This document shows, one piece after another, positions 1 through 64,000 of a DNA stretch of 64,000 bases (the stretch's first letter is position 1; each line of letters begins with the position of its first letter). Under the pieces are notes generated by a model. It worked only from the letters and a program-made list of their open reading frames with translations, was not told the DNA's origin and did not search any database. The stretch is taken from the NCBI RefSeq assembly GCF_002266465.3, contig NZ_CP029427.2:4094501-4158500 (forward strand), given 5' to 3'. This DNA is from Bradyrhizobium symbiodeficiens (lineage in GTDB: Bacteria > Pseudomonadota > Alphaproteobacteria > Rhizobiales > Xanthobacteraceae). The position numbers and the translations under genes are program-made.

Positions 1-2374
1 TGTTCAGGTCGAGCGTCATCGACGCCGCGATGAACTCCACCGGATAATGCGCCTTCATGTAGGCGGTGTGATAGGACACCAGCGCATAGGCCGCCGCGTG
101 GCTCTTGTTGAAGCCGTAGTCGGCGAACTTGGCCAGCAATTCGAAGATGGTCTCGGCTTGCCCCTTCGGCACGCCGTTCTTCACCGCGCCTGCGACGAAG
201 ATGTCGCGCTGCTTGTCCATCTCGGCGCGGATCTTCTTGCCCATGGCGCGGCGCAGCAGGTCGGCATCGCCGAGCGAATAGCCCGACATCACCTGGGCGA
301 TCTGCATCACCTGTTCCTGGTAGATGATGACGCCGAAGGTTTCCTTGAGGATCGGCTCCAGCACGGGATGCAGATATTCCGGCTCCTCGTCGCCGTGCTT
401 GCGCGCGCAATAGGTCGGGATGTTCGCCATCGGACCCGGGCGATACAGCGCCACCAGCGCGATGATGTCCTCGAAACGGTCCGGCCGCATGTCGACCAGC
501 GCGCGCCGCATGCCCTGGCTTTCAACCTGGAACACGCCGACCACCTCGCCGCGCGCCAGCATCTGGTAGCTCTCGGCATCGTCGATCGGCAGCGTGGCGA
601 GATCGACGTCGATGTTGCGCGGCTTGAGCAGCTTGCAGGCGACGTCGAGCACGGTCAGCGTCTTCAGGCCGAGGAAGTCGAACTTGACGAGGCCCGCGGG
701 CTCGACCCATTTCATGTTGAACTGGGTCACCGGCATGTCGGATTTGGGATCGCGGTAGAGCGGCACGAGCTCGCTCAGGGGCCGATCGCCGATCACGATG
801 CCGGCCGCATGCGTCGAGGCGTGGCGGGTCAGACCCTCGAGGCGCTGGGCGATGTCGAAGGCGCGCGCCACCACCGGATCCTCGTCGCGGAACGCCTGCA
901 GTTTTGGCTCGCTCTCGATCGCGGCGGCGAGCGTCACGGGCGCCGCCGGATTCTGCGGCACCAGCTTTGTCAGCTTGTCGACCTGGCCATAGGGCATCTG
1001 CAGCACGCGGCCGACGTCGCGCAGCACGCCGCGCGCCTGCAGCGTTCCGAAAGTGATGATCTGCGCGACCTGGTCGCGGCCGTAGCGCTGCTGCACATAC
1101 TGGATCACCTCGCCGCGGCGGTCCTGGCAGAAGTCGATGTCGAAGTCCGGCATCGAGACGCGTTCGGGATTGAGGAAGCGCTCGAACAGCAGGCCGAACT
1201 TGATCGGGTCGAGGTCGGTGATGGTCAGCGCCCAGGCGACCAGCGAGCCTGCGCCGGAGCCGCGGCCCGGTCCGACCGGAATGCCCTGGCCCTTGGCCCA
1301 TTTGATGAAGTCGGACACGATCAGGAAGTAGCCCGCGTATTTCATCCGCAGGATGACGTCGAGCTCGAACGCCAGGCGCTTGCTGTAATCCTCGTCCGTC
1401 ATGCCCTGCGACAGGCCGTGGACCCGCAGGCGATTGGCGAGCCCCTCCTCCGCCTGGCGCTTCAGTTCCGCCGCCTCGACTGCGCCGGCGTCCGAGCTCT
1501 GCGCGGCGCCGACGGTGAAGAACGGCAGGATCGGCTTGCGCGTCATCGGGCGGAACGAGCAGCGCTCGGCGATCTCCACCGTCGAGGCCAGCGCCTCCGG
1601 AATGTCGGCGAACAGCACGGCCATCTCGGCGCGGGTCTTGAAGCGGTGATCGGGGGTGAGCTGCTCGCGCTCGGTCTCGGCGATCAGCCGCCCGCCGGCG
1701 ATGCACAGCAGCGCGTCATGCGCTTCGTAATCGTCGGTCGCGGCGAAATACGGCTCGTTGGTCGCGACCAGCGGCAGTCCCTTGGCGTAGGCGAGGTCGA
1801 TCAGGCCGCTTTCGACGCGCCGCTCCTTCTCGGTGTTGTGGCGCTGCAATTCGACGTAGAGGCGGTCGCCGAACAGGCCGGCCAGGCGCTCGCAACGCAG
1901 CGCGGCCAGCTCGGCATAACCGCCGGCAAGCGCCAGCGAGATCGGCCCGTCCGGCCCGCCCGTCAGCGCGATCAGACCCTCGGTCTCACCCTCGAACCAG
2001 TCGAACTTGATGAACGGCGCATGGCTGTCGGGCGTCTCCAGGAACGCGCGCGAGTTCAGCCGCATCAGGCTGCGATAGCCGCGCTCCTGCGCGGCCAGCA
2101 GCACCACGCGCGACGGCCCGATCGCGTTGCGCGCGTTCGGGTCCTGGTCGCCGAAATCGATCGCCAACTCGCAGCCGACGATCGGCTGGATGCCGGAGCC
2201 CGCCATCTTGTCGGAGAACTCCAGCGCACCGAACAGATTATCGGTGTCGGTCAGCGCCAGTGCCGGCTGATGGTCCTTCTTGGCAAGCTCGGCGAGCTTG
2301 GCGATCTTGATCGAGCCCTTGAGCAGCGAATAGGCCGAGTGAACGTGAAGGTGAACAAATCCGGCGCTCGGCAT
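1..2374 (-). CDS. dnaE: DNA polymerase III subunit alpha, 5' part (runs off the left edge)
   Basis: Catalytic subunit of the replicative DNA polymerase III holoenzyme. The minus-strand frame is open from the ATG at 2374 to the window edge, 791 codons; the family is usually about 1150-1180 residues, so the tau/clamp-binding C-terminus lies outside. The N-terminal PHP domain begins with His-rich HLHVH (residues 8-12). The polymerase active-site motif PDFDIDF is at about residues 409-415, with D410 and D412 as metal ligands, followed by CQDRRGEV. The start gives the usual short leader before HLHVH. lolD and lolC often precede dnaE in this group; here they lie 9 kb upstream with accessory genes between. 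Confidence 0.97.
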   Translation of the reverse strand, partial: MPSAGFVHLHVHSAYSLLKGSIKIAKLAELAKKDHQPALALTDTDNLFGALEFSDKMAGSGIQPIVGCELAIDFGDQDPNARNAIGPSRVVLLAAQERGYRSLMRLNSRAFLETPDSHAPFIKFDWFEGETEGLIALTGGPDGPISLALAGGYAELAALRCERLAGLFGDRLYVELQRHNTEKERRVESGLIDLAYAKGLPLVATNEPYFAATDDYEAHDALLCIAGGRLIAETEREQLTPDHRFKTRAEMAVLFADIPEALASTVEIAERCSFRPMTRKPILPFFTVGAAQSSDAGAVEAAELKRQAEEGLANRLRVHGLSQGMTDEDYSKRLAFELDVILRMKYAGYFLIVSDFIKWAKGQGIPVGPGRGSGAGSLVAWALTITDLDPIKFGLLFERFLNPERVSMPDFDIDFCQDRRGEVIQYVQQRYGRDQVAQIITFGTLQARGVLRDVGRVLQMPYGQVDKLTKLVPQNPAAPVTLAAAIESEPKLQAFRDEDPVVARAFDIAQRLEGLTRHASTHAAGIVIGDRPLSELVPLYRDPKSDMPVTQFNMKWVEPAGLVKFDFLGLKTLTVLDVACKLLKPRNIDVDLATLPIDDAESYQMLARGEVVGVFQVESQGMRRALVDMRPDRFEDIIALVALYRPGPMANIPTYCARKHGDEEPEYLHPVLEPILKETFGVIIYQEQVMQIAQVMSGYSLGDADLLRRAMGKKIRAEMDKQRDIFVAGAVKNGVPKGQAETIFELLAKFADYGFNKSHAAAYALVSYHTAYMKAHYPVEFIAASMTLDLN

Positions 2375-2602
2375 GGTCGCGTGACGGCCTCTGACAGATG
2401 AAATGGAGCGGTCGCCGGCACCAGGGGGATGTCCGGGAGATCGATCCGAGGACCCCGCTCCGCCTTCCACCCGCCTTTGCCGACTCGCCCCGTAATGGTG
2501 GGGCGTCACCGCGCCAGAGTCCACGCCGGAGCGGCCGCTTCGCCGCGTCGTCCCGCTTTTCCCCAAGGGGTAGCGGGAGGTCCACCGCCGGGGGCCGCGG
2601 AA

Positions 2603-2701
2603 TCAGAGCTGCGGTATGACCTGGGCCCAGATCGCGATCATTCCGACGAACAGCGTGATCGACGCAAGTGCGGCGGCCTCTTCCACGAAAACCCTGAACA
2701 T
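2603..2701 (-). CDS. 32-residue SOS-controlled inner-membrane peptide (SidA-like candidate)
   Basis: A 33-codon gene beginning MFRVFVEEAAALAS and ending IWAQVIPQL. It has a short N-terminus with charges at R3, E7 and E8 and then one hydrophobic segment (about residues 9-30), so a single-pass inner-membrane peptide is expected. A good ribosome site (AAGGGAG) precedes the ATG. A LexA-type box lies 36 bases upstream inside a recognisable promoter. In Caulobacter a 29-residue SOS-induced membrane peptide, SidA, blocks division through FtsW/FtsN; size, topology and regulation match that model, but homology was not tested. It is too short for most gene finders. Confidence 0.75.
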   Translation of the reverse strand: MFRVFVEEAAALASITLFVGMIAIWAQVIPQL

Positions 2702-2733
2702 GGCTTGCTCCCTTGTTGGAACGTATGAAGAAC

Positions 2734-2762
2734 ATTGTTCTCATTTTGTTCTCTGGAGTCAA
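2734..2762 (-). promoter_or_regulatory. Promoter of the SOS peptide gene
   Basis: On the minus strand, -35 TTGACT (2757-2762) and -10 AACAAT (2734-2739) are separated by exactly 17 bases. The predicted start of transcription is near 2727, leaving a leader of roughly 26 bases that contains the ribosome site. The LexA-type box occupies the spacer and overlaps the -10, the arrangement expected for direct repression. Confidence 0.6.
2737..2751 (-). promoter_or_regulatory. Alphaproteobacterial SOS (LexA) box
   Basis: The plus strand reads GTTC, seven bases (TCATTTT), GTTC, a perfect match to the alphaproteobacterial LexA operator GTTC-N7-GTTC. The only gene positioned to use it is the 32-residue peptide gene whose ATG is at 2701. 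A less perfect GAAC-ATT-GTTC overlaps its left half. Confidence 0.8.
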
Positions 2763-2814
2763 GCGCGGCGGACGACCTCCAATGGCAATGGTTAACTCGC
2801 TGAATTCACGTAAT

Positions 2815-2844
2815 AAAAAAGCCCCGGCGAAGGCCGGGGCTTTT
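2815..2844. terminator. Bidirectional rho-independent terminator
   Basis: A perfect 8-bp GC stem (2821-2828 with 2833-2840) closes a GAAG loop. It is flanked by six A on the left and four T on the right, so it can end transcription in either direction. It sits 31 bases past the stop codon of the outer-membrane protein gene, which reads toward it on the minus strand. Confidence 0.85.
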
Positions 2845-2874
2845 CGTCGAGCGCTCGAATCCGAGCGATCAGTC

Positions 2875-3597
2875 TCAGTAACGGCCGAGCATCGGGCCGC
2901 CGAACTTGTAGTTCAGGCGAACGAGGCCCATGTCGACGTCCTGCTTGACGTTGACCGCCAGAACACCGGCCGGGCCGGTCAGGTTGCGGTCGTTGCCACC
3001 GAGGAAGATGTGGTTGTACTCGGCGCCAATCGACCAGTTCGGGGCGAAACCGAACTCGAGGCCCGCGCCGACAGTGCCACCCCAACGGGTGTCGTTGGCC
3101 GATGCCAGCGACACGCCGCCGAACGAGGTATCGTACTTGGTGCCGACCACAGCAGCACCGCCCTTGACGTAGAGCAGCACGTTGTTCCAGGCGTAACCGA
3201 CCTGGCCGGTGATCAGACCGAACGAATCGATCTTGGTGCTGTTGGTGTTGCCGGAGAGCGCCCCGACATGGCTGCCCGAGAAGTCGGCCCAGTTGCCCTG
3301 GCCTTCCAGGCCGAACACGAACTGGCCGGACTGCCAGCGATAGCCGATCTGGCCACCGACCGTGCCGCCGGTTGCATCATGCGAACCATCACGGCCGAAG
3401 CCGACGATGTCCCACTTCGCGTGCGAAGAACCGCCGCCGCCGTTGATACCGATGTAGAAGCCGCTCCAGTCATAAATCGCGGCGACCATCGCAGGCGCCT
3501 TGGTGTAAGGCCGTGCTGCGAGATCAGCAGCAAGCGCCGGCGCGGTCGCGCCGAGCGCGACGAGGCTCACAGCCGCAAGCAACAAGTTCTTATTCAT
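2875..3597 (-). CDS. Outer-membrane beta-barrel (Omp25/Omp31-like) protein
   Basis: 240 residues. A classical signal peptide (MNKNLLLAAVSLVALGATAPALA, cleavage near residue 23-24) precedes DLAARPYTKAP and the diagnostic YDWSGFYIGINGG segment that begins the eight-strand barrel of this rhizobial family. Alternating aromatic strands and many Gly-rich turns follow, ending in a strand that terminates with GRY. The ATG at 3597 is chosen because it starts the signal peptide; the open frame extends 53 codons further upstream without signal features. These are abundant structural surface proteins; no specific substrate can be assigned. A strong terminator follows. Confidence 0.88.
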   Translation of the reverse strand: MNKNLLLAAVSLVALGATAPALAADLAARPYTKAPAMVAAIYDWSGFYIGINGGGGSSHAKWDIVGFGRDGSHDATGGTVGGQIGYRWQSGQFVFGLEGQGNWADFSGSHVGALSGNTNSTKIDSFGLITGQVGYAWNNVLLYVKGGAAVVGTKYDTSFGGVSLASANDTRWGGTVGAGLEFGFAPNWSIGAEYNHIFLGGNDRNLTGPAGVLAVNVKQDVDMGLVRLNYKFGGPMLGRY

Positions 3598-3850
3598 TTG
3601 AGTCCCGTTCCAGTTTTCGTCGTGAGGCCCCCAGGCCGCAGGCTGGTCATAACAGCGATCGATGGAATTGCTGTAGCCACGCCGCAACAGTTGGTTCGAA
3701 AGGACCTTGCCGTTAACGTATGTTATCGGCAGGTGCGAGGAACCCCTTTGAAACAAGTGTTTTCATGAGTTCCATTGTCGACTACGGAACACAAGCATCA
3801 TGCGCGCGACACCGACGCCGCGCGCACGTTCGCGTGATGGAGAATTAAGA

Positions 3851-4171
3851 ATGCGCAAACGAGTCGCCCTCCCCATTGTCGCCACACTTTGGCTCGCCTT
3901 CGCCACATTTGCGCTCGTGTCGAGCGTTCCCACACCTGCGCACGCGTTCGGAACGCACCATCCCTTCTGCCTCACTGGCGATGAGTGGCCGGGCCTGAGC
4001 AATTGCAGGTTCGACACCTACGCGCAGTGTCAGGCGAGCGCTTCGGGACGCGCGCTGACCTGCATCGCCAATCCGTATTTCGCAGGTCAAAGCGACGACC
4101 CCTACGCCTACCAGAATCGTCCGCGCGCGCAGACGCCGGGTTATTCGCCCCGCTACTACCTGCCGCGCTGA
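3851..4171 (+). CDS. DUF3551 family secreted protein
   Basis: 106 residues with an N-terminal signal sequence (MRKRVALPIVATLW to about PAHAFG) and a small Cys-containing domain: FCLTGDEWPGLSNCRF, then QCQASASGRALTCIANP. The Cys pattern and the Cys-Arg-Phe plus Gln-Cys plus Cys-x-x-Asn-Pro spacing are typical of DUF3551, a family expanded in Bradyrhizobium. No biochemical role is known. The ATG at 3851 has GGAGA eight bases upstream and starts the signal peptide; an upstream in-frame ATG at 3800 does not. A second DUF3551 gene follows one base later. Confidence 0.8.
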   Translation: MRKRVALPIVATLWLAFATFALVSSVPTPAHAFGTHHPFCLTGDEWPGLSNCRFDTYAQCQASASGRALTCIANPYFAGQSDDPYAYQNRPRAQTPGYSPRYYLPR

Positions 4172-4172
4172 G

Positions 4173-4415
4173 ATGGGCAGCGCGCGCCTCGCACTGGCCG
4201 TAACCGCCCTGCTCCTGGCGGGCGGAACCGCACGCGCGCAGACCTACGATCCGAGCTTTCCCGTGTGCATGCAGATCTACGGCCCCGTCGGCTATTTCGA
4301 CTGCCGCTACGACACGCTCGAGCAGTGCCGATATCTCGCCGTCGGACGTTCGGCGACATGCGTGGTGAACCCGCATTTTCCGACGAAGAAGCCCCCTCGC
4401 CGACCAGCCAATTAG
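4173..4415 (+). CDS. DUF3551 family secreted protein, second copy
   Basis: 80 residues. A signal peptide (to about residue 22, ARAQ) is followed by VCMQIYGPVGYFDCRYDTLEQCRYLAVGRS and CVVNPHF, the same Cys framework as the preceding gene (C-x(10-14)-C, Q-C, C-x-x-N-P). It begins one base after the stop codon of the first copy, so the two are probably co-translated. The pair looks like an old tandem duplication that has diverged strongly outside the Cys framework. Function unknown. Confidence 0.75.
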   Translation: MGSARLALAVTALLLAGGTARAQTYDPSFPVCMQIYGPVGYFDCRYDTLEQCRYLAVGRSATCVVNPHFPTKKPPRRPAN

Positions 4416-4569
4416 CGTTGGCACATCCAGGACGCTGATATGCAGTGGCGCTTCGCCGGTACTGCGGCGTTGACGCGGGCTGATGCGGGTTTAGGTAAGA
4501 CGGACAAATCTTGCAGGGGTGGCGACGTTCGCTGGGCTGATTCCCGTTGACGCCACCAATGCAGGACAC

Positions 4570-5877
4570 ATGACGACTTCGCCTCAAGCGACCTCGCGTC
4601 GCGCAAAATCGACTTCGGCTTCAGCGCCCCCTCACCTTGCCATCGTCCTGTTCTCGCTCGCGATGGGCGGCTTTGCGATCGGAACCACCGAATTCGCATC
4701 GATGAGCCTGCTGCCGTTCTTCGCCGCCGATCTCGGTGTGGACGAGCCGACGGCGGGACACGCGATCAGCGCCTATGCGCTCGGCGTGGTGCTGGGCGCG
4801 CCGCTGATCGCCGTGCTTGGCGCGCGGTTCGCGCGGCGCACGCAGCTGCTGGTGCTGATGGCCGTGTTCGCGCTCGGCAATGTGCTCACCGCACTGGCAC
4901 CCGGCTTTGGCTCCATGATCGCGGCCCGCTTCCTCGCAGGGCTGCCGCACGGCGCCTATTTCGGCATCGCCGCCCTCGTCGCCGCCTCGCTGGTTCCGCA
5001 ACATCGTCGCTCGCAGGCGATCGGCCAGGTGATGCTCGGCCTGACCTCTGCCACCATCATTGGTGTGCCCTTGGCCAATCTGATCGGCCAGGCGGTCGGC
5101 TGGCGCGCGAGCTTCAGCCTGGTGTCGGCGCTGGCGCTGCTCACGATGCTGTTGTGCGCCCTGTTCGCGCCACGTGATCAGGCCGGCAGGTCGGATCCGC
5201 TGCGCGAACTCGGCGCGCTTAGAAGCGGCCGCGTCTGGATCACCCTGGCGATCGGCGCCATCGGCTTCGGCGGCATGTTCGCCGTCTACACCTATCTGGC
5301 GACGACGCTGATCGAAGTTACCAAGGTCAGCCCAGCCGTCATTCCGTTCTTCCTCGCGGTGTTCGGCATCGGCGCCACGCTCGGCAATCTGTTCGTACCG
5401 CGCTTTGCCGACCGCGCCTTGATGCCGACCGCGGGCTGCATCCTGCCGCTGGCAGCCGTGGCGCTGCTGGTGTTTCCGCTGGTCGCCGGCAATGTCTGGC
5501 TGCTCGCGATCGACATCTTCGCCATCGGCGCCAGCGTCTCGCTCGGCGCCATCCTGCAGGCGCGGCTGATGGACGTCGCCGGAGACGCGCAGGCGCTCGC
5601 CGCAGCGCTGAACCATTCGGCGTTCAACACCGCCAATGCGCTCGGCCCGTTCCTCGGCGGCCTGGCCATACGCGAGGGGTTCGGCTGGACCTCCACCGGT
5701 CCCGTCGGCGCCGCGCTCGCGCTGCTCGGTTTCCTGATCTGGATCGTGGCCTGGCGTGACAGCCGATCCGCTCCGATTGAGATCGCTTCGCGCAGCGATA
5801 CCGCATCGCTGGCGAACGCGCCGCCGCTGGCGCCGGACCATAGCCGCTCAGATCCTGCCAGAAATCCGGTGGGCTAG
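4570..5877 (+). CDS. MFS transporter, drug:H+ antiporter-1 / AraJ-like
   Basis: 435 residues with twelve predicted membrane segments. The first reads LAIVLFSLAMGGFAIGTTEF, typical of the AraJ/YdeA/Bcr sugar- and drug-efflux subgroup, and a GARFARRTQL loop stands in the motif A position between TM2 and TM3. The ATG at 4570 is preceded by AGGA; the longer frame would need a GTG at 4519. It is monocistronic between the DUF3551 pair and a minus-strand HD gene. Export of sugars or toxic organics is typical for the family; the substrate cannot be told from sequence. Confidence 0.85.
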   Translation: MTTSPQATSRRAKSTSASAPPHLAIVLFSLAMGGFAIGTTEFASMSLLPFFAADLGVDEPTAGHAISAYALGVVLGAPLIAVLGARFARRTQLLVLMAVFALGNVLTALAPGFGSMIAARFLAGLPHGAYFGIAALVAASLVPQHRRSQAIGQVMLGLTSATIIGVPLANLIGQAVGWRASFSLVSALALLTMLLCALFAPRDQAGRSDPLRELGALRSGRVWITLAIGAIGFGGMFAVYTYLATTLIEVTKVSPAVIPFFLAVFGIGATLGNLFVPRFADRALMPTAGCILPLAAVALLVFPLVAGNVWLLAIDIFAIGASVSLGAILQARLMDVAGDAQALAAALNHSAFNTANALGPFLGGLAIREGFGWTSTGPVGAALALLGFLIWIVAWRDSRSAPIEIASRSDTASLANAPPLAPDHSRSDPARNPVG

Positions 5878-5900
5878 AGCCTGAAGCGGACGCCGTCCGC

Positions 5901-6539
5901 TCAGCTTTGCCAAGGCGTGTTGCGGATGCGCGTGCACGCGTTCGGCTTGCGGAAGCTGGGATCGTGATCCTCGATATAGTCGAAATTGACCGTCCCGAAT
6001 GTGGTCTGCGGCTTCTTCAGGGCTGAACACGTCTGAACCTTGAGGAAGTCGTTCTTGAAGTCTCCGCGCGGAAACGCTGATATCACCTGGTCACGCTGCT
6101 CCGGCGAGTAATCGTCATATCCAATACCGACGACGTCCACCAGAACGCCTGCGTTGGTGAGAGCGATCTCCGGCCTCATATATTGCGGAATGCCCGGCGT
6201 GGTGTGCAGCGCGACGGCTTCCCATACCAGATCGGCTTGCGGCTCGGCGATACCGCGCGCCCGGAGAAACTCACGCGCAGCGTCGGCTCCGTCGACCTCA
6301 AATCGCTTTGTCTGCGTGTGGTAGTGATCGACAAGGCCGAGATCGTGAAACAGCGCCGCGACATAGAGCAGTTCCGAATCGAACTTCAGCTTCTGACGCA
6401 GCCCCTTCATCGCGCCGAACACGTAGACGCGGACCGAATGGTTGAACAGCATGTCGTCTTCGTAGCTGCGTACCAGCTCGGCGGCTTCGCGCGCCAACTG
6501 ACTGTCCGGGATCTGGACGCCGGAAATCACGTTCATCAT
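5901..6539 (-). CDS. HD-domain hydrolase (cyanamide hydratase-like)
   Basis: 212 residues. The metal-binding HD pattern is visible: His in LFNHSVRVYVFG, the HD pair in LLYVAALFHDLGL, and later DGADAAREF and VALHTTPG. The pattern and length resemble the HD family that includes fungal cyanamide hydratase and many bacterial proteins of unknown substrate. The first of two adjacent ATGs (6539) has AGGAG seven bases upstream. It lies 43 bases downstream of an AhpD-like gene on the same strand, so the two probably form an operon divergent from a MocR regulator. Confidence 0.8.
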   Translation of the reverse strand: MMNVISGVQIPDSQLAREAAELVRSYEDDMLFNHSVRVYVFGAMKGLRQKLKFDSELLYVAALFHDLGLVDHYHTQTKRFEVDGADAAREFLRARGIAEPQADLVWEAVALHTTPGIPQYMRPEIALTNAGVLVDVVGIGYDDYSPEQRDQVISAFPRGDFKNDFLKVQTCSALKKPQTTFGTVNFDYIEDHDPSFRKPNACTRIRNTPWQS

Positions 6540-6582
6540 CTTCGATCTCCTGCTTTGCGTTCGGTTAATGCCGCGTGAGCCA

Positions 6583-7044
6583 TCAGGCGGCCTTCTCGAG
6601 CGCGGCCTGCGGCGTATTTCGGAAGCTGATCGACATGCGATTGTACGCATTCATCAGACTGATTGCGATTGTGAGATCGACGAGTTCGCGCTCGCTGAAG
6701 ACGTTGCGTGCGGCTTGATAGGCTTCATCCGGAACGTTGGTCTCGGCAACGCGGGTGACGGTCTCGGCCCATGCCAGGGCCGCGCGCTCGCGTTCGTCGA
6801 AGAGATTGCCCGCCTCGGCCCATGCCTGCAGCAGCGCGAGCTTTTCGACCTTCACGCCGCTCTTCAACAGATCGCGCGTATGCATGTCGAGGCAATAGGC
6901 ACAGTTGTTGATCTGTGAAATGCGCAGGTAAACGAGCGTGACAAGCGTTCCAGGCAACCCACTCTGCGTGACATAGCCGTAGACGCCGCCCAGCGCCTTC
7001 GCGCCGGCCGGTGCGATGTGGTTGTAGTTGAGACGTTCACTCAT
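6583..7044 (-). CDS. Carboxymuconolactone decarboxylase / AhpD-like peroxidase family protein
   Basis: 153 residues. The core motif NNCAYCLDMHTRD carries the redox Cys-x-x-Cys and the downstream His of the AhpD-like alkylhydroperoxidase family. A second conserved stretch, LVDLTIAISLMNAYNRM, is typical of the C-terminal helix of this family. These proteins usually reduce peroxides or act as thiol-dependent catalysts; the substrate is unknown. It is first in a two-gene unit with the HD hydrolase and is transcribed away from the MocR regulator. Confidence 0.85.
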   Translation of the reverse strand: MSERLNYNHIAPAGAKALGGVYGYVTQSGLPGTLVTLVYLRISQINNCAYCLDMHTRDLLKSGVKVEKLALLQAWAEAGNLFDERERAALAWAETVTRVAETNVPDEAYQAARNVFSERELVDLTIAISLMNAYNRMSISFRNTPQAALEKAA

Positions 7045-7136
7045 CTGATGACTCCTTGATGATCGGGGGAGATCAAAGCTCCCTCCTCATTCCCTCAGAT
7101 GCTCCTCGCCTGGTTCATAAAAAAGCACCAAGAACG

Positions 7137-7149
7137 CACAAAAATTGTG
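7137..7149. promoter_or_regulatory. Inverted repeat in the MocR / AhpD divergent promoter
   Basis: CACAA-AAA-TTGTG, a perfect 5-3-5 inverted repeat 11 bases upstream of the MocR start codon. MocR regulators commonly bind the shared promoter with a divergent target, so this is a possible operator. The repeat is short and could be chance in an AT-rich patch. Confidence 0.3.
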
Positions 7150-7160
7150 TACCATGGGGA

Positions 7161-8570
7161 ATGACGAGGCCGCTGCGCCTGGAGCTCGATCGGTCCGCGA
7201 AGACCCCACTTGCGGAGCAGATCCATAGAGGGATCAGGGCCGCCATCGAGAGCGGCGTGCTCGCCCCCGGCGCACGCCTGCCCTCATGGCAGGATCTGGC
7301 GGCTCAACTCGGCGTCGCGCGCGGCACCGTGCGCTCAGCCTATGAGAAGCTCTCATCCGACCAAATGATCGTCGCGGCCCGCGCGACCGGCACGCATGTC
7401 GCCGACCGGCAGTCCTTCCCAGTGCGGCCTGACAAGGCCCCCGACCCCGGCTCGTTCATGGAGATGTACCAGGAACTCACGGCTGGACCGGCGATCTTCC
7501 AGATGGGCGTGCCGTCGCAGGAAACGTTTCCTGCGAAGTTGCTGGCGCGAATGCGGGTACGAGCGGTTCGCGCCGAAACGAGCGCACCCGCGATCTACCC
7601 GGATCCGCGCGGCGAGTTGGACTTGCGACGTGAGATCGCGGCCTACCTTGCGCTGGCCCGAGGAATAGAATGCGCGCCGTCCCAAATCATCGTCACCAGC
7701 GGTTTCACCGGCGGCCTCGGTCTCGCGCTCCGTGTCCTCCGCCTCGGGCCGAAGAAGAAAGTCTGGATGGAGGACCCCGGCTTTCCTTTCACCCGGCACG
7801 GTCTCGAACTCGCGGGATTATCCATCGTACCTATCGCGGTCGATGCCAACGGCATCGACGTCGATTTCGGCGTGAAACATGCACCCGACGCCGCGCTGGT
7901 TGTCGTGACACCGGGGCAACAGGCGCCGCTCGGATCCACGCTGTCCCTGGCACGCCGCTCACGACTGCTGGAATGGGCGACCCAAAACAAGGCATGGGTG
8001 ATCGAGGATGACTATCTCAGCGAACTCCAGCTCAAGGGCCGCGCCACGCCAGCGCTCGCCTCGCTCGACCGCGCCGGCCGCGTCATCCACATCGGCTCCT
8101 TCAGCAAGACCATAAGCCCGGCCTTGCGGCTCGGCTTTGTAGTTGCACCGGCTGCTCTCGCATCGCGATTTGCAGAGACTGCGGCTTGCCTCGCGCCGGC
8201 ACCGGGACCCGCGGTGCAGCTAGCTACGGCCGACTTCATGCGCGACGGCCACTATCTGCGGCATCTGCGGCGCACGAAACGCGCCTACACCGCGCAGGGC
8301 GATGCATTGCTGAAACAGCTCCGCACGCGCTCTGCGACGGTTGCGATTGCCGGTCTGGCCGCGGTGCTGCGATTGCCAGACGGAGCACCCGATCTCGCTA
8401 TCGCCCGGGACGCAGCGTCGTTTGGACTGGCACCGACGCCGCTATCGCTTTGGTACGCTCAAACCGCTTCGGCGTGCCCCGGACTGTTGCTGGGCATCGC
8501 GACGTCTCCGCTCAAGAAGATCGAGGCGTCCTGCGACCGGCTCCTTCGGATCATCGACCGTTTAACGTGA
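7161..8570 (+). CDS. MocR/PdxR-type regulator (GntR HTH fused to aminotransferase)
   Basis: 469 residues from the ATG at 7161. Residues about 1-75 are a GntR winged helix (TPLAEQIHRGIRAAIESG, LPSWQDLAAQLGVARGTVRSAYEKL). The rest is a fold-type I aminotransferase with the PLP lysine in GSFSKTISPALRLGF and VVTPGQQAPLGSTLS upstream of it. Such proteins use PLP or PLP-amino acid adducts as effectors and usually control the divergent gene. Here the divergent unit is the AhpD-like/HD pair. The frame is open upstream to 7056, but MTRPLRLELD is the usual N-terminus. The ribosome site is poor, so leaderless translation is possible. Confidence 0.87.
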   Translation: MTRPLRLELDRSAKTPLAEQIHRGIRAAIESGVLAPGARLPSWQDLAAQLGVARGTVRSAYEKLSSDQMIVAARATGTHVADRQSFPVRPDKAPDPGSFMEMYQELTAGPAIFQMGVPSQETFPAKLLARMRVRAVRAETSAPAIYPDPRGELDLRREIAAYLALARGIECAPSQIIVTSGFTGGLGLALRVLRLGPKKKVWMEDPGFPFTRHGLELAGLSIVPIAVDANGIDVDFGVKHAPDAALVVVTPGQQAPLGSTLSLARRSRLLEWATQNKAWVIEDDYLSELQLKGRATPALASLDRAGRVIHIGSFSKTISPALRLGFVVAPAALASRFAETAACLAPAPGPAVQLATADFMRDGHYLRHLRRTKRAYTAQGDALLKQLRTRSATVAIAGLAAVLRLPDGAPDLAIARDAASFGLAPTPLSLWYAQTASACPGLLLGIATSPLKKIEASCDRLLRIIDRLT

Positions 8571-8592
8571 TCCGTACCCGGCCTCGGCCGCC

Positions 8593-9342
8593 TCAACCGG
8601 CCAACGTCACGATCAAAGGCCCGTTGCGGGTGGCGATCACGGTGTGCTCGTACTGCACGGTCGGCGCCTCGGGATTGCTGTAGAGCGTCCACGGGTCGTC
8701 GCCATTCTCCGCCCATTCGGCGCCCATGGAGAGGAACGGCTCGACGGTGAACACCAGGCCATCGTTCATGATGCGGCGTTCGGAGCGATCGGGCCAGGTT
8801 GCGATCTCCGTCGGCTCCTCATGGAGCGACAGGCCGACGCCGTGACTGGCGAGATTCCTGACCAGGCTGTAGCCCTTCTTTCGCGCAAAGGTCCCGATCG
8901 CCTGACCGATCCCCGCGATCGGTTTGCCGGCACCGACCTGCTGCAGGCCGGTCCACATCGCCCGCCGGCCGTCCCGGCAAAGTCGTTCGATCCCGCGGCT
9001 TACGGGCGGAACGGCGAACGAGGCTCCGGTATCGGCAAAGAAGCCGTTCTTCTCGGCTGACACGTCGATGTTCACGAGATCGCCGCGCTCGATCCGCCGC
9101 TCGCCCGGGATGCCGTGAGCGATCTCCTCGTTCACGCTGATGCAGGTTGCCCCCGGAAAATCATAGGCCAGCTCCGGCGCCGAACGCGCGCCGGCGGCCT
9201 CCAGCAGCTGTCGTCCGATCCGGTCGAGTTCGGAGGTGGTCATGCCCGGCTCGAGCGCTTTCCCCATTGCCTCCAGCGTGGCGGCGACGATGCGCCCGAT
9301 CTCCTTCAGGCGCGTCAAGTCGTTGTCATCGGAGATTGTCAT
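8593..9342 (-). CDS. map: Methionine aminopeptidase, type I
   Basis: 249 residues. Removes the initiator methionine from nascent proteins. All six catalytic positions are visible: H76 (EIAHGIPG), D93 (VNIDVS), D104 (FADTGAS), H167 (ASHGVG), E201 (FTVEPF) and E232 (QYEHTV). There is no N-terminal zinc-finger extension. It stands alone among accessory genes rather than beside ribosomal or rpsB/tsf genes, so it is probably a second copy in addition to a housekeeping map elsewhere. A possible small reading frame ends one base upstream of its ATG. Confidence 0.93.
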   Translation of the reverse strand: MTISDDNDLTRLKEIGRIVAATLEAMGKALEPGMTTSELDRIGRQLLEAAGARSAPELAYDFPGATCISVNEEIAHGIPGERRIERGDLVNIDVSAEKNGFFADTGASFAVPPVSRGIERLCRDGRRAMWTGLQQVGAGKPIAGIGQAIGTFARKKGYSLVRNLASHGVGLSLHEEPTEIATWPDRSERRIMNDGLVFTVEPFLSMGAEWAENGDDPWTLYSNPEAPTVQYEHTVIATRNGPLIVTLAG

Positions 9343-9343
9343 G

Positions 9344-9619
9344 TCAGGGCTCTTGTGCGGGAGGCCCGGACATAGCGCCTGCGAGGTCGGCTTGCAAACC
9401 GGCCAGCCCCGGAGAATCCTGCCGCAGCGGCGCCGGCGATTGGCGCAGGCTCGCGGCCCGGACGGCGGCGAAATAAACGTGAACCGTCACGCCACCGCAA
9501 CCGACGCCCTGGACGGACAGTCCCTGGACAGCAGGCTTCTCGCCGAACGTTGGCGCGACGCCTTTGACCAAGCCCGTGCAGTAAGCGCAGGACGGTCGAT
9601 GGGCAGGTTTGCCAATCAT
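9344..9619 (-). CDS. Possible small protein upstream of map (weak)
   Basis: 91 codons beginning MIGKPAHRPSCAYC. Its TGA ends one base before the map start (TGA-C-ATG), which would allow translational coupling, and third positions are mostly G or C. Against it: no good ribosome site, no recognisable family, and antisense frames in this GC-rich DNA often stay open. It fills the otherwise empty 318-base gap between map and the XRE gene; nothing else was seen there. Confidence 0.25.
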   Translation of the reverse strand: MIGKPAHRPSCAYCTGLVKGVAPTFGEKPAVQGLSVQGVGCGGVTVHVYFAAVRAASLRQSPAPLRQDSPGLAGLQADLAGAMSGPPAQEP

Positions 9620-9660
9620 CGCTCGGAAGCTGAAGCCTGCCCGGTGCGTCAGCCTCCGCC

Positions 9661-10434
9661 CTACACCGGCGTGTAAACCACCAGCTTCAGCGCGGGATCG
9701 TCGTTGGCCTGGAAGCTGGTGTGCTCGAAATGCAGCACGCCGAGGGTTGGATGCGACATCGTCTTGAGGCCCGAAGACGTGCCGCGGACCTCGTGGGCTT
9801 CCCACCATTTGACGAATTCCGGGCTGCCCTGCCGCAGCCGCGTCAGCAATTCCGCAAAGGCGGGATCGCCGGCCCAGACGTCGTGCGTGGCGCGAAACAT
9901 CGCGACCATGCGCTTGGCTACTTCCGCCCAGCCCGCTCCGTAAGCCTTGCGCGTCTGCTTGTTGGTCATCATCAGCAGCATCGTGTTGCGATCCGCCTCC
10001 GGCAGGCGCCCGAACGCGAAGACCTGCTCGGCGGCCGCGTTCCAGGCCAGCACGTCCCAGCGCCGCCCGGTGACATAGGCCGGATGCGGCAAGCTCTCGA
10101 CCAGCCGCTGGATCGGCGGCGGCACGGTCTCGCGGGTGAAGACGCGCCTGTCACCGTCGCGCGCCAGCGCCTTCAGGTGCGCGTGCTCGGTCTTGCTGAG
10201 GCGCAGCGCGCGGGCCAGCGCATCGACGGTGGTTACCGAGGGGCTCACCGTGCGGCCCTGCTCGAGGCGGATGTACCAGTCGACGCCGATGCCGGCGAGT
10301 TGCGCGACCTCCTCGCGGCGCAGCCCCACGGTGCGCCGGCGCCCGCCGATCGGAAGGCCGACGGCCTTCGGCGACAACTTTTCGCGGCGGGACCTCAGGA
10401 AGTCGCCGAATTCGACGCGGCGCGGATCGGCCAT
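9661..10434 (-). CDS. XRE-family regulator with MmyB-like ligand-binding domain
   Basis: 257 residues from the ATG at 10434 (a GTG at 10446 is possible). An N-terminal helix-turn-helix (GLRREEVAQLAGIGVDWYIRLEQGR) is followed by the characteristic domain with AYVTGRRWDVLAWNAAAEQVF, the MmyB/MltR-type ligand-binding fold that in some members binds fatty acids. Regulators of this kind typically repress a divergent oxidoreductase gene. The divergent neighbour here is an alcohol dehydrogenase-like gene starting at 10541, with a direct repeat between the two starts. Confidence 0.9.
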   Translation of the reverse strand: MADPRRVEFGDFLRSRREKLSPKAVGLPIGGRRRTVGLRREEVAQLAGIGVDWYIRLEQGRTVSPSVTTVDALARALRLSKTEHAHLKALARDGDRRVFTRETVPPPIQRLVESLPHPAYVTGRRWDVLAWNAAAEQVFAFGRLPEADRNTMLLMMTNKQTRKAYGAGWAEVAKRMVAMFRATHDVWAGDPAFAELLTRLRQGSPEFVKWWEAHEVRGTSSGLKTMSHPTLGVLHFEHTSFQANDDPALKLVVYTPV

Positions 10435-10464
10435 GATGTCGCTCACGGATGGAGGGCCCCTGCA

Positions 10465-10483
10465 ATACTAGGATAATACCAGG
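10465..10483. promoter_or_regulatory. Direct repeat in the XRE / dehydrogenase divergent promoter
   Basis: ATACTAGG (10465-10472) and ATACCAGG (10476-10483) differ at one base and start 11 bp apart, about one helical turn. They lie centrally between the XRE start (10434) and the dehydrogenase start (10541). This is the best candidate for the regulator's binding site. Confidence 0.4.
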
Positions 10484-10540
10484 CCTTCTTGCCCTGTCCA
10501 AGTCGGCGCATACCCCTTCACCCACTTTGAGGTGAACATC

Positions 10541-11620
10541 ATGAAAGCTGCCGTACTCAAATCCTTCGGCACCCCCCTCGTCATCGAGGAGGTCCGCGAC
10601 CCCGTCATCGGCACCGGCGAGGTCGTCGTCGACGTCGTCGCAACGCGCGTGCTGTCCTATACCAGCGAGGTACTCAGCGGCGCGCGCAACTACGCGCTCG
10701 ACCTTCCGGTCGTCCCCGGCGCCGGCGGCGTCGGACGGGTGCGCGCGATCGGACCGGATGCGACCAAGCTTGCCGTCGGCGACTGGGTGATCTGCGATCC
10801 GACGGTGCGTTCGCGCGACGATGCGATCGCGCCCGACATTCATCTGCAGGGCGTGAGCGCACGCGGTGAAGGCGGCATGCATTTGCAAAAATACTTCCAC
10901 CACGGCTCGTTCGCCGAGCAGATCAGGGTGCCGACGGAGAATGCGAAGTGGCTTGGCCGGATCACCGACGCCGAATCTGCGCAGTGGTGCGTCCTCGGCA
11001 CAATGCTCGTGCCCTATGGCGGCTTCCTCGCTGCGAAGCTCCAGCCCGGCGAGACGGTGCTGGTGAGCGGCGCCACCGGAAATTTTGGCAGCGCGGCCGT
11101 CGCCGTTGCACTCGCGATGGGCGCGGCCTGCGTGGTAGCGCCGGGGCGTAACGAGGCGATCCTGGCTGACCTCGTCCGCCGCTTCGGCGATCGCGTCAGG
11201 CCGGTCAAGCTCACCGGCGTTGAGGACGACGACCGCGAGTTGATGAAGCGCGCGTCTCCCGGCCCGATCGACTGCGTGTTCGACATCATGCCGCCCTCGG
11301 TGAGCACGAATGTGGTGCGCGCTGCGATCATGGCGGTGCGGCCCTACGGGCGCGTCGTGCTGATGGGCGGCGTCAACATGCAGGGCGGCCCGGGCCTGGA
11401 GCTGCCGTACAACTGGATCATGCGCGATTGCATCACCATCCACGGCGTCTGGATGTATCCGCCGGACGCGGCGACGCGGCTGATCGCGATGGTACGGTCG
11501 GGCCTGTTGCGGCTCGATCATTATCAGGCCACGGCGTTCGACCTCGACCATGCCAACGACGCCGTGGCGCACGCCGCGGCCAATGCCGGCCCGTTCAAGA
11601 TGACGGTGATCAGGCCTTGA
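10541..11620 (+). CDS. Alcohol dehydrogenase / quinone oxidoreductase-like (MDR) protein
   Basis: 359 residues, medium-chain dehydrogenase/reductase fold: a GroES-like N-terminus (VVPGAGGVGRVRAIG, VGDWVICDP) and a Rossmann domain with LVSGATGNFGSAAVAVALAMGA as nucleotide-binding loop. The Cys ligands of the catalytic and structural zinc sites of classic ADHs are not evident, so a zinc-independent oxidoreductase is likelier. Start at 10541 has GAGG eight bases upstream; a GTG at 10532 is also in frame. It is divergent from the XRE regulator, which probably controls it, and is followed by a terminator. Substrate unknown. Confidence 0.82.
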   Translation: MKAAVLKSFGTPLVIEEVRDPVIGTGEVVVDVVATRVLSYTSEVLSGARNYALDLPVVPGAGGVGRVRAIGPDATKLAVGDWVICDPTVRSRDDAIAPDIHLQGVSARGEGGMHLQKYFHHGSFAEQIRVPTENAKWLGRITDAESAQWCVLGTMLVPYGGFLAAKLQPGETVLVSGATGNFGSAAVAVALAMGAACVVAPGRNEAILADLVRRFGDRVRPVKLTGVEDDDRELMKRASPGPIDCVFDIMPPSVSTNVVRAAIMAVRPYGRVVLMGGVNMQGGPGLELPYNWIMRDCITIHGVWMYPPDAATRLIAMVRSGLLRLDHYQATAFDLDHANDAVAHAAANAGPFKMTVIRP

Positions 11621-11628
11621 GGCCCTGA

Positions 11629-11660
11629 GGCGGCGGCGAAGCGCCGTCGCCGATTTTTTT
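11629..11660 (+). terminator. Rho-independent terminator after the dehydrogenase gene
   Basis: A nine-base stem with one mismatch (11629-11637 with 11643-11651, GC-rich, loop GAAGC) is followed after two bases by seven T (11654-11660). It lies nine bases past the dehydrogenase stop codon. Confidence 0.75.
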
Positions 11661-11684
11661 CGTCAGTCCGGCCCAAGCACTTGG

Positions 11685-11709
11685 CTACTGTGCATGGGGT
11701 TGTTTTCGC
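11685..11709. repeat. 25-bp intergenic repeat, copy 1
   Basis: This 25-base stretch is the exact reverse complement of 27146-27170. The core reads CTACTGTGCATGGGG on the plus strand. It lies between the convergent dehydrogenase gene and lolD. A short palindrome, CCAAG-CA-CTTGG (11673-11684), touches its left edge. Two exact copies 15 kb apart in non-coding DNA suggest a dispersed genomic repeat. Confidence 0.7.
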
Positions 11710-11717
11710 AAAATTGA

Positions 11718-12422
11718 CTACTCGAGCTCGACCACCTGGCCGTTCGAGAGCGAGACCCGCCGGTCCATGCGGCCGGCCAGCTCCATGTTGTGGGTCGCGA
11801 TCAGCATCGAGACCGAGGTCGCCTTGACCAGCTGCATCAGCGCCTGGAACACGTGATCCGCCGTGTGCGGATCGAGGTTTCCGGTCGGCTCGTCCGCAAA
11901 CAGCACCCGCGGCGCGTTGGCAACCGCGCGCGCGATCGCGACGCGCTGCTGCTCGCCGCCGGACAGTTCGGCCGGGCGATGGGTGATGCGATCGCCGAGG
12001 CCGAGATAGCCCAGGATCTCCTTGGCGCGCTTGACGCTCTCCGACTTCTTCAGGCCGCGGATCATCTGCGGCATCATGACGTTCTCCAGCGCCGAGAACT
12101 CCGGCAACAGCCGGTGCGACTGGTAGACGAAGCCGATATCGGTGCGGCGGAGCTGGGTGCGCTCGATGTCGGGCAGCTGCGAGGTCGGCGCGCCCGAGAC
12201 ATAGACCTCGCCGGAATCGGGCGCTTCCAATAGTCCCGCGATGTGCAGCAGCGTCGACTTGCCCGAGCCCGACGGCGCCACCAGCGCGACCGACTGCCCG
12301 GCCCACAGCGCGAGATTGGCGCCGTCCAGGATCGTCAGCGGCACCTCGCCCTGCAAGTACTGCCGCTTTATCTCGTGGAGATAAATGACCGGTACGTCTT
12401 CCGCCCCCTGCTGCTGCTCCAT
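11718..12422 (-). CDS. lolD: Lipoprotein-releasing ABC transporter ATPase LolD
   Basis: 234 residues. ATPase of the LolCDE complex that extracts mature lipoproteins from the inner membrane and hands them to LolA. Walker [11 protein letters not shown]-loop [11 protein letters not shown], signature [14 protein letters not shown], Walker [13 protein letters not shown] and the H-loop ATHN are all present. [23 protein letters not shown] is characteristic of LolD. The ATG at 12422 begins eight bases after the lolC stop, so they are co-transcribed. In many relatives dnaE follows directly; here a 9-kb accessory block intervenes. Confidence 0.95.
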
Positions 12423-12429
12423 CAACCCC

Positions 12430-13698
12430 TCACTCGTACCGCAGCGCTTCGACGGGATCGAGGCGCGCGGCGCGCCACGACGGATACAGCGTCGCCAGGA
12501 ACGACAGCGTCAGCGCCATGATGACGACGGCCGTGGTCTCGCCGACGTCGATATCGGCGGGCAGTTTCGACAGGAAATAGAGCTCCGGCGAGAACAGCTC
12601 GGTCGAAGTCAGCCAGGACAGGAATTGCCGGATGGATTCGATGTTGAGACAGATCACGAGGCCGACGATGAAGCCGACCAGCGTGCCGACCACGCCGATC
12701 GAGGCGCCCGTGATCAGGAATATCCGCATGATCGAGCCCTGCGAGGCGCCCATCGTGCGCAGGATCGCGATGTCGCTGCCCTTGTCCTTCACCAGCATGA
12801 TCAAGCCGGAGACGATGTTCAGCGCCGCGACCAGCACGATCATGGTCAGGATCAGGAACATCACGTTGCGCTCGACCTGGAGCGCGTTGAAGAAGGTCGA
12901 ATTGCGCTGCCGCCAATCGACCAGGAACACCGGCCGCCCGGCCGCCTCCGTCACGGCCTGACGGAAGGCGACGATCTGATCGGGATTGGTGGTGAACACC
13001 TCGATCGAGGTGACGTCGTTGCTGCGGTTGAAATAGGCCTGCGCTTCCGCGAGCGGCATGAACACGAAGCCGAGGTCGTATTCGGACATGCCGATCTCGA
13101 ACACGGCGACGATCTTGTACGGTTTTATGCGCGGCGTCGTGCCCATGGGCGTGACCGCGCCTTTCGGTGCCACCAGCGTGATGCTGTCGCCGGCATGCAG
13201 CGACAGCTGGTCGGCGAGGCGCCGGCCGATCGCGACGCCCTGCCCCTCGTCGAAGCCCTCGAGCGAGCCCTGCTTGATGTTCTTGGCGATCGAGGTGAGG
13301 TTGTTGAGGTCGTCGGAGCGGATGCCGCGCACCAGCACGCCCGAGGCGTTCCACGGCGAGGACGCCAGCGCCTGGCCGTCCACGACGGGCGCGGCGAGCC
13401 GGATGCCTTTGACCTGGCTGAGGCGGTCGGCGACGTCCTTCCAGTCCGTCAGCGGCGATTCCAGCGGCTGGACCAGGATGTGGCCGTTCAGCCCCAGGAT
13501 CTTGTCGAGCAGCTCTTTGCGGAAGCCGTTCATCACCGCCATGACGATGATCAGCGTCGCCACGCCCAGCATGATGCCGAGGAAGGAGAACCCGGCAATG
13601 ACCGAGATGAATCCCTCCTTGCGGCGCGCGCGCAGATAGCGCGCCGACAGCATCCACTCGAAGGGCGCGAAAGGCGCGGTTGGCTTGGTCTCGGTCAT
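12430..13698 (-). CDS. lolC: Lipoprotein-releasing system transmembrane subunit LolC/LolE
   Basis: 422 residues. Membrane subunit of the lipoprotein release system; in alphaproteobacteria a single LolC/E-type protein generally homodimerises. The order is one N-terminal membrane helix ([40 protein letters not shown]), a large periplasmic MacB-like domain (about residues 50-270), then three helices including the FtsX-type [18 protein letters not shown] loop. The C-terminus, [18 protein letters not shown], is diagnostic for the family. The start at 13698 is preferred over an in-frame ATG four codons upstream. Confidence 0.94.
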
Positions 13699-13782
13699 GG
13701 TTTCATCCATCGCTTGATAATCCCATGATTCGGGGTCAATTGTGGCCGGATTGCCGGCCCATCATCGCGCGATGAACACTAT

Positions 13783-15102
13783 TCAGCCGACGAGGCGGGC
13801 AACCGCGTCCGCAGGCGACATCGTCTCGCGGAAGCCGTCACTGCGCCGCTTGATCTCGACCTTGCCGTCGGCGAGGCCCTTCGGCCCGATCATGATCTGC
13901 CAGGGGATGCCGATCAGGTCGGCGGCGGCAAACTTTGCGCCGGCGCGCTGGTCAGTGTCGTCATAAAGCACGTCGACGCCCTTGGCCGTGAGCTCGGCGT
14001 AAAGCTTCTCGCAGGCCGCATCGACGGCCGCATCGCCCTGCTTGAGGTTGAGGATCGACACGCGGAACGGCGCCACCGCCTCCGGCCATTTGATGCCGGC
14101 ATCGTCATGGCAGGCCTCGATGATGGCACCCAACAGCCGCGAGACGCCGACGCCGTAGGAGCCGCCGTGAATCGGCACATCGACGCCGTCGGGGCCCGCC
14201 ACCAGGGCTTTCATCGCGTCGGAATATTTGGTGCCGAAATAGAAGATCTGCCCGACCTCGATGCCGCGGGTGTTCACCCGCTTGTCCGCGGGCACTTCCT
14301 GCTCGAACCGCGCCGCGTCGTGAACGTCCTCCGTCGCCGCGTAGACCGAGGTCCACTGCTTGATGATCGGCGTCAGGTCGCCCTCGTAGTCGACATCCGC
14401 GCCCGGCACCGGCAGGTCCAGCACGTCGCGATTGATGAACACGCCGGATTCGCCGGTCTCGGCCAGCACGATGAACTCGTGGCTGAGATCGCCGCCGATC
14501 GGGCCGGTCTCGGCGCGCATCGGGATCGCCTTCAGCCCCATCCGCGCGAAGGTGCGCAAATACGCCACGAACATCTTGTTATAGGCAACGCGCGCCGCGG
14601 CCTCGTTGAGGTCGAAGGAATAGGCGTCCTTCATCAGAAACTCGCGGCCACGCATCACGCCGAAACGCGGACGCTGCTCGTCGCGGAATTTCCATTGGAT
14701 ATGATAGAGATTCAGCGGCAGGTTCTTGTAGGACTTCACATAGGCGCGGAAGATCTCGGTGATCATTTCCTCGTTGGTCGGCCCGTACAGGAGCTCGCGC
14801 TTGTGGCGGTCGGCGATGCGCAGCATCTCCGGGCCATAGGCGTCGTAGCGGCCGCTCTCGCGCCAGAGGTCGGCGAGTTGCAGCGTCGGCATCAGCAGCT
14901 CCAGCGCACCGGCGCGATCCTGCTCCTCGCGCACGATCTGCTCGATCTTCTTCAGCACGCGGAAGCCAAGCGGCAGCCAGGCGTAGATACCAGCCGCCTC
15001 CTGCCGGATCATGCCGGCGCGCAGCATCAGCCGATGCGAGACGATCTCCGCCTCTTTCGGATTTTCCTTCAGGATGGGCAGAAAGAACCGCGACAACCGC
15101 AT
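13783..15102 (-). CDS. proS: Prolyl-tRNA synthetase (short alphaproteobacterial type)
   Basis: 439 residues, class II aminoacyl-tRNA synthetase charging tRNA-Pro. Motif 1 and 2 regions are clear ([19 protein letters not shown], then [32 protein letters not shown]), as is motif 3 ([17 protein letters not shown]). The C-terminal anticodon-binding domain ends [19 protein letters not shown]. The editing insertion of the longer bacterial ProRS is missing, as is normal for this clade, so clearance of Ala-tRNA-Pro would need a free-standing editing protein. It sits upstream of lolC on the same strand, the usual neighbourhood. Confidence 0.96.
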
Positions 15103-15246
15103 GGTAATACTCTGGGAATCAGTGGTGGGTTGCAGTGAAACCGGATTGAGAGCAAAAACACAAGACCGGGAATGAGGAAAAGCCGCTAACGCAACGGGAT
15201 TCCTGTCATTTTTCCGTCGGACTTCAGGTTCGCCCTGAGCTGTGCC

Positions 15247-16809
15247 TCACCGCTCCGTGACATCGAGTTCATCTTCGAGCGTGATCTGCTCGAAGTCGGT
15301 CACCAGCGCGTCGATCCGCATATGCCAGCGGCCGGCGAACGGAAGCTCCACCTTGCGCACGTGCCAGTAGCCGTCGGGCCCCAGCGAGGCCTTCCGCTCC
15401 ATCGGTTCGATGCCACGCTCGGGCAGGCTTAGCGTCAACGTCGCCTCCTTGGCCGCCAGCGGCGTCGCCTCGCCGGTCATCAGTTGGAGCACCACATCGT
15501 TAGCCCCCGCCTTGCCGGGCGAGACCAGCACCTGGAACATCGCCTTGTCGCTATGGATGTGGATCGCCAACGGCGTCTCCGGAACGATGGTTCGCGGCGG
15601 CGGCGTGAAGCGCCAGCCGGCGACCACGGCCAGGATGGCGAGAGCAATCGCACCTTCCAGCAGGATCGAGCGCCTGAGCGCGGGCGTCCCTGTCTCGTTT
15701 CGGGCCAGAGCCGGTGTCAACCGGAACCGATTGAGCGCGGCCAGCGCGAGCAATCCAGTGACCAGGACGAGCTTGGTCGAAAGGATCAGCCCGTAGCGAG
15801 TGCCGACCAGCGCTTCCGGCCTTTCGAGCTGAACGATCGCGAGCGCGAGGCCGGTCAAGGCCAGCACGCCCACCGCGAGCGCAGCAATGCGGGAAAAGCG
15901 GTTCACAATCGGGAGCGTCGCCATCGTCGGCTTCGACACCAGCACTCCGAGCGGGGCCAGCGCGCCGACCCAGAAGGCAACGCCGAGGCCATGGAGAAAG
16001 ATCGCCGGCCGCGTCAACGCCTCGGGCGGCGCCGTTGCGGCGTGTCCGGTCATCGCGAGCGACAGACCGACACCGATGAACGCGATCATCGCAAGAGCGC
16101 GCGCAAACCACGCGCTGCACAGCGCCAAATACGCAAGCAGCATCGCTGCGAAGGCGACCAGCAGGGCAGGACCGGCGCTGGTCGCAAAAGCGACCTTCCA
16201 GGGACCAGCGGTCGCGAGAGCAGATAGTGGCTGCCCGAGAAGATCGAGCCCCAACGCGCCGACGGATGCCACCGCGCTCGCAAGGCCGACGGCGAGCGCC
16301 ATGCGCGGGACTGCCATGCCGGTCGTCGACCACGCCACCCAGCGCGCGAAGAACACGCCGCCGACGCCGACGAACAACCCGATATAGAGACCGACCCGCG
16401 TCAGCCAGATCAGCGCGTTCAACCCGGCGTCCGCGGCGGCGGGCGGCTTCGTCGCCGTCGGCATGCCGACCGAGAAGATCACCGATCCCGTGACGGGATG
16501 GCCGTCCTGCGAGATCACGCGATAGCTGACGACCGCGGTGCCCTCAGGCAGATCCGCTGGCATCGCGACCGAAATCGTCTCGCCCGATGCGCTGACGCGC
16601 GCATCGTCCCTCGCCCGGCCCTTCCCATCGATCAGCCGGATCGCGCCCGGTGTCACCGGTTCGTTGAAGCGCAGTTCCACCGCCTTGGGCGCGGTCGCGA
16701 GCATGCTGCCGTTCGCCGGCTCGACCGCGACCAGTGCCGCGTGCGCCGACGCACCGCTTGCAAAGCCGGCAACGAGGAGCAGCGTCGCGAGCGCGGCGAG
16801 CAGGCGCAT
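15247..16809 (-). CDS. CopC-CopD fusion copper-handling membrane protein
   Basis: 520 residues. Signal peptide, then a CopC domain (about residues 23-117) with the expected copper ligands: N-terminal His of the mature chain (H23, HAALVAVEP) and H104 in DGHPVTG. A CopD-like integral domain with about eight helices follows (LNALIWLTRVGLYIGLFVGVGGVFF, GHAATAPPEALTRPAIFLHGLG), then a C-terminal periplasmic domain after PPPRTIVPETPL. CopC/CopD fusions (YcnJ-like) are linked to copper import or periplasmic copper handling. Its ATG overlaps the TGA of the DUF1775 gene (TGATG), so translation is coupled. Last gene of the copper cluster. Confidence 0.9.
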   Translation of the reverse strand: MRLLAALATLLLVAGFASGASAHAALVAVEPANGSMLATAPKAVELRFNEPVTPGAIRLIDGKGRARDDARVSASGETISVAMPADLPEGTAVVSYRVISQDGHPVTGSVIFSVGMPTATKPPAAADAGLNALIWLTRVGLYIGLFVGVGGVFFARWVAWSTTGMAVPRMALAVGLASAVASVGALGLDLLGQPLSALATAGPWKVAFATSAGPALLVAFAAMLLAYLALCSAWFARALAMIAFIGVGLSLAMTGHAATAPPEALTRPAIFLHGLGVAFWVGALAPLGVLVSKPTMATLPIVNRFSRIAALAVGVLALTGLALAIVQLERPEALVGTRYGLILSTKLVLVTGLLALAALNRFRLTPALARNETGTPALRRSILLEGAIALAILAVVAGWRFTPPPRTIVPETPLAIHIHSDKAMFQVLVSPGKAGANDVVLQLMTGEATPLAAKEATLTLSLPERGIEPMERKASLGPDGYWHVRKVELPFAGRWHMRIDALVTDFEQITLEDELDVTER

Positions 16810-17339
16810 CAGGGTTTTGGCAACAGCTTCACGCCAGGCGCCGGCGACTTGCCCTCGGATTTGCCCTCGTGTGAATGCCCTGCCCCCTCGGCTGGGATCT
16901 CGATCCAGCGGCTGACGCCGGTCTCGCATTCCTGGACGACGGGAAAGTACAGAATCGTGTTCGGCTTGAGGCCGTCGGTGAGGAATGTGCTGAGGACGAA
17001 CTCGTCATAGTTCTTGTCCGGCAGCTTGCCGCCGGACCATGCCACCTCCTTGACGCCGGAGGAGAGCTTGTTGCCGTGATAGTCGTATTCTCCGGCATAT
17101 TTGCCCTCGACGACATCGACATTCCAGCCCGCCTTCGGCATCGGCTTCACCGCGATCACCCCTTCCGGAATCTGCACCCGGATCTTCACGGTCGGCGAGC
17201 CCGCGCAGCCATGCGGCACGGTGAAGACGGCCTTGTAGGATGCACCGATCCTTGCTTGCTTGGTCTCGAGCGAGACGTGCGCCGCCGCCGGCGAGGCGAC
17301 GAGCGCGGCAATCAGGAACAGACAGGATCGCTTCGACAT
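16809..17339 (-). CDS. YcnI-like DUF1775 copper-binding protein
   Basis: 176 residues. Signal peptide with predicted cleavage after PAAA, so the mature chain starts with H21 (HVSLETKQARIGASYKAVFTVPHGCAGSPT). YcnI-family proteins bind Cu(II) through such an N-terminal histidine. The conserved VKIRVQIPEGV and AGWNVDVV segments follow, and the protein ends in a short His/Lys-rich tail (EGAGHSHEGKSEGK). It lies between PCuAC and CopC-CopD; YcnI and a CopC-CopD protein are also adjacent in Bacillus (ycnI-ycnJ), which supports the call. No transmembrane anchor is evident at the C-terminus. Confidence 0.9.
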   Translation of the reverse strand: MSKRSCLFLIAALVASPAAAHVSLETKQARIGASYKAVFTVPHGCAGSPTVKIRVQIPEGVIAVKPMPKAGWNVDVVEGKYAGEYDYHGNKLSSGVKEVAWSGGKLPDKNYDEFVLSTFLTDGLKPNTILYFPVVQECETGVSRWIEIPAEGAGHSHEGKSEGKSPAPGVKLLPKP

Positions 17340-17368
17340 ATCAGGTCTCCCGAGAGTCCAGGCCCGTC

Positions 17369-17899
17369 TCATTTCATTTTCATTCCCGAATGATCCGGCT
17401 TCATATCCATGTGACCGGAATGCCCGGCGTCGCCGGGGACCTGCGCGCCGACGCCCTGGACGTCGAGGGAGACGGCGACTTTGCCGGCCTTCTCGAATTG
17501 CAGTGTCACCGGCACCTTGTCGCCCTGCTTGAACGGGCCCTTGAGCTCCTGGAGCATCAAATGATAGCCGCCAGGTGCGAACTTGACCGTCTTGCCGGGC
17601 TCGATGGTGAGCCCTTTGTCGAGCGCGCGCATCTTCATCACGCCATTCTCGACGGCCATCTCGTGGATCTCGAACTTGCCGGCAATGTCGGCGGAACCGC
17701 CGATCAACCGGTCCGGCGCCGTTCCCTTGTTCTCGATGACGAGATAGCCGCCGGCGACCTTTGCGCCGCCCGGTGTCGCACGGCTCCACGGCTGCGAGAT
17801 GACGAGATCGCCGGCCTTGACGTCATCGGCCAGAGCGGGTGCTGCGGAGATCGCGAGTGCGAATGCAGCGAGCAGCACGTTTTTCGAGATCGTTTTCAT
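17369..17899 (-). CDS. PCu(A)C copper chaperone
   Basis: 176 residues. Periplasmic chaperone of the PCuAC family, which delivers Cu(I) to the CuA centre of cytochrome oxidase. Signal peptide to about residue 24 (PALADD). The copper ligands fit the family pattern: H79 (EIHEM), M90 (VMKM), H113 and M115 (GYHLML). A C-terminal His/Met-rich tail (GHSGHMDMKPDHSGMKMK) adds possible low-affinity copper sites. ATG at 17899 starts the signal peptide; upstream frame is leaderless. It sits 28 bases after the TlpA-like gene, in the same minus-strand unit. Confidence 0.92.
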   Translation of the reverse strand: MKTISKNVLLAAFALAISAAPALADDVKAGDLVISQPWSRATPGGAKVAGGYLVIENKGTAPDRLIGGSADIAGKFEIHEMAVENGVMKMRALDKGLTIEPGKTVKFAPGGYHLMLQELKGPFKQGDKVPVTLQFEKAGKVAVSLDVQGVGAQVPGDAGHSGHMDMKPDHSGMKMK

Positions 17900-17927
17900 T
17901 TCCGTATTTCCTTTGCAGAACTGGATT

Positions 17928-18425
17928 TCAGTGTTTGGAGAGTTGTTGCGCCGACCATTTTTCAAGGTCAGCGATTTCGGCAGAGCCTTCGATCGTCGTG
18001 ATGGTCCCTTCCCGCGAGATGAGCATGGTGCGGGGGATGTCGCCCTGCCAGGCCGGATCGATCTCGAACCGCAAGCGCTCGACGAAGCCGTCGTTGAAGA
18101 TGAAATTTTCGGTGGACGACAGACCCGCCTTGTCGAGCATCGATTGCGTCGCCGCCGGCAGGTTCGGCACGAGATCGGCGCTCACAGTGACAACGTCGAT
18201 CTCCGGATGTTCTTTTGCAAACTGCCCGAGCAGCGGCAGTTCGACCTTGCAGGGGCCGCAGGTCACGCCCCAGAAATGCACGAGCACGGGCCGGCCGGCG
18301 TGCCCCCTGAGGACGCCTTGCCAGCTGCCGCGTTCGAACGGCTTCAAGGCGGGAGATGTGCCGAACGCAGCCGCAGATGCGATCAGGACGCCGAGACTCA
18401 CAATGCCGGCAAATCGAAATCTCAT
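17928..18425 (-). CDS. TlpA-like thioredoxin-fold periplasmic protein
   Basis: 165 residues. An N-terminal signal or anchor helix is followed by a thioredoxin fold with the active site FWGVTCGPCK (C56, C59). In TlpA/ResA-type proteins such a pair reduces apo-copper chaperones or CuA sites, and in Bradyrhizobium TlpA is required for cytochrome oxidase assembly. Its position between PCuAC and the Asp-box protein fits reduction of copper-binding Cys residues, an inference. Its ATG overlaps the stop of the upstream Asp-box gene by four bases (ATGA). The active-site dipeptide Gly-Pro is thioredoxin-like. Confidence 0.88.
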   Translation of the reverse strand: MRFRFAGIVSLGVLIASAAAFGTSPALKPFERGSWQGVLRGHAGRPVLVHFWGVTCGPCKVELPLLGQFAKEHPEIDVVTVSADLVPNLPAATQSMLDKAGLSSTENFIFNDGFVERLRFEIDPAWQGDIPRTMLISREGTITTIEGSAEIADLEKWSAQQLSKH

Positions 18426-19633
18426 GGCTGGTCCTCGATGGCTGTGAGGCGATAACCATCCGCCTTCGTCATCCATGACAAATAGGTCTGCTTGCCGTTG
18501 GAGACGAGCAAGGGGTGATCGGACGTGTCGCCCGTGGTCGCTATCGTCCTCGGCGGCGACCAGGTCTCGCCATCGTCGTGGGAGACCGTCAGCTGGACCG
18601 ACGTCTTCTCGCCGTCGAACTCCTTCCAGACCATCACGGTCCCAGCAGGACCTGCGAGCACGAACGGCCGCGTCGGATTGCGGCCCGGCTGGCCCAGCGC
18701 CATGGGCGCGGAGAAGGTGCGGCCTTCATCGCGGGAGTGCGCGTAGAACAATCCCTTGCGCGCCTTGCCGTTGGTGTACCAGGCGACGTGATAGGTCCCG
18801 TTCGGCGCAACGGTGAGGCTCGGCCCGTGATGTGGACAGGCATTGATCTGCCAGTCGTCAACGCTGACCCTGCGGACTTCACCTGGTGTCGCAACGTCCG
18901 GGAAGGTCATGACCGCGTGGTCGCGCACGCCACCCTCGAAAATGTTCCTGAAGATCACGACAGGCCGTCCGGGCGCGGCGAATGCCAGCCCCAACCGGCA
19001 GCACTCGCAGGTGCCCTCACGCGCCAGCTTTGCTTCCGCGTAGGTGGTACCGCCGTCGCTGGACGAGGTGAAGAACAGCCCGGCTCCCTCGTATTTCTGT
19101 CCCGCCTCCTTCGCAAGAGTGCGATTGCGCTTGTCCAGCCAGGCCGCGAAGACCGTTCCATCCTGATCGAGCGCCAGCGCCTCGAACCGCTGGCTCTCAT
19201 TATTTGCGCTGATGGGCTTCAGTTCGGCAAAGCTCTTCCCGCCATCGGCCGAGCGCGTGTAAAGCACCTGACCGTTGAAGGCCTCGTCCCTGAAGGTCGA
19301 GAACGCGAGCGCAATGCCGCCCTTGCGGTCGACCACGATCTTCGGCCGCGCGTCCGGTCCCCAATCGAGGTTGAGCCGTTTCGACGTGACCTGGGTGGGC
19401 GGTGAAAAGCTGCGGCCCGCATCCTGCGAACTAGCGACCGAGACCTGCCCTCCCGCCATCCAGACCAGCCACAACTTGCCGTCCGGACTGAAGGCAGGCG
19501 TCACCTTGGTGGCACACCGCAGAGTCGGTTCCTCGCACGCAGCTTCGGACACATGCGGGGCGCGCATCTGTGCAAGCGCCGCACTTTGCAGGAACATGCA
19601 GGCGACGATCCCGAGCAGGCCGGTTCGGGTCAT
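18422..19633 (-). CDS. Secreted Asp-box (sialidase-like) beta-propeller in the copper cluster
   Basis: 403 residues with a signal peptide (to about AQM, residue 23). Five Asp-box repeats mark a beta-propeller: SSQDAGRSF (68-76), SADGGKSF (128-135), SSDGGTTY (191-198), SRDEGRTF (300-307) and SHDDGETW (351-358). The Arg triad of true sialidases was not recognised. Unusual are a CECC cluster (C209, C211, C212) and a CPHHG segment (C266, H268, H269), plus C33 and C40; these could bind copper. Its stop overlaps the TlpA-like start. Enzymatic sialidase activity seems unlikely in this context; a role in copper capture is inferred only. Confidence 0.7.
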   Translation of the reverse strand: MTRTGLLGIVACMFLQSAALAQMRAPHVSEAACEEPTLRCATKVTPAFSPDGKLWLVWMAGGQVSVASSQDAGRSFSPPTQVTSKRLNLDWGPDARPKIVVDRKGGIALAFSTFRDEAFNGQVLYTRSADGGKSFAELKPISANNESQRFEALALDQDGTVFAAWLDKRNRTLAKEAGQKYEGAGLFFTSSSDGGTTYAEAKLAREGTCECCRLGLAFAAPGRPVVIFRNIFEGGVRDHAVMTFPDVATPGEVRRVSVDDWQINACPHHGPSLTVAPNGTYHVAWYTNGKARKGLFYAHSRDEGRTFSAPMALGQPGRNPTRPFVLAGPAGTVMVWKEFDGEKTSVQLTVSHDDGETWSPPRTIATTGDTSDHPLLVSNGKQTYLSWMTKADGYRLTAIEDQP

Positions 19634-19659
19634 GCCCCACTCCCTTCGAGAAGCCCGGA

Positions 19660-22047
19660 TCATTTGAATGCCACCTTCATACCCGCAACGAATGTGCGCG
19701 GCGAGCCCGCATAGATCGACCCAGCCGTGTTCGCAAGCGCGCTCGCAGAACTCGGAAGACCTCCCGTCACCGTATTGGCGATGTTGTTGGCCGAGGCGAC
19801 GTAAGTACGGTCGAACACGTTCCTGACTTCGAGAAACAGGTTCAGGGATCTGAACGTGTCGGACAGCAGATCCGTCTTGTAGTGGACGTTCGCATTGACG
19901 AGCTCATAGCCCGGCGCCTTCAACAGATTTGCATTGTCCATGTAGAAGGAATCCTTCCACTGGATCTCGACGAAGCCACCGAGACCGGTCAGGGGGCCGG
20001 CGAATTCGTCGTAGCCAATTCGAGCCGTCAGCTCGTTGGGCGATATTCCGGGGATCTTGTTGCCGGCCCGGTTGAAGCTGAACACCGCGCCGTTGGTGAT
20101 GTTCTCGACATATTCGGTATAGACCTCGTCGAGATAGGTGTACGCCGCCATGAACCGCCAGCCCGGATAGAACTTCCAGTCGGCGGCAAGCTCGATGCCG
20201 CGATGTTCCGAGCGCGGCGCGTTGAACGTATAGGAAACACCGGCAATCGGGGTCGCCTGACTGACGATCTCGTTGCGGAAGAATTCGTAAAAGCCGGTCG
20301 CGCTGAGCTTGAGCGTGTTGTTGGGAGTCCAGTCGAAACCGAGATCGTAGCCCAAATTTTTCTGGACCTGGAGCTGGGTATTGTTGCCCGACAAGCCAGT
20401 CGGAAGGACAAAGAGATTCGAAACCTGCGGAGTGCCATATCCAGTGGCGACCCGTCCGCGGAAGAGCCATTCGTTGTTGAGATTGTAGAGCAGCGCCAGT
20501 TCTGGCGCTGCATTTTGAAACTGCCGGTCTGCCGTCGTCAGCGTCGTGGTGGTGATGCCGCTGGGGCCGGCATAAGCATACGCCGTATTGACGCCTTTCA
20601 GCAGGGTCGTCTCCCAGCCGATACCGGCAACCGCCGTCAACGCAGATGTGAGCTTGAGCTCTTCCCTGACACGTACGCCAAAATTTGTCGTTTCACTGTG
20701 GAGGTTGCTCGACAGCCTGCCGAGCGTCGCGTTGCCTCCGGGCATCACGTTTCGCGTGTCGCTCGATGCCGTCAGAGTATTGTAGAAGGCGCCAAAGAAC
20801 GCAGTGGACTCCAAGCCTAATATCTCTCCGCGCTTGGTGAGATCGCTCATGTAATTATACGACGGAAAATCGCCGATCGCACTGGTCGAGCCGGTGGGCT
20901 GACTGATGTTCCGGTCGTCAAACACGAACTGGTTACGCCACGTCGTCGTATTGTCGAAGTCGTGCTCCCAACGGCCGCCGACGATGGTTCGGCGATCGTT
21001 TCGCCCGAGCCCGGCCTGCGTGGCGGTCTCGGTGTCCTTGCCGCCGTTGAAGCCGTTGTTGAAAAGAGACACGGTGGGACATCCGGCCGTCCCCGTGCCG
21101 GTCGTGCAACCCTGCTGGAAGGGATTGGTGTAGAACTGGTTCAGCGACTGCCGAAGCGGCAGCCGCGCGCTGAGATCGTTGTTGATGATCTTGACCGTGA
21201 AGCGGTCGTCCGGCGTTGCCTTGAGCGTGCCGAGGAAGTTGACGGTCTGCGTATTGAACCAGCTGTTGCCGATATAGCCGTCGCCCCGTGTGTCGCTCGC
21301 GAACAGGGAGCCCTCGAAGTTCCCGACCTTCTTGCCGGCCGCCAGGTAGTTGTTGAGGTAACCGTAGCTGCCGCCATCGACGCCGTATTCGACACCGTCG
21401 ATCGTGCCACCCGGCCGTGTGCGAAAATTGAGCGCGCCGCCGGTCGCATAATTGCCGTAGAGCGCCGACGAGGGGCCACGGATCACGTCGATCGCACTGT
21501 AGGCGTGCGGATCGATCAAGTCGCTGCGCGACAGGCCGTCCGGCTGCGTCACCGGGAAGCCGTCGTCGAAGATCACGAGATTGCGGATCGCGAAACCGTT
21601 CCGGGCGTTGGATCCGCGAATCGAGATGCCGAAGTCGCGCGGGCCATTACCCTGCTTGATCGAAATACCCGGGCTGTCCCGCAAGACGTCGCCGACCGAA
21701 AACGACGGGCGGTTGTCGAACTGGCTGCGATCGATGGTCGTCGCGGTCTGGCCGGCCGGCGCTTGGTTGAGACCGGCCCGCGCTGCGCCGGTGGACATGA
21801 TGTTGTTTTGCCCCTGGGCGCCATCGGTCGCGGTCGGCGCGACCGGCCTCGCTGCCCGCGACGCCGAAGCGGAGCGTTGCCGCGTTGGCCGGGTGATTGG
21901 TTTGGCACGGGACGTTTTGGGCGCCTCGACCGTCACTGCGGGAATCGCTTCCGAGGCAGCCTGGGCGAGCGCGTCTGAACCGATCGGGGACACCAGCCCG
22001 AAAAACAGGGGCAAGCCGGCGCGCCCCATCGCACGAATGCGTAACAT
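19660..22047 (-). CDS. TonB-dependent outer-membrane receptor, probably for copper
   Basis: 795 residues from the ATG at 22047 (AGGA nearby; longer starts exist up to 22122). Signal sequence, TonB box PAVTVEAP (about 36-43), then a basic Arg/Ala/Pro/Ser linker. The plug domain follows (SVGDVLRDSPGISIKQGNG, DVIRGPSSALYGNYATGGALNF) and then the 22-strand barrel, ending ...TFVAGMKVAFK with terminal Phe-Lys. The organisation fits the OprC/NosA/FecA-like receptors. It heads the copper genes with a 26-base gap to the Asp-box gene, which suggests Cu or a Cu-chelate as ligand; the substrate is inferred from neighbours. Confidence 0.87.
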   Translation of the reverse strand: MLRIRAMGRAGLPLFFGLVSPIGSDALAQAASEAIPAVTVEAPKTSRAKPITRPTRQRSASASRAARPVAPTATDGAQGQNNIMSTGAARAGLNQAPAGQTATTIDRSQFDNRPSFSVGDVLRDSPGISIKQGNGPRDFGISIRGSNARNGFAIRNLVIFDDGFPVTQPDGLSRSDLIDPHAYSAIDVIRGPSSALYGNYATGGALNFRTRPGGTIDGVEYGVDGGSYGYLNNYLAAGKKVGNFEGSLFASDTRGDGYIGNSWFNTQTVNFLGTLKATPDDRFTVKIINNDLSARLPLRQSLNQFYTNPFQQGCTTGTGTAGCPTVSLFNNGFNGGKDTETATQAGLGRNDRRTIVGGRWEHDFDNTTTWRNQFVFDDRNISQPTGSTSAIGDFPSYNYMSDLTKRGEILGLESTAFFGAFYNTLTASSDTRNVMPGGNATLGRLSSNLHSETTNFGVRVREELKLTSALTAVAGIGWETTLLKGVNTAYAYAGPSGITTTTLTTADRQFQNAAPELALLYNLNNEWLFRGRVATGYGTPQVSNLFVLPTGLSGNNTQLQVQKNLGYDLGFDWTPNNTLKLSATGFYEFFRNEIVSQATPIAGVSYTFNAPRSEHRGIELAADWKFYPGWRFMAAYTYLDEVYTEYVENITNGAVFSFNRAGNKIPGISPNELTARIGYDEFAGPLTGLGGFVEIQWKDSFYMDNANLLKAPGYELVNANVHYKTDLLSDTFRSLNLFLEVRNVFDRTYVASANNIANTVTGGLPSSASALANTAGSIYAGSPRTFVAGMKVAFK

Positions 22048-22142
22048 CTCTTGAATTCCTGACATCCGGCATTGCGGCCGGTCCATTAAGCACGCCGTCG
22101 GCACGACAATTGCGCGCACCAACGGTTCGATTTGTCGCTACG

Positions 22143-22529
22143 TCAGGAAAATTGAGGTGGGGCGCGCGCCTGGGCGCTCGGACCCTTGGGAGCGGCGATG
22201 GCCGACGCATCCGCCGGCTGCCACACCACGCGCTCGGCATGGCGGAACGGAATCGAGAGTCCCGCGTGGGTCGGCGAATCGAGCGAGGCGCCCGCCTGAG
22301 CCAGGCAACACAGGGCGCACGCGCCCGCACGCGCGGTCGGGGTGCCGGTCCGATCGTCGAGGCCGCCCTGTTCGTTCGCACTGTGGCAGATGACGGCGGC
22401 AGACAGCGGATCGGCAACGGCCCGGCCGGTCGCCCAGCACGCGGCAATCGGCGCCAGCACCTGCATCACCAGGGCGAGCAGGACCAGGGGGAGGAATTTC
22501 TGTAGCCGCGCGTGCATCCGCCGAACCAT
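22143..22529 (-). CDS. DUF2946-like Cys/His small protein
   Basis: 128 residues. N-terminal hydrophobic helix (KFLPLVLLALVMQVLAPIAACW) and then a Cys/His part with VICHSANEQ and ACALCCLAQAG, the layout of DUF2946 proteins often found beside TonB copper receptors. It lies 95 bases upstream of the TonB receptor on the same strand and is probably the first gene of the copper unit. Two start codons (22529 and 22517) are possible; neither has a strong ribosome site. Function unknown; metal sensing or binding is a guess from the C-x-x-C-C and Cys-His residues. Confidence 0.7.
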   Translation of the reverse strand: MVRRMHARLQKFLPLVLLALVMQVLAPIAACWATGRAVADPLSAAVICHSANEQGGLDDRTGTPTARAGACALCCLAQAGASLDSPTHAGLSIPFRHAERVVWQPADASAIAAPKGPSAQARAPPQFS

Positions 22530-22945
22530 TCGTTCGCCGGCTAACTAAACACCGCGCCGGGCTCAAGTCGAGATCAGTTCCGCCGCCTTCTTGGCCCAGC
22601 GCAAATTTGTCGAAAATCGAGGTCCGACGACTCCATTATCGCCAAGCGTCCGGTATTTGAGGCAAATCAAGGGGTCGGGCATCCACAAATTTCTTATATT
22701 TGTCATACACTTGCGGGACCAAAAGCCCGATCATTTCGTCTATTGCTCGAATTTTGAACATTCGTTGCTGAAAATGATGACAAGTGAGAAAAGTTGATCT
22801 AGCATCCCCTTGCTCAGGCTGGCCGCGAGGTCGAAGTCTGGTGGTCCAAGTCTCGGGAGGAGCCCCTGGCGCGCAAAACGCAGCGTCGCCCCGTCAATCA
22901 AGAGCAAATCTTAGAATCGGGGATAATAGGGTCGACACAATTTTC
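22530..22945. other. Divergent intergenic region, copper cluster / globin
   Basis: About 450 bases separate the DUF2946 start from the globin start. The part at 22600-22800 is visibly AT-richer than its surroundings and carries ACAAAT-N7-ATTTGT (22685-22703) and the distant inverted pair TTGTCAT (22700-22706) / ATGACAA (22777-22783); both are weak. A possible -10 hexamer GATAAT for rightward transcription lies at 22922-22927. A short open frame on the plus strand (22591-22797) has no ribosome site or family and was not called. No copper-regulator palindrome was recognised. Confidence 0.4.
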
Positions 22946-22974
22946 GAGCGGGGCTAGGGCCCCGCTCTTTTTTT
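22946..22974 (+). terminator. Strong intrinsic terminator just before the globin start codon
   Basis: A perfect 9-bp stem (GAGCGGGGC at 22946-22954 with 22959-22967), loop TAGG, then seven T (22968-22974). It ends six bases before the globin ATG. Either it closes a small untranslated RNA made from the 22.8-22.97 kb region, or it is a leader attenuator for the globin gene. Confidence 0.85.
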
Positions 22975-22980
22975 GTCCGC

Positions 22981-23400
22981 ATGGCACTTCTGCCGATGAA
23001 TAAGTCCCCCAATCCGGTCGAACTCAGCTTTGAGCTCGTGCCCTTGCGCTGCACCGATCTCACGCCGCTGGTCTATCAACGCCTGTTCGACGAACGTCCC
23101 GAAACGCAGGCGATGTTCCGCTCGCAGGGCGGCGACCTCGTGAAGGGATCGATGCTCGCGCTGACGATCGGGGCGATTCTCGATCTGGCCGCTGAGCGTC
23201 GCGGGCAATTCCGGCTGATTGCCTGCGAGCTTGCCTCGCACGACGCCTATGGCACGTCGCGCCAGCTGTTCATCGCCTTCTTCGCGGTCATCAGGGACAC
23301 GCTGCGCGATCTGCTCGGCGATGAATGGTCCATCGAGATCGCGCAGGCCTGGGACACATTGCTCACCGACATCGACGCACTCACCGGCACGACAGCCTGA
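22981..23400 (+). CDS. Globin-family haem protein
   Basis: 139 residues, single-domain globin. The proximal histidine is H87 in ELASHDAYGTSRQLFIAFFAVIRDTL, and the following LLGDEWSIEIAQAWDTLLTDI matches the conserved G-H helix pattern (LG-x-x-W-x-x-E-x-x-x-AW). An E-helix region with ALTIGAILDLA precedes. No reductase domain is attached, so it is not a flavohaemoglobin. Possible roles are O2/NO binding or sensing; none is proven. The first ATG lacks a ribosome site because a terminator ends six bases upstream; M6 is an alternative start. Divergent from the copper cluster. Confidence 0.78.
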   Translation: MALLPMNKSPNPVELSFELVPLRCTDLTPLVYQRLFDERPETQAMFRSQGGDLVKGSMLALTIGAILDLAAERRGQFRLIACELASHDAYGTSRQLFIAFFAVIRDTLRDLLGDEWSIEIAQAWDTLLTDIDALTGTTA

Positions 23401-23541
23401 CGCTTTGCGCTGCACCAACGCGGCTTGCTGCGAGCGCAGCGAGTGATTGCAGATTGAGTGGCGTCAACTCTTGTGAGACACTTTCGGACATCGGTTGCGC
23501 AATCAATGACGCGCCGACGATAAAATTTATGGGAGCGAGCG

Positions 23542-24564
23542 ATGTCCGGGACGAAAGATTTCTCGACGACGAGGCGCGATCTTCTTCAGGCGGCTGCGAC
23601 CGCCGGCGCCGGAGCTGCCCTGCTCGGCAGCATGGGCATAAACCCTGCATTGGCCGCCGAGGTCGGGCGAAGCGAGAAGCCGCTGAAGGCGGCGTTCTCC
23701 AATGCGGGCCTTCAGGCCACCTGGTGCGCGCAAGGCAAGCAAGCCGCCGAATTCTGGGGCAAGCTGTTCAATGTCGAGGTCACCTGGTTCGACGGCCAGC
23801 TCGACGCGGTGAAGCAGCGCGCGGCGATCGACAACATGGCCTCGCAGAAATGGGACTTCGCCGCGATCCAGGCCTTCGGCATCGGCACCCTCACCCAGCC
23901 CGTGCAGAAGATGATCGACGCCGGCACGCCCGTGATCGATATGGACACGCTGATCGCACCGCTCGACCAGATCAACGTCCACTCCTTCCTCGCCCCTGAC
24001 AACGAGTTCATGGGCGCCTCTGTGACGCAGGCGCTGTGCAATGCGATGGGCGGCAAGGGCAAGATCATCATGACGCAGGGCGCGCTCGGGCATACCGGCG
24101 CGCAAGGGCGGGCAAAAGGCTTCACCAACACGGTGAAGCAATTCCCCGGCATCGAGGTGCTCGACACCCAGCCGGCCGACTGGGACGTCTCCAAGACGGC
24201 GCGGCTCTGGGAAACCTATCTGACCAAGTACCCGCAGATCGACGCGGCGTTCTTCCACAATGACGACATGGCGCTTGCCGCCGCCAACATCATGAAGGCG
24301 CGGGGCCGCACCAACATCCTGATCGGCGGCGTCGATGCCATGCCGCCGGCGATCCAGGCGGTAAGCGAAGGCCGTATGTTCGCGACCGTGCGCAATCCGT
24401 CCTGCCGTATCCATGGCGGCGCCATCATCGCTGGCGTCTCGGCCGTTGTCGGCGGCGAAAAGAGCGGAAAGGGCATTCCCAAGAACGTCGTCACCGACGG
24501 CCCGGTCGTAACCAAGGCCAACGCCGCCGGGATGCAGTGGATGCAGGATCACTTCCTGATCTGA
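23542..24564 (+). CDS. Sugar ABC transporter substrate-binding protein (ribose type)
   Basis: 340 residues. The N-terminus has a twin-arginine signal (TTRRDLLQAAATAGAGAAL) ending near LAAE, so export is probably by Tat. The rest is a periplasmic-binding-protein-like I domain of the RbsB/XylF class: AAIDNMASQKWDFAAIQAF, DAGTPVIDMDT, FFHNDDMALAAANIM, GVDAMPPAIQAV. A good GGGAG ribosome site precedes the ATG. First gene of a three-gene importer (binding protein, double ATPase, permease). The ligand is unknown; the convergent mtnK gene suggests methylthioribose as a candidate. Confidence 0.9.
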   Translation: MSGTKDFSTTRRDLLQAAATAGAGAALLGSMGINPALAAEVGRSEKPLKAAFSNAGLQATWCAQGKQAAEFWGKLFNVEVTWFDGQLDAVKQRAAIDNMASQKWDFAAIQAFGIGTLTQPVQKMIDAGTPVIDMDTLIAPLDQINVHSFLAPDNEFMGASVTQALCNAMGGKGKIIMTQGALGHTGAQGRAKGFTNTVKQFPGIEVLDTQPADWDVSKTARLWETYLTKYPQIDAAFFHNDDMALAAANIMKARGRTNILIGGVDAMPPAIQAVSEGRMFATVRNPSCRIHGGAIIAGVSAVVGGEKSGKGIPKNVVTDGPVVTKANAAGMQWMQDHFLI

Positions 24565-24585
24565 GCCTCCAATATCTGAGCTTTC

Positions 24586-26088
24586 ATGCGAGAGGATCGT
24601 TCGCCCATCCTTGAACTGCAGGGCATCACGAAGAGCTTCGGCGGCGTCGAAGCGCTTCGTGGTGTCGACTTCGCGCTCCACGCAAGTGAGATCCACGGTC
24701 TCGTCGGCGAGAACGGCGCGGGAAAAAGCACGCTGATGAAGATCATCGCCGGCGTGCACACCGAATTCTCCGGCCGCTTCCTGATCGACGGCCAGGCGAC
24801 GCATTTCCGCTCGGCGCGCGATGCGCACGCGGCCGGCATCGCCATGGTGCATCAGGAACTCTCCGTCGCACCCGACCTCACCGTCGCGGAGAATGTCTTC
24901 CTCGGCAACCAGCCGACCAACGCCCTCGGCCTCGTACAATGGCGGCGCATGGCGCGCGAGGCCGGTGAGCAGCTGGCACGACTGGGTCTCGACGTCGATC
25001 CGATGAGCCGGCTCGGCGACCTCTCGATCGGCCTGCAGCAGCTGATCGAGATCGCGCGCGTGCTGTTCTCCGGCGCCCGCATCGTCATCCTGGACGAGCC
25101 GACCTCCGCCCTCTCCCCGCCCGAGGTCGAGCGTCTGTTCGCGACGCTGCGGCGGCTGCGCGAAGAGGGTACTGCAATCGTCTTCATCTCGCATTTCATC
25201 GAGGACATCCTGCGCGTGTCGGACACGGTGACCGTGTTCCGCAACGGGCGGAAGGTCGCGGAGACCGCGAGCGCCGCCACCAGCAAGGGCGCGCTGATCG
25301 AGGCCATGATCGGTCGCGGCGGCGAAGCGCTCGAGCACAGCTACAGCGACGATCTGATGCTGCCAACGCCGAGCGACAGCCCGGTGGTGCTCAAAGTCGA
25401 CCAGCTGTCGCTGGCGCGCAGCCTGAAGGACATTTCCTTCGAGGCCCGCGCCGGCGAGGTGCTCGGCATCTACGGCTTCATGGGCTGTGGCCAGCAGGAA
25501 TTGTCGCGCATCCTGTTCGGCAAGCTGAAGCCGGACGCCGGCACGCTTGCCGTCGAGGGTACGCCGAAAACCTTTGCCAGCACGGCGGCGGCGCGGCGCG
25601 CCGGAGTGGCGCTGGTGCCCGAGAGCCGGCGCGACATGCTGTTCCACCAGGAGCCGGTCTACAAGAACATCTCGATCAGCATTTTGGACCGCATCTCGTC
25701 CCTGCTGCTCAAGCCGGCGCAGGAGCGCGATATCGCGAAGCGTCAGGTCGAGCAATTGCAGATCCGGCCGCCGGTGGTCGGCCTCGACCTCGGCATGCTC
25801 TCCGGCGGCAACCAGCAGAAGGTGGCGCTGGCAAAATGGCTGACCTATCCGCCCAAGCTCCTGGTGCTGTGCGAGCCGACCCGCGGCATGGATGTCGGCG
25901 CCAAGAACGACGTCATCAACATCGTCCGCGACCTCCGCGCCAAGGGGCTCGCCATCATCGTGCTGTCGACCGAGCCGGAAACGGTGCTGTCGCTGGCCGA
26001 CCGCATCCTCGTGCTCAAGCGCGGCGTATTGGTGCGGGAATTCAAGAACGAGCCGGTCAGCAAGGACCGCCTGCTGGAGGCGGCGTGA
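24586..26088 (+). CDS. Sugar ABC transporter ATPase with two ABC domains
   Basis: 500 residues, RbsA/XylG/MglA type. The first domain is intact: Walker A GENGAGKST, signature LSIGLQQLIEIARVL, Walker B IVILDEPTSAL. The second, degenerate domain has GFMGCGQQELSR in the Walker A position and a good signature LSGGNQQKVALAKWL with VLCEPTRGMDVGAK. That asymmetry is normal in this family. It begins 21 bases after the binding-protein gene, and its stop codon overlaps a possible GTG start of the permease gene. Energises uptake through the permease that follows. Confidence 0.94.
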   Translation: MREDRSPILELQGITKSFGGVEALRGVDFALHASEIHGLVGENGAGKSTLMKIIAGVHTEFSGRFLIDGQATHFRSARDAHAAGIAMVHQELSVAPDLTVAENVFLGNQPTNALGLVQWRRMAREAGEQLARLGLDVDPMSRLGDLSIGLQQLIEIARVLFSGARIVILDEPTSALSPPEVERLFATLRRLREEGTAIVFISHFIEDILRVSDTVTVFRNGRKVAETASAATSKGALIEAMIGRGGEALEHSYSDDLMLPTPSDSPVVLKVDQLSLARSLKDISFEARAGEVLGIYGFMGCGQQELSRILFGKLKPDAGTLAVEGTPKTFASTAAARRAGVALVPESRRDMLFHQEPVYKNISISILDRISSLLLKPAQERDIAKRQVEQLQIRPPVVGLDLGMLSGGNQQKVALAKWLTYPPKLLVLCEPTRGMDVGAKNDVINIVRDLRAKGLAIIVLSTEPETVLSLADRILVLKRGVLVREFKNEPVSKDRLLEAA

Positions 26089-26099
26089 CGGAGAAGCAC

Positions 26100-27125
26100 A
26101 TGAGCAGTGAGACGGCTTTGGCGGCGGGGCAACGGGCGCGCGGGCTTGCGCCCTTCCTGCGCTCGCAGATGCGCAACATCGCCCCGTTCCTCACCCTGAT
26201 TTTCCTGTCCGGCTTCTTCGCCCTTGCCAGCCCCTCCTTCGCGACGCTCGACAATCTCGGCAACATCCTGACGCAAGTATCGGTCACCGGCATCATCGCC
26301 GTCGGCCTCACCTTCGTGATCCTCTGCGCGGAGATCGATCTCTCGATCGCCAGCATCGCCAACGTCACCGGCATCGCGGTCGCCTATTTCACGCTGCAGG
26401 AATCCTACGTCAACATCGCCAACATCCCCCTGCCCGGTGCGGTCGCGATCCTGCTGTCGATCCTGCTCTGCGCCCTGCTCGGTCTCGTCAACGCGCTGGG
26501 GCTGACCGTGATCGGCATCCCCTCCTTCATCATGACGCTGGCGATGATGCAGATCGCCGCCGGCATCTCCGCGCTGCTGGTGCGCGGCCAGATCGCCTAC
26601 AAGGTGCCGAGCCTGATCACCACGCTCGGCTCGGGCTCGATCGGCGGCATCCCCTGGCTCGTCATCGTTGCAGCCATCATGCTGCTCGGCGGCCATCTGG
26701 TTCTGACCTACACCCGCTTCGGCCGCTACGTCTACATGGTCGGGGGCAATCGCGAGGCGGCCGAATATTCCGGCCTCAACGTCAAGCTCATCCTGGGTGC
26801 CGTCATGGTGATCTCGGCGGTGTGCTCGGGCATCGGCGGCATGCTCGGCGTCGCTCATTTCGGCAGCGCGCAGCAGAACGAGTTCGACACCTACTTGCTC
26901 GACTCCATCGCCGCCGTCGTGGTCGGCGGCACCAGCCTTTTCGGCGGCCGCGGCGGCATCGGCAACACCATCGTCGGGCTATTCGTGCTCGGCGTTCTCA
27001 ATAACGGCCTCGACCACGTCAACATCGACAGCTTCCTGAAGATCCTGATCCGCGGCCTGATCCTGCTGGCGGCGCTGGTGATCAATGTCTATGCGCAGCG
27101 GCTGAGGGAAAGGGCGGTGGAGTAG
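26100..27125 (+). CDS. Sugar ABC transporter permease (ribose type)
   Basis: 341 residues with about nine to ten hydrophobic segments. The BPD_transp_2 family signature is clear: ILTQVSVTGIIAVGLTFVILCAEIDLSIASIANVTG near the start, GGNREAAEYSGLNVK in the middle loop, and SIAAVVVGGTSLFGGRGGIGNTIVG near the end. The ATG at 26100 has GGAG six bases upstream; a GTG at 26085 overlapping the ATPase stop is also in frame. Third gene of the importer. No terminator is seen; the intergenic repeat copy 2 lies 20 bases after the stop. Confidence 0.93.
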   Translation: MSSETALAAGQRARGLAPFLRSQMRNIAPFLTLIFLSGFFALASPSFATLDNLGNILTQVSVTGIIAVGLTFVILCAEIDLSIASIANVTGIAVAYFTLQESYVNIANIPLPGAVAILLSILLCALLGLVNALGLTVIGIPSFIMTLAMMQIAAGISALLVRGQIAYKVPSLITTLGSGSIGGIPWLVIVAAIMLLGGHLVLTYTRFGRYVYMVGGNREAAEYSGLNVKLILGAVMVISAVCSGIGGMLGVAHFGSAQQNEFDTYLLDSIAAVVVGGTSLFGGRGGIGNTIVGLFVLGVLNNGLDHVNIDSFLKILIRGLILLAALVINVYAQRLRERAVE

Positions 27126-27145
27126 ACCGCCTCAAAGTAAAAATC

Positions 27146-27170
27146 GCGAAAACAACCCCATGCACAGTAG
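27146..27170. repeat. 25-bp intergenic repeat, copy 2
   Basis: Exact reverse complement of 11685-11709; the core reads CCCCATGCACAGTAG on the plus strand. It lies between the convergent permease and mtnK genes. Its right end forms part of a small hairpin, CACAGT-AGAA-ACTGTG (27163-27178). Like copy 1, it is in a 3'-to-3' gap. Confidence 0.7.
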
Positions 27171-27237
27171 AAACTGTGTGGGATCTTAGCCGCTTATCGA
27201 AGCCGCAATTGCGTGACCGCCGCCTTTCGCAACGTCT

Positions 27238-28524
27238 TCAGCCCGACAATTCCGGCTGCCAATCCCGCAGCTTTCGCGCGGCGCCGGCGACCTCGGCGAT
27301 CGTCCGAAATGCCGCCGCCTCCACCATCATCGCCCGTGCGAGCCGGACGGCGCGCGCCTCGCTGACGGCCCGCTTGCTCGGATCCTCGATCAGCTCGAAG
27401 TCGATGTTATGGGCGAGACCGAAGATGCGGCGGATGGTTTTCGCCGCGGCGAAACCGACAGTATCAGTGAACAGCCGCTGCATGTAGGCTTGGCGCTCGG
27501 CTTCCAGCCGCGCGGCGCCCCGCTCGCCGGCGAAGAGCGAGGCAGGATAGGCATCGCCCGCGGCGCCTGCGCGCCAGAGGTCGAGGAACTTGCGCGAAAA
27601 CTCGTTCCAGACGTTCTCGACCGTCGCCAGCACCCAGGACTCGAATGCGGCCCGCTCGCCCGGCGCGCGCTCATGACCGGTCGAGGCAAAATAGGCCATC
27701 AGGAGGTTGGCGATCACGGCGCCAACGTCGAACCCCATCGGGCCATAGAACGCGAATTCGGGATCGATCACCCGCGTCTGGCTGTCGGTGACCATGATCG
27801 ATCCGGTGTGGAGATCGCCATGCAGCAGCGCCTCGGGGCTTGCCATGAACTTCAGCTTGAGCCGGGAGACGGCAACGTGTAGCTCCATGTCGTCGCGCAG
27901 GCTGGCGGCGAGCGCATCGAGATATGGCGCGGTCCAGCGATTTTGTTCGGCGATGCGATAGGGATCGGTGAAGATCAAATCCTCGGTGATCTTGCAGAGC
28001 GCATGATTGCCGGCGAACGCGGCGATGCCCTCCTTCTTCTCGGCCGCAGACAGCGCGAGGTCGGAGGTGAAGAACAGCGTTCGCGCCATGAACGTGGTGA
28101 TGTCGTCCACGAATCCGGGATATTGCGTTCCCGCAACCAACCCCTTGCGCATGATGATGTGGGGTTCGAGCAGCTCCATCACCGTCAGCGCCAGATTGTC
28201 GTTGTGATGCAGCAAGGCCGGCACGAGGCCGGGCGCGAGCTGGGCCTCCCGGGACAGAGCGAGATATTCGTAATGCGCCCGCGACAGCGGCAACGGCCAG
28301 CTCTCGCCGACGAGGCGCACGTAAGGCAGCGCCTGCTTCACGGCGACGCCGCCACTCGCGCCCTTGACGATGAAGACGAGGTTGAGATTGCCGTCGCCGA
28401 CCTCGGTGATCTCCCAGCCGGCGGAATCGCCGAGGAGCGCTTTCAGGTCCGGCAGGCCTGCGAGATAATCCCGCAAGGCCGCCTCATGCAGAATACGATA
28501 ATCCCCGGCCTGCTCCTGCGCCAT
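27238..28524 (-). CDS. mtnK: S-methyl-5-thioribose kinase
   Basis: 428 residues. Phosphorylates 5-methylthioribose in methionine salvage. The aminoglycoside-phosphotransferase-like fold shows the catalytic loop LLHGDLHTGSIMV and the metal-binding VIDPEFAFYGPMGFD, both diagnostic of MtnK, and VGDGNLNLVFIVKG as nucleotide loop. The ATG at 28524 (MAQEQAGDYRIL) is chosen over a longer frame that has no family similarity. No mtnA was found in the window. It converges with a ribose-type ABC importer, a plausible source of methylthioribose. Confidence 0.92.
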   Translation of the reverse strand: MAQEQAGDYRILHEAALRDYLAGLPDLKALLGDSAGWEITEVGDGNLNLVFIVKGASGGVAVKQALPYVRLVGESWPLPLSRAHYEYLALSREAQLAPGLVPALLHHNDNLALTVMELLEPHIIMRKGLVAGTQYPGFVDDITTFMARTLFFTSDLALSAAEKKEGIAAFAGNHALCKITEDLIFTDPYRIAEQNRWTAPYLDALAASLRDDMELHVAVSRLKLKFMASPEALLHGDLHTGSIMVTDSQTRVIDPEFAFYGPMGFDVGAVIANLLMAYFASTGHERAPGERAAFESWVLATVENVWNEFSRKFLDLWRAGAAGDAYPASLFAGERGAARLEAERQAYMQRLFTDTVGFAAAKTIRRIFGLAHNIDFELIEDPSKRAVSEARAVRLARAMMVEAAAFRTIAEVAGAARKLRDWQPELSG

Positions 28525-28556
28525 GACGATCCCGTCCCATCTGCTGGGCCGGATCG

Positions 28557-28904
28557 TTACTCCCGCTCCAGGAAGCTCGAGCCGATCTCGGCCTTTCTTT
28601 TGATCGGATCGTAATCGCAATAAACGAGATCCGCCACCAGCGTGTAGCTGGCGCTGACGTTGTATTTGTCCAGCTTGACGGAGTTCAGCCCGATCACCGA
28701 GGTGCTCTTACCCCCGTTCCATTTGAACGGCGTCGAGCTCTTGGCCTGCTCGCAGGCCATCACGGCTTCGTTGAAGACGTAGCCCTCGACGAACGCCTTC
28801 AGGGTGCGCACCTGCGCGGCCATCTTCCATTCGACATAGCCGACGGCACCGAGGCCGGCGACGATCAGCACCAGAAGCGCGATGACGATCCTCTGAAAAG
28901 TCAT
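28557..28904 (-). CDS. Hypothetical membrane-anchored protein
   Basis: 115 residues from the ATG at 28904, which has GGGGGA just upstream. One N-terminal hydrophobic helix (IVIALLVLIVAGLGAVGYVEW) is followed by a soluble, probably periplasmic part with two Cys (ACEQAK, VYCDYD) that could form a disulphide. No family is recognised. It lies 32 bases before mtnK and 30 bases after DUF1467 on the same strand, so it may be co-transcribed with either. Confidence 0.65.
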   Translation of the reverse strand: MTFQRIVIALLVLIVAGLGAVGYVEWKMAAQVRTLKAFVEGYVFNEAVMACEQAKSSTPFKWNGGKSTSVIGLNSVKLDKYNVSASYTLVADLVYCDYDPIKRKAEIGSSFLERE

Positions 28905-28934
28905 TCGGTCCCCCCAAAGCAATATCGAAAAAAT

Positions 28935-29210
28935 CTAGAACGGCATGCCCATCAATTTCGACAGGCGCTCGATCGAGAGATAGCCGGCGTGATAGGCGAC
29001 CATCGCGATCCCGTAGATGATTGCCGAGATGATGGTGGTCCAGATCAGCTTGCTCCTCATCCGGGTCAGGATCGGCGCGCCGGGGTCGGTGCCGGGCGCG
29101 CCGACGTTATCCTCGTGCTGGCTGCGCACGCCGAACGGCAGCGTCAGGAACAGTGCGACCCACCAGATGACGAAGTAGATTGCGATCGCGGTCGATATCT
29201 GGATGGCCAT
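28935..29210 (-). CDS. DUF1467 family membrane protein
   Basis: 91 residues with two membrane helices (AIAIYFVIWWVALFLTLPFGV and LIWTTIISAIIYGIAMVAYHAGYL) joined by a short loop, SQHEDNVGAPGTDPGAP. This is the DUF1467 pattern; in alphaproteobacteria the gene regularly sits between mce and proS. Function unknown. It starts eight bases after the mce stop, so the two are co-transcribed. Here proS is 14 kb further on. Confidence 0.87.
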   Translation of the reverse strand: MAIQISTAIAIYFVIWWVALFLTLPFGVRSQHEDNVGAPGTDPGAPILTRMRSKLIWTTIISAIIYGIAMVAYHAGYLSIERLSKLMGMPF

Positions 29211-29218
29211 GGCGCGGC

Positions 29219-29623
29219 CTATGCCTGCTCGATTTCGACCAGCGCGCCGGAAAAATCCTTCGGATGCAGGAACAGCACCGGCTTGCCGTGGGCACCGATC
29301 TTCGGCACGCCGTCGCCGAGCACCCGCGCGCCCTCCTTCACCAGCGTGTCGCGCGAGGCGATGATGTCGACGACTTCGTAACAGACGTGGTGGATGCCGC
29401 CGTCGGGGTTGCGCTCGACGAATTTTGCGATCGGTGAGGTCTCGCCAAGCGGCTCGATGAACTCGATCTTGGTGTTGGGCAGCGTCGCGAACACGGTGAT
29501 GACGCCGTGCTCTGGCAACGGCACGGCTTCCGAGATCTGGGCGCCGAACGCCGTGCCGTAGATCTTCGCAGACTTGACGGCATCCTTGGTCGCGATCGCG
29601 ACATGGTTGAGCCGGCCCAGCAT
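29219..29623 (-). CDS. mce: Methylmalonyl-CoA epimerase
   Basis: 134 residues, two VOC (glyoxalase-fold) modules. Interconverts (2S)- and (2R)-methylmalonyl-CoA in propionyl-CoA metabolism. Metal ligands fit the family: H7 (LNHVAIAT), H79 (GIHHVCYEV) and E130 (ALVEIEQA). The segments FVERNPDGGIHHVC and PVLFLHPKDFSGALVE are characteristic. It follows rnj by 12 bases on the minus strand, in the conserved birA-rnj-mce-DUF1467 order. Confidence 0.93.
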   Translation of the reverse strand: MLGRLNHVAIATKDAVKSAKIYGTAFGAQISEAVPLPEHGVITVFATLPNTKIEFIEPLGETSPIAKFVERNPDGGIHHVCYEVVDIIASRDTLVKEGARVLGDGVPKIGAHGKPVLFLHPKDFSGALVEIEQA

Positions 29624-29635
29624 GGTTCTCTCCCG

Positions 29636-31306
29636 TTAAACTGTCAGTACGTGTACCAGACAGGGAGGCTTTTTGCCCCAATGTTCGTTGATGACGGCCC
29701 GGACGGCGCGACGCACCGACTCGCCCAAGGCGTCGGCATCGCGGCGGCGCGCCTTCGGCAGGCCCTCGATGGTGGAGACCACGGCATCGAAGACGAGGTC
29801 GTCAAAGGGCTCGCCTTCCCTGGTCTTCTCGGGAATGCCGACGAGATCGACTTCGGGATCGTCGGCCAGCTCGCCCTGCTCGGTCATGGCGATGGCGACG
29901 AAGGCGCAGCCGGAAAAGGCCATACGGCGGCGCTCGACCACGGCGCGGGATTTGGAATCCTCCAGGATCGTGCCGTCCTTGTAGAGACGGCCCGAGGGCA
30001 CTTCGCCGATGATGCCGGGATCGCCGGGGCCGAGCTTGACGAGGTCGCCGTTGCGAATGACCAGGACGCGCGGCACGCCGGCGGCGCGCGCCAGCTTGGC
30101 GTGCTCGTGCAGATGCAGAGCCTCGCCGTGGACGGGGATCAGGAGCTGCGGCCTGACCCAGGAGATCATGTCGCGCAATTCGTCGCGGCGCGGATGGCCG
30201 GAGACGTGAACGAGATGATCGCGGTCGGTGATGACCTCGACGCCCTGGAGGACCAAATTGTTGATGATCGACCCGACGGCCTTCTCGTTACCAGGGATGG
30301 TGCGAGACGAGAAGATGACGCAGTCGCCGCGGTTCAATGTGATCTCGGGATGGTCGTCATTGGCAATACGCGCCAGCGCGGCACGGGCCTCGCCCTGGCT
30401 GCCGGTGCAGAGCGCCAGGACTTTGTCGTGCGGCAGATGGCCGTAGACGTCGGTCGAGCGGAAGTTTTGCACGCCGTCGAAATAGCCGGTCTCGCGCGCG
30501 ACTTGCGACACGCGCTCCATGGCGCGGCCGACCACGACGACCTCGCGATCGGCGGCCCGCGCCGCATCGGCGACGGCCTTGAGGCGCGCGACGTTGGAGG
30601 CAAAGGTCGTGACCGCGACACGGCCCTTTGCTGCCTTCACCAGTTCGGTGATGGTTCTGGCAACCTCGGCTTCGGAAGGCGAGCGGCCGTCGCGCACGGC
30701 GTTGGTGGAATCGCCGATCAGGGCGAGCACACCCTCATCGCCCAACTCGCGCAGCCGCTTCTCGTCGGTCGGGCGGCCAATGATCGGGGTCGGGTCGATC
30801 TTCCAGTCGCCGGTGTGCAGCACGATGCCGGCGGTGGTGTGGATCGCCAGCGCGTGCGACTCGGGAATCGAATGCGCAACCGGAATGAACTCGACGTTGA
30901 ACGGGCCGATATCGACGCGCCCGCCGGATGGCACCACCGTCACCGGGATCTTCGGCGCATTGCGCTCGGCCGCAAGTTTGGCCTCGAACAGCGCCGCGCT
31001 GAACTGCGTCGCGTAGATCGGGCATTTCAGCTTCGGCCAGAGGTCGATGATGGCGCCGAAATGATCCTCATGGGCGTGCGTCAGCACGAGGCCCATCAGG
31101 TTCTTGCGCTCCTTCTCCAGGAAGCTGATGTCCGGCATGATCAGGTCGATGCCGGGCAGATGCTCCTCGTCGCCGAAGGAGACGCCGAGATCGACCGCCA
31201 TCCAGGCGCGCTGCTGGCGGCTGCCGAGGCCGTAGATCGACAGGTTCATGCCGATCTCGCCGACGCCGCCGAGCGGCGCAAATACCAGTTCCTCAGGTTT
31301 CGCCAT
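29636..31306 (-). CDS. rnj: Ribonuclease J
   Basis: 556 residues. Metallo-beta-lactamase / beta-CASP RNase with endo- and 5'-exonuclease activity in RNA decay and rRNA maturation. The zinc motif THAHEDH (H77, H79, D81, H82) and downstream HTGDWKIDPTP are present. The beta-CASP stretch (VTTFASNVARLKAVADAA, ALCTGSQGEARAAL, HVSGHPRRDELRDMISWVRPQ) is also present. The ATG at 31306 overlaps the birA TGA (TGATG), so translation is coupled; a GTG one codon upstream is less likely. Confidence 0.95.
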   Translation of the reverse strand: MAKPEELVFAPLGGVGEIGMNLSIYGLGSRQQRAWMAVDLGVSFGDEEHLPGIDLIMPDISFLEKERKNLMGLVLTHAHEDHFGAIIDLWPKLKCPIYATQFSAALFEAKLAAERNAPKIPVTVVPSGGRVDIGPFNVEFIPVAHSIPESHALAIHTTAGIVLHTGDWKIDPTPIIGRPTDEKRLRELGDEGVLALIGDSTNAVRDGRSPSEAEVARTITELVKAAKGRVAVTTFASNVARLKAVADAARAADREVVVVGRAMERVSQVARETGYFDGVQNFRSTDVYGHLPHDKVLALCTGSQGEARAALARIANDDHPEITLNRGDCVIFSSRTIPGNEKAVGSIINNLVLQGVEVITDRDHLVHVSGHPRRDELRDMISWVRPQLLIPVHGEALHLHEHAKLARAAGVPRVLVIRNGDLVKLGPGDPGIIGEVPSGRLYKDGTILEDSKSRAVVERRRMAFSGCAFVAIAMTEQGELADDPEVDLVGIPEKTREGEPFDDLVFDAVVSTIEGLPKARRRDADALGESVRRAVRAVINEHWGKKPPCLVHVLTV

Positions 31307-32112
31307 CACGCAGCTCCCACGGAGGCGACAGGGCCAAAGAACACTTCGCCCGCGGCGACCGGCACCCGGCGGCCCTCCGCGGTGCGGACGATCAGGCAGC
31401 CGGTGTCGTCGATCGTGTCAAAAATGCCGTCCAGCGTCGTCGCTCCCGTGTTGATCGCGACCCGCTCGCCGAGACCGGCGGCGCGCTCCAGCCAGAGTTT
31501 TCGGATATCAGCAAAGCCGCGTCCATTGTCCCAGATGCCCCGGAACTCGACCCAGGCGTCCGACAGCGCCGAGAACAGCTCCTCGGCACTGATCTGGACG
31601 CCGAGCGCGGCCAGTGAGATGGCAGGTGTGGGCGTTCCCTCGGGCGCGCCCACGACATTGGTGCCGATGCCGACGACGATGGCGAGACGGTCGCCGACGG
31701 CCTCAGCCTCCAGGCCGATGCCGACGAGCTTCTTGCCGTTCGCCAGCACGTCGTTGGGCCATTTCAGCGCGTAGCGGGGACGGCCCTCACCGAGGCGCAG
31801 GGCGGCCTCGAGGCTCACCTTCTCGAGCGCGGCTTCTTCAGCGAGCCCGGCGGCAAAGCCGATGGTCGCGGCGACGGCCGGCGCCACGTCCAGGACCTCC
31901 AGGATGCTGGCGGCGAGATTGCCCTTCGGCGCGATCCAGGCGCGTTGACGGCGGCCGCGGCCGGCAGTCTGTTCCGACGTGACGAACCACATCGGGCCGC
32001 GCTCGCCGCGCCTCGCGTGCTCGATCGCCTCGGTATTGGTCGAGCCGGTCCGCTCGAAGGCCGCGAGCCTGTAGCCCGCGGATGATGCGCGAGGACCGAG
32101 CGCGAAAGCCAT
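31306..32112 (-). CDS. birA: Biotin--[acetyl-CoA-carboxylase] ligase
   Basis: 268 residues. Attaches biotin to biotin carboxyl carrier proteins. The biotin/ATP-binding motif TAGRGRRQRAW (about 50-59) and KWPNDVLANGKKLVGIG (about 117-133) are present, and the C-terminal SH3-like domain ends GRRVPVAAGEVFFG. There is no N-terminal helix-turn-helix, so unlike E. coli BirA it is an enzyme only. It starts one base after the nuoN stop and overlaps rnj, linking nuo and the rnj group into one long transcription unit. Confidence 0.94.
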   Translation of the reverse strand: MAFALGPRASSAGYRLAAFERTGSTNTEAIEHARRGERGPMWFVTSEQTAGRGRRQRAWIAPKGNLAASILEVLDVAPAVAATIGFAAGLAEEAALEKVSLEAALRLGEGRPRYALKWPNDVLANGKKLVGIGLEAEAVGDRLAIVVGIGTNVVGAPEGTPTPAISLAALGVQISAEELFSALSDAWVEFRGIWDNGRGFADIRKLWLERAAGLGERVAINTGATTLDGIFDTIDDTGCLIVRTAEGRRVPVAAGEVFFGPVASVGAA

Positions 32113-32113
32113 C

Positions 32114-33550
32114 CTAGAACAGCGACTTCGCGGCGGCGGAAGCGACGCTCACCACGGGACCCGCGAACAGCGCGAACAGGATGTTGAACAGGCCGAACAC
32201 CGCCAGCACCGTCTTCACCTCGACCCTGACAGGATCGACCTGACCGGCCGGCTCTTCGAAATACATCGTCTTGACGATGGCGAGATAGTAGTAGGCGCCG
32301 ACCACGCTGGTGAGCACGCCGACGACGGCGAGCGTGAACAAATTCGCCTTGATGGCCGCGACGAAGACGTACCATTTGGCGAAGAAGCCCGCGAGCGGCG
32401 GAATGCCCGCGAGCGAGAACAGCAGCATCGCGAACATGAAGGCGAGCAGTGGATTGGTGCGCGACAGGCCGGCGAAATCGCTGATCTGCTCGACCGCCTG
32501 GCCGTTGCGGCGCATGGCGAGGATGATCGAGAACGAGCCCAGCGTCATCGCGACATAGATCACGATATACATCAGCACGCCCTGCGCGCCCTCGACCGTG
32601 CCCGAGGCAAGGCCGACCAGCGCGAAGCCCATGTGGCCGATTGACGAATATGCCATCAGGCGCTTGATGTTGCTCTGGCCGATCGCGGCGAAGGAGCCGA
32701 GCGCCATCGAGGCGATCGACACGAAAACCAGGATCTGCTGCCACTGCGAGACGATGCCCGGGAAAGCGGTCAGCGTGACGCGGGTGAACACGGCGAGCGC
32801 CGCGACCTTCGGCGCCGACGCGAAGAAGGCGGTGACCGGGGTCGGCGCGCCCTCGTAGACGTCAGGCGTCCACATGTGGAACGGCACTGCCGAGACCTTG
32901 AAGCAGAGGCCGACGAGCAGGAAGACCAGACCGAACATGAGGCCGACATTCGAGACCGTCGCTGTCGCCGCGATACCGGTGAAGCTGACCGTGCCGGTGA
33001 AGCCGTAGATCAGCGAGGCGCCGTACAGCAGCATGCCCGAGGACAGTGCACCGAGCACGAAGTACTTCAGGCCGGCTTCGGTCGACTTGGCGTTGTCGCG
33101 GTTCGAGGCCGCCACGACGTAGAGCGCGAGCGACATCAGTTCGAGGCCGAGATAGAGCGAGATAAGGTCGCCGGCCGAAATCAGCACCATCATGCCGAGC
33201 GTCGAGAGCAGCACCAGGATGGCGTATTCGAAGATGCGGCGCGACGGATCGGACAGGAACTCGGTCGACAGGATCAGCGTCACCGCCGAGCCGATCAGGG
33301 CCAGGATCTTCATGAAGCGGGCGAAATCGTCGACGATGAAGCTGCCGCCGAAGGTCACCTGCTTGCCCGCGGGCAGCATGTATTCGAGCACGCCGACCAC
33401 GACCAGCAGCACGACCGCCAGCGAGGTGACGGTACCGGTCGTCCCCTGCCCGCGATAGGCGCCCAGCATCAGCAGAGCCATGGCGCCGATCGCGAGCACG
33501 ATCTCGGGCAGCACCGGCGCCAGTTGGTAACCTGCAGTCACAAAGTTCAT
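32114..33550 (-). CDS. nuoN: NADH-quinone oxidoreductase subunit N
   Basis: 478 residues, antiporter-like membrane subunit of complex I with about 14 helices. The conserved proton-path core reads [42 protein letters not shown], with its Lys and His. The second half has [23 protein letters not shown] and [19 protein letters not shown]. Pumps protons together with NuoL and NuoM. Last nuo gene, 22 bases after nuoM and one base before birA. Confidence 0.97.
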
Positions 33551-33572
33551 GGCGATATCCTGACCTGCCCGA

Positions 33573-35081
33573 TCACTGGAGCAGTGCGGCGGCCTTCACG
33601 GCCGTCACAGCGGTGTTGTAGTTGTTGACGAGTTGCTGGACCGAGGCGGCCGACATGTCGAGCACCGGCTTCGGATAGACGCCGAACAGGATCGTCAGCG
33701 CGATCATCGGGAACAGCGTCAGGCACTCCCGGAAGGTGAGATCCTTCATGCTCGCCAGCGACGGCTTGACCAGCGCCCCGAACACGACCTTGCGGTAGAG
33801 CCACAATGCGTAGCACGCCGAGAGGATCACGCCGAAGGTGGCGAAGAACGCGGTCGGGATCGAGACCTTGAAGGTGCCGAGCAGCGTCATGAACTCGCCG
33901 ACGAAGCCTGAGGTGCCGGGCAGACCGACATTGGCCATGGTGAAGACCATGAAGGTCAGCGCGTAGAGCGGCATCCGGTTGACGAGGCCGCCATAGGCAG
34001 CGATCTCGCGGGTGTGCAGGCGGTCGTAGACGACGCCGACGCAGAGGAACAGCGCGCCGGAGACGATGCCGTGCGAGATCATCTGGAACACGCCGCCGGC
34101 GACGCCCTGCATGGTGCCGGCGAAGATGCCCATGGTGACGAAGCCCATATGCGCTACCGACGAGTACGCGATCAGCTTCTTCATGTCCTCCTGCATCAGC
34201 GCCACCAGCGAGGTGTAGACGATGGCGATGGCCGAGAGCGTGAACATCAGCGGCGCGAAGTCGTGGGAGGCCAGCGGGAACATCGGCAGCGAGAAGCGCA
34301 GGAAGCCGTAGCCGCCCATCTTCAGCATGATCGCGGCGAGGACCACCGAGCCCGCCGTCGGCGCTTCGACATGTGCGTCGGGCAGCCAGGTGTGCACCGG
34401 CCACATCGGCATCTTCACCGCGAACGATGCGAAGAAGGCCAGCCACGCCCAGGTCTGCAAGCTGCGCGGCACGGCGGTGTGCATCAGCGTCGGGATATCG
34501 GTGGTGCCGCCGTTCCAGTACAGCGCCATGATGGCGAGCAGCATCAGGACCGAGCCCAGCAGCGTGTAGAGGAAGAACTTGAACGACGCGTAGACCCGGC
34601 GCGGACCGCCCCAGACGCCGATGATCAGGAACATCGGGATCAGGCCGCCCTCGAAGAACAAATAGAACAGCACGAGATCGAGCGCCGAGAAGGTGCCGAT
34701 CATCAGCGTTTCCAGGATCAGGAACGCCATCATGTATTCGCGGACGCGTCTGGTGATCGCCTTCCAGCTCGCGATGATGCAGAACGGCATCACGGCGGTC
34801 GTGAGGATCACCAGCGGCAGCGAGATGCCGTCGACGCCCATGTGGTAGGTGATGCCGGTGGCGAGCCAGTTCGCCTTCTCGACGAACTGGAAGTCGGGGT
34901 TGCCGGCGTCGAAGCGCATGACGAGGATCACCGACACCGCGAAGGTGATCAGCGTGGTCCAGAGTGCGATCCAGCGCGAATTGCGCCGGGCGGCCTCGTC
35001 ATCGCCGCGGCTGAGATAGACGATCAGCGCGCCGACCAGCGGCAGGAACGTCGTGACCGATAGGATGGGCCAGGTCGTCAT
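33573..35081 (-). CDS. nuoM: NADH-quinone oxidoreductase subunit M
   Basis: 502 residues, antiporter-like proton-pumping subunit of complex I. Core motif [44 protein letters not shown] with its essential Lys, and [19 protein letters not shown]. The ATG immediately abuts the nuoL stop codon, so the two are translationally linked. Nothing unusual against the family length of about 500. Confidence 0.97.
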
Positions 35082-37169
35082 TTACTGGCCTCCAAAGCCG
35101 AACATGAACCAGGTGATCAGACCGGCGGCGCCGATCAGCATGGCGAACGCGTAGTGATAGAGATAGCCGGTCTGGATCTTCACGACGTTGCGGGTGACGT
35201 CCAGGACGCGGGCCGAGACGCCGTCGGGACCGAGTCCGTCGATGATGAAGCCGTCGCCCTTCTTCCAGAGCTGATAGCCGATCCACTTCGCCGGACGGAC
35301 GAAGATGATGTCGTAGAGTTCGTCGAAGTACCATTTGTTGAGCAGGAACTTGTACAGCATCGGCTGCGTGTTCGCGAGCTCGACCGGCAGATAGGGCCGT
35401 CGGATGTAGAACAGATACGACACCAGGAAGCCCAGCACCATCATCACCGTCGGCAAGAAGGCGATGGTCTCGGGGATGTGGTGCATGTCCTCGATGATGT
35501 GCGGGTTCATCTTCACGGATTCGCGGAAGAACTCCTCGATGCCGTGACCGGCGAACAGCTCCTTGAACGGGAAGCCGGCAACGATGGAGCCGACCGCGAG
35601 CACGCCGATCGGGATCAGCATCCAGATCGGAGCCTCGTGCGCGGCCTCGTAGTGATGCTCGTCATGCGGCTCGCCGTGGAAGGTCTTGAAGATCAGGCGC
35701 CAGGAATAGAACGAGGTCAGGCCGGCGGCGACGACCGTCATCAGGAAGCCGTACACCGCGAACGGGTTGTGCGAGGCATAGGCGGACTCGATGATCGCGT
35801 CCTTGGAGAAATAGCCGGCGGTGAGCGGGAAGCCTGTCAGCGCCAGGGTGCCGACCACCATCACCGCATAGGTGTAGGGGATCTTCTTCCAGAGCCCGCC
35901 CATGTTGCGGATGTCCTGCTCGTGGTGCATCGCGTAGATCACCGAGCCGCTGCCTAAGAACAGCAGCGCCTTGAAGAAGGCGTGCGTGAACAAATGGAAC
36001 ATGCCGACCGAATAGGCCCCTGCTCCCATCGCCACGAACATGTAGCCGAGCTGCGAACAGGTCGAATAGGCAACGATGCGCTTGATGTCGTTCTGCACGA
36101 GGCCGATTGTCGCCGCGAAGAACGCGGTGGTGGCGCCGAAGAACATCACGACGGCCTGCGCGTTCGGGGCGAGCTCGAACAGCGGCGACAGGCGCGCCAC
36201 CATGAAGACGCCGGCGGTGACCATGGTCGCGGCGTGGATCAGCGCCGACACCGGCGTCGGGCCTTCCATCGCGTCCGGCAGCCAGGTGTGCAGCAGGAAC
36301 TGCGCCGATTTGCCCATCGCGCCCATGAACAGCAGCAGGCAGGTCAGGGTCAGTGCGTCGGCGTGCCAGCCGAGGAAGTCGATGGTCTTGCCGGTCAGGC
36401 CGGGCGCAGCGTGGAAGATCGTCTCGAAATCGGTCGAGCCGGCCAGCAGGAAGATCGCGAAGATGCCGAGCGCAAAACCGAAGTCGCCGACGCGATTGAC
36501 CACGAAGGCCTTGATCGCCGCCGCGTTCGCCGACGGCTTCTGGTACCAGAAGCCGATCAGCAGATAGCTGGCCAGACCCACGCCCTCCCAGCCGAAGAAC
36601 AGCTGCACGAGGTTGTCCGCGGTCACCAGCATCAGCATCGCGAAGGTGAACAATGAGAGGTAGCCGAAGAAGCGGGGCCGGTTCGGATCCTCGTCCATGT
36701 AGCCGATGGAATAGAGGTGCACGAGCGAGGACACGGTCGTCACCACTACCAGCATCACGGCGGTGAGCGTATCGACCCGCAGCGTCCAGAAGACCTGGAG
36801 GTCGCCGGACACGATCCACGGCAGCAGCGGAATCCTGATGTCGTGGTGCATGAAGCCGACATCGACCAGCGTCATCCAGGACAGCGCGGCCGAGACGAAC
36901 AGCAGCGCGGTCGTGATCAGCTCGGCGCCGCGCGAGCCCGCCGCCGGCGGCTCGGAGACGTGATGGTCGTCGTGGGCGTGATCGTCGTGGCCATGGTCGT
37001 CATGTCCATGCGAGCCATGGGCTGCCGACGCGTGCGCGTCGCCATGACCGTGGTCGCCGTGATGATCGAGCTCGTCACCCGAGGGGTTGCGGGCATGCGC
37101 GCCGAACAGCGCGATCAGGCCGGCGAGGACGGCGCCGAGCAGAGGCAGAAAAACGATTGCCTGAACCAT
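35082..37169 (-). CDS. nuoL: NADH-quinone oxidoreductase subunit L, with a His-rich loop
   Basis: 695 residues, the distal antiporter-like subunit of complex I with the long lateral helix. Core motif [42 protein letters not shown], and [18 protein letters not shown] follow. Unusual is a 14-histidine segment (residues 36-70: repeats of Asp-His-Gly-His and His-Asp-Asp-His) directly after the first membrane helix, where most homologues have a short loop. The segment resembles the metal-binding tails of CDF transporters. It is in frame within an otherwise intact gene. Confidence 0.97.
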
Positions 37170-37177
37170 TTGAGAGC

Positions 37178-37486
37178 TCAGCCCTTCATCAGATTGACGT
37201 CCTCAACCGCGATCGAGCCGCGGTTGCGGAAATAGACCACTAGGATGGCGAGACCGATCGCAGCTTCAGCAGCCGCGACAGTGAGCACCAGAAGCGCGAA
37301 GACCTGGCCGACGATGTCGCCGAGAAAGGTCGAGAACGCCACGAGGTTGATGTTGACCGAGAGCAGGATCAGCTCGATCGACATCAGGATGACGATGATG
37401 TTCTTGCGGTTCAGGAAGATGCCGAGGATGCCGAGCGTGAACAGGATCGCGCCGACCGCCAGATAATGTCCGAGCCCGATCGTCAT
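37178..37486 (-). CDS. nuoK: NADH-quinone oxidoreductase subunit K
   Basis: 102 residues, three membrane helices. Conserved Glu residues in [19 protein letters not shown] and [23 protein letters not shown], part of the proton path next to NuoJ and NuoN. The ATG at 37486 overlaps the nuoJ stop (ATGA) and gives the standard length; a start three codons upstream is possible but atypical. Confidence 0.96.
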
Positions 37487-38121
37487 TTCACCCACTCCGC
37501 AGCGTCAGAGTCCTGGAGCCCCTGCCCCGGCGCCACCTTGCGCATCGCCATCGCCATGTCGGGCGTGCGCGCGTTCTGAACGTTGATGTCCTGCCGCTTC
37601 ACGCTCGCCTTGTGGCGCAGCGTCAGCACGATGGCGCCAATCATGGCGACCAGAAGCACCATGCCCGAGAGCTGGAAGTAGTAGATGTACTTCGTATACA
37701 GCACGAGGCCGAGCGCCTCGGTATTCGAGACGTTGGTCGGGATCGGCGCCGTGATGGTCTTGCTCACGGTTGGGTTGATGATCCAGGCGCCGACGGTCAG
37801 CAGCAATTCGAACAGGAAGATGCCGCCGATCACCAGGCCCACCGGCAGGTACTGGATGAAGCCCTCGCGCAGCTCGACGAAATCCACGTCGAGCATCATG
37901 ATGACGAACAGGAACAGCACCGCGACCGCGCCGACATAGACGACGATCAGCATCATGCCGAGGAATTCGGCGCCCATCAGCACGAACAGGCCGGAGGCGT
38001 TGACGAAGGCCAGGATCAGGTACAGCACGGAGTGCACGGGATTGCGCGAGACAATCACCATCACCGCCGAGGCGACGCAGACGCCGGCGAAGAGATAGAA
38101 GAACAGCGCGGGAAGGATCAT
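37483..38121 (-). CDS. nuoJ: NADH-quinone oxidoreductase subunit J
   Basis: 212 residues with five membrane helices. The conserved helix [31 protein letters not shown] is the TM3 with the pi-bulge that couples quinone reduction to pumping. The C-terminal tail after [12 protein letters not shown] is polar and of the length usual in rhizobia. Overlaps nuoK by four bases. Confidence 0.96.
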
Positions 38122-38130
38122 GCTCTCATC

Positions 38131-38625
38131 TCACCGGTAAGGCGCGTCGAGCTCGATCGCCTTCGCGATCTCGCGTTCCCAGCGGTCGCCGTTGGCGAGC
38201 AGCTTGGCCTTGTCATAGAACAGTTCCTCGCGGGTCTCGGTCGCGAACTCGAAGTTCGGACCTTCGACGATGGCATCGACCGGGCAGGCCTCCTGGCAGA
38301 GGCCGCAATAGATGCACTTCACCATGTCGATGTCGTAGCGCACGGTGCGGCGGGTGCCGTCGTTGCGGCGCGGACCGGCTTCGATGGTGATAGCCTGCGC
38401 CGGGCAGACCGCTTCGCAGAGCTTGCAGGCGATGCAGCGCTCTTCGCCGTTCGGATAGCGGCGCAGCGCATGCTCGCCGCGGAAGCGCGGCGAGATCGGG
38501 CCCTTCTCGAACGGATAGTTCAGCGTCGGCTTCGGCTGGAAGAAATAGCGCATGGCGAGGAAGAACGCCGAGACGAATTCCGACAGCAGGAGCGAGCGTG
38601 CAGTGGCGTTGACGTTGATACCCAT
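38131..38625 (-). CDS. nuoI: NADH-quinone oxidoreductase subunit I
   Basis: 164 residues. Peripheral subunit holding the two [4Fe-4S] clusters N6a and N6b: [12 protein letters not shown] and [12 protein letters not shown], each with the C-x2-C-x2-C-x3-CP ferredoxin pattern. Passes electrons to N2 in NuoB. The ATG at 38625 ([17 protein letters not shown]) gives the usual length; upstream frame belongs to the nuoH region. Lies eight bases after nuoH. Confidence 0.97.
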
Positions 38626-38633
38626 GACGGCCC

Positions 38634-39701
38634 TCACTTCGGCGCGATGCCGGCGAACTGCAGCACGCCGGCCACCACTATCACCATCGCCAGCGACAGC
38701 GGCAGGAACACCTTCCAGCCGAGGCGCATCAGTTGATCGTAGCGGTAGCGCGGCACGATCGCCTTGGCCATCGCGAACAGGAAGAACATGAAGAAGACTT
38801 TGAGCGAGAACCAGATGATCCCCGGCACCCAGTTGAAGGGGGGCAGGTCGACCGGCGGCAACCAGCCTCCGAGGAACAGGATCGTCGCCATCGCGCACAT
38901 CGTGACGATCGCGACATACTCGCCGAGCATGAACAAGAGATACGGGGTCGAGCCGTACTCGACCATGAAGCCGGCAACGAGCTCGGATTCAGCTTCCACG
39001 AGGTCGAACGGCGGGCGGTTGGTCTCCGCCAGCGCCGAGACGTAGAACACCACGAACATCGGGAACAGCGGCCACACGTACCAGTTCAGGATGGTCAGCT
39101 GCGGCAGTCCGATCAGGCTGGCGAGCCCGCGGACGTGCTGGGCCTCGACCACGGCCGAGAGGTTCAGCGTGCCGGCGCAGAGCAGCACCGTGATGATGAC
39201 GAAGCCGATCGAGACTTCGTAGGACACCATCTGCGCCGCCGAGCGCAGCGCGGCCAGGAACGGATACTTCGAGTTCGACGACCAGCCGGCCATGATGATG
39301 CCGTAGATCGACAGCGACGAGATCGCGAAGATGAAGAGGATGCCGACATTGATGTCGGCGATGACCCAGCCGAGATTGGTCGGGATCACCGCCCAGGCGG
39401 CAAGCGCGAGCACGCACGACACCAGCGGCGCCAGCAGGAACACGCCCTTGTTGGCGCCGGCCGGAATGATCGGCTCCTTCAGCACGAACTTCAAAAGGTC
39501 CGCGAAGGATTGCAGCAGGCCCCAGGGGCCGACCACGTTCGGGCCGCGCCGGATCTGCACCGCCGCCCAGATCTTGCGGTCGGCGAGCAGGATGTAGGCG
39601 ATCGCGATCAGCAGGACGACGAGCACCAGGACGCTCTGCGCGATCATGATGATCAGCGGCCAGAGAAAACCGGTCCAGAATGCGCTTTCGAAGAATTCCA
39701 T
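38634..39701 (-). CDS. nuoH: NADH-quinone oxidoreductase subunit H
   Basis: 355 residues with eight to nine helices. Forms the quinone-binding chamber with NuoB and NuoD. Hallmarks: [57 protein letters not shown] and [20 protein letters not shown]. The Glu-rich loop EAESE is intact. Four bases after nuoG, so probably coupled. Confidence 0.97.
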
Positions 39702-39705
39702 CGGC

Positions 39706-41781
39706 TCACTCCGCTGCGGTCAGCATCTGCCCGGAGGCAAGCCGCGAACATTCCGCCATCACGGCGGACGCACGCGCGATTGGGTTGGTCAAATAGAAGT
39801 CCTCGATCCGCGGCTTGAACGGCGCCTTCTCGGGCGAACCGCCCTTCCCCGCCAGCTTCTTGATCTGGTCGGCCGAGCCGGCCTCGATCTGGTCGAGACG
39901 GATCAAATGCGGCACGGCCTTGAAGATCGCCTGGCGCAGCGCCGCAAGCGAGTCGTAGCCGAGCTTCTTGCCGAGCGCCTCCGACAGCGCGCGGATGATC
40001 GCCCAGTCCTCGCGGGCTTCGCCCGGCGGGAACGCGGCGCGTCCCGTCATCTGCACCCGGCCTTCGGTGTTGACGTAGATCGCGGACTTCTCGGTGTAGG
40101 CGGCGGCCGGCAGGATGACGTCGGCGCGATGCGCGCCGCGGTCGCCATGGGTGCCGATATAGACGACGAAGGTGCCGTCAGGCGCGCTGATCTCGTCGGC
40201 ACCGAGCAGGAACAGCAGGTCCAGCGTGCCGAACGTCGTCATCTGCGCGGCGTTCAAGCCCCCGCCGGTTGCGGAGAAGCCGATGTCGAGCGCACCGACG
40301 CGCGAAGCGCTCTCGTGCAGCACGCCAAAGCCGTTCCAGCCGTCCTTGAGCGCACCGACATCGAGCGCGAGCTTGGCGGCGCTGGCGAGAATGGCGGCGC
40401 CGTCGTGGCGCGAGGCCGCGCCCGCGCCGACCAGGATGATCGGATTCTTGGCGTTCTTCAGCACGTCCATGAAGGAGTGCTTGCCGGCCGCGAGCTCACC
40501 GAGGGTCTCGGTGCCTGCGCCGAGGTGGTCGTAATCGTAGGTCAGATCGGCCTTGGCGCCGATCACGCCGACCTTGAAGCCGCCGCTGCGCCAGCGCTTG
40601 CGGATGCGGGCGTTGAATACGGCCGCCTCTTTCCGCGGGTTCGCGCCGATGATGAGCAGCGCATCCGCCTGCTCCACGCCGGCCAGCGTCGGGTTGAAGA
40701 TGTAGGAGCCGCGGCCGAGCGCGGGATCGAAGGCATCGCCGCCCTGCACCGCCAGATTGTTCGAGCCGAACTTGGCGAGCAGATCCTTCAGCGCGAACAT
40801 CTCCTCGACGCCGGCGAGATCGCCTGCGATCGCGCCGATGCGCTTGCCGTCGGTGCGCGCCGCTTTCGCAGCGATCGCGGCAAAGGCTTCCGTCCAGCTC
40901 GCCGCGCGCAGCTTGCCGGCTTCGCGGATATAGGGCCGGTCGAGCCGCTGGGTGCGCAGGCCGTCGACGACGTGGCGGGTCTTGTCCGAGATCCACTCCT
41001 CGTTCACCGCCTCGTTGATGCGCGGCAGCACGCGCATGACTTCACGGCCGCGGGTGTCGACGCGGATCGCAGACCCAACGCCGTCCATGACGTCGATCGA
41101 CTGGGTCTTGCCGAGCTCCCACGGGCGCGCGGCAAACGCGTAAGGCTTCGAGGTCAGCGCGCCGACCGGGCAGATGTCGACGAGATTGCCCTGCAATTCC
41201 GAGGTCAGCGCGTGCTGGAGATAGGTCGTGATCTCCATGTCCTCGCCGCGGCCCGTGGCGCCCATCTCGGGCGCGCCGGCGACTTCCGCCGAGAAGCGGA
41301 CGCAGCGCGTGCACTGGATGCAGCGGTTCATCGAGGTCTTGACCAGCGCGCCGAGATATTTGTCCTCGACCGCGCGCTTGTTCTCGGCGAAGCGGCTGGT
41401 GTCGACACCATAGCCCATCGCCTGGTCCTGCAGATCGCACTCGCCGCCCTGGTCGCAGATCGGGCAATCCAGCGGATGGTTGATGAGAAGGAACTCCATC
41501 ACGCCTTCGCGCGCCTTCTTCACCATCGGCGAACGCGTGGAGATCTCCGGCGGCTCGCCCTTGGGGCCCGGACGGCAGTCGCGCACGCCCCAGGCGCAGC
41601 TCGCGACCGGCTTCGGGCCGCCCTTCACCTCGACGAGGCACATCCGGCAATTGCCCGCGATCGACAGCCGCTCGTGGTAGCAGAAGCGCGGAATCTCGGC
41701 ACCGGCCGCCTCGCACGCCTGAAGCAGCGTGTATTCGGCGGGAACATCGATCTCTTTGCCGTCGATGATGAGCTTGGTCAT
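39706..41781 (-). CDS. nuoG: NADH-quinone oxidoreductase subunit G
   Basis: 691 residues. N-terminal ferredoxin with the [2Fe-2S] ligands C34, C45, C48 and C62. The His-Cys cluster [18 protein letters not shown] follows, then [4Fe-4S] ligands in [10 protein letters not shown] and ICPVGAL, and a molybdopterin-oxidoreductase-like domain that carries no cofactor in this family. The ATG at 41781 ([14 protein letters not shown]) starts the ferredoxin; the open frame upstream belongs to antisense or out-of-frame nuoF sequence. Standard length for alphaproteobacteria. Five bases after nuoF. Confidence 0.97.
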
Positions 41782-41786
41782 GTCTC

Positions 41787-43112
<1,326 letters not shown>

Positions 43113-43127
43113 ATCAGTGCTTTCCGA

Positions 43128-43328
43128 TCAACGAATGGACTGCTTGTAGGCAAGTCCGGCGGCGCAGACGGCGAAGATCAGCGCCCAGAGCAGACTGGTC
43201 TCCTGCGTCGCGTTCATGATGAAACGCTGCAGCAGGAACATGAAAGCGGCCGCGACCGCGGCGTGCATGGCGACGAAGCCCCATTTCTTCACGGCCCCGT
43301 TCCCTCCAATTGCGGGGAGATCACCCAT
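43128..43328 (-). CDS. Small membrane protein encoded between nuoE and nuoF
   Basis: 66 residues. Two hydrophobic helices (about 17-36, FVAMHAAVAAAFMFLLQRFI; about 44-61, SLLWALIFAVCAAGLAY) with basic ends (VKKWG, YKQSIR). Its ATG overlaps the nuoE TGA (TGATG), and nuoF starts 15 bases after its stop, so it is translated as part of the operon. It is not one of the 14 core complex I subunits, and no family was recognised. An accessory or assembly role is possible but only inferred from position. Confidence 0.75.
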   Translation of the reverse strand: MGDLPAIGGNGAVKKWGFVAMHAAVAAAFMFLLQRFIMNATQETSLLWALIFAVCAAGLAYKQSIR

Positions 43329-43939
43329 CAGGTGCTCTCCTTCAGCGTGGTCGGTCCGCCCATCGGCGCCGAGAACTGGCGGCCGTTCTGCGGACCGGGC
43401 TTGGGCGGATTGCCCGAAGCGAAACCGTCGAGCACCTTGCCGAAGCTTTCCTTGGTCAGGTCCTCGTAGGTGTCCTTACCGATCATGACCATCGGCGCGT
43501 TCACGCAGGCACCGAGGCACTCGACCTCCTCCCAGCTGAAATTGCCGTCCTTGGACAGATGGAAGGGCTCGTGATGGATGCGGTGCTCGCAGACGTGGAT
43601 CAGATCCTCGGCGCCCCGCAGCCGGCACGGCGTGGTGCCGCAGACCTGGACGTGGGCCTTCTTGCCGACGGGGGCGAGCTGGAACATCGTGTAGAAGGTC
43701 GCGACTTCGAGCACGCGGATATAGGGCATGTCGAGCATGTCGGCGATGACGCGGATCGCGGCTTCCGAGACCCAGCCGTCGTGCTGCTCCTGCGCGCGCC
43801 AGAGAATGGCGATGACGGCGGAGGCCTGGCGTCCGGCCGGATATTTCGCGATCTGCTGCTTGGCGAATGCGAGATTCTCCTCCGTGAACGCAAAGCTCGC
43901 GGGCTGAACTTCCTTCGGTGCTAATCGGCGAACGGACAT
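43328..43939 (-). CDS. nuoE: NADH-quinone oxidoreductase subunit E
   Basis: 203 residues. Thioredoxin-like [2Fe-2S] subunit (cluster N1a) of the NADH module: [15 protein letters not shown] and [15 protein letters not shown] hold the four Cys. N-terminal helical part with [34 protein letters not shown] is typical. It begins 12 bases after the FkbM methyltransferase gene rather than directly after nuoD, and its stop overlaps the small membrane protein start. Confidence 0.97.
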
Positions 43940-43951
43940 CTCTTCAATCTC

Positions 43952-44917
43952 TCACTGCATGCGGCGCGCAGTTTTCGCATTCAGGGCTTCGATCCTGTCC
44001 TGCCAAAATGCGCTTGCGGTGCCGAAAACGTTGTAGCCGACGTGGGTCGAGACCTTGATGCGGTCGAGGATCGACAGCTCGGTCACGGTCTCCATCCGGT
44101 TGCTGCGCGGATCGAACACGATCAGCTTCAGCGGGGTCTGTTCGAGGATGAAGCGCGACACCGCATGAGAGCGGTCGCTGCCGTGCTCCTCGCACATGAT
44201 GACGCTGTCGGCCTGGAGCAGACGCGCGCCGCCCTTGATCGCCTCGATCTCGACGCCCTCGACGTCGAGCTTGATCAGGTACTTGCCGGCGCTTGCCACC
44301 TTGCCGTCCTCGATCAGATTGTCGAGTGCGATGACCGGCACCTCCTCACCGCCCGCGGACGGAGCGCCGGCGATGCTGAAGGCCTCGTGCTTGGTGCCCG
44401 ACAGGCGCGCGGTGCCGCGGCTGGCGCCGATCGCGCATTTCATGGTTTCGAAGCGATTGCCGTTGACGCGGGCGTTGTTGGCGAGCTTCGGGTAGTTCTG
44501 CCCCGACGGCTCGATCGCGATCGCCTTATGCGAGCCGAACGGCTTGCTCGACACCAGCACCGACCAATAGCCGTAATTGGCACCGCAATCGAGCAGCGTG
44601 TAGTCGACGTCGACGCTGTCTGCGAACAGCAACTCGAGCTCGTCCTCGTAATTGTAGGATCGGTTGAGCAGCTTGCTCCAATAGCCGTCGCCGTAAGGGA
44701 ATTCGAACACGGCGTCGGGATTGAGCCGGATCGCGATGTTGCGCTCCGGCAGCGTCTTCCGCAGCAGATTCGCGCAGGCGATGTAGCCCATGTGCGAGAA
44801 GTGCGAGGAGATCTTCGATCCCGTCACCAGCGCCAAGGCAGCCGTCCGCTCCCACAGGTTGGCCCCTTCAAGGGCCCCCGAGGCGCGGTCGAACTGGATT
44901 GGCGCCTGCTGCCCCAT
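43952..44917 (-). CDS. FkbM-family methyltransferase inside the nuo operon
   Basis: 321 residues. SAM-binding fold: motif I LLDCGANYGYWSVLV (about 108-122), acidic motif IAIEPSGQNYPKLANNARVNG (about 133-153), and the FkbM signature LIKLDVEGVEIEAIKGGARLL. Such enzymes O-methylate sugars or other small molecules, or in some cases proteins. The ATG overlaps the nuoD stop by one base (TGATG) and nuoE follows 12 bases later, so it is expressed with complex I. Not a known complex I subunit; the substrate is unknown. Whether it modifies NuoD or quinone, or merely rides on the operon, cannot be told. Confidence 0.85.
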   Translation of the reverse strand: MGQQAPIQFDRASGALEGANLWERTAALALVTGSKISSHFSHMGYIACANLLRKTLPERNIAIRLNPDAVFEFPYGDGYWSKLLNRSYNYEDELELLFADSVDVDYTLLDCGANYGYWSVLVSSKPFGSHKAIAIEPSGQNYPKLANNARVNGNRFETMKCAIGASRGTARLSGTKHEAFSIAGAPSAGGEEVPVIALDNLIEDGKVASAGKYLIKLDVEGVEIEAIKGGARLLQADSVIMCEEHGSDRSHAVSRFILEQTPLKLIVFDPRSNRMETVTELSILDRIKVSTHVGYNVFGTASAFWQDRIEALNAKTARRMQ

Positions 44918-46113
44918 CACCGATCGACCTCTCCGAACACGATGTCGAGCGAGCCGAGGATGGCCGAGACGTCGGCGAGCAGATGGCCGCGGCAGATATG
45001 GTCCATGGCCTGCAGATGCGCAAAGCCGGGCGCGCGGATCTTGCACTTGTAGGGCTTGTTGGTGCCGTCGGAGATCAGATAGACGCCGAACTCGCCCTTG
45101 GGCGCCTCGACCGCGGCGTAGACTTCACCGGCGGGCACGTGGACGCCTTCGGTGTAGAGCTTGAAGTGATGGATCAGCGCTTCCATCGAGCGCTTCATCT
45201 CGCCACGGCGCGGCGGAGCGACCTTGTTGTCTTCGACGACGACCGGCCCCTTCCCCTCGGGCGCGTTCAGCTTCTGGATGCACTGCCTCATGATGCGCAC
45301 CGACTGGCGCATCTCTTCCATGCGGATCAGATAGCGGTCGTAGCAGTCGCCGTTTTTGCCGATCGGGATGTCGAAATCCATCTCGGCGTAGCATTCATAG
45401 GGCTGCGACTTGCGCAAATCCCAGGCCGCGCCCGAGCCGCGCACCATCACGCCCGAGAAGCCCCACTCCCAGGCTTCCTTCAGCGGCACCACGCCGATGT
45501 CGACGTTGCGCTGCTTGAAGATGCGGTTGGCGGTGAGAAGACGGTCGAGATCGTCCACCACCTTGAGGAACGGATCGCACCAGGCCTCGATGTCGTCGAC
45601 CAGCTTCTGCGGCAAATCCTGATGCACGCCGCCGACGCGGAAGAAGGCCGCGTGCATACGGCTGCCCGAGGCGCGCTCGTAGAACACCATCAGCTTTTCG
45701 CGCTCTTCGAAGCCCCACAGCGGCGGGGTCAGCGCGCCGACGTCCATCGCCTGCGTGGTGACGTTGAGCAGATGCGACAGGATGCGGCCGATCTCGCAAT
45801 AGAGCACGCGGATGAGCTGGCCGCGGCGCGGCACCTCGATGCCGAGCAGCTTCTCGGCCGCCATGCAGAAGGCGTGCTCCTGGTTCATCGGCGCGACGTA
45901 GTCGAGCCGGTCGAAATACGGGATCGCCTGCAGATAGGTCTTCTGCTCGATCAGCTTCTCGGTGCCGCGATGCAGCAGGCCGATATGGGGGTCGACACGC
46001 GCGACGACTTCGCCATCCAATTCGAGCACGAGACGCAACACTCCGTGGGCCGCCGGATGCTGCGGCCCGAAGTTGATGGTGAAGTTGCGAAGCTGTTCGG
46101 GTTGCTCGTTCAT
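44917..46113 (-). CDS. nuoD: NADH-quinone oxidoreductase subunit D
   Basis: 398 residues, 49-kDa subunit that forms the quinone site with NuoB. N-terminal [22 protein letters not shown] with the quinone-binding His, [14 protein letters not shown], and [18 protein letters not shown]-terminus [12 protein letters not shown] is the normal end of the family. Its stop overlaps the FkbM gene. Two bases separate it from nuoC. Confidence 0.97.
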
Positions 46114-46115
46114 GA

Positions 46116-46730
46116 TCAGACCTTCGGTCCCGCTTTTTCATCACCCGGAAGGACCGGATAGTCCGCCCCCTCCCACGGAGACAAAAAGTCGAACTTGCGG
46201 AATTCCTGGTTGAGCCGGACGGGCTCGTACACCACCCGCTTCTCCTGGTCGTCGTAGCGGACCTCGACGAAACCAGTGGTCGGGAAATCCTTCCGCAGCG
46301 GATGGCCCTCGAAACCGTAATCGGTCAGCAGGCGCCGCATGTCGGGATGGCCGACGAAGAACACGCCATAGAGGTCGTAGGCCTCGCGCTCGAACCAGTC
46401 GGCGCCGGGAAACACCTCGATCAGCGACGGCACCTGGGTGGTCTCGTCGGCCTGCGCCTTGAGCCGGATCCGCGCGTTCAGGGTCGGTGACAGGAAGTGA
46501 TAGATCACGTCGAAGCGCTTCTCGCGCGAAGGATAATCCGCCGCCGTGATGTCGGTGAAGTTGATGAAACGACAGCTCGGATCGTCGCGGAGGTACTTGA
46601 CCACCTCGACGATCTTGCTGGCCTCAACATCGACCGAGAGCTGGTTGAATGCCACCGAATGACCGAGAGCGGCGCCCGGAAGCGCGCTCACGATCGTCTG
46701 CCCCAGGGCGTCGAGCTTGGCGTCGTCCAT
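46116..46730 (-). CDS. nuoC: NADH-quinone oxidoreductase subunit C
   Basis: 204 residues, 30-kDa subunit. Conserved [52 protein letters not shown] is diagnostic. The ATG at 46730 ([10 protein letters not shown]) lies 11 bases after nuoB; the longer upstream frame is the nuoB region out of frame. Separate from nuoD, not fused as in E. coli. Confidence 0.97.
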
Positions 46731-46741
46731 GACGTAAAACC

Positions 46742-47329
46742 TTAGCGTTCGATGGTGCCGGTGCGGCGGATCTTCTTCTGCAGCAGCAGCACGCCGTAGA
46801 GCAGCGCTTCCGCCGTGGGCGGGCAGCCCGGCACATAGATGTCGATCGGCACGATGCGGTCGCAGCCGCGCACGACCGAATAGGAATAGTGATAATAGCC
46901 GCCGCCATTGGCGCAGGAGCCCATCGAGATGACGTAGCGCGGCTCGGGCATCTGGTCGTAGACCTTGCGCAGCGCAGGCGCCATCTTGTTGGTCAGGGTG
47001 CCCGCGACGATCATCACGTCGGACTGGCGCGGCGAGGCACGGGGCGCGAAGCCGAAGCGCTCGACGTCGTAGCGCGGCATCGACACCTGCATCATCTCGA
47101 CCGCACAGCAGGCGAGACCGAAGGTCATCCACATCAGCGAGCCGGTACGGGCCCAGGTGATGAGGTCGTCGGTCGCGGCGACGAAGAAGCCCTTGTCGGA
47201 CAGCTCGGAGTTGACCTCGAGGAAGAACGGATCATTGGCTCCGACCGGCCTGCCGGTCGACGGATCCAGGATGCCCTTGGGGGCCGGCGCGATCGCCGGA
47301 CCTGTGGACGGCGCAGGGTTCAATCCCAT
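46742..47329 (-). CDS. nuoB: NADH-quinone oxidoreductase subunit B
   Basis: 195 residues. Carries cluster N2, the electron donor to quinone: the tandem Cys in [12 protein letters not shown], then [43 protein letters not shown]. The ATG at 47329 (MGLNPAPST) has GGGAG eight bases upstream and overlaps the end of nuoA by about ten bases; a start at 47350 would lengthen the overlap. The Pro/Ala-rich N-terminal extension before [16 protein letters not shown] is usual in this group. Confidence 0.97.
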
Positions 47330-47685
47330 TCCAGAGCTCCCTTCTTCCATTCATAGGCGAACCCGACCGTCAGCACGCCGAGGAACACCACCATGGACCA
47401 GAAGCCGGTCGCGCCAAGCTTGCCGAACGCCACCGCCCAGGGAAACAGGAACGCCACCTCGAGGTCGAAGATGATGAAGAGGATGGCGACCAGATAGAAG
47501 CGGACGTCGAACTTCATGCGCGCGTCGTCGAAGGCGTTGAAACCGCACTCATACGCCGACAGCTTTTCCGGATCAGGCTGCTGGAACGCCACGATGAAGG
47601 GCGCGATCAGCAGCACGAGGCCGATGATAGCAGCTACCCCTATAAAGACGACGAGTGGAAGATAGTTCTGCAGAATGCCGCTCAT
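47320..47685 (-). CDS. nuoA: NADH-quinone oxidoreductase subunit A
   Basis: 121 residues, three helices. Conserved loop [43 protein letters not shown], including the quinone-site Cys and the Glu of TM2. First gene of the operon; the ATG at 47685 has AAGGG upstream. The longer frame to 47784 is non-coding promoter DNA. Expression is probably from the promoter near 47752-47780. Confidence 0.97.
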
Positions 47686-47751
47686 TGGCGAGCCCTTTTT
47701 CCCGCAGCCTCGGGACAGCCACGGATTCGTCCGATTTGGAATTATTCTGAG

Positions 47752-47780
47752 CCTTAGCGCAGTGCACCAATGGGCGCAAG
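47752..47780 (-). promoter_or_regulatory. Candidate nuo operon promoter
   Basis: On the minus strand CTTGCG (47775-47780) and CTAAGG (47752-47757) are 17 bases apart, close to the alphaproteobacterial housekeeping pattern (CTTGAC / CTATAT). The distance to the nuoA ATG is about 65 bases. Matches are moderate only. Confidence 0.35.
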
Positions 47781-47915
47781 ACACGCTCTTTTTAGGCCAT
47801 TTGCCGCCCCCAGAACGGTGAAAATCCCGGAATCACCCCGCGCTGGTATGGAGCAGATCGCCAAACCCAGCAAGGGCGGTCCGCGCTCGCGGCAGTGGCG
47901 TCCGTTGCTTGGGAA

Positions 47916-47934
47916 AGCCTACCTTATGTAGGCT
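47916..47934. promoter_or_regulatory. Perfect inverted repeat upstream of nuo
   Basis: AGCCTAC (47916-47922), CTTAT, GTAGGCT (47928-47934): seven paired bases with a five-base centre. It lies about 140 bases upstream of the candidate nuo promoter. It could be an operator or a small hairpin; no known regulator motif was recognised. Confidence 0.35.
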
Positions 47935-48156
47935 GCGGCGCAGCAAAATCCACATTACACGGAGGATAGGCGCCGGTCGGCGGCGTTCCGGCCGAACAAG
48001 CCCCGAGCCGCTCCGAGCAGCCTATCCACAGGCAGAGTGAGCATGAGCCATGCATCACACGAGGCCGAGCCCCCGCCTCCTGCGATATCTTTGCAGCCCG
48101 ACCGGTCGCGAGCGCGGCGCCGGCGACGTGGAGGGCCGTCGCGCGCGCCGCGCCCG

Positions 48157-48196
48157 GATGAGCTTCGGGCTGGGGGGCATAGCCCGGATGCTCATC
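48157..48196. terminator. Imperfect hairpin after the siderophore receptor gene
   Basis: GATGAGC (48157-48163) pairs with GCTCATC (48190-48196), and inside it CGGGCT (48166-48171) with AGCCCG (48181-48186). It lies about 50-90 bases beyond the receptor stop codon on the minus strand. There is no T-run, so it may stabilise the 3' end or aid Rho-dependent ending rather than terminate alone. Confidence 0.35.
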
Positions 48197-48248
48197 TATC
48201 TCGTGGCGGAGGATCGGCCGCCCGTGATGTCGCGGCCCTCACCCGTCC

Positions 48249-50519
48249 TCACCATTTGTAAGAAACGCTGGCGGTGATGCGCCGGCGGTCACCGTAGAAG
48301 CAGGACGTGGCCGAGGCGCAACTTGCGACGTAGATCTTGTCGGTCAGGTTGATCACGTTGAGCGCCGTCCGCCAGTTCTGCCACTCGTAGTGGACGGCGA
48401 GATCGCCGAGCACCACCGCGGGAACCTCGAGGGTATTGGCAGTGTCGGCCCAGGACGCGCCGATGTAGCGAACGCCACCGCCGAAACCAAAACCTTCCAG
48501 CGGCCCGTCCTTGAAGGTGTAGTCGGCCCAGCCCGAGACCAGCAGCTCAGGCGTGTTGGTCGGCGTCTTGCCGACCAGCGACGGATCGAGATCCCGGCTG
48601 TTGAAGAGATGATAAGCCGAGAAGGAGCCGATGAACTTCAGCTCCTTGGTGGCATTGGCCACCGCTTCGAGCTCGATACCGCGCGACGTCACCTCGCCGG
48701 TCTGGTTCTGCAGGACCGGAACGCTGCCCGGCAACGTCGTCGCGACGTTCTGACGGACCAGGTCGAAAGCCGAGACTGTGAAATAACCGTTGAAGCCTTT
48801 CGGCGCGACCTTCACGCCGATTTCGGCCTGCTTGCCGGTCTCCGGCAGAAACAGCTGGTTCTGGGCGTTGAGGCCGATGATCGGATTGTAGCTCGTCGAA
48901 TAGGAGACGTAGGGCGCAATGCCGTTGTCGAAATTATAGATCAGCCCGGCGCGGCCGCTGAACTTGCTGTCCTCGCGGCTTCCGACGGTGGCGCCGGTGT
49001 CACGCGCTTCCTGCGTCGTCTCGACCCAGTCATTGCGGCCGCTCAGCACCAGCGTGAAATTGCCGAGCTTCATCTGGTCCTGAAGATAAGTCCCCGCCTG
49101 CTTCTGCGTGATCTGGAAATTCCGGAACGGGGCGCTCGGAAGCGCAACCTCGGCCGCGCCATAGGAGGGATTGAAGACGTTGATCGAGGACACGCCGAAG
49201 CCGAAGGCCTGATAGTCGTCGATCTGGTAGCCCTTCAGATCGACCCCGAACAGCATGGTGTGCTTCACCGGGCCGGTGTCGAAGCGATACTCCAGCTGGT
49301 TGTCGAGATTGGCCTGATTGGCGGTGTTCTTCGCATACCAATTGTACCGATTGAGGGTGGCCGTGTTGACGTTGGCCCAATCGTTGCCGACATAGCCGCG
49401 GTAGGTGATGTCGACATGCGCAAAGCGGGCATTCTGACGGAACGTCAGGTCCTCGGTGAGATTACGCGCGAACTGATAGCCGAGCATCTCCTGCTCGCGC
49501 GTGAACTTGTCGACGCTGGGATCGCCGACGAAGAAGCTGGTCGGAATCTTGCCGAACGGCGCGTTCGTCACCGTGCCCTGATAGGGCAGGAAGTTGATGC
49601 CGCGGGTGTCCTGCTTCGAGGCCGAGGCCAGCACCGTGAAGCTCGTGTCGGCATCCGGCTTCCATGTGAACGACGGTGCGATGAAGTAGTTGTTGTCAGG
49701 CGTGAAGTTGACCTGTGTGCCGCCGTTCTGGACCTGGCCCACCACGCGGGCAAACAGCTTGCCGTTCTCGGGGCTCGTCGCGACCGGCCCGCCGAAATCG
49801 AAGCTGACATAGGCGTTGCCGAAATTGTTGACGCCGGTCTCGACGTAGCGGATCGGCTCGGCCGGCGGCAGCTTGCTGATGACGTTGACGATGCCGCTCG
49901 GGCTCGATCCGCCATAGAGCACCGCGGACGGACCGCGCAGCACCTCGACCCGCTCCATGTTCGGCGTCTGCAGCTTCCAGCTCGCATAGGAGGTGTAGAA
50001 CAGCTGCATGCCGTCGAGGAACAGACCGATATCCTCGGACTTGAAGCCGCGGATCAGCCACCAGTCATTGCGGGTGTCCGTGCCGAAAGTCCCTGCCCGG
50101 ACACCGGCGGTGTAGCGCAGCACCTCGTCGAGCTTGTTCGGCTTCTGGTCGCGGATCTGCTCGGCGCCGATGACCGACACCGATTGCGGCGTCTGCATGA
50201 TCGGCGTGTTGGTCTTGGTGCCGGACGAGCTGAGGCCCGCAACGTAGCCATTCACCGGGCCGAGCGGCGTCTCGACGAAGCCGACATTGCGCTGCGGTTG
50301 CGGCCTGTTCCTGTTGGCGCCCTGCTCCGGCGAGCGCGGTGCGCGGCGCTGAGGAGTCGTGGCGGCGCGCCGGCGCGCTTCCGGTGCGGTGACGGTCACC
50401 GGCGGCAGACTCGTTGCGCCACTCTGCGCGGAGGATTGTGCAAGCGATGCCTGCGGCATCAAAATCCAAGCGGACGCGGTCGCCAATACGGCCGACCGCA
50501 GCATTCCAAGACTGTTCAC
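48249..50519 (-). CDS. TonB-dependent siderophore receptor
   Basis: 756 residues from a GTG at 50519 (GGGG six bases upstream); an ATG five codons later is also possible. Signal peptide to about residue 28 (ASLAQ), TonB box LPPVTVTAPEA (about 39-49), then an Arg/Pro/Gln-rich linker (about 49-77). Plug domain: MQTPQSVSVIGAEQIRDQKPNKLDEVLRYTAGV and VEVLRGPSAVLYGGSSPSGIVNVISK, typical of ferric siderophore (FhuA/FoxA-like) receptors. The barrel ends RRITASVSYKW. No N-terminal STN signalling domain is present. The exact siderophore cannot be told. Confidence 0.93.
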   Translation of the reverse strand: MNSLGMLRSAVLATASAWILMPQASLAQSSAQSGATSLPPVTVTAPEARRRAATTPQRRAPRSPEQGANRNRPQPQRNVGFVETPLGPVNGYVAGLSSSGTKTNTPIMQTPQSVSVIGAEQIRDQKPNKLDEVLRYTAGVRAGTFGTDTRNDWWLIRGFKSEDIGLFLDGMQLFYTSYASWKLQTPNMERVEVLRGPSAVLYGGSSPSGIVNVISKLPPAEPIRYVETGVNNFGNAYVSFDFGGPVATSPENGKLFARVVGQVQNGGTQVNFTPDNNYFIAPSFTWKPDADTSFTVLASASKQDTRGINFLPYQGTVTNAPFGKIPTSFFVGDPSVDKFTREQEMLGYQFARNLTEDLTFRQNARFAHVDITYRGYVGNDWANVNTATLNRYNWYAKNTANQANLDNQLEYRFDTGPVKHTMLFGVDLKGYQIDDYQAFGFGVSSINVFNPSYGAAEVALPSAPFRNFQITQKQAGTYLQDQMKLGNFTLVLSGRNDWVETTQEARDTGATVGSREDSKFSGRAGLIYNFDNGIAPYVSYSTSYNPIIGLNAQNQLFLPETGKQAEIGVKVAPKGFNGYFTVSAFDLVRQNVATTLPGSVPVLQNQTGEVTSRGIELEAVANATKELKFIGSFSAYHLFNSRDLDPSLVGKTPTNTPELLVSGWADYTFKDGPLEGFGFGGGVRYIGASWADTANTLEVPAVVLGDLAVHYEWQNWRTALNVINLTDKIYVASCASATSCFYGDRRRITASVSYKW

Positions 50520-50590
50520 GCGCCACCCCAAAACGAAACTGCATGTGTCATGCCGTCAGCCCCGTGACGGCGTGCATTGGGGAGAGGCTT

Positions 50591-50758
50591 ATGCAGAGGC
50601 GCACGATTTCCCTAATTGAAAGCCTCTTAGAGGCGCTCTTAGAAGCACTCCAACATGGCCGGAGATTGCTGCGGGAACTGCGCCCCCGCGACGCGACACA
50701 GCCGGGGCTGAGGGACGTTCCGGCGGCCCCCCGCGAAACCAGCCGGGCGGCGAGATGA
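50591..50758 (+). CDS. Possible 55-residue peptide upstream of the siderophore receptor
   Basis: Opposite strand to the receptor. The ATG is preceded by GGGGAGAGG with good spacing. The product starts MQRRTISLIESLLEALLEALQHGRR, a short amphipathic Leu/Glu helix, then an Arg/Pro-rich tail. Two rare TTA leucine codons fall in the SLLEALLEAL part and coincide with the DNA direct repeat at 50624-50643. No family recognised; it may be coding, or only regulatory DNA that happens to be open. The remainder of the 330-base gap between the receptor and the next plus-strand gene shows nothing else. Confidence 0.35.
   Translation: MQRRTISLIESLLEALLEALQHGRRLLRELRPRDATQPGLRDVPAAPRETSRAAR
50623..50643. promoter_or_regulatory. 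Repeated CTCTTAGA elements upstream of the siderophore receptor
   Basis: CTCTTAGA occurs at 50624-50631 and 50636-50643, 12 bp apart. The first copy lies in a perfect palindrome, CCTCTTAGAGG (50623-50633). The second is followed by TTAGAA-like sequence reminiscent of half an iron-control (Irr) element. Position, about 105-120 bases from the receptor start, would suit an iron-responsive operator; identity with a known site is not established. Confidence 0.35.
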
Positions 50759-50849
50759 AACCATTTTGCGGAACCCGCGAAACGATCCGGAAACAGATGG
50801 TCCTTAAGACAGAGCCATAGACGGCGGCAAAGCCCGTCGGGAGGCTCAA

Positions 50850-51053
50850 ATGAACCACTCAATCCACTCTGCTGATCGTGCGACCCACCTGAAGATCGTG
50901 GTGGTGGCGCTGGTGGCCGGCATCACGGTGGCGGCCTTCGGGATCGCCGCCCGCAGCAACGCCGATTACAGCCAGACCGCCCAGTCCAGCCACGTGATCA
51001 AAGCCGGCAAACCGGTGGTGGTGACGAGCGCGGGGACGTCCGAGATTCGCTGA
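50850..51053 (+). CDS. Conserved small membrane protein, unknown function
   Basis: 67 residues. A polar N-terminus, MNHSIHSADRATHLK, then one membrane helix (IVVVALVAGITVAAFGIAA) and a short periplasmic tail ending VIKAGKPVVVTSAG. GGGAGG lies at proper distance from the ATG, and a perfect terminator follows 25 bases after the stop, so it is a complete small transcription unit. Small proteins of this pattern are common in Bradyrhizobium; no function is known. Confidence 0.75.
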   Translation: MNHSIHSADRATHLKIVVVALVAGITVAAFGIAARSNADYSQTAQSSHVIKAGKPVVVTSAGTSEIR

Positions 51054-51078
51054 GACGTCCTGTTCCGGGCTGACCCAT

Positions 51079-51101
51079 GGCCGCCCCCGGGCGGCCTTTT
51101 T
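51079..51101 (+). terminator. Rho-independent terminator
   Basis: Perfect 7-bp stem GGCCGCC (51079-51085) with GGCGGCC (51090-51096), loop CCCG, and five T (51097-51101). Ends the 67-residue protein gene. Confidence 0.85.
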
Positions 51102-51152
51102 CATTTTCCAGAGCAATACTTAGCCGAGAAGCACCGTGCCAGCGCAACGTCC

Positions 51153-51181
51153 TTGACTTCACCCAGCCCCGCCTTTAATTC
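51153..51181 (+). promoter_or_regulatory. Candidate promoter of tRNA-Asp
   Basis: TTGACT (51153-51158), 17 bases, TAATTC (51176-51181). Predicted transcription start about 25 bases before the tRNA. The -35 is good, the -10 weak. Confidence 0.45.
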
Positions 51182-51213
51182 CCCCCTCGTTCCGCGCGCA
51201 TCGAGCGAACCAC

Positions 51214-51290
<77 letters not shown>

Positions 51291-51498
51291 TTTTGGCAAT
51301 CCCTTCATAGTCTTAGCTTGAACTCCTTGAGGTCTGCCGCAGCTGCGGCGAGCCGTGAGCGACGTTCCTCCGGCTGGGGACCTGCGGCGGTGTCAGCCCG
51401 CACCCGAATCGTCTAGGTCTCAAAGGACTTAAAGGGATCCCCACGCATTCTCGGCTTTTTCAGGGAATCCCTGTCATTGGACAACGAGGAGGCCAGCC

Positions 51499-51813
51499 AT
51501 GTCTAAGAAGGATTCGGCGAAGAAGGCAGCCGCTCCCGCCACCATCACCCTCAAGCACCTCGCCGCCGACATTGCGGACAGCCAGGAGCTCTCGAAGAAG
51601 CGCGCCGAGGCCGTCCTGACCGACATGGTCGAGCTGATCACCAAGCACCTGAAGAAGGGCGACCGGGTCCGCATCGTCGGCTTAGGCATCCTCCAGGTCC
51701 GCAAGCGCGCCGCCCGCACCGGTCGCAATCCCGCCACCGGGGAGCCGATCCACATCAAGGCCAGCAAGAAGGTCACGTTCCGTCCGGTCAAGGAACTGAA
51801 AGAAGCGATCTGA
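51499..51813 (+). CDS. HU-family DNA-binding protein
   Basis: 104 residues. Lys/Ala-rich N-terminal tail, then the HU/IHF fold: KKRAEAVLTDMVELITKHLKKGDRVRIVGLGILQVRKRAARTGRNPATGEPIHIKASKKVTFRPVKELKEAI. The DNA-contacting arm with RNPATG and the invariant Pro are present. The Lys-Ala tail of about 14 residues is longer than in E. coli HU and may add DNA affinity. A strong GAGGAGG ribosome site precedes it. Nucleoid organisation. The 208 bases between tRNA-Asp and this gene hold no other recognisable feature. Confidence 0.92.
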   Translation: MSKKDSAKKAAAPATITLKHLAADIADSQELSKKRAEAVLTDMVELITKHLKKGDRVRIVGLGILQVRKRAARTGRNPATGEPIHIKASKKVTFRPVKELKEAI

Positions 51814-51915
51814 GGCTACCCTTCGTTAAGCCTGATCCCACCCCCTTGCTGCCGCAACGCGGCCCGCTTTTCTGGTATACCGGCTGCTCCCCTGACCCCG
51901 GCGGTTTGACCAGAA

Positions 51916-53166
51916 ATGTCCTCCCTCACCTTTTCGCACACCGTGACCGAGCGCTTCCTGCGCTACGTCACCATCGACACCCAGTCCGATCCGGAATCCC
52001 CTCGCTCGCCCTCGACCGAGAAGCAGAAGGATCTCGGCCGCGTGCTCGCCGCCGAGCTGAAGGCCATCGGCGTCGCCGATGCGCATCTCGACGAATATGG
52101 CTACGTCTACGGAACGATCCCGGCCAACACGACCAAGAAGGTGCCGGTGATCTGCTTCTGCTCGCACATGGACACTTCGCCCGACGTCACCGGCAAGGAC
52201 GTCAAGCCGCAGGTCTGGACGAACTACCGCGGCGGTGACATCACGCTGCCGGGCGACACCAGCCAGGTCATCCGCTTCGCCGAACACCCGGCGCTGAAGA
52301 ACCAGATCGGCAACGACATCATCACCACAGACGGCACCACGCTCTTGGGGGCCGACAACAAGGCGGGCGTCGCCGAGATCATGGACGCCGCGCATTTCTT
52401 CATCAACAATCCCGATGTGAAGCACGGCACCATCAAGATCCTGTTCACGCCGGATGAGGAGATCGGCCGCGGCGTCGACAATGTCGACATCAAGAAGCTC
52501 GGTGCCGATTTCGGCTACACCATGGACGGCGAGAGCGCCGGCTGCGTCGAGGACGAGACCTTCTCGGCCGACGGCGCCACCATCACCATCAACGGCGTCA
52601 GCGCCCATCCCGGCTACGCCAAGGGCAAGATGGAGCACGCGATCAAGATCGCGGCGGCCATCGTCGAGCGGCTGCCGAAGGAAGGCTGCTCGCCGGAGAC
52701 GACCTCGGGCAAGCAGGGCTTTCTGCATCCGATCGGCATCGAGGGCGCGCTGGAGCAGGCAAGGCTCTCCTTCATCGTGCGCGACTTCACCGAGGAAGGG
52801 CTGAAGGAGAAGGAAGTCCTGCTCGAGACCATCGTCAAGGACGTGATGAAGGACTATCCGCGCTCGACCTACACGTTCGAGGTGAAGGAGCAGTACCGCA
52901 ACATGAAGCAGGTGATCGACCGTCATCCGCACGTGCTCGAATACGCCATCGAAGCGATCCGCCGCGCCGGCCTGCGCCCGATGCGCACCGCGATCCGCGG
53001 CGGCACCGACGGCTCGCGCCTGTCTTTCATGGGCCTGCCCTGCCCCAACATCTTTGCCGGCGAGCACGCGTTTCACTCGCGGCTTGAATGGGTCAGCCGG
53101 CAGGACATGGAGAAGGCGGTGCAGACCATCGTGCATCTCGCGATGATCTGGGAGGAGAAGGCGTAG
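51916..53166 (+). CDS. pepT: Peptidase T (tripeptide aminopeptidase)
   Basis: 416 residues, M20 family dizinc aminopeptidase that releases the N-terminal residue of tripeptides in the cytoplasm. Zinc and catalytic motifs: CSHMDTSPD (H84, D86), TLLGADNKAGVAEI, FTPDEEIGRGVD and the C-terminal GEHAFHSRLEWVS. The lid domain carries VSAHPGYAKGKM. RGGTDGSRLSFMGLPCPNIFAG is diagnostic. Standard length of about 410. It stands between hup and a convergent acyl-CoA dehydrogenase gene. Confidence 0.96.
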   Translation: MSSLTFSHTVTERFLRYVTIDTQSDPESPRSPSTEKQKDLGRVLAAELKAIGVADAHLDEYGYVYGTIPANTTKKVPVICFCSHMDTSPDVTGKDVKPQVWTNYRGGDITLPGDTSQVIRFAEHPALKNQIGNDIITTDGTTLLGADNKAGVAEIMDAAHFFINNPDVKHGTIKILFTPDEEIGRGVDNVDIKKLGADFGYTMDGESAGCVEDETFSADGATITINGVSAHPGYAKGKMEHAIKIAAAIVERLPKEGCSPETTSGKQGFLHPIGIEGALEQARLSFIVRDFTEEGLKEKEVLLETIVKDVMKDYPRSTYTFEVKEQYRNMKQVIDRHPHVLEYAIEAIRRAGLRPMRTAIRGGTDGSRLSFMGLPCPNIFAGEHAFHSRLEWVSRQDMEKAVQTIVHLAMIWEEKA

Positions 53167-53226
53167 CGGCGCCCACTTCCCGACGCCCCCGCGAAGACCC
53201 GTGACCTGCCAAGGGCCGTTGCGCCA

Positions 53227-53255
53227 GACGATAGCGGGGCTCTCCCGCTATCGTC
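53227..53255. terminator. Perfect 12-bp hairpin between convergent genes
   Basis: GACGATAGCGGG (53227-53238) pairs perfectly with 53244-53255; loop GCTCT. It lies in the 103-base gap between the convergent pepT and acyl-CoA dehydrogenase stop codons and could block read-through from both sides. No T-run on either side, so classic intrinsic termination is not certain. Confidence 0.55.
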
Positions 53256-53269
53256 CGCGAGCAGACGTC

Positions 53270-54520
53270 CTAACCCACACGGGCTGCGGCGAGTGAATCG
53301 TAGTCCGGGCTCTTGATCATACCATGGAGCTGACGCCGCCGCGCGCCCATGTTGCCGCCGTCGTAGAGCGGGAAGCACATCGCGTCGTTCATCAATTCCG
53401 CCAGCGGGTGCATGTCGGTGTAGCTGTCAACACCGACCACGCGCATCGCATCGTAAACGACGTCGACGCAGGTCTCCGAACAGAACACCTTGGTCATGAC
53501 GGCGAGCTCCTGCTCCTGGCCCCCGCTTCTGTCGAACTGCTGGCAAGCTTTCCAGGTCAGATAGCGGCACGCTTCGATTCGCATCTTCATGTCGGCCAGC
53601 ATGTAGCCGACGGTGGGGTATTCGATGATCGGATGGGGGCCGGAACGTGCATCATTTCGTGCGAATTCGAGCGCATGGTCAAAGGCAGACCGCATGACTC
53701 CGACGCATGCCGCTCCGATCAGGGCTGCTGTCCATGCGAAATTGGTCGAGACGATCTTAATGCCATCGCCCGGTTTGCCAATGATGTTATCGGCGGGAAC
53801 GCGGACATTTTCGAATTTCATTCGAGGTGAAATCGAAGCCCGATGCCCGACGGTGTCGAGCAACCCCGTGACCTTGACCCCGGGATCGCTGCCCGGAACC
53901 ATAATGACTGCGAGAGACTCTTGGGCCCCCTTGTTCGGGTTTGTCCGGCACACGACGGCGTAAAGGTGACAATTTTTGCCATCCCACCCGGTCCCATTGG
54001 TCGTGTAATGCTTCTCTCCGTTAATGACCCATTCGTTGCCTTCGAGTGAGGCGAAGGTCTTCACGCCGAAACGCGGATCGGGGGCGTCGAAGTTTGCGCC
54101 TCCGGTCACCTCAGTGAAGGCGAGAGCGGCAAGCCGGGTGCCGTCTTGAATGAAGTCAGGCAAGAATCGCTTCTTTTGCTCCTCGGTCCCGTAAAAGATG
54201 ATCGGCTTGACGCCCAGCCCCGTCCCGAGAAGGGTGCTCGGCACGTTGACGTCGACGGCTGCAAGCTCTTCCGCCGCCAACGCGAAATCGAGCGCGGGGA
54301 CCTCGGTTCCTCCAAATGCCTTCGGAAAGAGGCCCTTCACAAAGCCTGCTTCGACGGCCTTCTTGTGGAATGGACGCGTCGCATAGAAGCGCTCGTCTGG
54401 CTTGCCAAACTTGCGAATGGTCGGACGAACGTCCTTCAAGACGGTGGTTGCGAATTCCCTGGCTCCCTTTTGCAGTGCAATTTGGTCTGGACTCAGCGCA
54501 AATTCGATGCCCGTTGTCAT
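53270..54520 (-). CDS. Acyl-CoA dehydrogenase family protein
   Basis: 416 residues, FAD-dependent. N-terminal helical domain, then the FAD/acyl-CoA-binding strand motif LAFTEVTGGANFDAP and WVINGEKHYTTNGTGWD, and the C-terminal helical bundle. The position that holds the catalytic Glu in medium/short-chain enzymes (Y-E-G) is occupied by Asp: Y386-D387-G388-G389-N390. The RRRQLHGM that follows points to a distinct subgroup. The ATG has AGGGGA upstream. Divergent from an AraC regulator; by eye less GC-rich than its neighbours. Substrate unknown; fatty or aromatic acyl-CoA are possible. Confidence 0.85.
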   Translation of the reverse strand: MTTGIEFALSPDQIALQKGAREFATTVLKDVRPTIRKFGKPDERFYATRPFHKKAVEAGFVKGLFPKAFGGTEVPALDFALAAEELAAVDVNVPSTLLGTGLGVKPIIFYGTEEQKKRFLPDFIQDGTRLAALAFTEVTGGANFDAPDPRFGVKTFASLEGNEWVINGEKHYTTNGTGWDGKNCHLYAVVCRTNPNKGAQESLAVIMVPGSDPGVKVTGLLDTVGHRASISPRMKFENVRVPADNIIGKPGDGIKIVSTNFAWTAALIGAACVGVMRSAFDHALEFARNDARSGPHPIIEYPTVGYMLADMKMRIEACRYLTWKACQQFDRSGGQEQELAVMTKVFCSETCVDVVYDAMRVVGVDSYTDMHPLAELMNDAMCFPLYDGGNMGARRRQLHGMIKSPDYDSLAAARVG

Positions 54521-54639
54521 GGCATTCCCCTCGGTTGATGGTGCGGACAGGCCACCAAAAAACCGGAAGACATGTCTTGGTCGGGAGGGACAAATTCATC
54601 GTCCTCCAGAGACAGCCCCTATCTTGTCGTCGCGACCAG

Positions 54640-54673
54640 ATCGGGAAACAGACAGAGATCAGGAAACAGACAG
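54640..54673. promoter_or_regulatory. Tandem 16-base repeats between acyl-CoA dehydrogenase and araC genes
   Basis: ATCGGGAAACAGACAG (54640-54655) and ATCAGGAAACAGACAG (54658-54673) differ at one base and repeat with an 18-bp period. They lie in the 249-base divergent promoter, about 100 bases upstream of the AraC start and 120 upstream of the dehydrogenase start. AraC-type regulators often bind direct repeats, so this is a strong operator candidate. Confidence 0.6.
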
Positions 54674-54769
54674 CCTGGTTCAAAATTTGTGCTTGATTGC
54701 AGCATTGGCCGGACTAGCCTTTGATCGTCAATACGACTTCGTGAGGCTCGTTATCGACGGAGTGCCGCG

Positions 54770-55735
54770 ATGCCGTTCTGGACCACGCAGGATCTTCCCC
54801 CCGGCCAGCAGTTCGGCTTCTGGCGCGAAGTGTTGTGCGAAGCGTTCATTACGCTTGATCCGTCTCGCAAGAGCCAGGGAGCCTTTACCGGGAGCGTCGA
54901 GGCGCACGCGGTATCGGATGTGAATGTCACGCGGCTGCTGACGGATGAACACCGGGTCCTCAGGGGGGCCAAGGAAATCCGCAAGACGCCACTCGAGTAT
55001 TATTTCGTCAACATGCAGATCGAAGGCGATGTTCTCGCAAAGCAGCGGGGACGAGAGGCGCTCGTAAGGCCGGGAGAGTTCTACATCGTGGACTCAACGG
55101 AGCCGTATGATCTCGACTATCGATCGAACCTGGAGATCTTTTCCTTCAGAGTGCCTAAGAAACGTCTCGATCCGCTCTTGAAGGATGCGGCAGGCGCAAC
55201 GGCCATTCGCGTTTCGAAGGGGAGTCCGACCGGACAATTGGCTGTAGATTTTCTGCAGTCGGTCGTTCGGCAGCCTCAGATTCCGCCGGAAGCGCAGGAG
55301 ACGGTCGCGGATACGATCGCAAAGCTCGTCGCGTTGGCTCTCGGTGGCACGGCGGAGGCTGAGGAAAGCAGACCCTCATGCACCCGGAGAGCCTTTCTGA
55401 ATGAGATCCTCAAACATATCGATGAGAATCTTTTTGATCCGTCCTTGTCGGTCGAATCCGTTTGCCGAAAATTTCACGTCACGTCCCGCTATCTCCATCG
55501 GCTTTTCGAGGCGGAAGAGGCGACCTTCGGAGCCACCATCCGGTCGAAGCGGCTCGCGCGGTGCGCTGCGGAATTGACCAGTTCAACGGACCAGTCGATT
55601 GCCGCCTTGGCCTTCGCTTGCGGATTTGGCGACGTATCTTACTTCAATCGCATCTTCAAAAGAGCGTTCGACAAGTCTCCCACCGCGTACCGCCGCGCCA
55701 ATTTGGGAGTTCAGTCGAAGTCCAGCACACAATAA
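54770..55735 (+). CDS. AraC-family transcriptional regulator
   Basis: 321 residues. N-terminal AraC-binding-like (cupin) domain (about 1-170: PPGQQFGFWREVLCEAF, VNMQIEGDVLAKQ, RPGEFYIVDSTEPYDLDY). C-terminal double helix-turn-helix: PSLSVESVCRKFHVTSRYLHRLFEAEEATFGATIRSKRL and SIAALAFACGFGDVSYFNRIFKRAFDKSPTAYRRA, the classical signature. Likely controls the divergent acyl-CoA dehydrogenase through the tandem repeats between them. Effector unknown. Confidence 0.93.
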   Translation: MPFWTTQDLPPGQQFGFWREVLCEAFITLDPSRKSQGAFTGSVEAHAVSDVNVTRLLTDEHRVLRGAKEIRKTPLEYYFVNMQIEGDVLAKQRGREALVRPGEFYIVDSTEPYDLDYRSNLEIFSFRVPKKRLDPLLKDAAGATAIRVSKGSPTGQLAVDFLQSVVRQPQIPPEAQETVADTIAKLVALALGGTAEAEESRPSCTRRAFLNEILKHIDENLFDPSLSVESVCRKFHVTSRYLHRLFEAEEATFGATIRSKRLARCAAELTSSTDQSIAALAFACGFGDVSYFNRIFKRAFDKSPTAYRRANLGVQSKSSTQ

Positions 55736-55872
55736 TCGGCGAGAAGGAACGGCTGGGGCCTTTTCCTGTCTGGCGCGTGCGACATTGAGTTCCCCACACG
55801 TAACACTATTGCGGGTCGACACTGTTCCGACCGCCGTGCTACCGCAAGCGGATCAGGAACCTGAGTGCAACA

Positions 55873-56232
55873 GTGACTTCCATCCGCCCCTCCAGCTTTT
55901 GGAACCCGCGCAACTGGCGCGGGCTCGTGGCTGTGCTGGTGGCGACCATGTACCTGCTCGCGGGCGCGCTGCATGGCTCGCATGACATCGACGTCACCAC
56001 GCCCGGCGGCGGCTCGGAAATCGCGGAGGCCCTCGATCACTCCTCGGGCCACAGTGACCACAAGGCCATCGGTGGACATCATTGCCATGGCTGCTTCTCG
56101 CTGGCCGTGACGCAGCCGGCGCCGACGACCTTCACGATCGCGCTGGTCTCGGCTACGCACCCGCAGTCCGCCCCTCAGCTCGCCGGCATCATCCCCGATA
56201 CCGACTCTCCCCCTCCCAAGTCGCTGGCCTGA
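55873..56232 (+). CDS. His-rich small protein preceding the Czc efflux genes
   Basis: 119 residues from a GTG start (AGGAAC upstream). One hydrophobic helix (GLVAVLVATMYLLAGAL) followed by a His-rich part: HGSHDIDV, HSSGHSDHKAIGGHHCHGCFSL. The membrane-anchor plus Cys/His layout resembles DUF2946-type proteins such as the one beside the copper receptor in this window. Position immediately before czcC suggests metal binding or sensing; not tested. If the GTG is wrong, the internal ATG at residue 26 would cut into the helix. Confidence 0.6.
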   Translation: MTSIRPSSFWNPRNWRGLVAVLVATMYLLAGALHGSHDIDVTTPGGGSEIAEALDHSSGHSDHKAIGGHHCHGCFSLAVTQPAPTTFTIALVSATHPQSAPQLAGIIPDTDSPPPKSLA

Positions 56233-56285
56233 ACGGATTGGTCGGGCGCATCGCGCCCATTGGTTCATCCTCACGGGTCGGTTTC

Positions 56286-57556
56286 ATGTCTCCCTGGAAT
56301 TTGGCCGCGCGCTTGGCGTGCGTGGCGGCGTGTTTGATTGCCGGATCGGCGATTGCGCCGTCTTACGCCCAGACTTTGACGATGCGGAGCGCGCTGTCGC
56401 GCGCGCTGGCCGCGAGCCCGCGGCTGACGGCGGCGGAGCGTGACGTCGGCATCGCCACCGGCCAGCGCATCCAGGCGGGCGCCCTGCTCAATCCGGAACT
56501 CTCCTACGAGCAGGACGATTCCTTCGGTTCCGGCAAATATCGCGGGACGCGATCGGCGGAGACGACGCTGCAGATCAGCCAGGCCTTCGAGCTGTTCGGC
56601 AAGCGCGACGCGCGGATCGCGGCTGGCGCTGCCGGCATCGAAGTCGCCGCGATCCAGCGCAAGGCGATCAGGCTCGAGGTGCTGTCGGAAACCGCGATCG
56701 CCTTCCTCGGCGTGCTCGGCGCGCAGCGGCGCATCCATATCCTCGACGAGCAGATTGCGGCGATCGACCGCCTGACGCCGCTGCTCCGCCGCCGCGTCGA
56801 GGCCGGCGCCTCCTCACCGGCCGAGACCGGCCGCGCCGAAGTCGCCTCCGCCCTGGTGAAGGCCGACCGCGAACGCTTCAAGGCAATTCTGGCCAGCGCC
56901 CGACGCGAGCTTGCGGTGCTGATGGGCGATCCCAACGCCAAATTCGGCGAGGTCTCCGGCCGGCTGGACATCCTGGGTAAAACGCCGACGTTCCAGTCGG
57001 TGGTCGCCGCCATCGACGCCAATCCGCAACTGGTGCGCTGGACGGCGGTCTATGCCCAGCGTAACGCGGAACTTCTACTGGCACGGCTCAAGCCCTATCC
57101 GGACGTGCGGATCGCAGCCGGCTGGCGCCACTTCAGCGAGACCAATGACGATGCTGTCAGGCTCTCCCTCTCCGTGCCGATCCCCGTGTTCGACCGGAAC
57201 CAGGGAAACATCCTCTCGGCGCAGGAAAGCCTCGCCAAGACCCGGGCCGAGCGCGAGGTCAACCGCAACACGCTGATCGTGATCGCCGGCCGCGCCTACG
57301 ACTCGCTGCAGGGCTCGCTGCGCGAGCTCGCGGTGCTGCGCGAGACCGCCATCCCCAAGGCCATGGAGGCGTCCGAGGCGATCTCGCAAGGCTACGGCCA
57401 GGGCCGCTTCACTCTGCTCGAGGTGCTCGACGCCCAGGCCAGCGTCAGCCAGGCGCGCCTGCGCGAGCAGGAGGCGCTGCAGAACTTCCACGCCGGCGTT
57501 GCGACCATCGAAGGCCTCGTCGGCAATCCCTTCACGCTGGCGCGGGAGACCGCACG

Positions 57557-57560
<4 letters not shown>
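56286..57560 (+). CDS. czcC: TolC/CzcC-type outer-membrane efflux protein
   Basis: 424 residues. Signal peptide ending at about SYAQ (residue 29), then two outer-membrane-efflux repeats: LSRALAASPRLTAAERDVGIATGQRIQAGALLNPELSYEQDD and LSVPIPVFDRNQGNILSAQESLAKTRAE, the latter typical of CzcC/CusC-like proteins. It forms the outer-membrane exit duct of a tripartite RND pump. The ATG at 56286 starts the signal sequence. The adaptor gene overlaps its stop by four bases. Confidence 0.88.
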
Positions 57561-61754
<4,194 letters not shown>

Positions 61755-61756
61755 AA

Positions 61757-62719
61757 GTGGGCAGCCACGACCATCACGGTCATCACCACCATGATCATGG
61801 CGACCACGGTCATGGTCACGACCACAGTCACGGCCATGTCCATGCGCCCGCGAATTTCGGCAAGGCGTTCGCGATCGGCATTGCGCTCAACACCGCGCTG
61901 GTCGTGGCCGAAGCGATCTACGGCTATCTCGGCAACTCCACTGCGCTTCTCGCGGACGCCGGCCATAATTTGTCCGACGTGCTCGGCCTGGTCATGGCCT
62001 GGGGCGCCTCGATCGCGGCGCGGCGGGCGCCGAGCGGCCGCTTCACCTACGGTTTTCGCGCCTCCACCATTCTGGCCGCGCTCGCCAATGCCGTGTTCCT
62101 GCTGGTCGCGACCGGCGCGATCGGCTTGGAGGCGATCCTGCGGCTGCGCGAGCCGGAGCCGGTCGCTGGCGTCACCGTCATGGTGGTCGCCGGCATCGGC
62201 ATCCTCATCAACGGCTTTACCGCCATGCTGTTCGCGAGCGGGCGCAAGGACGACATCAACATCGAGGGCGCGTATCTGCACATGGCCGCCGACGCCGCGG
62301 TCTCGCTCGGCGTCGTGGTCTCCGCGGCATTGATCATCTGGACCGGCTGGCTCTGGCTCGATCCCGTCACCAGCCTCGTCATCTGCGCCACCATCCTCTG
62401 GAGCACGACCAGCCTATTGCGCGGCTCCATCGACATGGCGATGGCGGCCGCCCCCAAGGGCACCGACCTCGCCGCGATCAGAGCCCTCCTGCTCGCGCGT
62501 CCCGGCGTGTCGGCGATCCACGATCTCCACGTCTGGCCGATCTCGACCACCGAGACGGCGCTGACCTGCCACCTGGTCATGCCCGCCGGCACCGGCGATG
62601 GCTTCCTGATGGAGACGGCGCAACTGCTAAAGACGACCCATCGCATCGGCCATACCACGCTTCAGGTCGAGACCCACCCGGACAATGGCTGCGCGCTGGC
62701 GCCGGATGATGCGGTGTGA
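61757..62719 (+). CDS. Cation diffusion facilitator with His-rich N-terminus
   Basis: 320 residues from a GTG start with GGGGAG upstream; no ATG is available before the membrane domain. The first 29 residues contain 15 His, then six helices. The CDF metal site is present: LADAGHNLSDVLGL (HNLSD in TM2) and YLHMAADAAVSLGV (H-x3-D in TM5). A C-terminal ferredoxin-like domain follows (AIHDLHVWPISTTETALTCHLV). Two bases after czcA, so part of the same operon; moves Zn/Co/Ni/Cd from cytoplasm to periplasm for the Czc pump. Confidence 0.92.
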   Translation: MGSHDHHGHHHHDHGDHGHGHDHSHGHVHAPANFGKAFAIGIALNTALVVAEAIYGYLGNSTALLADAGHNLSDVLGLVMAWGASIAARRAPSGRFTYGFRASTILAALANAVFLLVATGAIGLEAILRLREPEPVAGVTVMVVAGIGILINGFTAMLFASGRKDDINIEGAYLHMAADAAVSLGVVVSAALIIWTGWLWLDPVTSLVICATILWSTTSLLRGSIDMAMAAAPKGTDLAAIRALLLARPGVSAIHDLHVWPISTTETALTCHLVMPAGTGDGFLMETAQLLKTTHRIGHTTLQVETHPDNGCALAPDDAV

Positions 62720-62725
62720 CCGCGC

Positions 62726-64000
62726 TTAGGCTTCGCCGCGATCGGCGCGGCCTGCTCTGGCCCTGAGCCAATCGAACACTACGCTTCCCAAGATCGCGCT
62801 CGAGCCGGCGAGGAAGGGAATGGCGTAATACGCGTAGCGATTGAGCCCATAGATGAGAAAGGTCGGAAACGCGGCGCTGACCATCGCCAGCAGGATCATC
62901 AATGTGCCGCCGGCGACGAGGCGGCCGGAAGACCGCCGCACCCAACCCGCATGGCTCGCGGGGACGCCGATCAGAAGCACGAGGGCGAGGACGAGTGTCG
63001 CCGAGGACAGCCACAGCATTACTCCCGGGCGATCGTCGTATTCGGTCGAGACTTTCACCCCGCAGCACAGCGCGACGAGGTCCGAGCTCGGCGCGTAGCC
63101 ACGCGCAAAGAGGCGGTTCAAGTTGAGCTGAAGCTGATCCGCGGTCGGCAGTAGCCGCGACAATGGCCACCAGGGTTTGTAGTCGTCCTGAATCAGCTGT
63201 CCGGGCTTCAACCCGCTCGGGCTGCCAAAGAACGGGAACCTGTCGCGTTCCGTGAAGAACTCATAGCCCTGCGGACTGGGCGTCCGCCGCGCGACCGAAT
63301 TTGCGTCGAAGAGCAGGAAGAACATCTCCCGGAGAAAGTGTTTCGTGAGGTGTCGATAGAGCGTCGACGGCGTCGTCAGCGTTTCCACGAAGATGTCACG
63401 CACCACCCTCTCGAGATCCGTATCGCTGTCGCCGGCCTTCGCCAGCCGGTGCATCGCCCCGAACGGCCACTGATAGACCTCGATGTCGGGCCATCCCCGA
63501 GGCGTGTCCTCGGCACGCATCTGCTCGACGTACCCCCGCGCCTGCGCCTTCCGGTCGAGATGAACGCCGTGCTCGAAATCGCCGGAATAGCCGACCACGA
63601 AGGCCATCACGGCCAGGGTCTCGTTGCCGGCGGGGCGCTTGCCGATCGCCAGATTGATCGCCGCCGGCGTCAGATAGACGGCTGATGCGAGAAGGCCTGC
63701 CAGGGCAAGCACGCCGAGCCGGCGCAGGAGCCCTGCGTCCAGCACCACCACCAGCCACAACAGAATGACGGCAGCCTGTCCTACCGCTGCCGACCGGCAG
63801 GTCATCACGGCGCCGAGCGTCAAGCCCACGGCCGCCGCGGACGGCAACGCCGGCCATTTTCTCAATGCGGCGCCCGCGGCGATGAAGGCCGCAAGACTGA
63901 CCAGGAAGTTGGAGATCGTCTCCGCACCGATCGTATTGTCGTAATGGACGATGCGGCCATGCAGCGCCGCAAGACAAAAGGCGAGCAGCGCGAAGAAGCG
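62726..64000 (-). CDS. Polytopic membrane protein, C-terminal part (runs off the right edge)
   Basis: The frame is open to the window edge, so 424 codons are seen and the N-terminus is missing. At least six to eight hydrophobic segments are visible (AAVILLWLVVVLDAGLLRRLGVLALAGLLASAVYL, VMLWLSSATLVLALVLLIGV, GGTLMILLAMVSAAFPTFLIYGL, YYAIPFLAGSSAILGSVVFDWL). Between them lies a periplasmic stretch rich in aromatic and charged residues. The layout, with RYAYYAIPFL near the end, resembles membrane glycosyltransferases or similar proteins of unknown function. No catalytic motif is visible, so no function is assigned. It converges with the CDF gene. Confidence 0.7.
   Translation of the reverse strand, partial: RFFALLAFCLAALHGRIVHYDNTIGAETISNFLVSLAAFIAAGAALRKWPALPSAAAVGLTLGAVMTCRSAAVGQAAVILLWLVVVLDAGLLRRLGVLALAGLLASAVYLTPAAINLAIGKRPAGNETLAVMAFVVGYSGDFEHGVHLDRKAQARGYVEQMRAEDTPRGWPDIEVYQWPFGAMHRLAKAGDSDTDLERVVRDIFVETLTTPSTLYRHLTKHFLREMFFLLFDANSVARRTPSPQGYEFFTERDRFPFFGSPSGLKPGQLIQDDYKPWWPLSRLLPTADQLQLNLNRLFARGYAPSSDLVALCCGVKVSTEYDDRPGVMLWLSSATLVLALVLLIGVPASHAGWVRRSSGRLVAGGTLMILLAMVSAAFPTFLIYGLNRYAYYAIPFLAGSSAILGSVVFDWLRARAGRADRGEA

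Follow-up and report, generated by a model that had tools for sequence, protein, structure and literature searches.

The window analyzed here is a stretch of 64,000 nucleotides from Bradyrhizobium symbiodeficiens (contig NZ_CP029427.2, positions 4,094,501 to 4,158,500 of the forward strand). Its first edge cuts dnaE1, whose product matches the Pfam families DNA_pol3_alpha (5.9e-104) and PHP (9e-39). Upstream of dnaE1, on the same strand, lies a short open reading frame (ORF) with its own expression signals (Table 1). An initial annotation of this DNA had described a short gene with a ribosome site, a promoter with exact 17-base spacing and a perfect LexA-type box over the -10 element, placed beside dnaE, and had proposed it as a candidate SidA-type division inhibitor in Bradyrhizobium. 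The gene and its ribosome site are found as described, and the promoter (TTGACT-17-AACAAT, 2762-2734, minus strand) is the sole sigma-70-like site returned by the promoter scan of 2300-2900, where shuffled sequences average 0.1 such sites. The encoded peptide has a mean hydropathy of 2.13 over its best 17-residue stretch, and it is predicted to be a single-pass inner-membrane peptide of about 30 residues.

Table 1. Features at the dnaE1 end of the window.
Feature	Position	Strand	Remarks
dnaE1, replicative DNA polymerase III alpha	2..2374	minus	Cut by window edge; start placed by homology
Gap between peptide gene and dnaE, 228 nt	2375..2602	minus	Terminator scan
32-residue ORF MFRVFVEEAAALASITLFVGMIAIWAQVIPQL	2701-2603	minus	ATG start; 32 aa + stop
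Ribosome-binding site AAGGGAG	2714-2708	minus	6 nt ahead of ATG; read from sequence
-10 element AACAAT	2739-2734	minus	Promoter scan; first LexA-type box overlaps it
-35 element TTGACT	2762-2757	minus	Promoter scan
First LexA-type box GTTCTCATTTTGTTC (GAAC-N7-GAAC in gene sense)	2737-2751	plus	Perfect GTTC-N7-GTTC; widely conserved operator
Second LexA-type box GTTCTTCATACGTTC	2719-2733	minus	Perfect; inverted to first; over likely transcription start

The perfect box over the -10 element is likewise present, with three bases shared between them. A second perfect box, inverted to the first across a gap of 3 bp, had gone unnoticed. The first box covers part of the -10 element and the second the likely transcription start, a layout that suits a repressor. 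The terminator scan found no terminator-like site in the gap at 2375-2602 between the peptide gene and dnaE.

The number of such boxes is unremarkable. GTTC-N7-GTTC is seen 3 times in the window compared to 1.81 expected, and 150 times in the 7.0-Mb genome compared to 145 for the reversed control pattern. Box counting was rejected as evidence in itself, since the counts in both window and genome are at chance level; the significance of the box beyond chance comes from its conserved place at the locus. Boxes also precede other genes of the same genome. A box of the same type lies about 107 bp upstream of the start of lexA (PF01726, PF00717). A further perfect box, GTTCCTATTTTGTTC, lies near 3627460 (G000:C1; locus L345, box at 1461), and a 45-residue, soluble-looking ORF, MTVEKQREVIRLWNELRKLEGPAAEELRIQILECFSEKSRAKRAA, which begins 51 nt from the start of this box, is a second candidate small SOS gene. 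At 2008448 (G000:C1; locus L340, box at 1549), the perfect box GTTCTAATTTTGTTC stands directly before the gene of a DUF2130 protein (PF09903, 9.5e-93), possibly another SOS gene.

Other features of the window are recorded here as separate observations. On the minus strand, 2801-2882 gives a weak Rfam match to the Brucella sRNA BSnc120 (39.9 bits compared to a cut-off of 114); it coincides with a hairpin and T run of the terminator scan, and is probably only a terminator. On the plus strand, 3851-4171 and 4173-4415 form a tandem pair encoding small proteins with signal-like N-termini and a common cysteine pattern (FC...NCRFDTYAQC...TCIANP and VC...DCRYDTLEQC...TCVVNP).

Conservation of the peptide gene and its operator

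The peptide is present in all 36 same-genus genomes, including the window's own, which has one match. Within the family, 190 of 248 genomes have a match (E <= 0.1), spread over 36 of 47 genera, mostly as a single copy, while one genome (G063) gives two equal matches; in the order, 27 of 297 genomes match at E <= 0.01. Among 58 family loci, pN/pS in the peptide frame is 0.135, and the variable columns at codon positions 1, 2 and 3 number 15, 4 and 29 of 32. The other five frames have pN/pS values of 1.1 to 5.3 in four cases and 0.31 in the remaining reverse frame. Therefore, the ORF at 2701-2603 is a protein-coding gene under purifying selection.

The surroundings of the gene were followed in a set of 76 loci, which are the best matches of the genus, family and order searches and not a random sample. 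A perfect box lies within 140 bp of the ATG in 74 of them, and the two that lack one (L053 and L069) have single-mismatch boxes instead. The gene's position beside dnaE is also kept: 75 of the 76 loci have a dnaE that follows on the same strand, and in 72 of these 75 the peptide stop lies 107-312 nt before DnaE. The initial annotation was to be given up if frame or box were not conserved in related genomes, or if substitutions ignored codon position; the opposite is seen on each count.

Within the window's own family, both boxes occur in 59 of 60 loci, with a spacing of exactly 18 bp in 58, and 58 of the 59 loci with a box have TTGAC no more than 14 nt ahead of it. Outside this family, the same inverted 18-bp double box was seen at a single locus (L372, family f22), and at L393 and L410 two boxes of like orientation overlap. 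Duplication of the operator seems to be a recurrent event. As a separate observation, the start-to-start distance between peptide and DnaE is 1200, 686 and 773 nt at L048, L065 and L069, respectively, compared to 206-411 nt elsewhere; at these three loci either there is an insertion or dnaE has been displaced, with the peptide kept.

Distribution among Alphaproteobacteria

To place the gene in Bradyrhizobium alone is too narrow: many families of the order have such genes, and so do some that belong to other orders. Regions of 700 bp upstream of dnaE contain the box in the window's orientation and spacing in 12 of 88 class-level, 26 of 49 mostly order-level and 18 of 27 named cases. Each of six control patterns, two of them reversed and four with a spacer of 5, 6, 8 or 9, turns up in 0-2 regions; facing the other way, the box itself is found in 7 class-level, 1 order-level and 0 named regions. 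The 88 class-level regions are 28 loci and 60 more, roughly one per family, with some families represented two or three times. The 49 order-level regions are 42 from same-order genomes and 7 named ones, some from other orders (Roseibium, Methyloceanibacter, Parvibaculaceae, two Robiginitomaculum, Filomicrobium and Rhizobiaceae); they derive from 54 dnaE matches, of which G313, G038, G042 and G051 were left out and L327 is a duplicate. A recheck of the dnaE starts found L113 and L317 off by 240 and 303 nt and 16 regions off by 3-6 nt, and left the box counts unchanged.

An ORF of 24-45 amino acids that contains a strongly hydrophobic stretch lies 15-100 nt downstream of the box in 49 of the 56 boxed regions, where the Stappia and L320 entries are inner starts picked by the length rule. 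The same ORF rule is satisfied by 4.5% at the same positions in box-free regions and by 1.1% on the reverse strand. Random anchors inside boxed regions satisfy it in 26%, since many of them land close to the real gene. Counted by family, and leaving out the window's own family plus f20, f37 and f50 from the order search, the combination of box and peptide before dnaE is found in 28 of the 110 alphaproteobacterial families sampled; 21 of these are among the 43 families of the order, and 7 among the 67 that lie outside it. Named cases include Stappia, Maricaulis, a Parvibaculaceae, a Robiginitomaculum and a Rhizobiaceae genome. In the family reached through the Rhizobiaceae MAG, box and peptide (mostly 27-33 residues, e.g. 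MTDFLRDIAAFASITLFIASLSVIVMGM) are found before dnaE in 21 of 30 genomes, a non-random choice from 121 in which seven were picked for a weak peptide match. Six of those seven weak matches lie just upstream of dnaE, and that of G1036 does not. Where the pair is absent, it may have been lost, LexA may recognize a different motif, or the start may have been missed.

The family is tracked across orders by its synteny with dnaE and not by sequence alone. A class-wide search with the window-family HMM as the only guide was abandoned: it gave matches in 181 of 385 genomes at E <= 1, mostly noise. Among the matches listed, most are partial, many lie inside larger frames, and only those of G361 and G703 were recognized beside dnaE. 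The G703 match (C65, 14446-14514, minus strand) belongs to another order, is weak (E 0.018) and lies directly upstream of dnaE; this locus has no perfect box, and the contig also carries divK, about 1.6 kb further along.

Relation to Caulobacter SidA

SidA is described as a 29-residue SOS-induced inner-membrane division inhibitor of Caulobacter that acts on FtsW (PMC4211646). Its gene is CCNA_02004 (PMC10769358), and Caulobacter dnaE is CC1926 (PMC1839093). Caulobacterales genomes were located via DivK, dnaE was found in 27 of the 28 chosen, and the DNA upstream was read. In Caulobacter, a 29-residue ORF sits between a LexA-type box and dnaE, and the peptide matches the NCBIfam model NF033228, "cell division inhibitor SidA", at 7.7e-21 (73.7 bits, cut-off 35). 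The same model matches 12 of 14 Caulobacterales peptides at E <= 10, a threshold on E and not the 35-bit cut-off. Of 23 Caulobacterales loci, 16 have a perfect box. The locus of SidA is therefore laid out like that of the window peptide, in the order LexA-type box, peptide, dnaE.

The comparison with SidA that the initial annotation had called for came out differently by method: pairwise search fails, and profile and HMM comparisons link the two. BLASTP of the window peptide against Caulobacter SidA gave no alignment. NF033228 likewise gave no match to the window peptide, which falls outside the 35-bit criterion of the curated SidA equivalog. Of 13 window-family rows, two match this model weakly (best E 0.03; L060 peptide 0.067). 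None of 37 peptides of other lineages does, in a set whose Parvibaculaceae row had been cut shorter and supplied with an M absent from its DNA; on these 37, four unrelated models took one weak match each (0.05-0.23).

Profile comparison, by contrast, aligns the window family with Caulobacterales with a probability of 89% (E 2.3e-6). The match is marginal when a slightly altered Caulobacter set is used (E 0.0019; column shuffles as good in 2 of 200 and, in a repeat, 3 of 200). That set consists of 14 Caulobacteraceae rows and leaves out Maricaulis and Woodsholea, which are present in alignment A2. The repeat, meant to be segment-restricted, amounts to a second column shuffle, its "core" covering columns 0-29 or 0-30.

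Intermediate profiles connect the two ends. An order-wide profile matches Caulobacter at E 2.2e-5 and the window family at 1.3e-11, and a Rhizobiaceae-type profile matches them at 8.6e-7 and 3e-9; in each of these comparisons 0 of 200 column shuffles were as good. The order-wide set holds 23 peptides: the order:f rows, with L320 given a longer start, plus Stappia, one Rhizobiaceae row and Roseibium, whose locus lacks a perfect box, and minus the Parvibaculaceae and Robiginitomaculum rows. The other-class set in the same comparison holds 9 peptides, two f42 rows being left out. The Rhizobiaceae-type set holds 20, namely 21 peptides minus the longer L408 and L411, plus L370, with L406 trimmed to an inner Met.

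A blind HMM built only from Hyphomicrobiales peptides was run against all 801 ORFs of at least 24 residues in the 23 Caulobacterales loci. The SidA-position ORFs of 22 loci fill the first 22 ranks (E 3e-7 to 0.16), and that of the remaining locus, Asticcacaulis AC402, ranks 24th (E 1.2). This blind ranking and the shared locus weigh most, because shuffling the columns preserves composition but loses the layout of the helix. Since one direct comparison of the window family with Caulobacter is marginal, the link to SidA rests on the intermediates and the locus. By eye, the ungapped match reads R/E-E/D-x-x-A-L/F-x-S-I/V-x-x-F-V/I.

Judged from these comparisons, the window peptide is a homologue of SidA outside the curated SidA equivalog, a divergent one because pairwise BLAST and the curated model both miss it, and it is probably a SidA ortholog. 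What had been proposed as a likeness to SidA has become homology, with Caulobacter SidA at the same locus and retrieved by an HMM free of Caulobacterales sequences. SidA of C. crescentus and the window peptide share a length of about 30 residues, one helix, an N-terminal charged pair followed by an A/L-rich helix, a GTTC-N7-GTTC box before the gene and dnaE directly after it. The window peptide differs in having 32 instead of 29 residues, EE instead of RE, and a WAQVIPQL end. Its locus has an extra inverted LexA-type box and a gap to dnaE of 228 nt compared to 32-46 nt in 8 named Caulobacter loci.

Proposed function and competing explanations

In 41 of 49 peptides the N-terminal flank of the helix carries more positive charges than the C-terminal flank, and in none is it the other way round. 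This N-terminal bias makes an N-in, C-out orientation likely for the peptide family; the window peptide, with one Arg compared to two Glu on the N side, has a weak charge bias of its own. It is very probable, in our judgment, that the gene encodes a SidA homologue, most likely the ortholog, acting as a LexA-repressed single-pass inner-membrane peptide that would delay division during DNA repair. For the window peptide we infer LexA binding, SOS induction, topology, FtsW binding, division arrest and recovery as follows. In the undamaged cell, LexA would occupy one or both boxes and block RNA polymerase at the -10 element and start site. DNA damage would lead to RecA-stimulated cleavage of LexA and free the promoter. 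The 32-residue peptide would then insert in the membrane with its N-terminus inside and bind the septal cell-wall synthase FtsW, the target expected from homology to SidA, and perhaps FtsN too, so that the assembled divisome would not constrict. With the return of LexA, the peptide would be diluted or degraded and division would restart.

DidA of Caulobacter is also a damage-induced small inner-membrane division inhibitor, but it is described as SOS-independent (controlled through DriD) and as binding FtsN (PMC4211646). YneA, SosA and ChiZ are damage-induced small membrane division inhibitors as well; YneA and ChiZ differ by LysM domains and SosA by an extended helix (PMC13396833). In AlphaFold3 models published in 2026, which are not of high confidence, ChiZ, SosA and SidA are placed on TM7 of FtsW, with SidA predicted on the side of TM7 opposite to the others (PMC13396833).

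An SOS-induced membrane peptide could also have another target, for instance as a TisB-like depolarizing toxin or as a modulator of some other membrane complex. TisB of E. coli is a short SOS-induced membrane peptide, a depolarizing type I toxin with an antisense RNA. The architecture is the same, with about 30 residues, one helix and LexA-type control, and the divergence from SidA is large enough for a change of target. Homology and synteny with SidA nevertheless make this reading unlikely, as does a chromosomal gene fixed beside dnaE. In addition, an Rfam scan of 2300-3000 for known families, where a TisB-type antisense RNA was sought, brought none above its cut-off, and a family-pattern scan of viral contigs confirmed no relative.

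A further explanation takes the ORF as a cis-acting leader (uORF) that tunes dnaE1, with boxes that give SOS control of dnaE1 and a peptide that is inert. The short distance to DnaE (107-312 nt from the peptide stop in 72 of 75 loci) and the terminator-free gap would suit such a leader. A Ribo-seq study of Sinorhizobium meliloti describes a novel translated ORF, sORF25, in the dnaE1 5′-UTR, proposes a possible uORF role for some 5′-UTR sORFs and singles out sORF25 among them (PMC10117765). However, purifying selection at the amino-acid level (pN/pS 0.135), a hydrophobic helix with the same topology across diverse families, three loci where the two starts are 686-1200 nt apart, and a Caulobacter homologue that is a characterized trans-acting inhibitor render the leader very improbable. 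Finally, a chance ORF under a chance box, for which the near-equality of box and control counts in the genome might speak, has a negligible likelihood given that frame, box, spacing and neighbor are conserved over many families.

Returning to the SidA-type inhibitor, sORF25 of S. meliloti resembles the window gene as a translated small ORF at the same place before dnaE1, and differs in the possible uORF role offered by its source paper (PMC10117765). It is very likely a member of the same peptide family, because 21 of 30 genomes in the family reached through the Rhizobiaceae MAG have a boxed peptide ahead of dnaE; this identification follows position, not sequence.

Three points are new: how far the family reaches, its constant position ahead of dnaE, and an operator made of two inverted LexA-type boxes. 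In the portions of the open-licence literature covered (including PMC12700426, PMC13384398 and PMC9578287), no statement on SidA outside Caulobacter was found, and none that presents LexA-controlled peptides ahead of dnaE as a feature of the whole class. The main text of a small-ORF study of Bradyrhizobium japonicum, searched by term, does not mention dnaE, SOS, SidA or division (PMC5082802).

A broader proposal is put forward tentatively, and we would place it somewhat short of an even chance. LexA, the SidA-type brake and dnaE may form an ancestral alphaproteobacterial damage operon that predates the split of Hyphomicrobiales and Caulobacterales, in which one LexA-controlled transcript reads through into dnaE1; it would constitute an unrecognized SOS checkpoint of rhizobia and many of their relatives. 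If this were true, a single switch would halt the septum and refresh the replisome.

Many families of the order, among them a Rhizobiaceae-type one, have homologous LexA-boxed peptides next to dnaE, as do some families of other orders. The same damage brake on division is thus probably at work in many bacteria beyond the one group from which it is known. Which protein halts division after DNA damage in such bacteria becomes a question for a one-gene knockout, and the divergent set of peptides serves to find what in FtsW such peptides read. The translated sORF before Sinorhizobium dnaE1 also gains a possible meaning.
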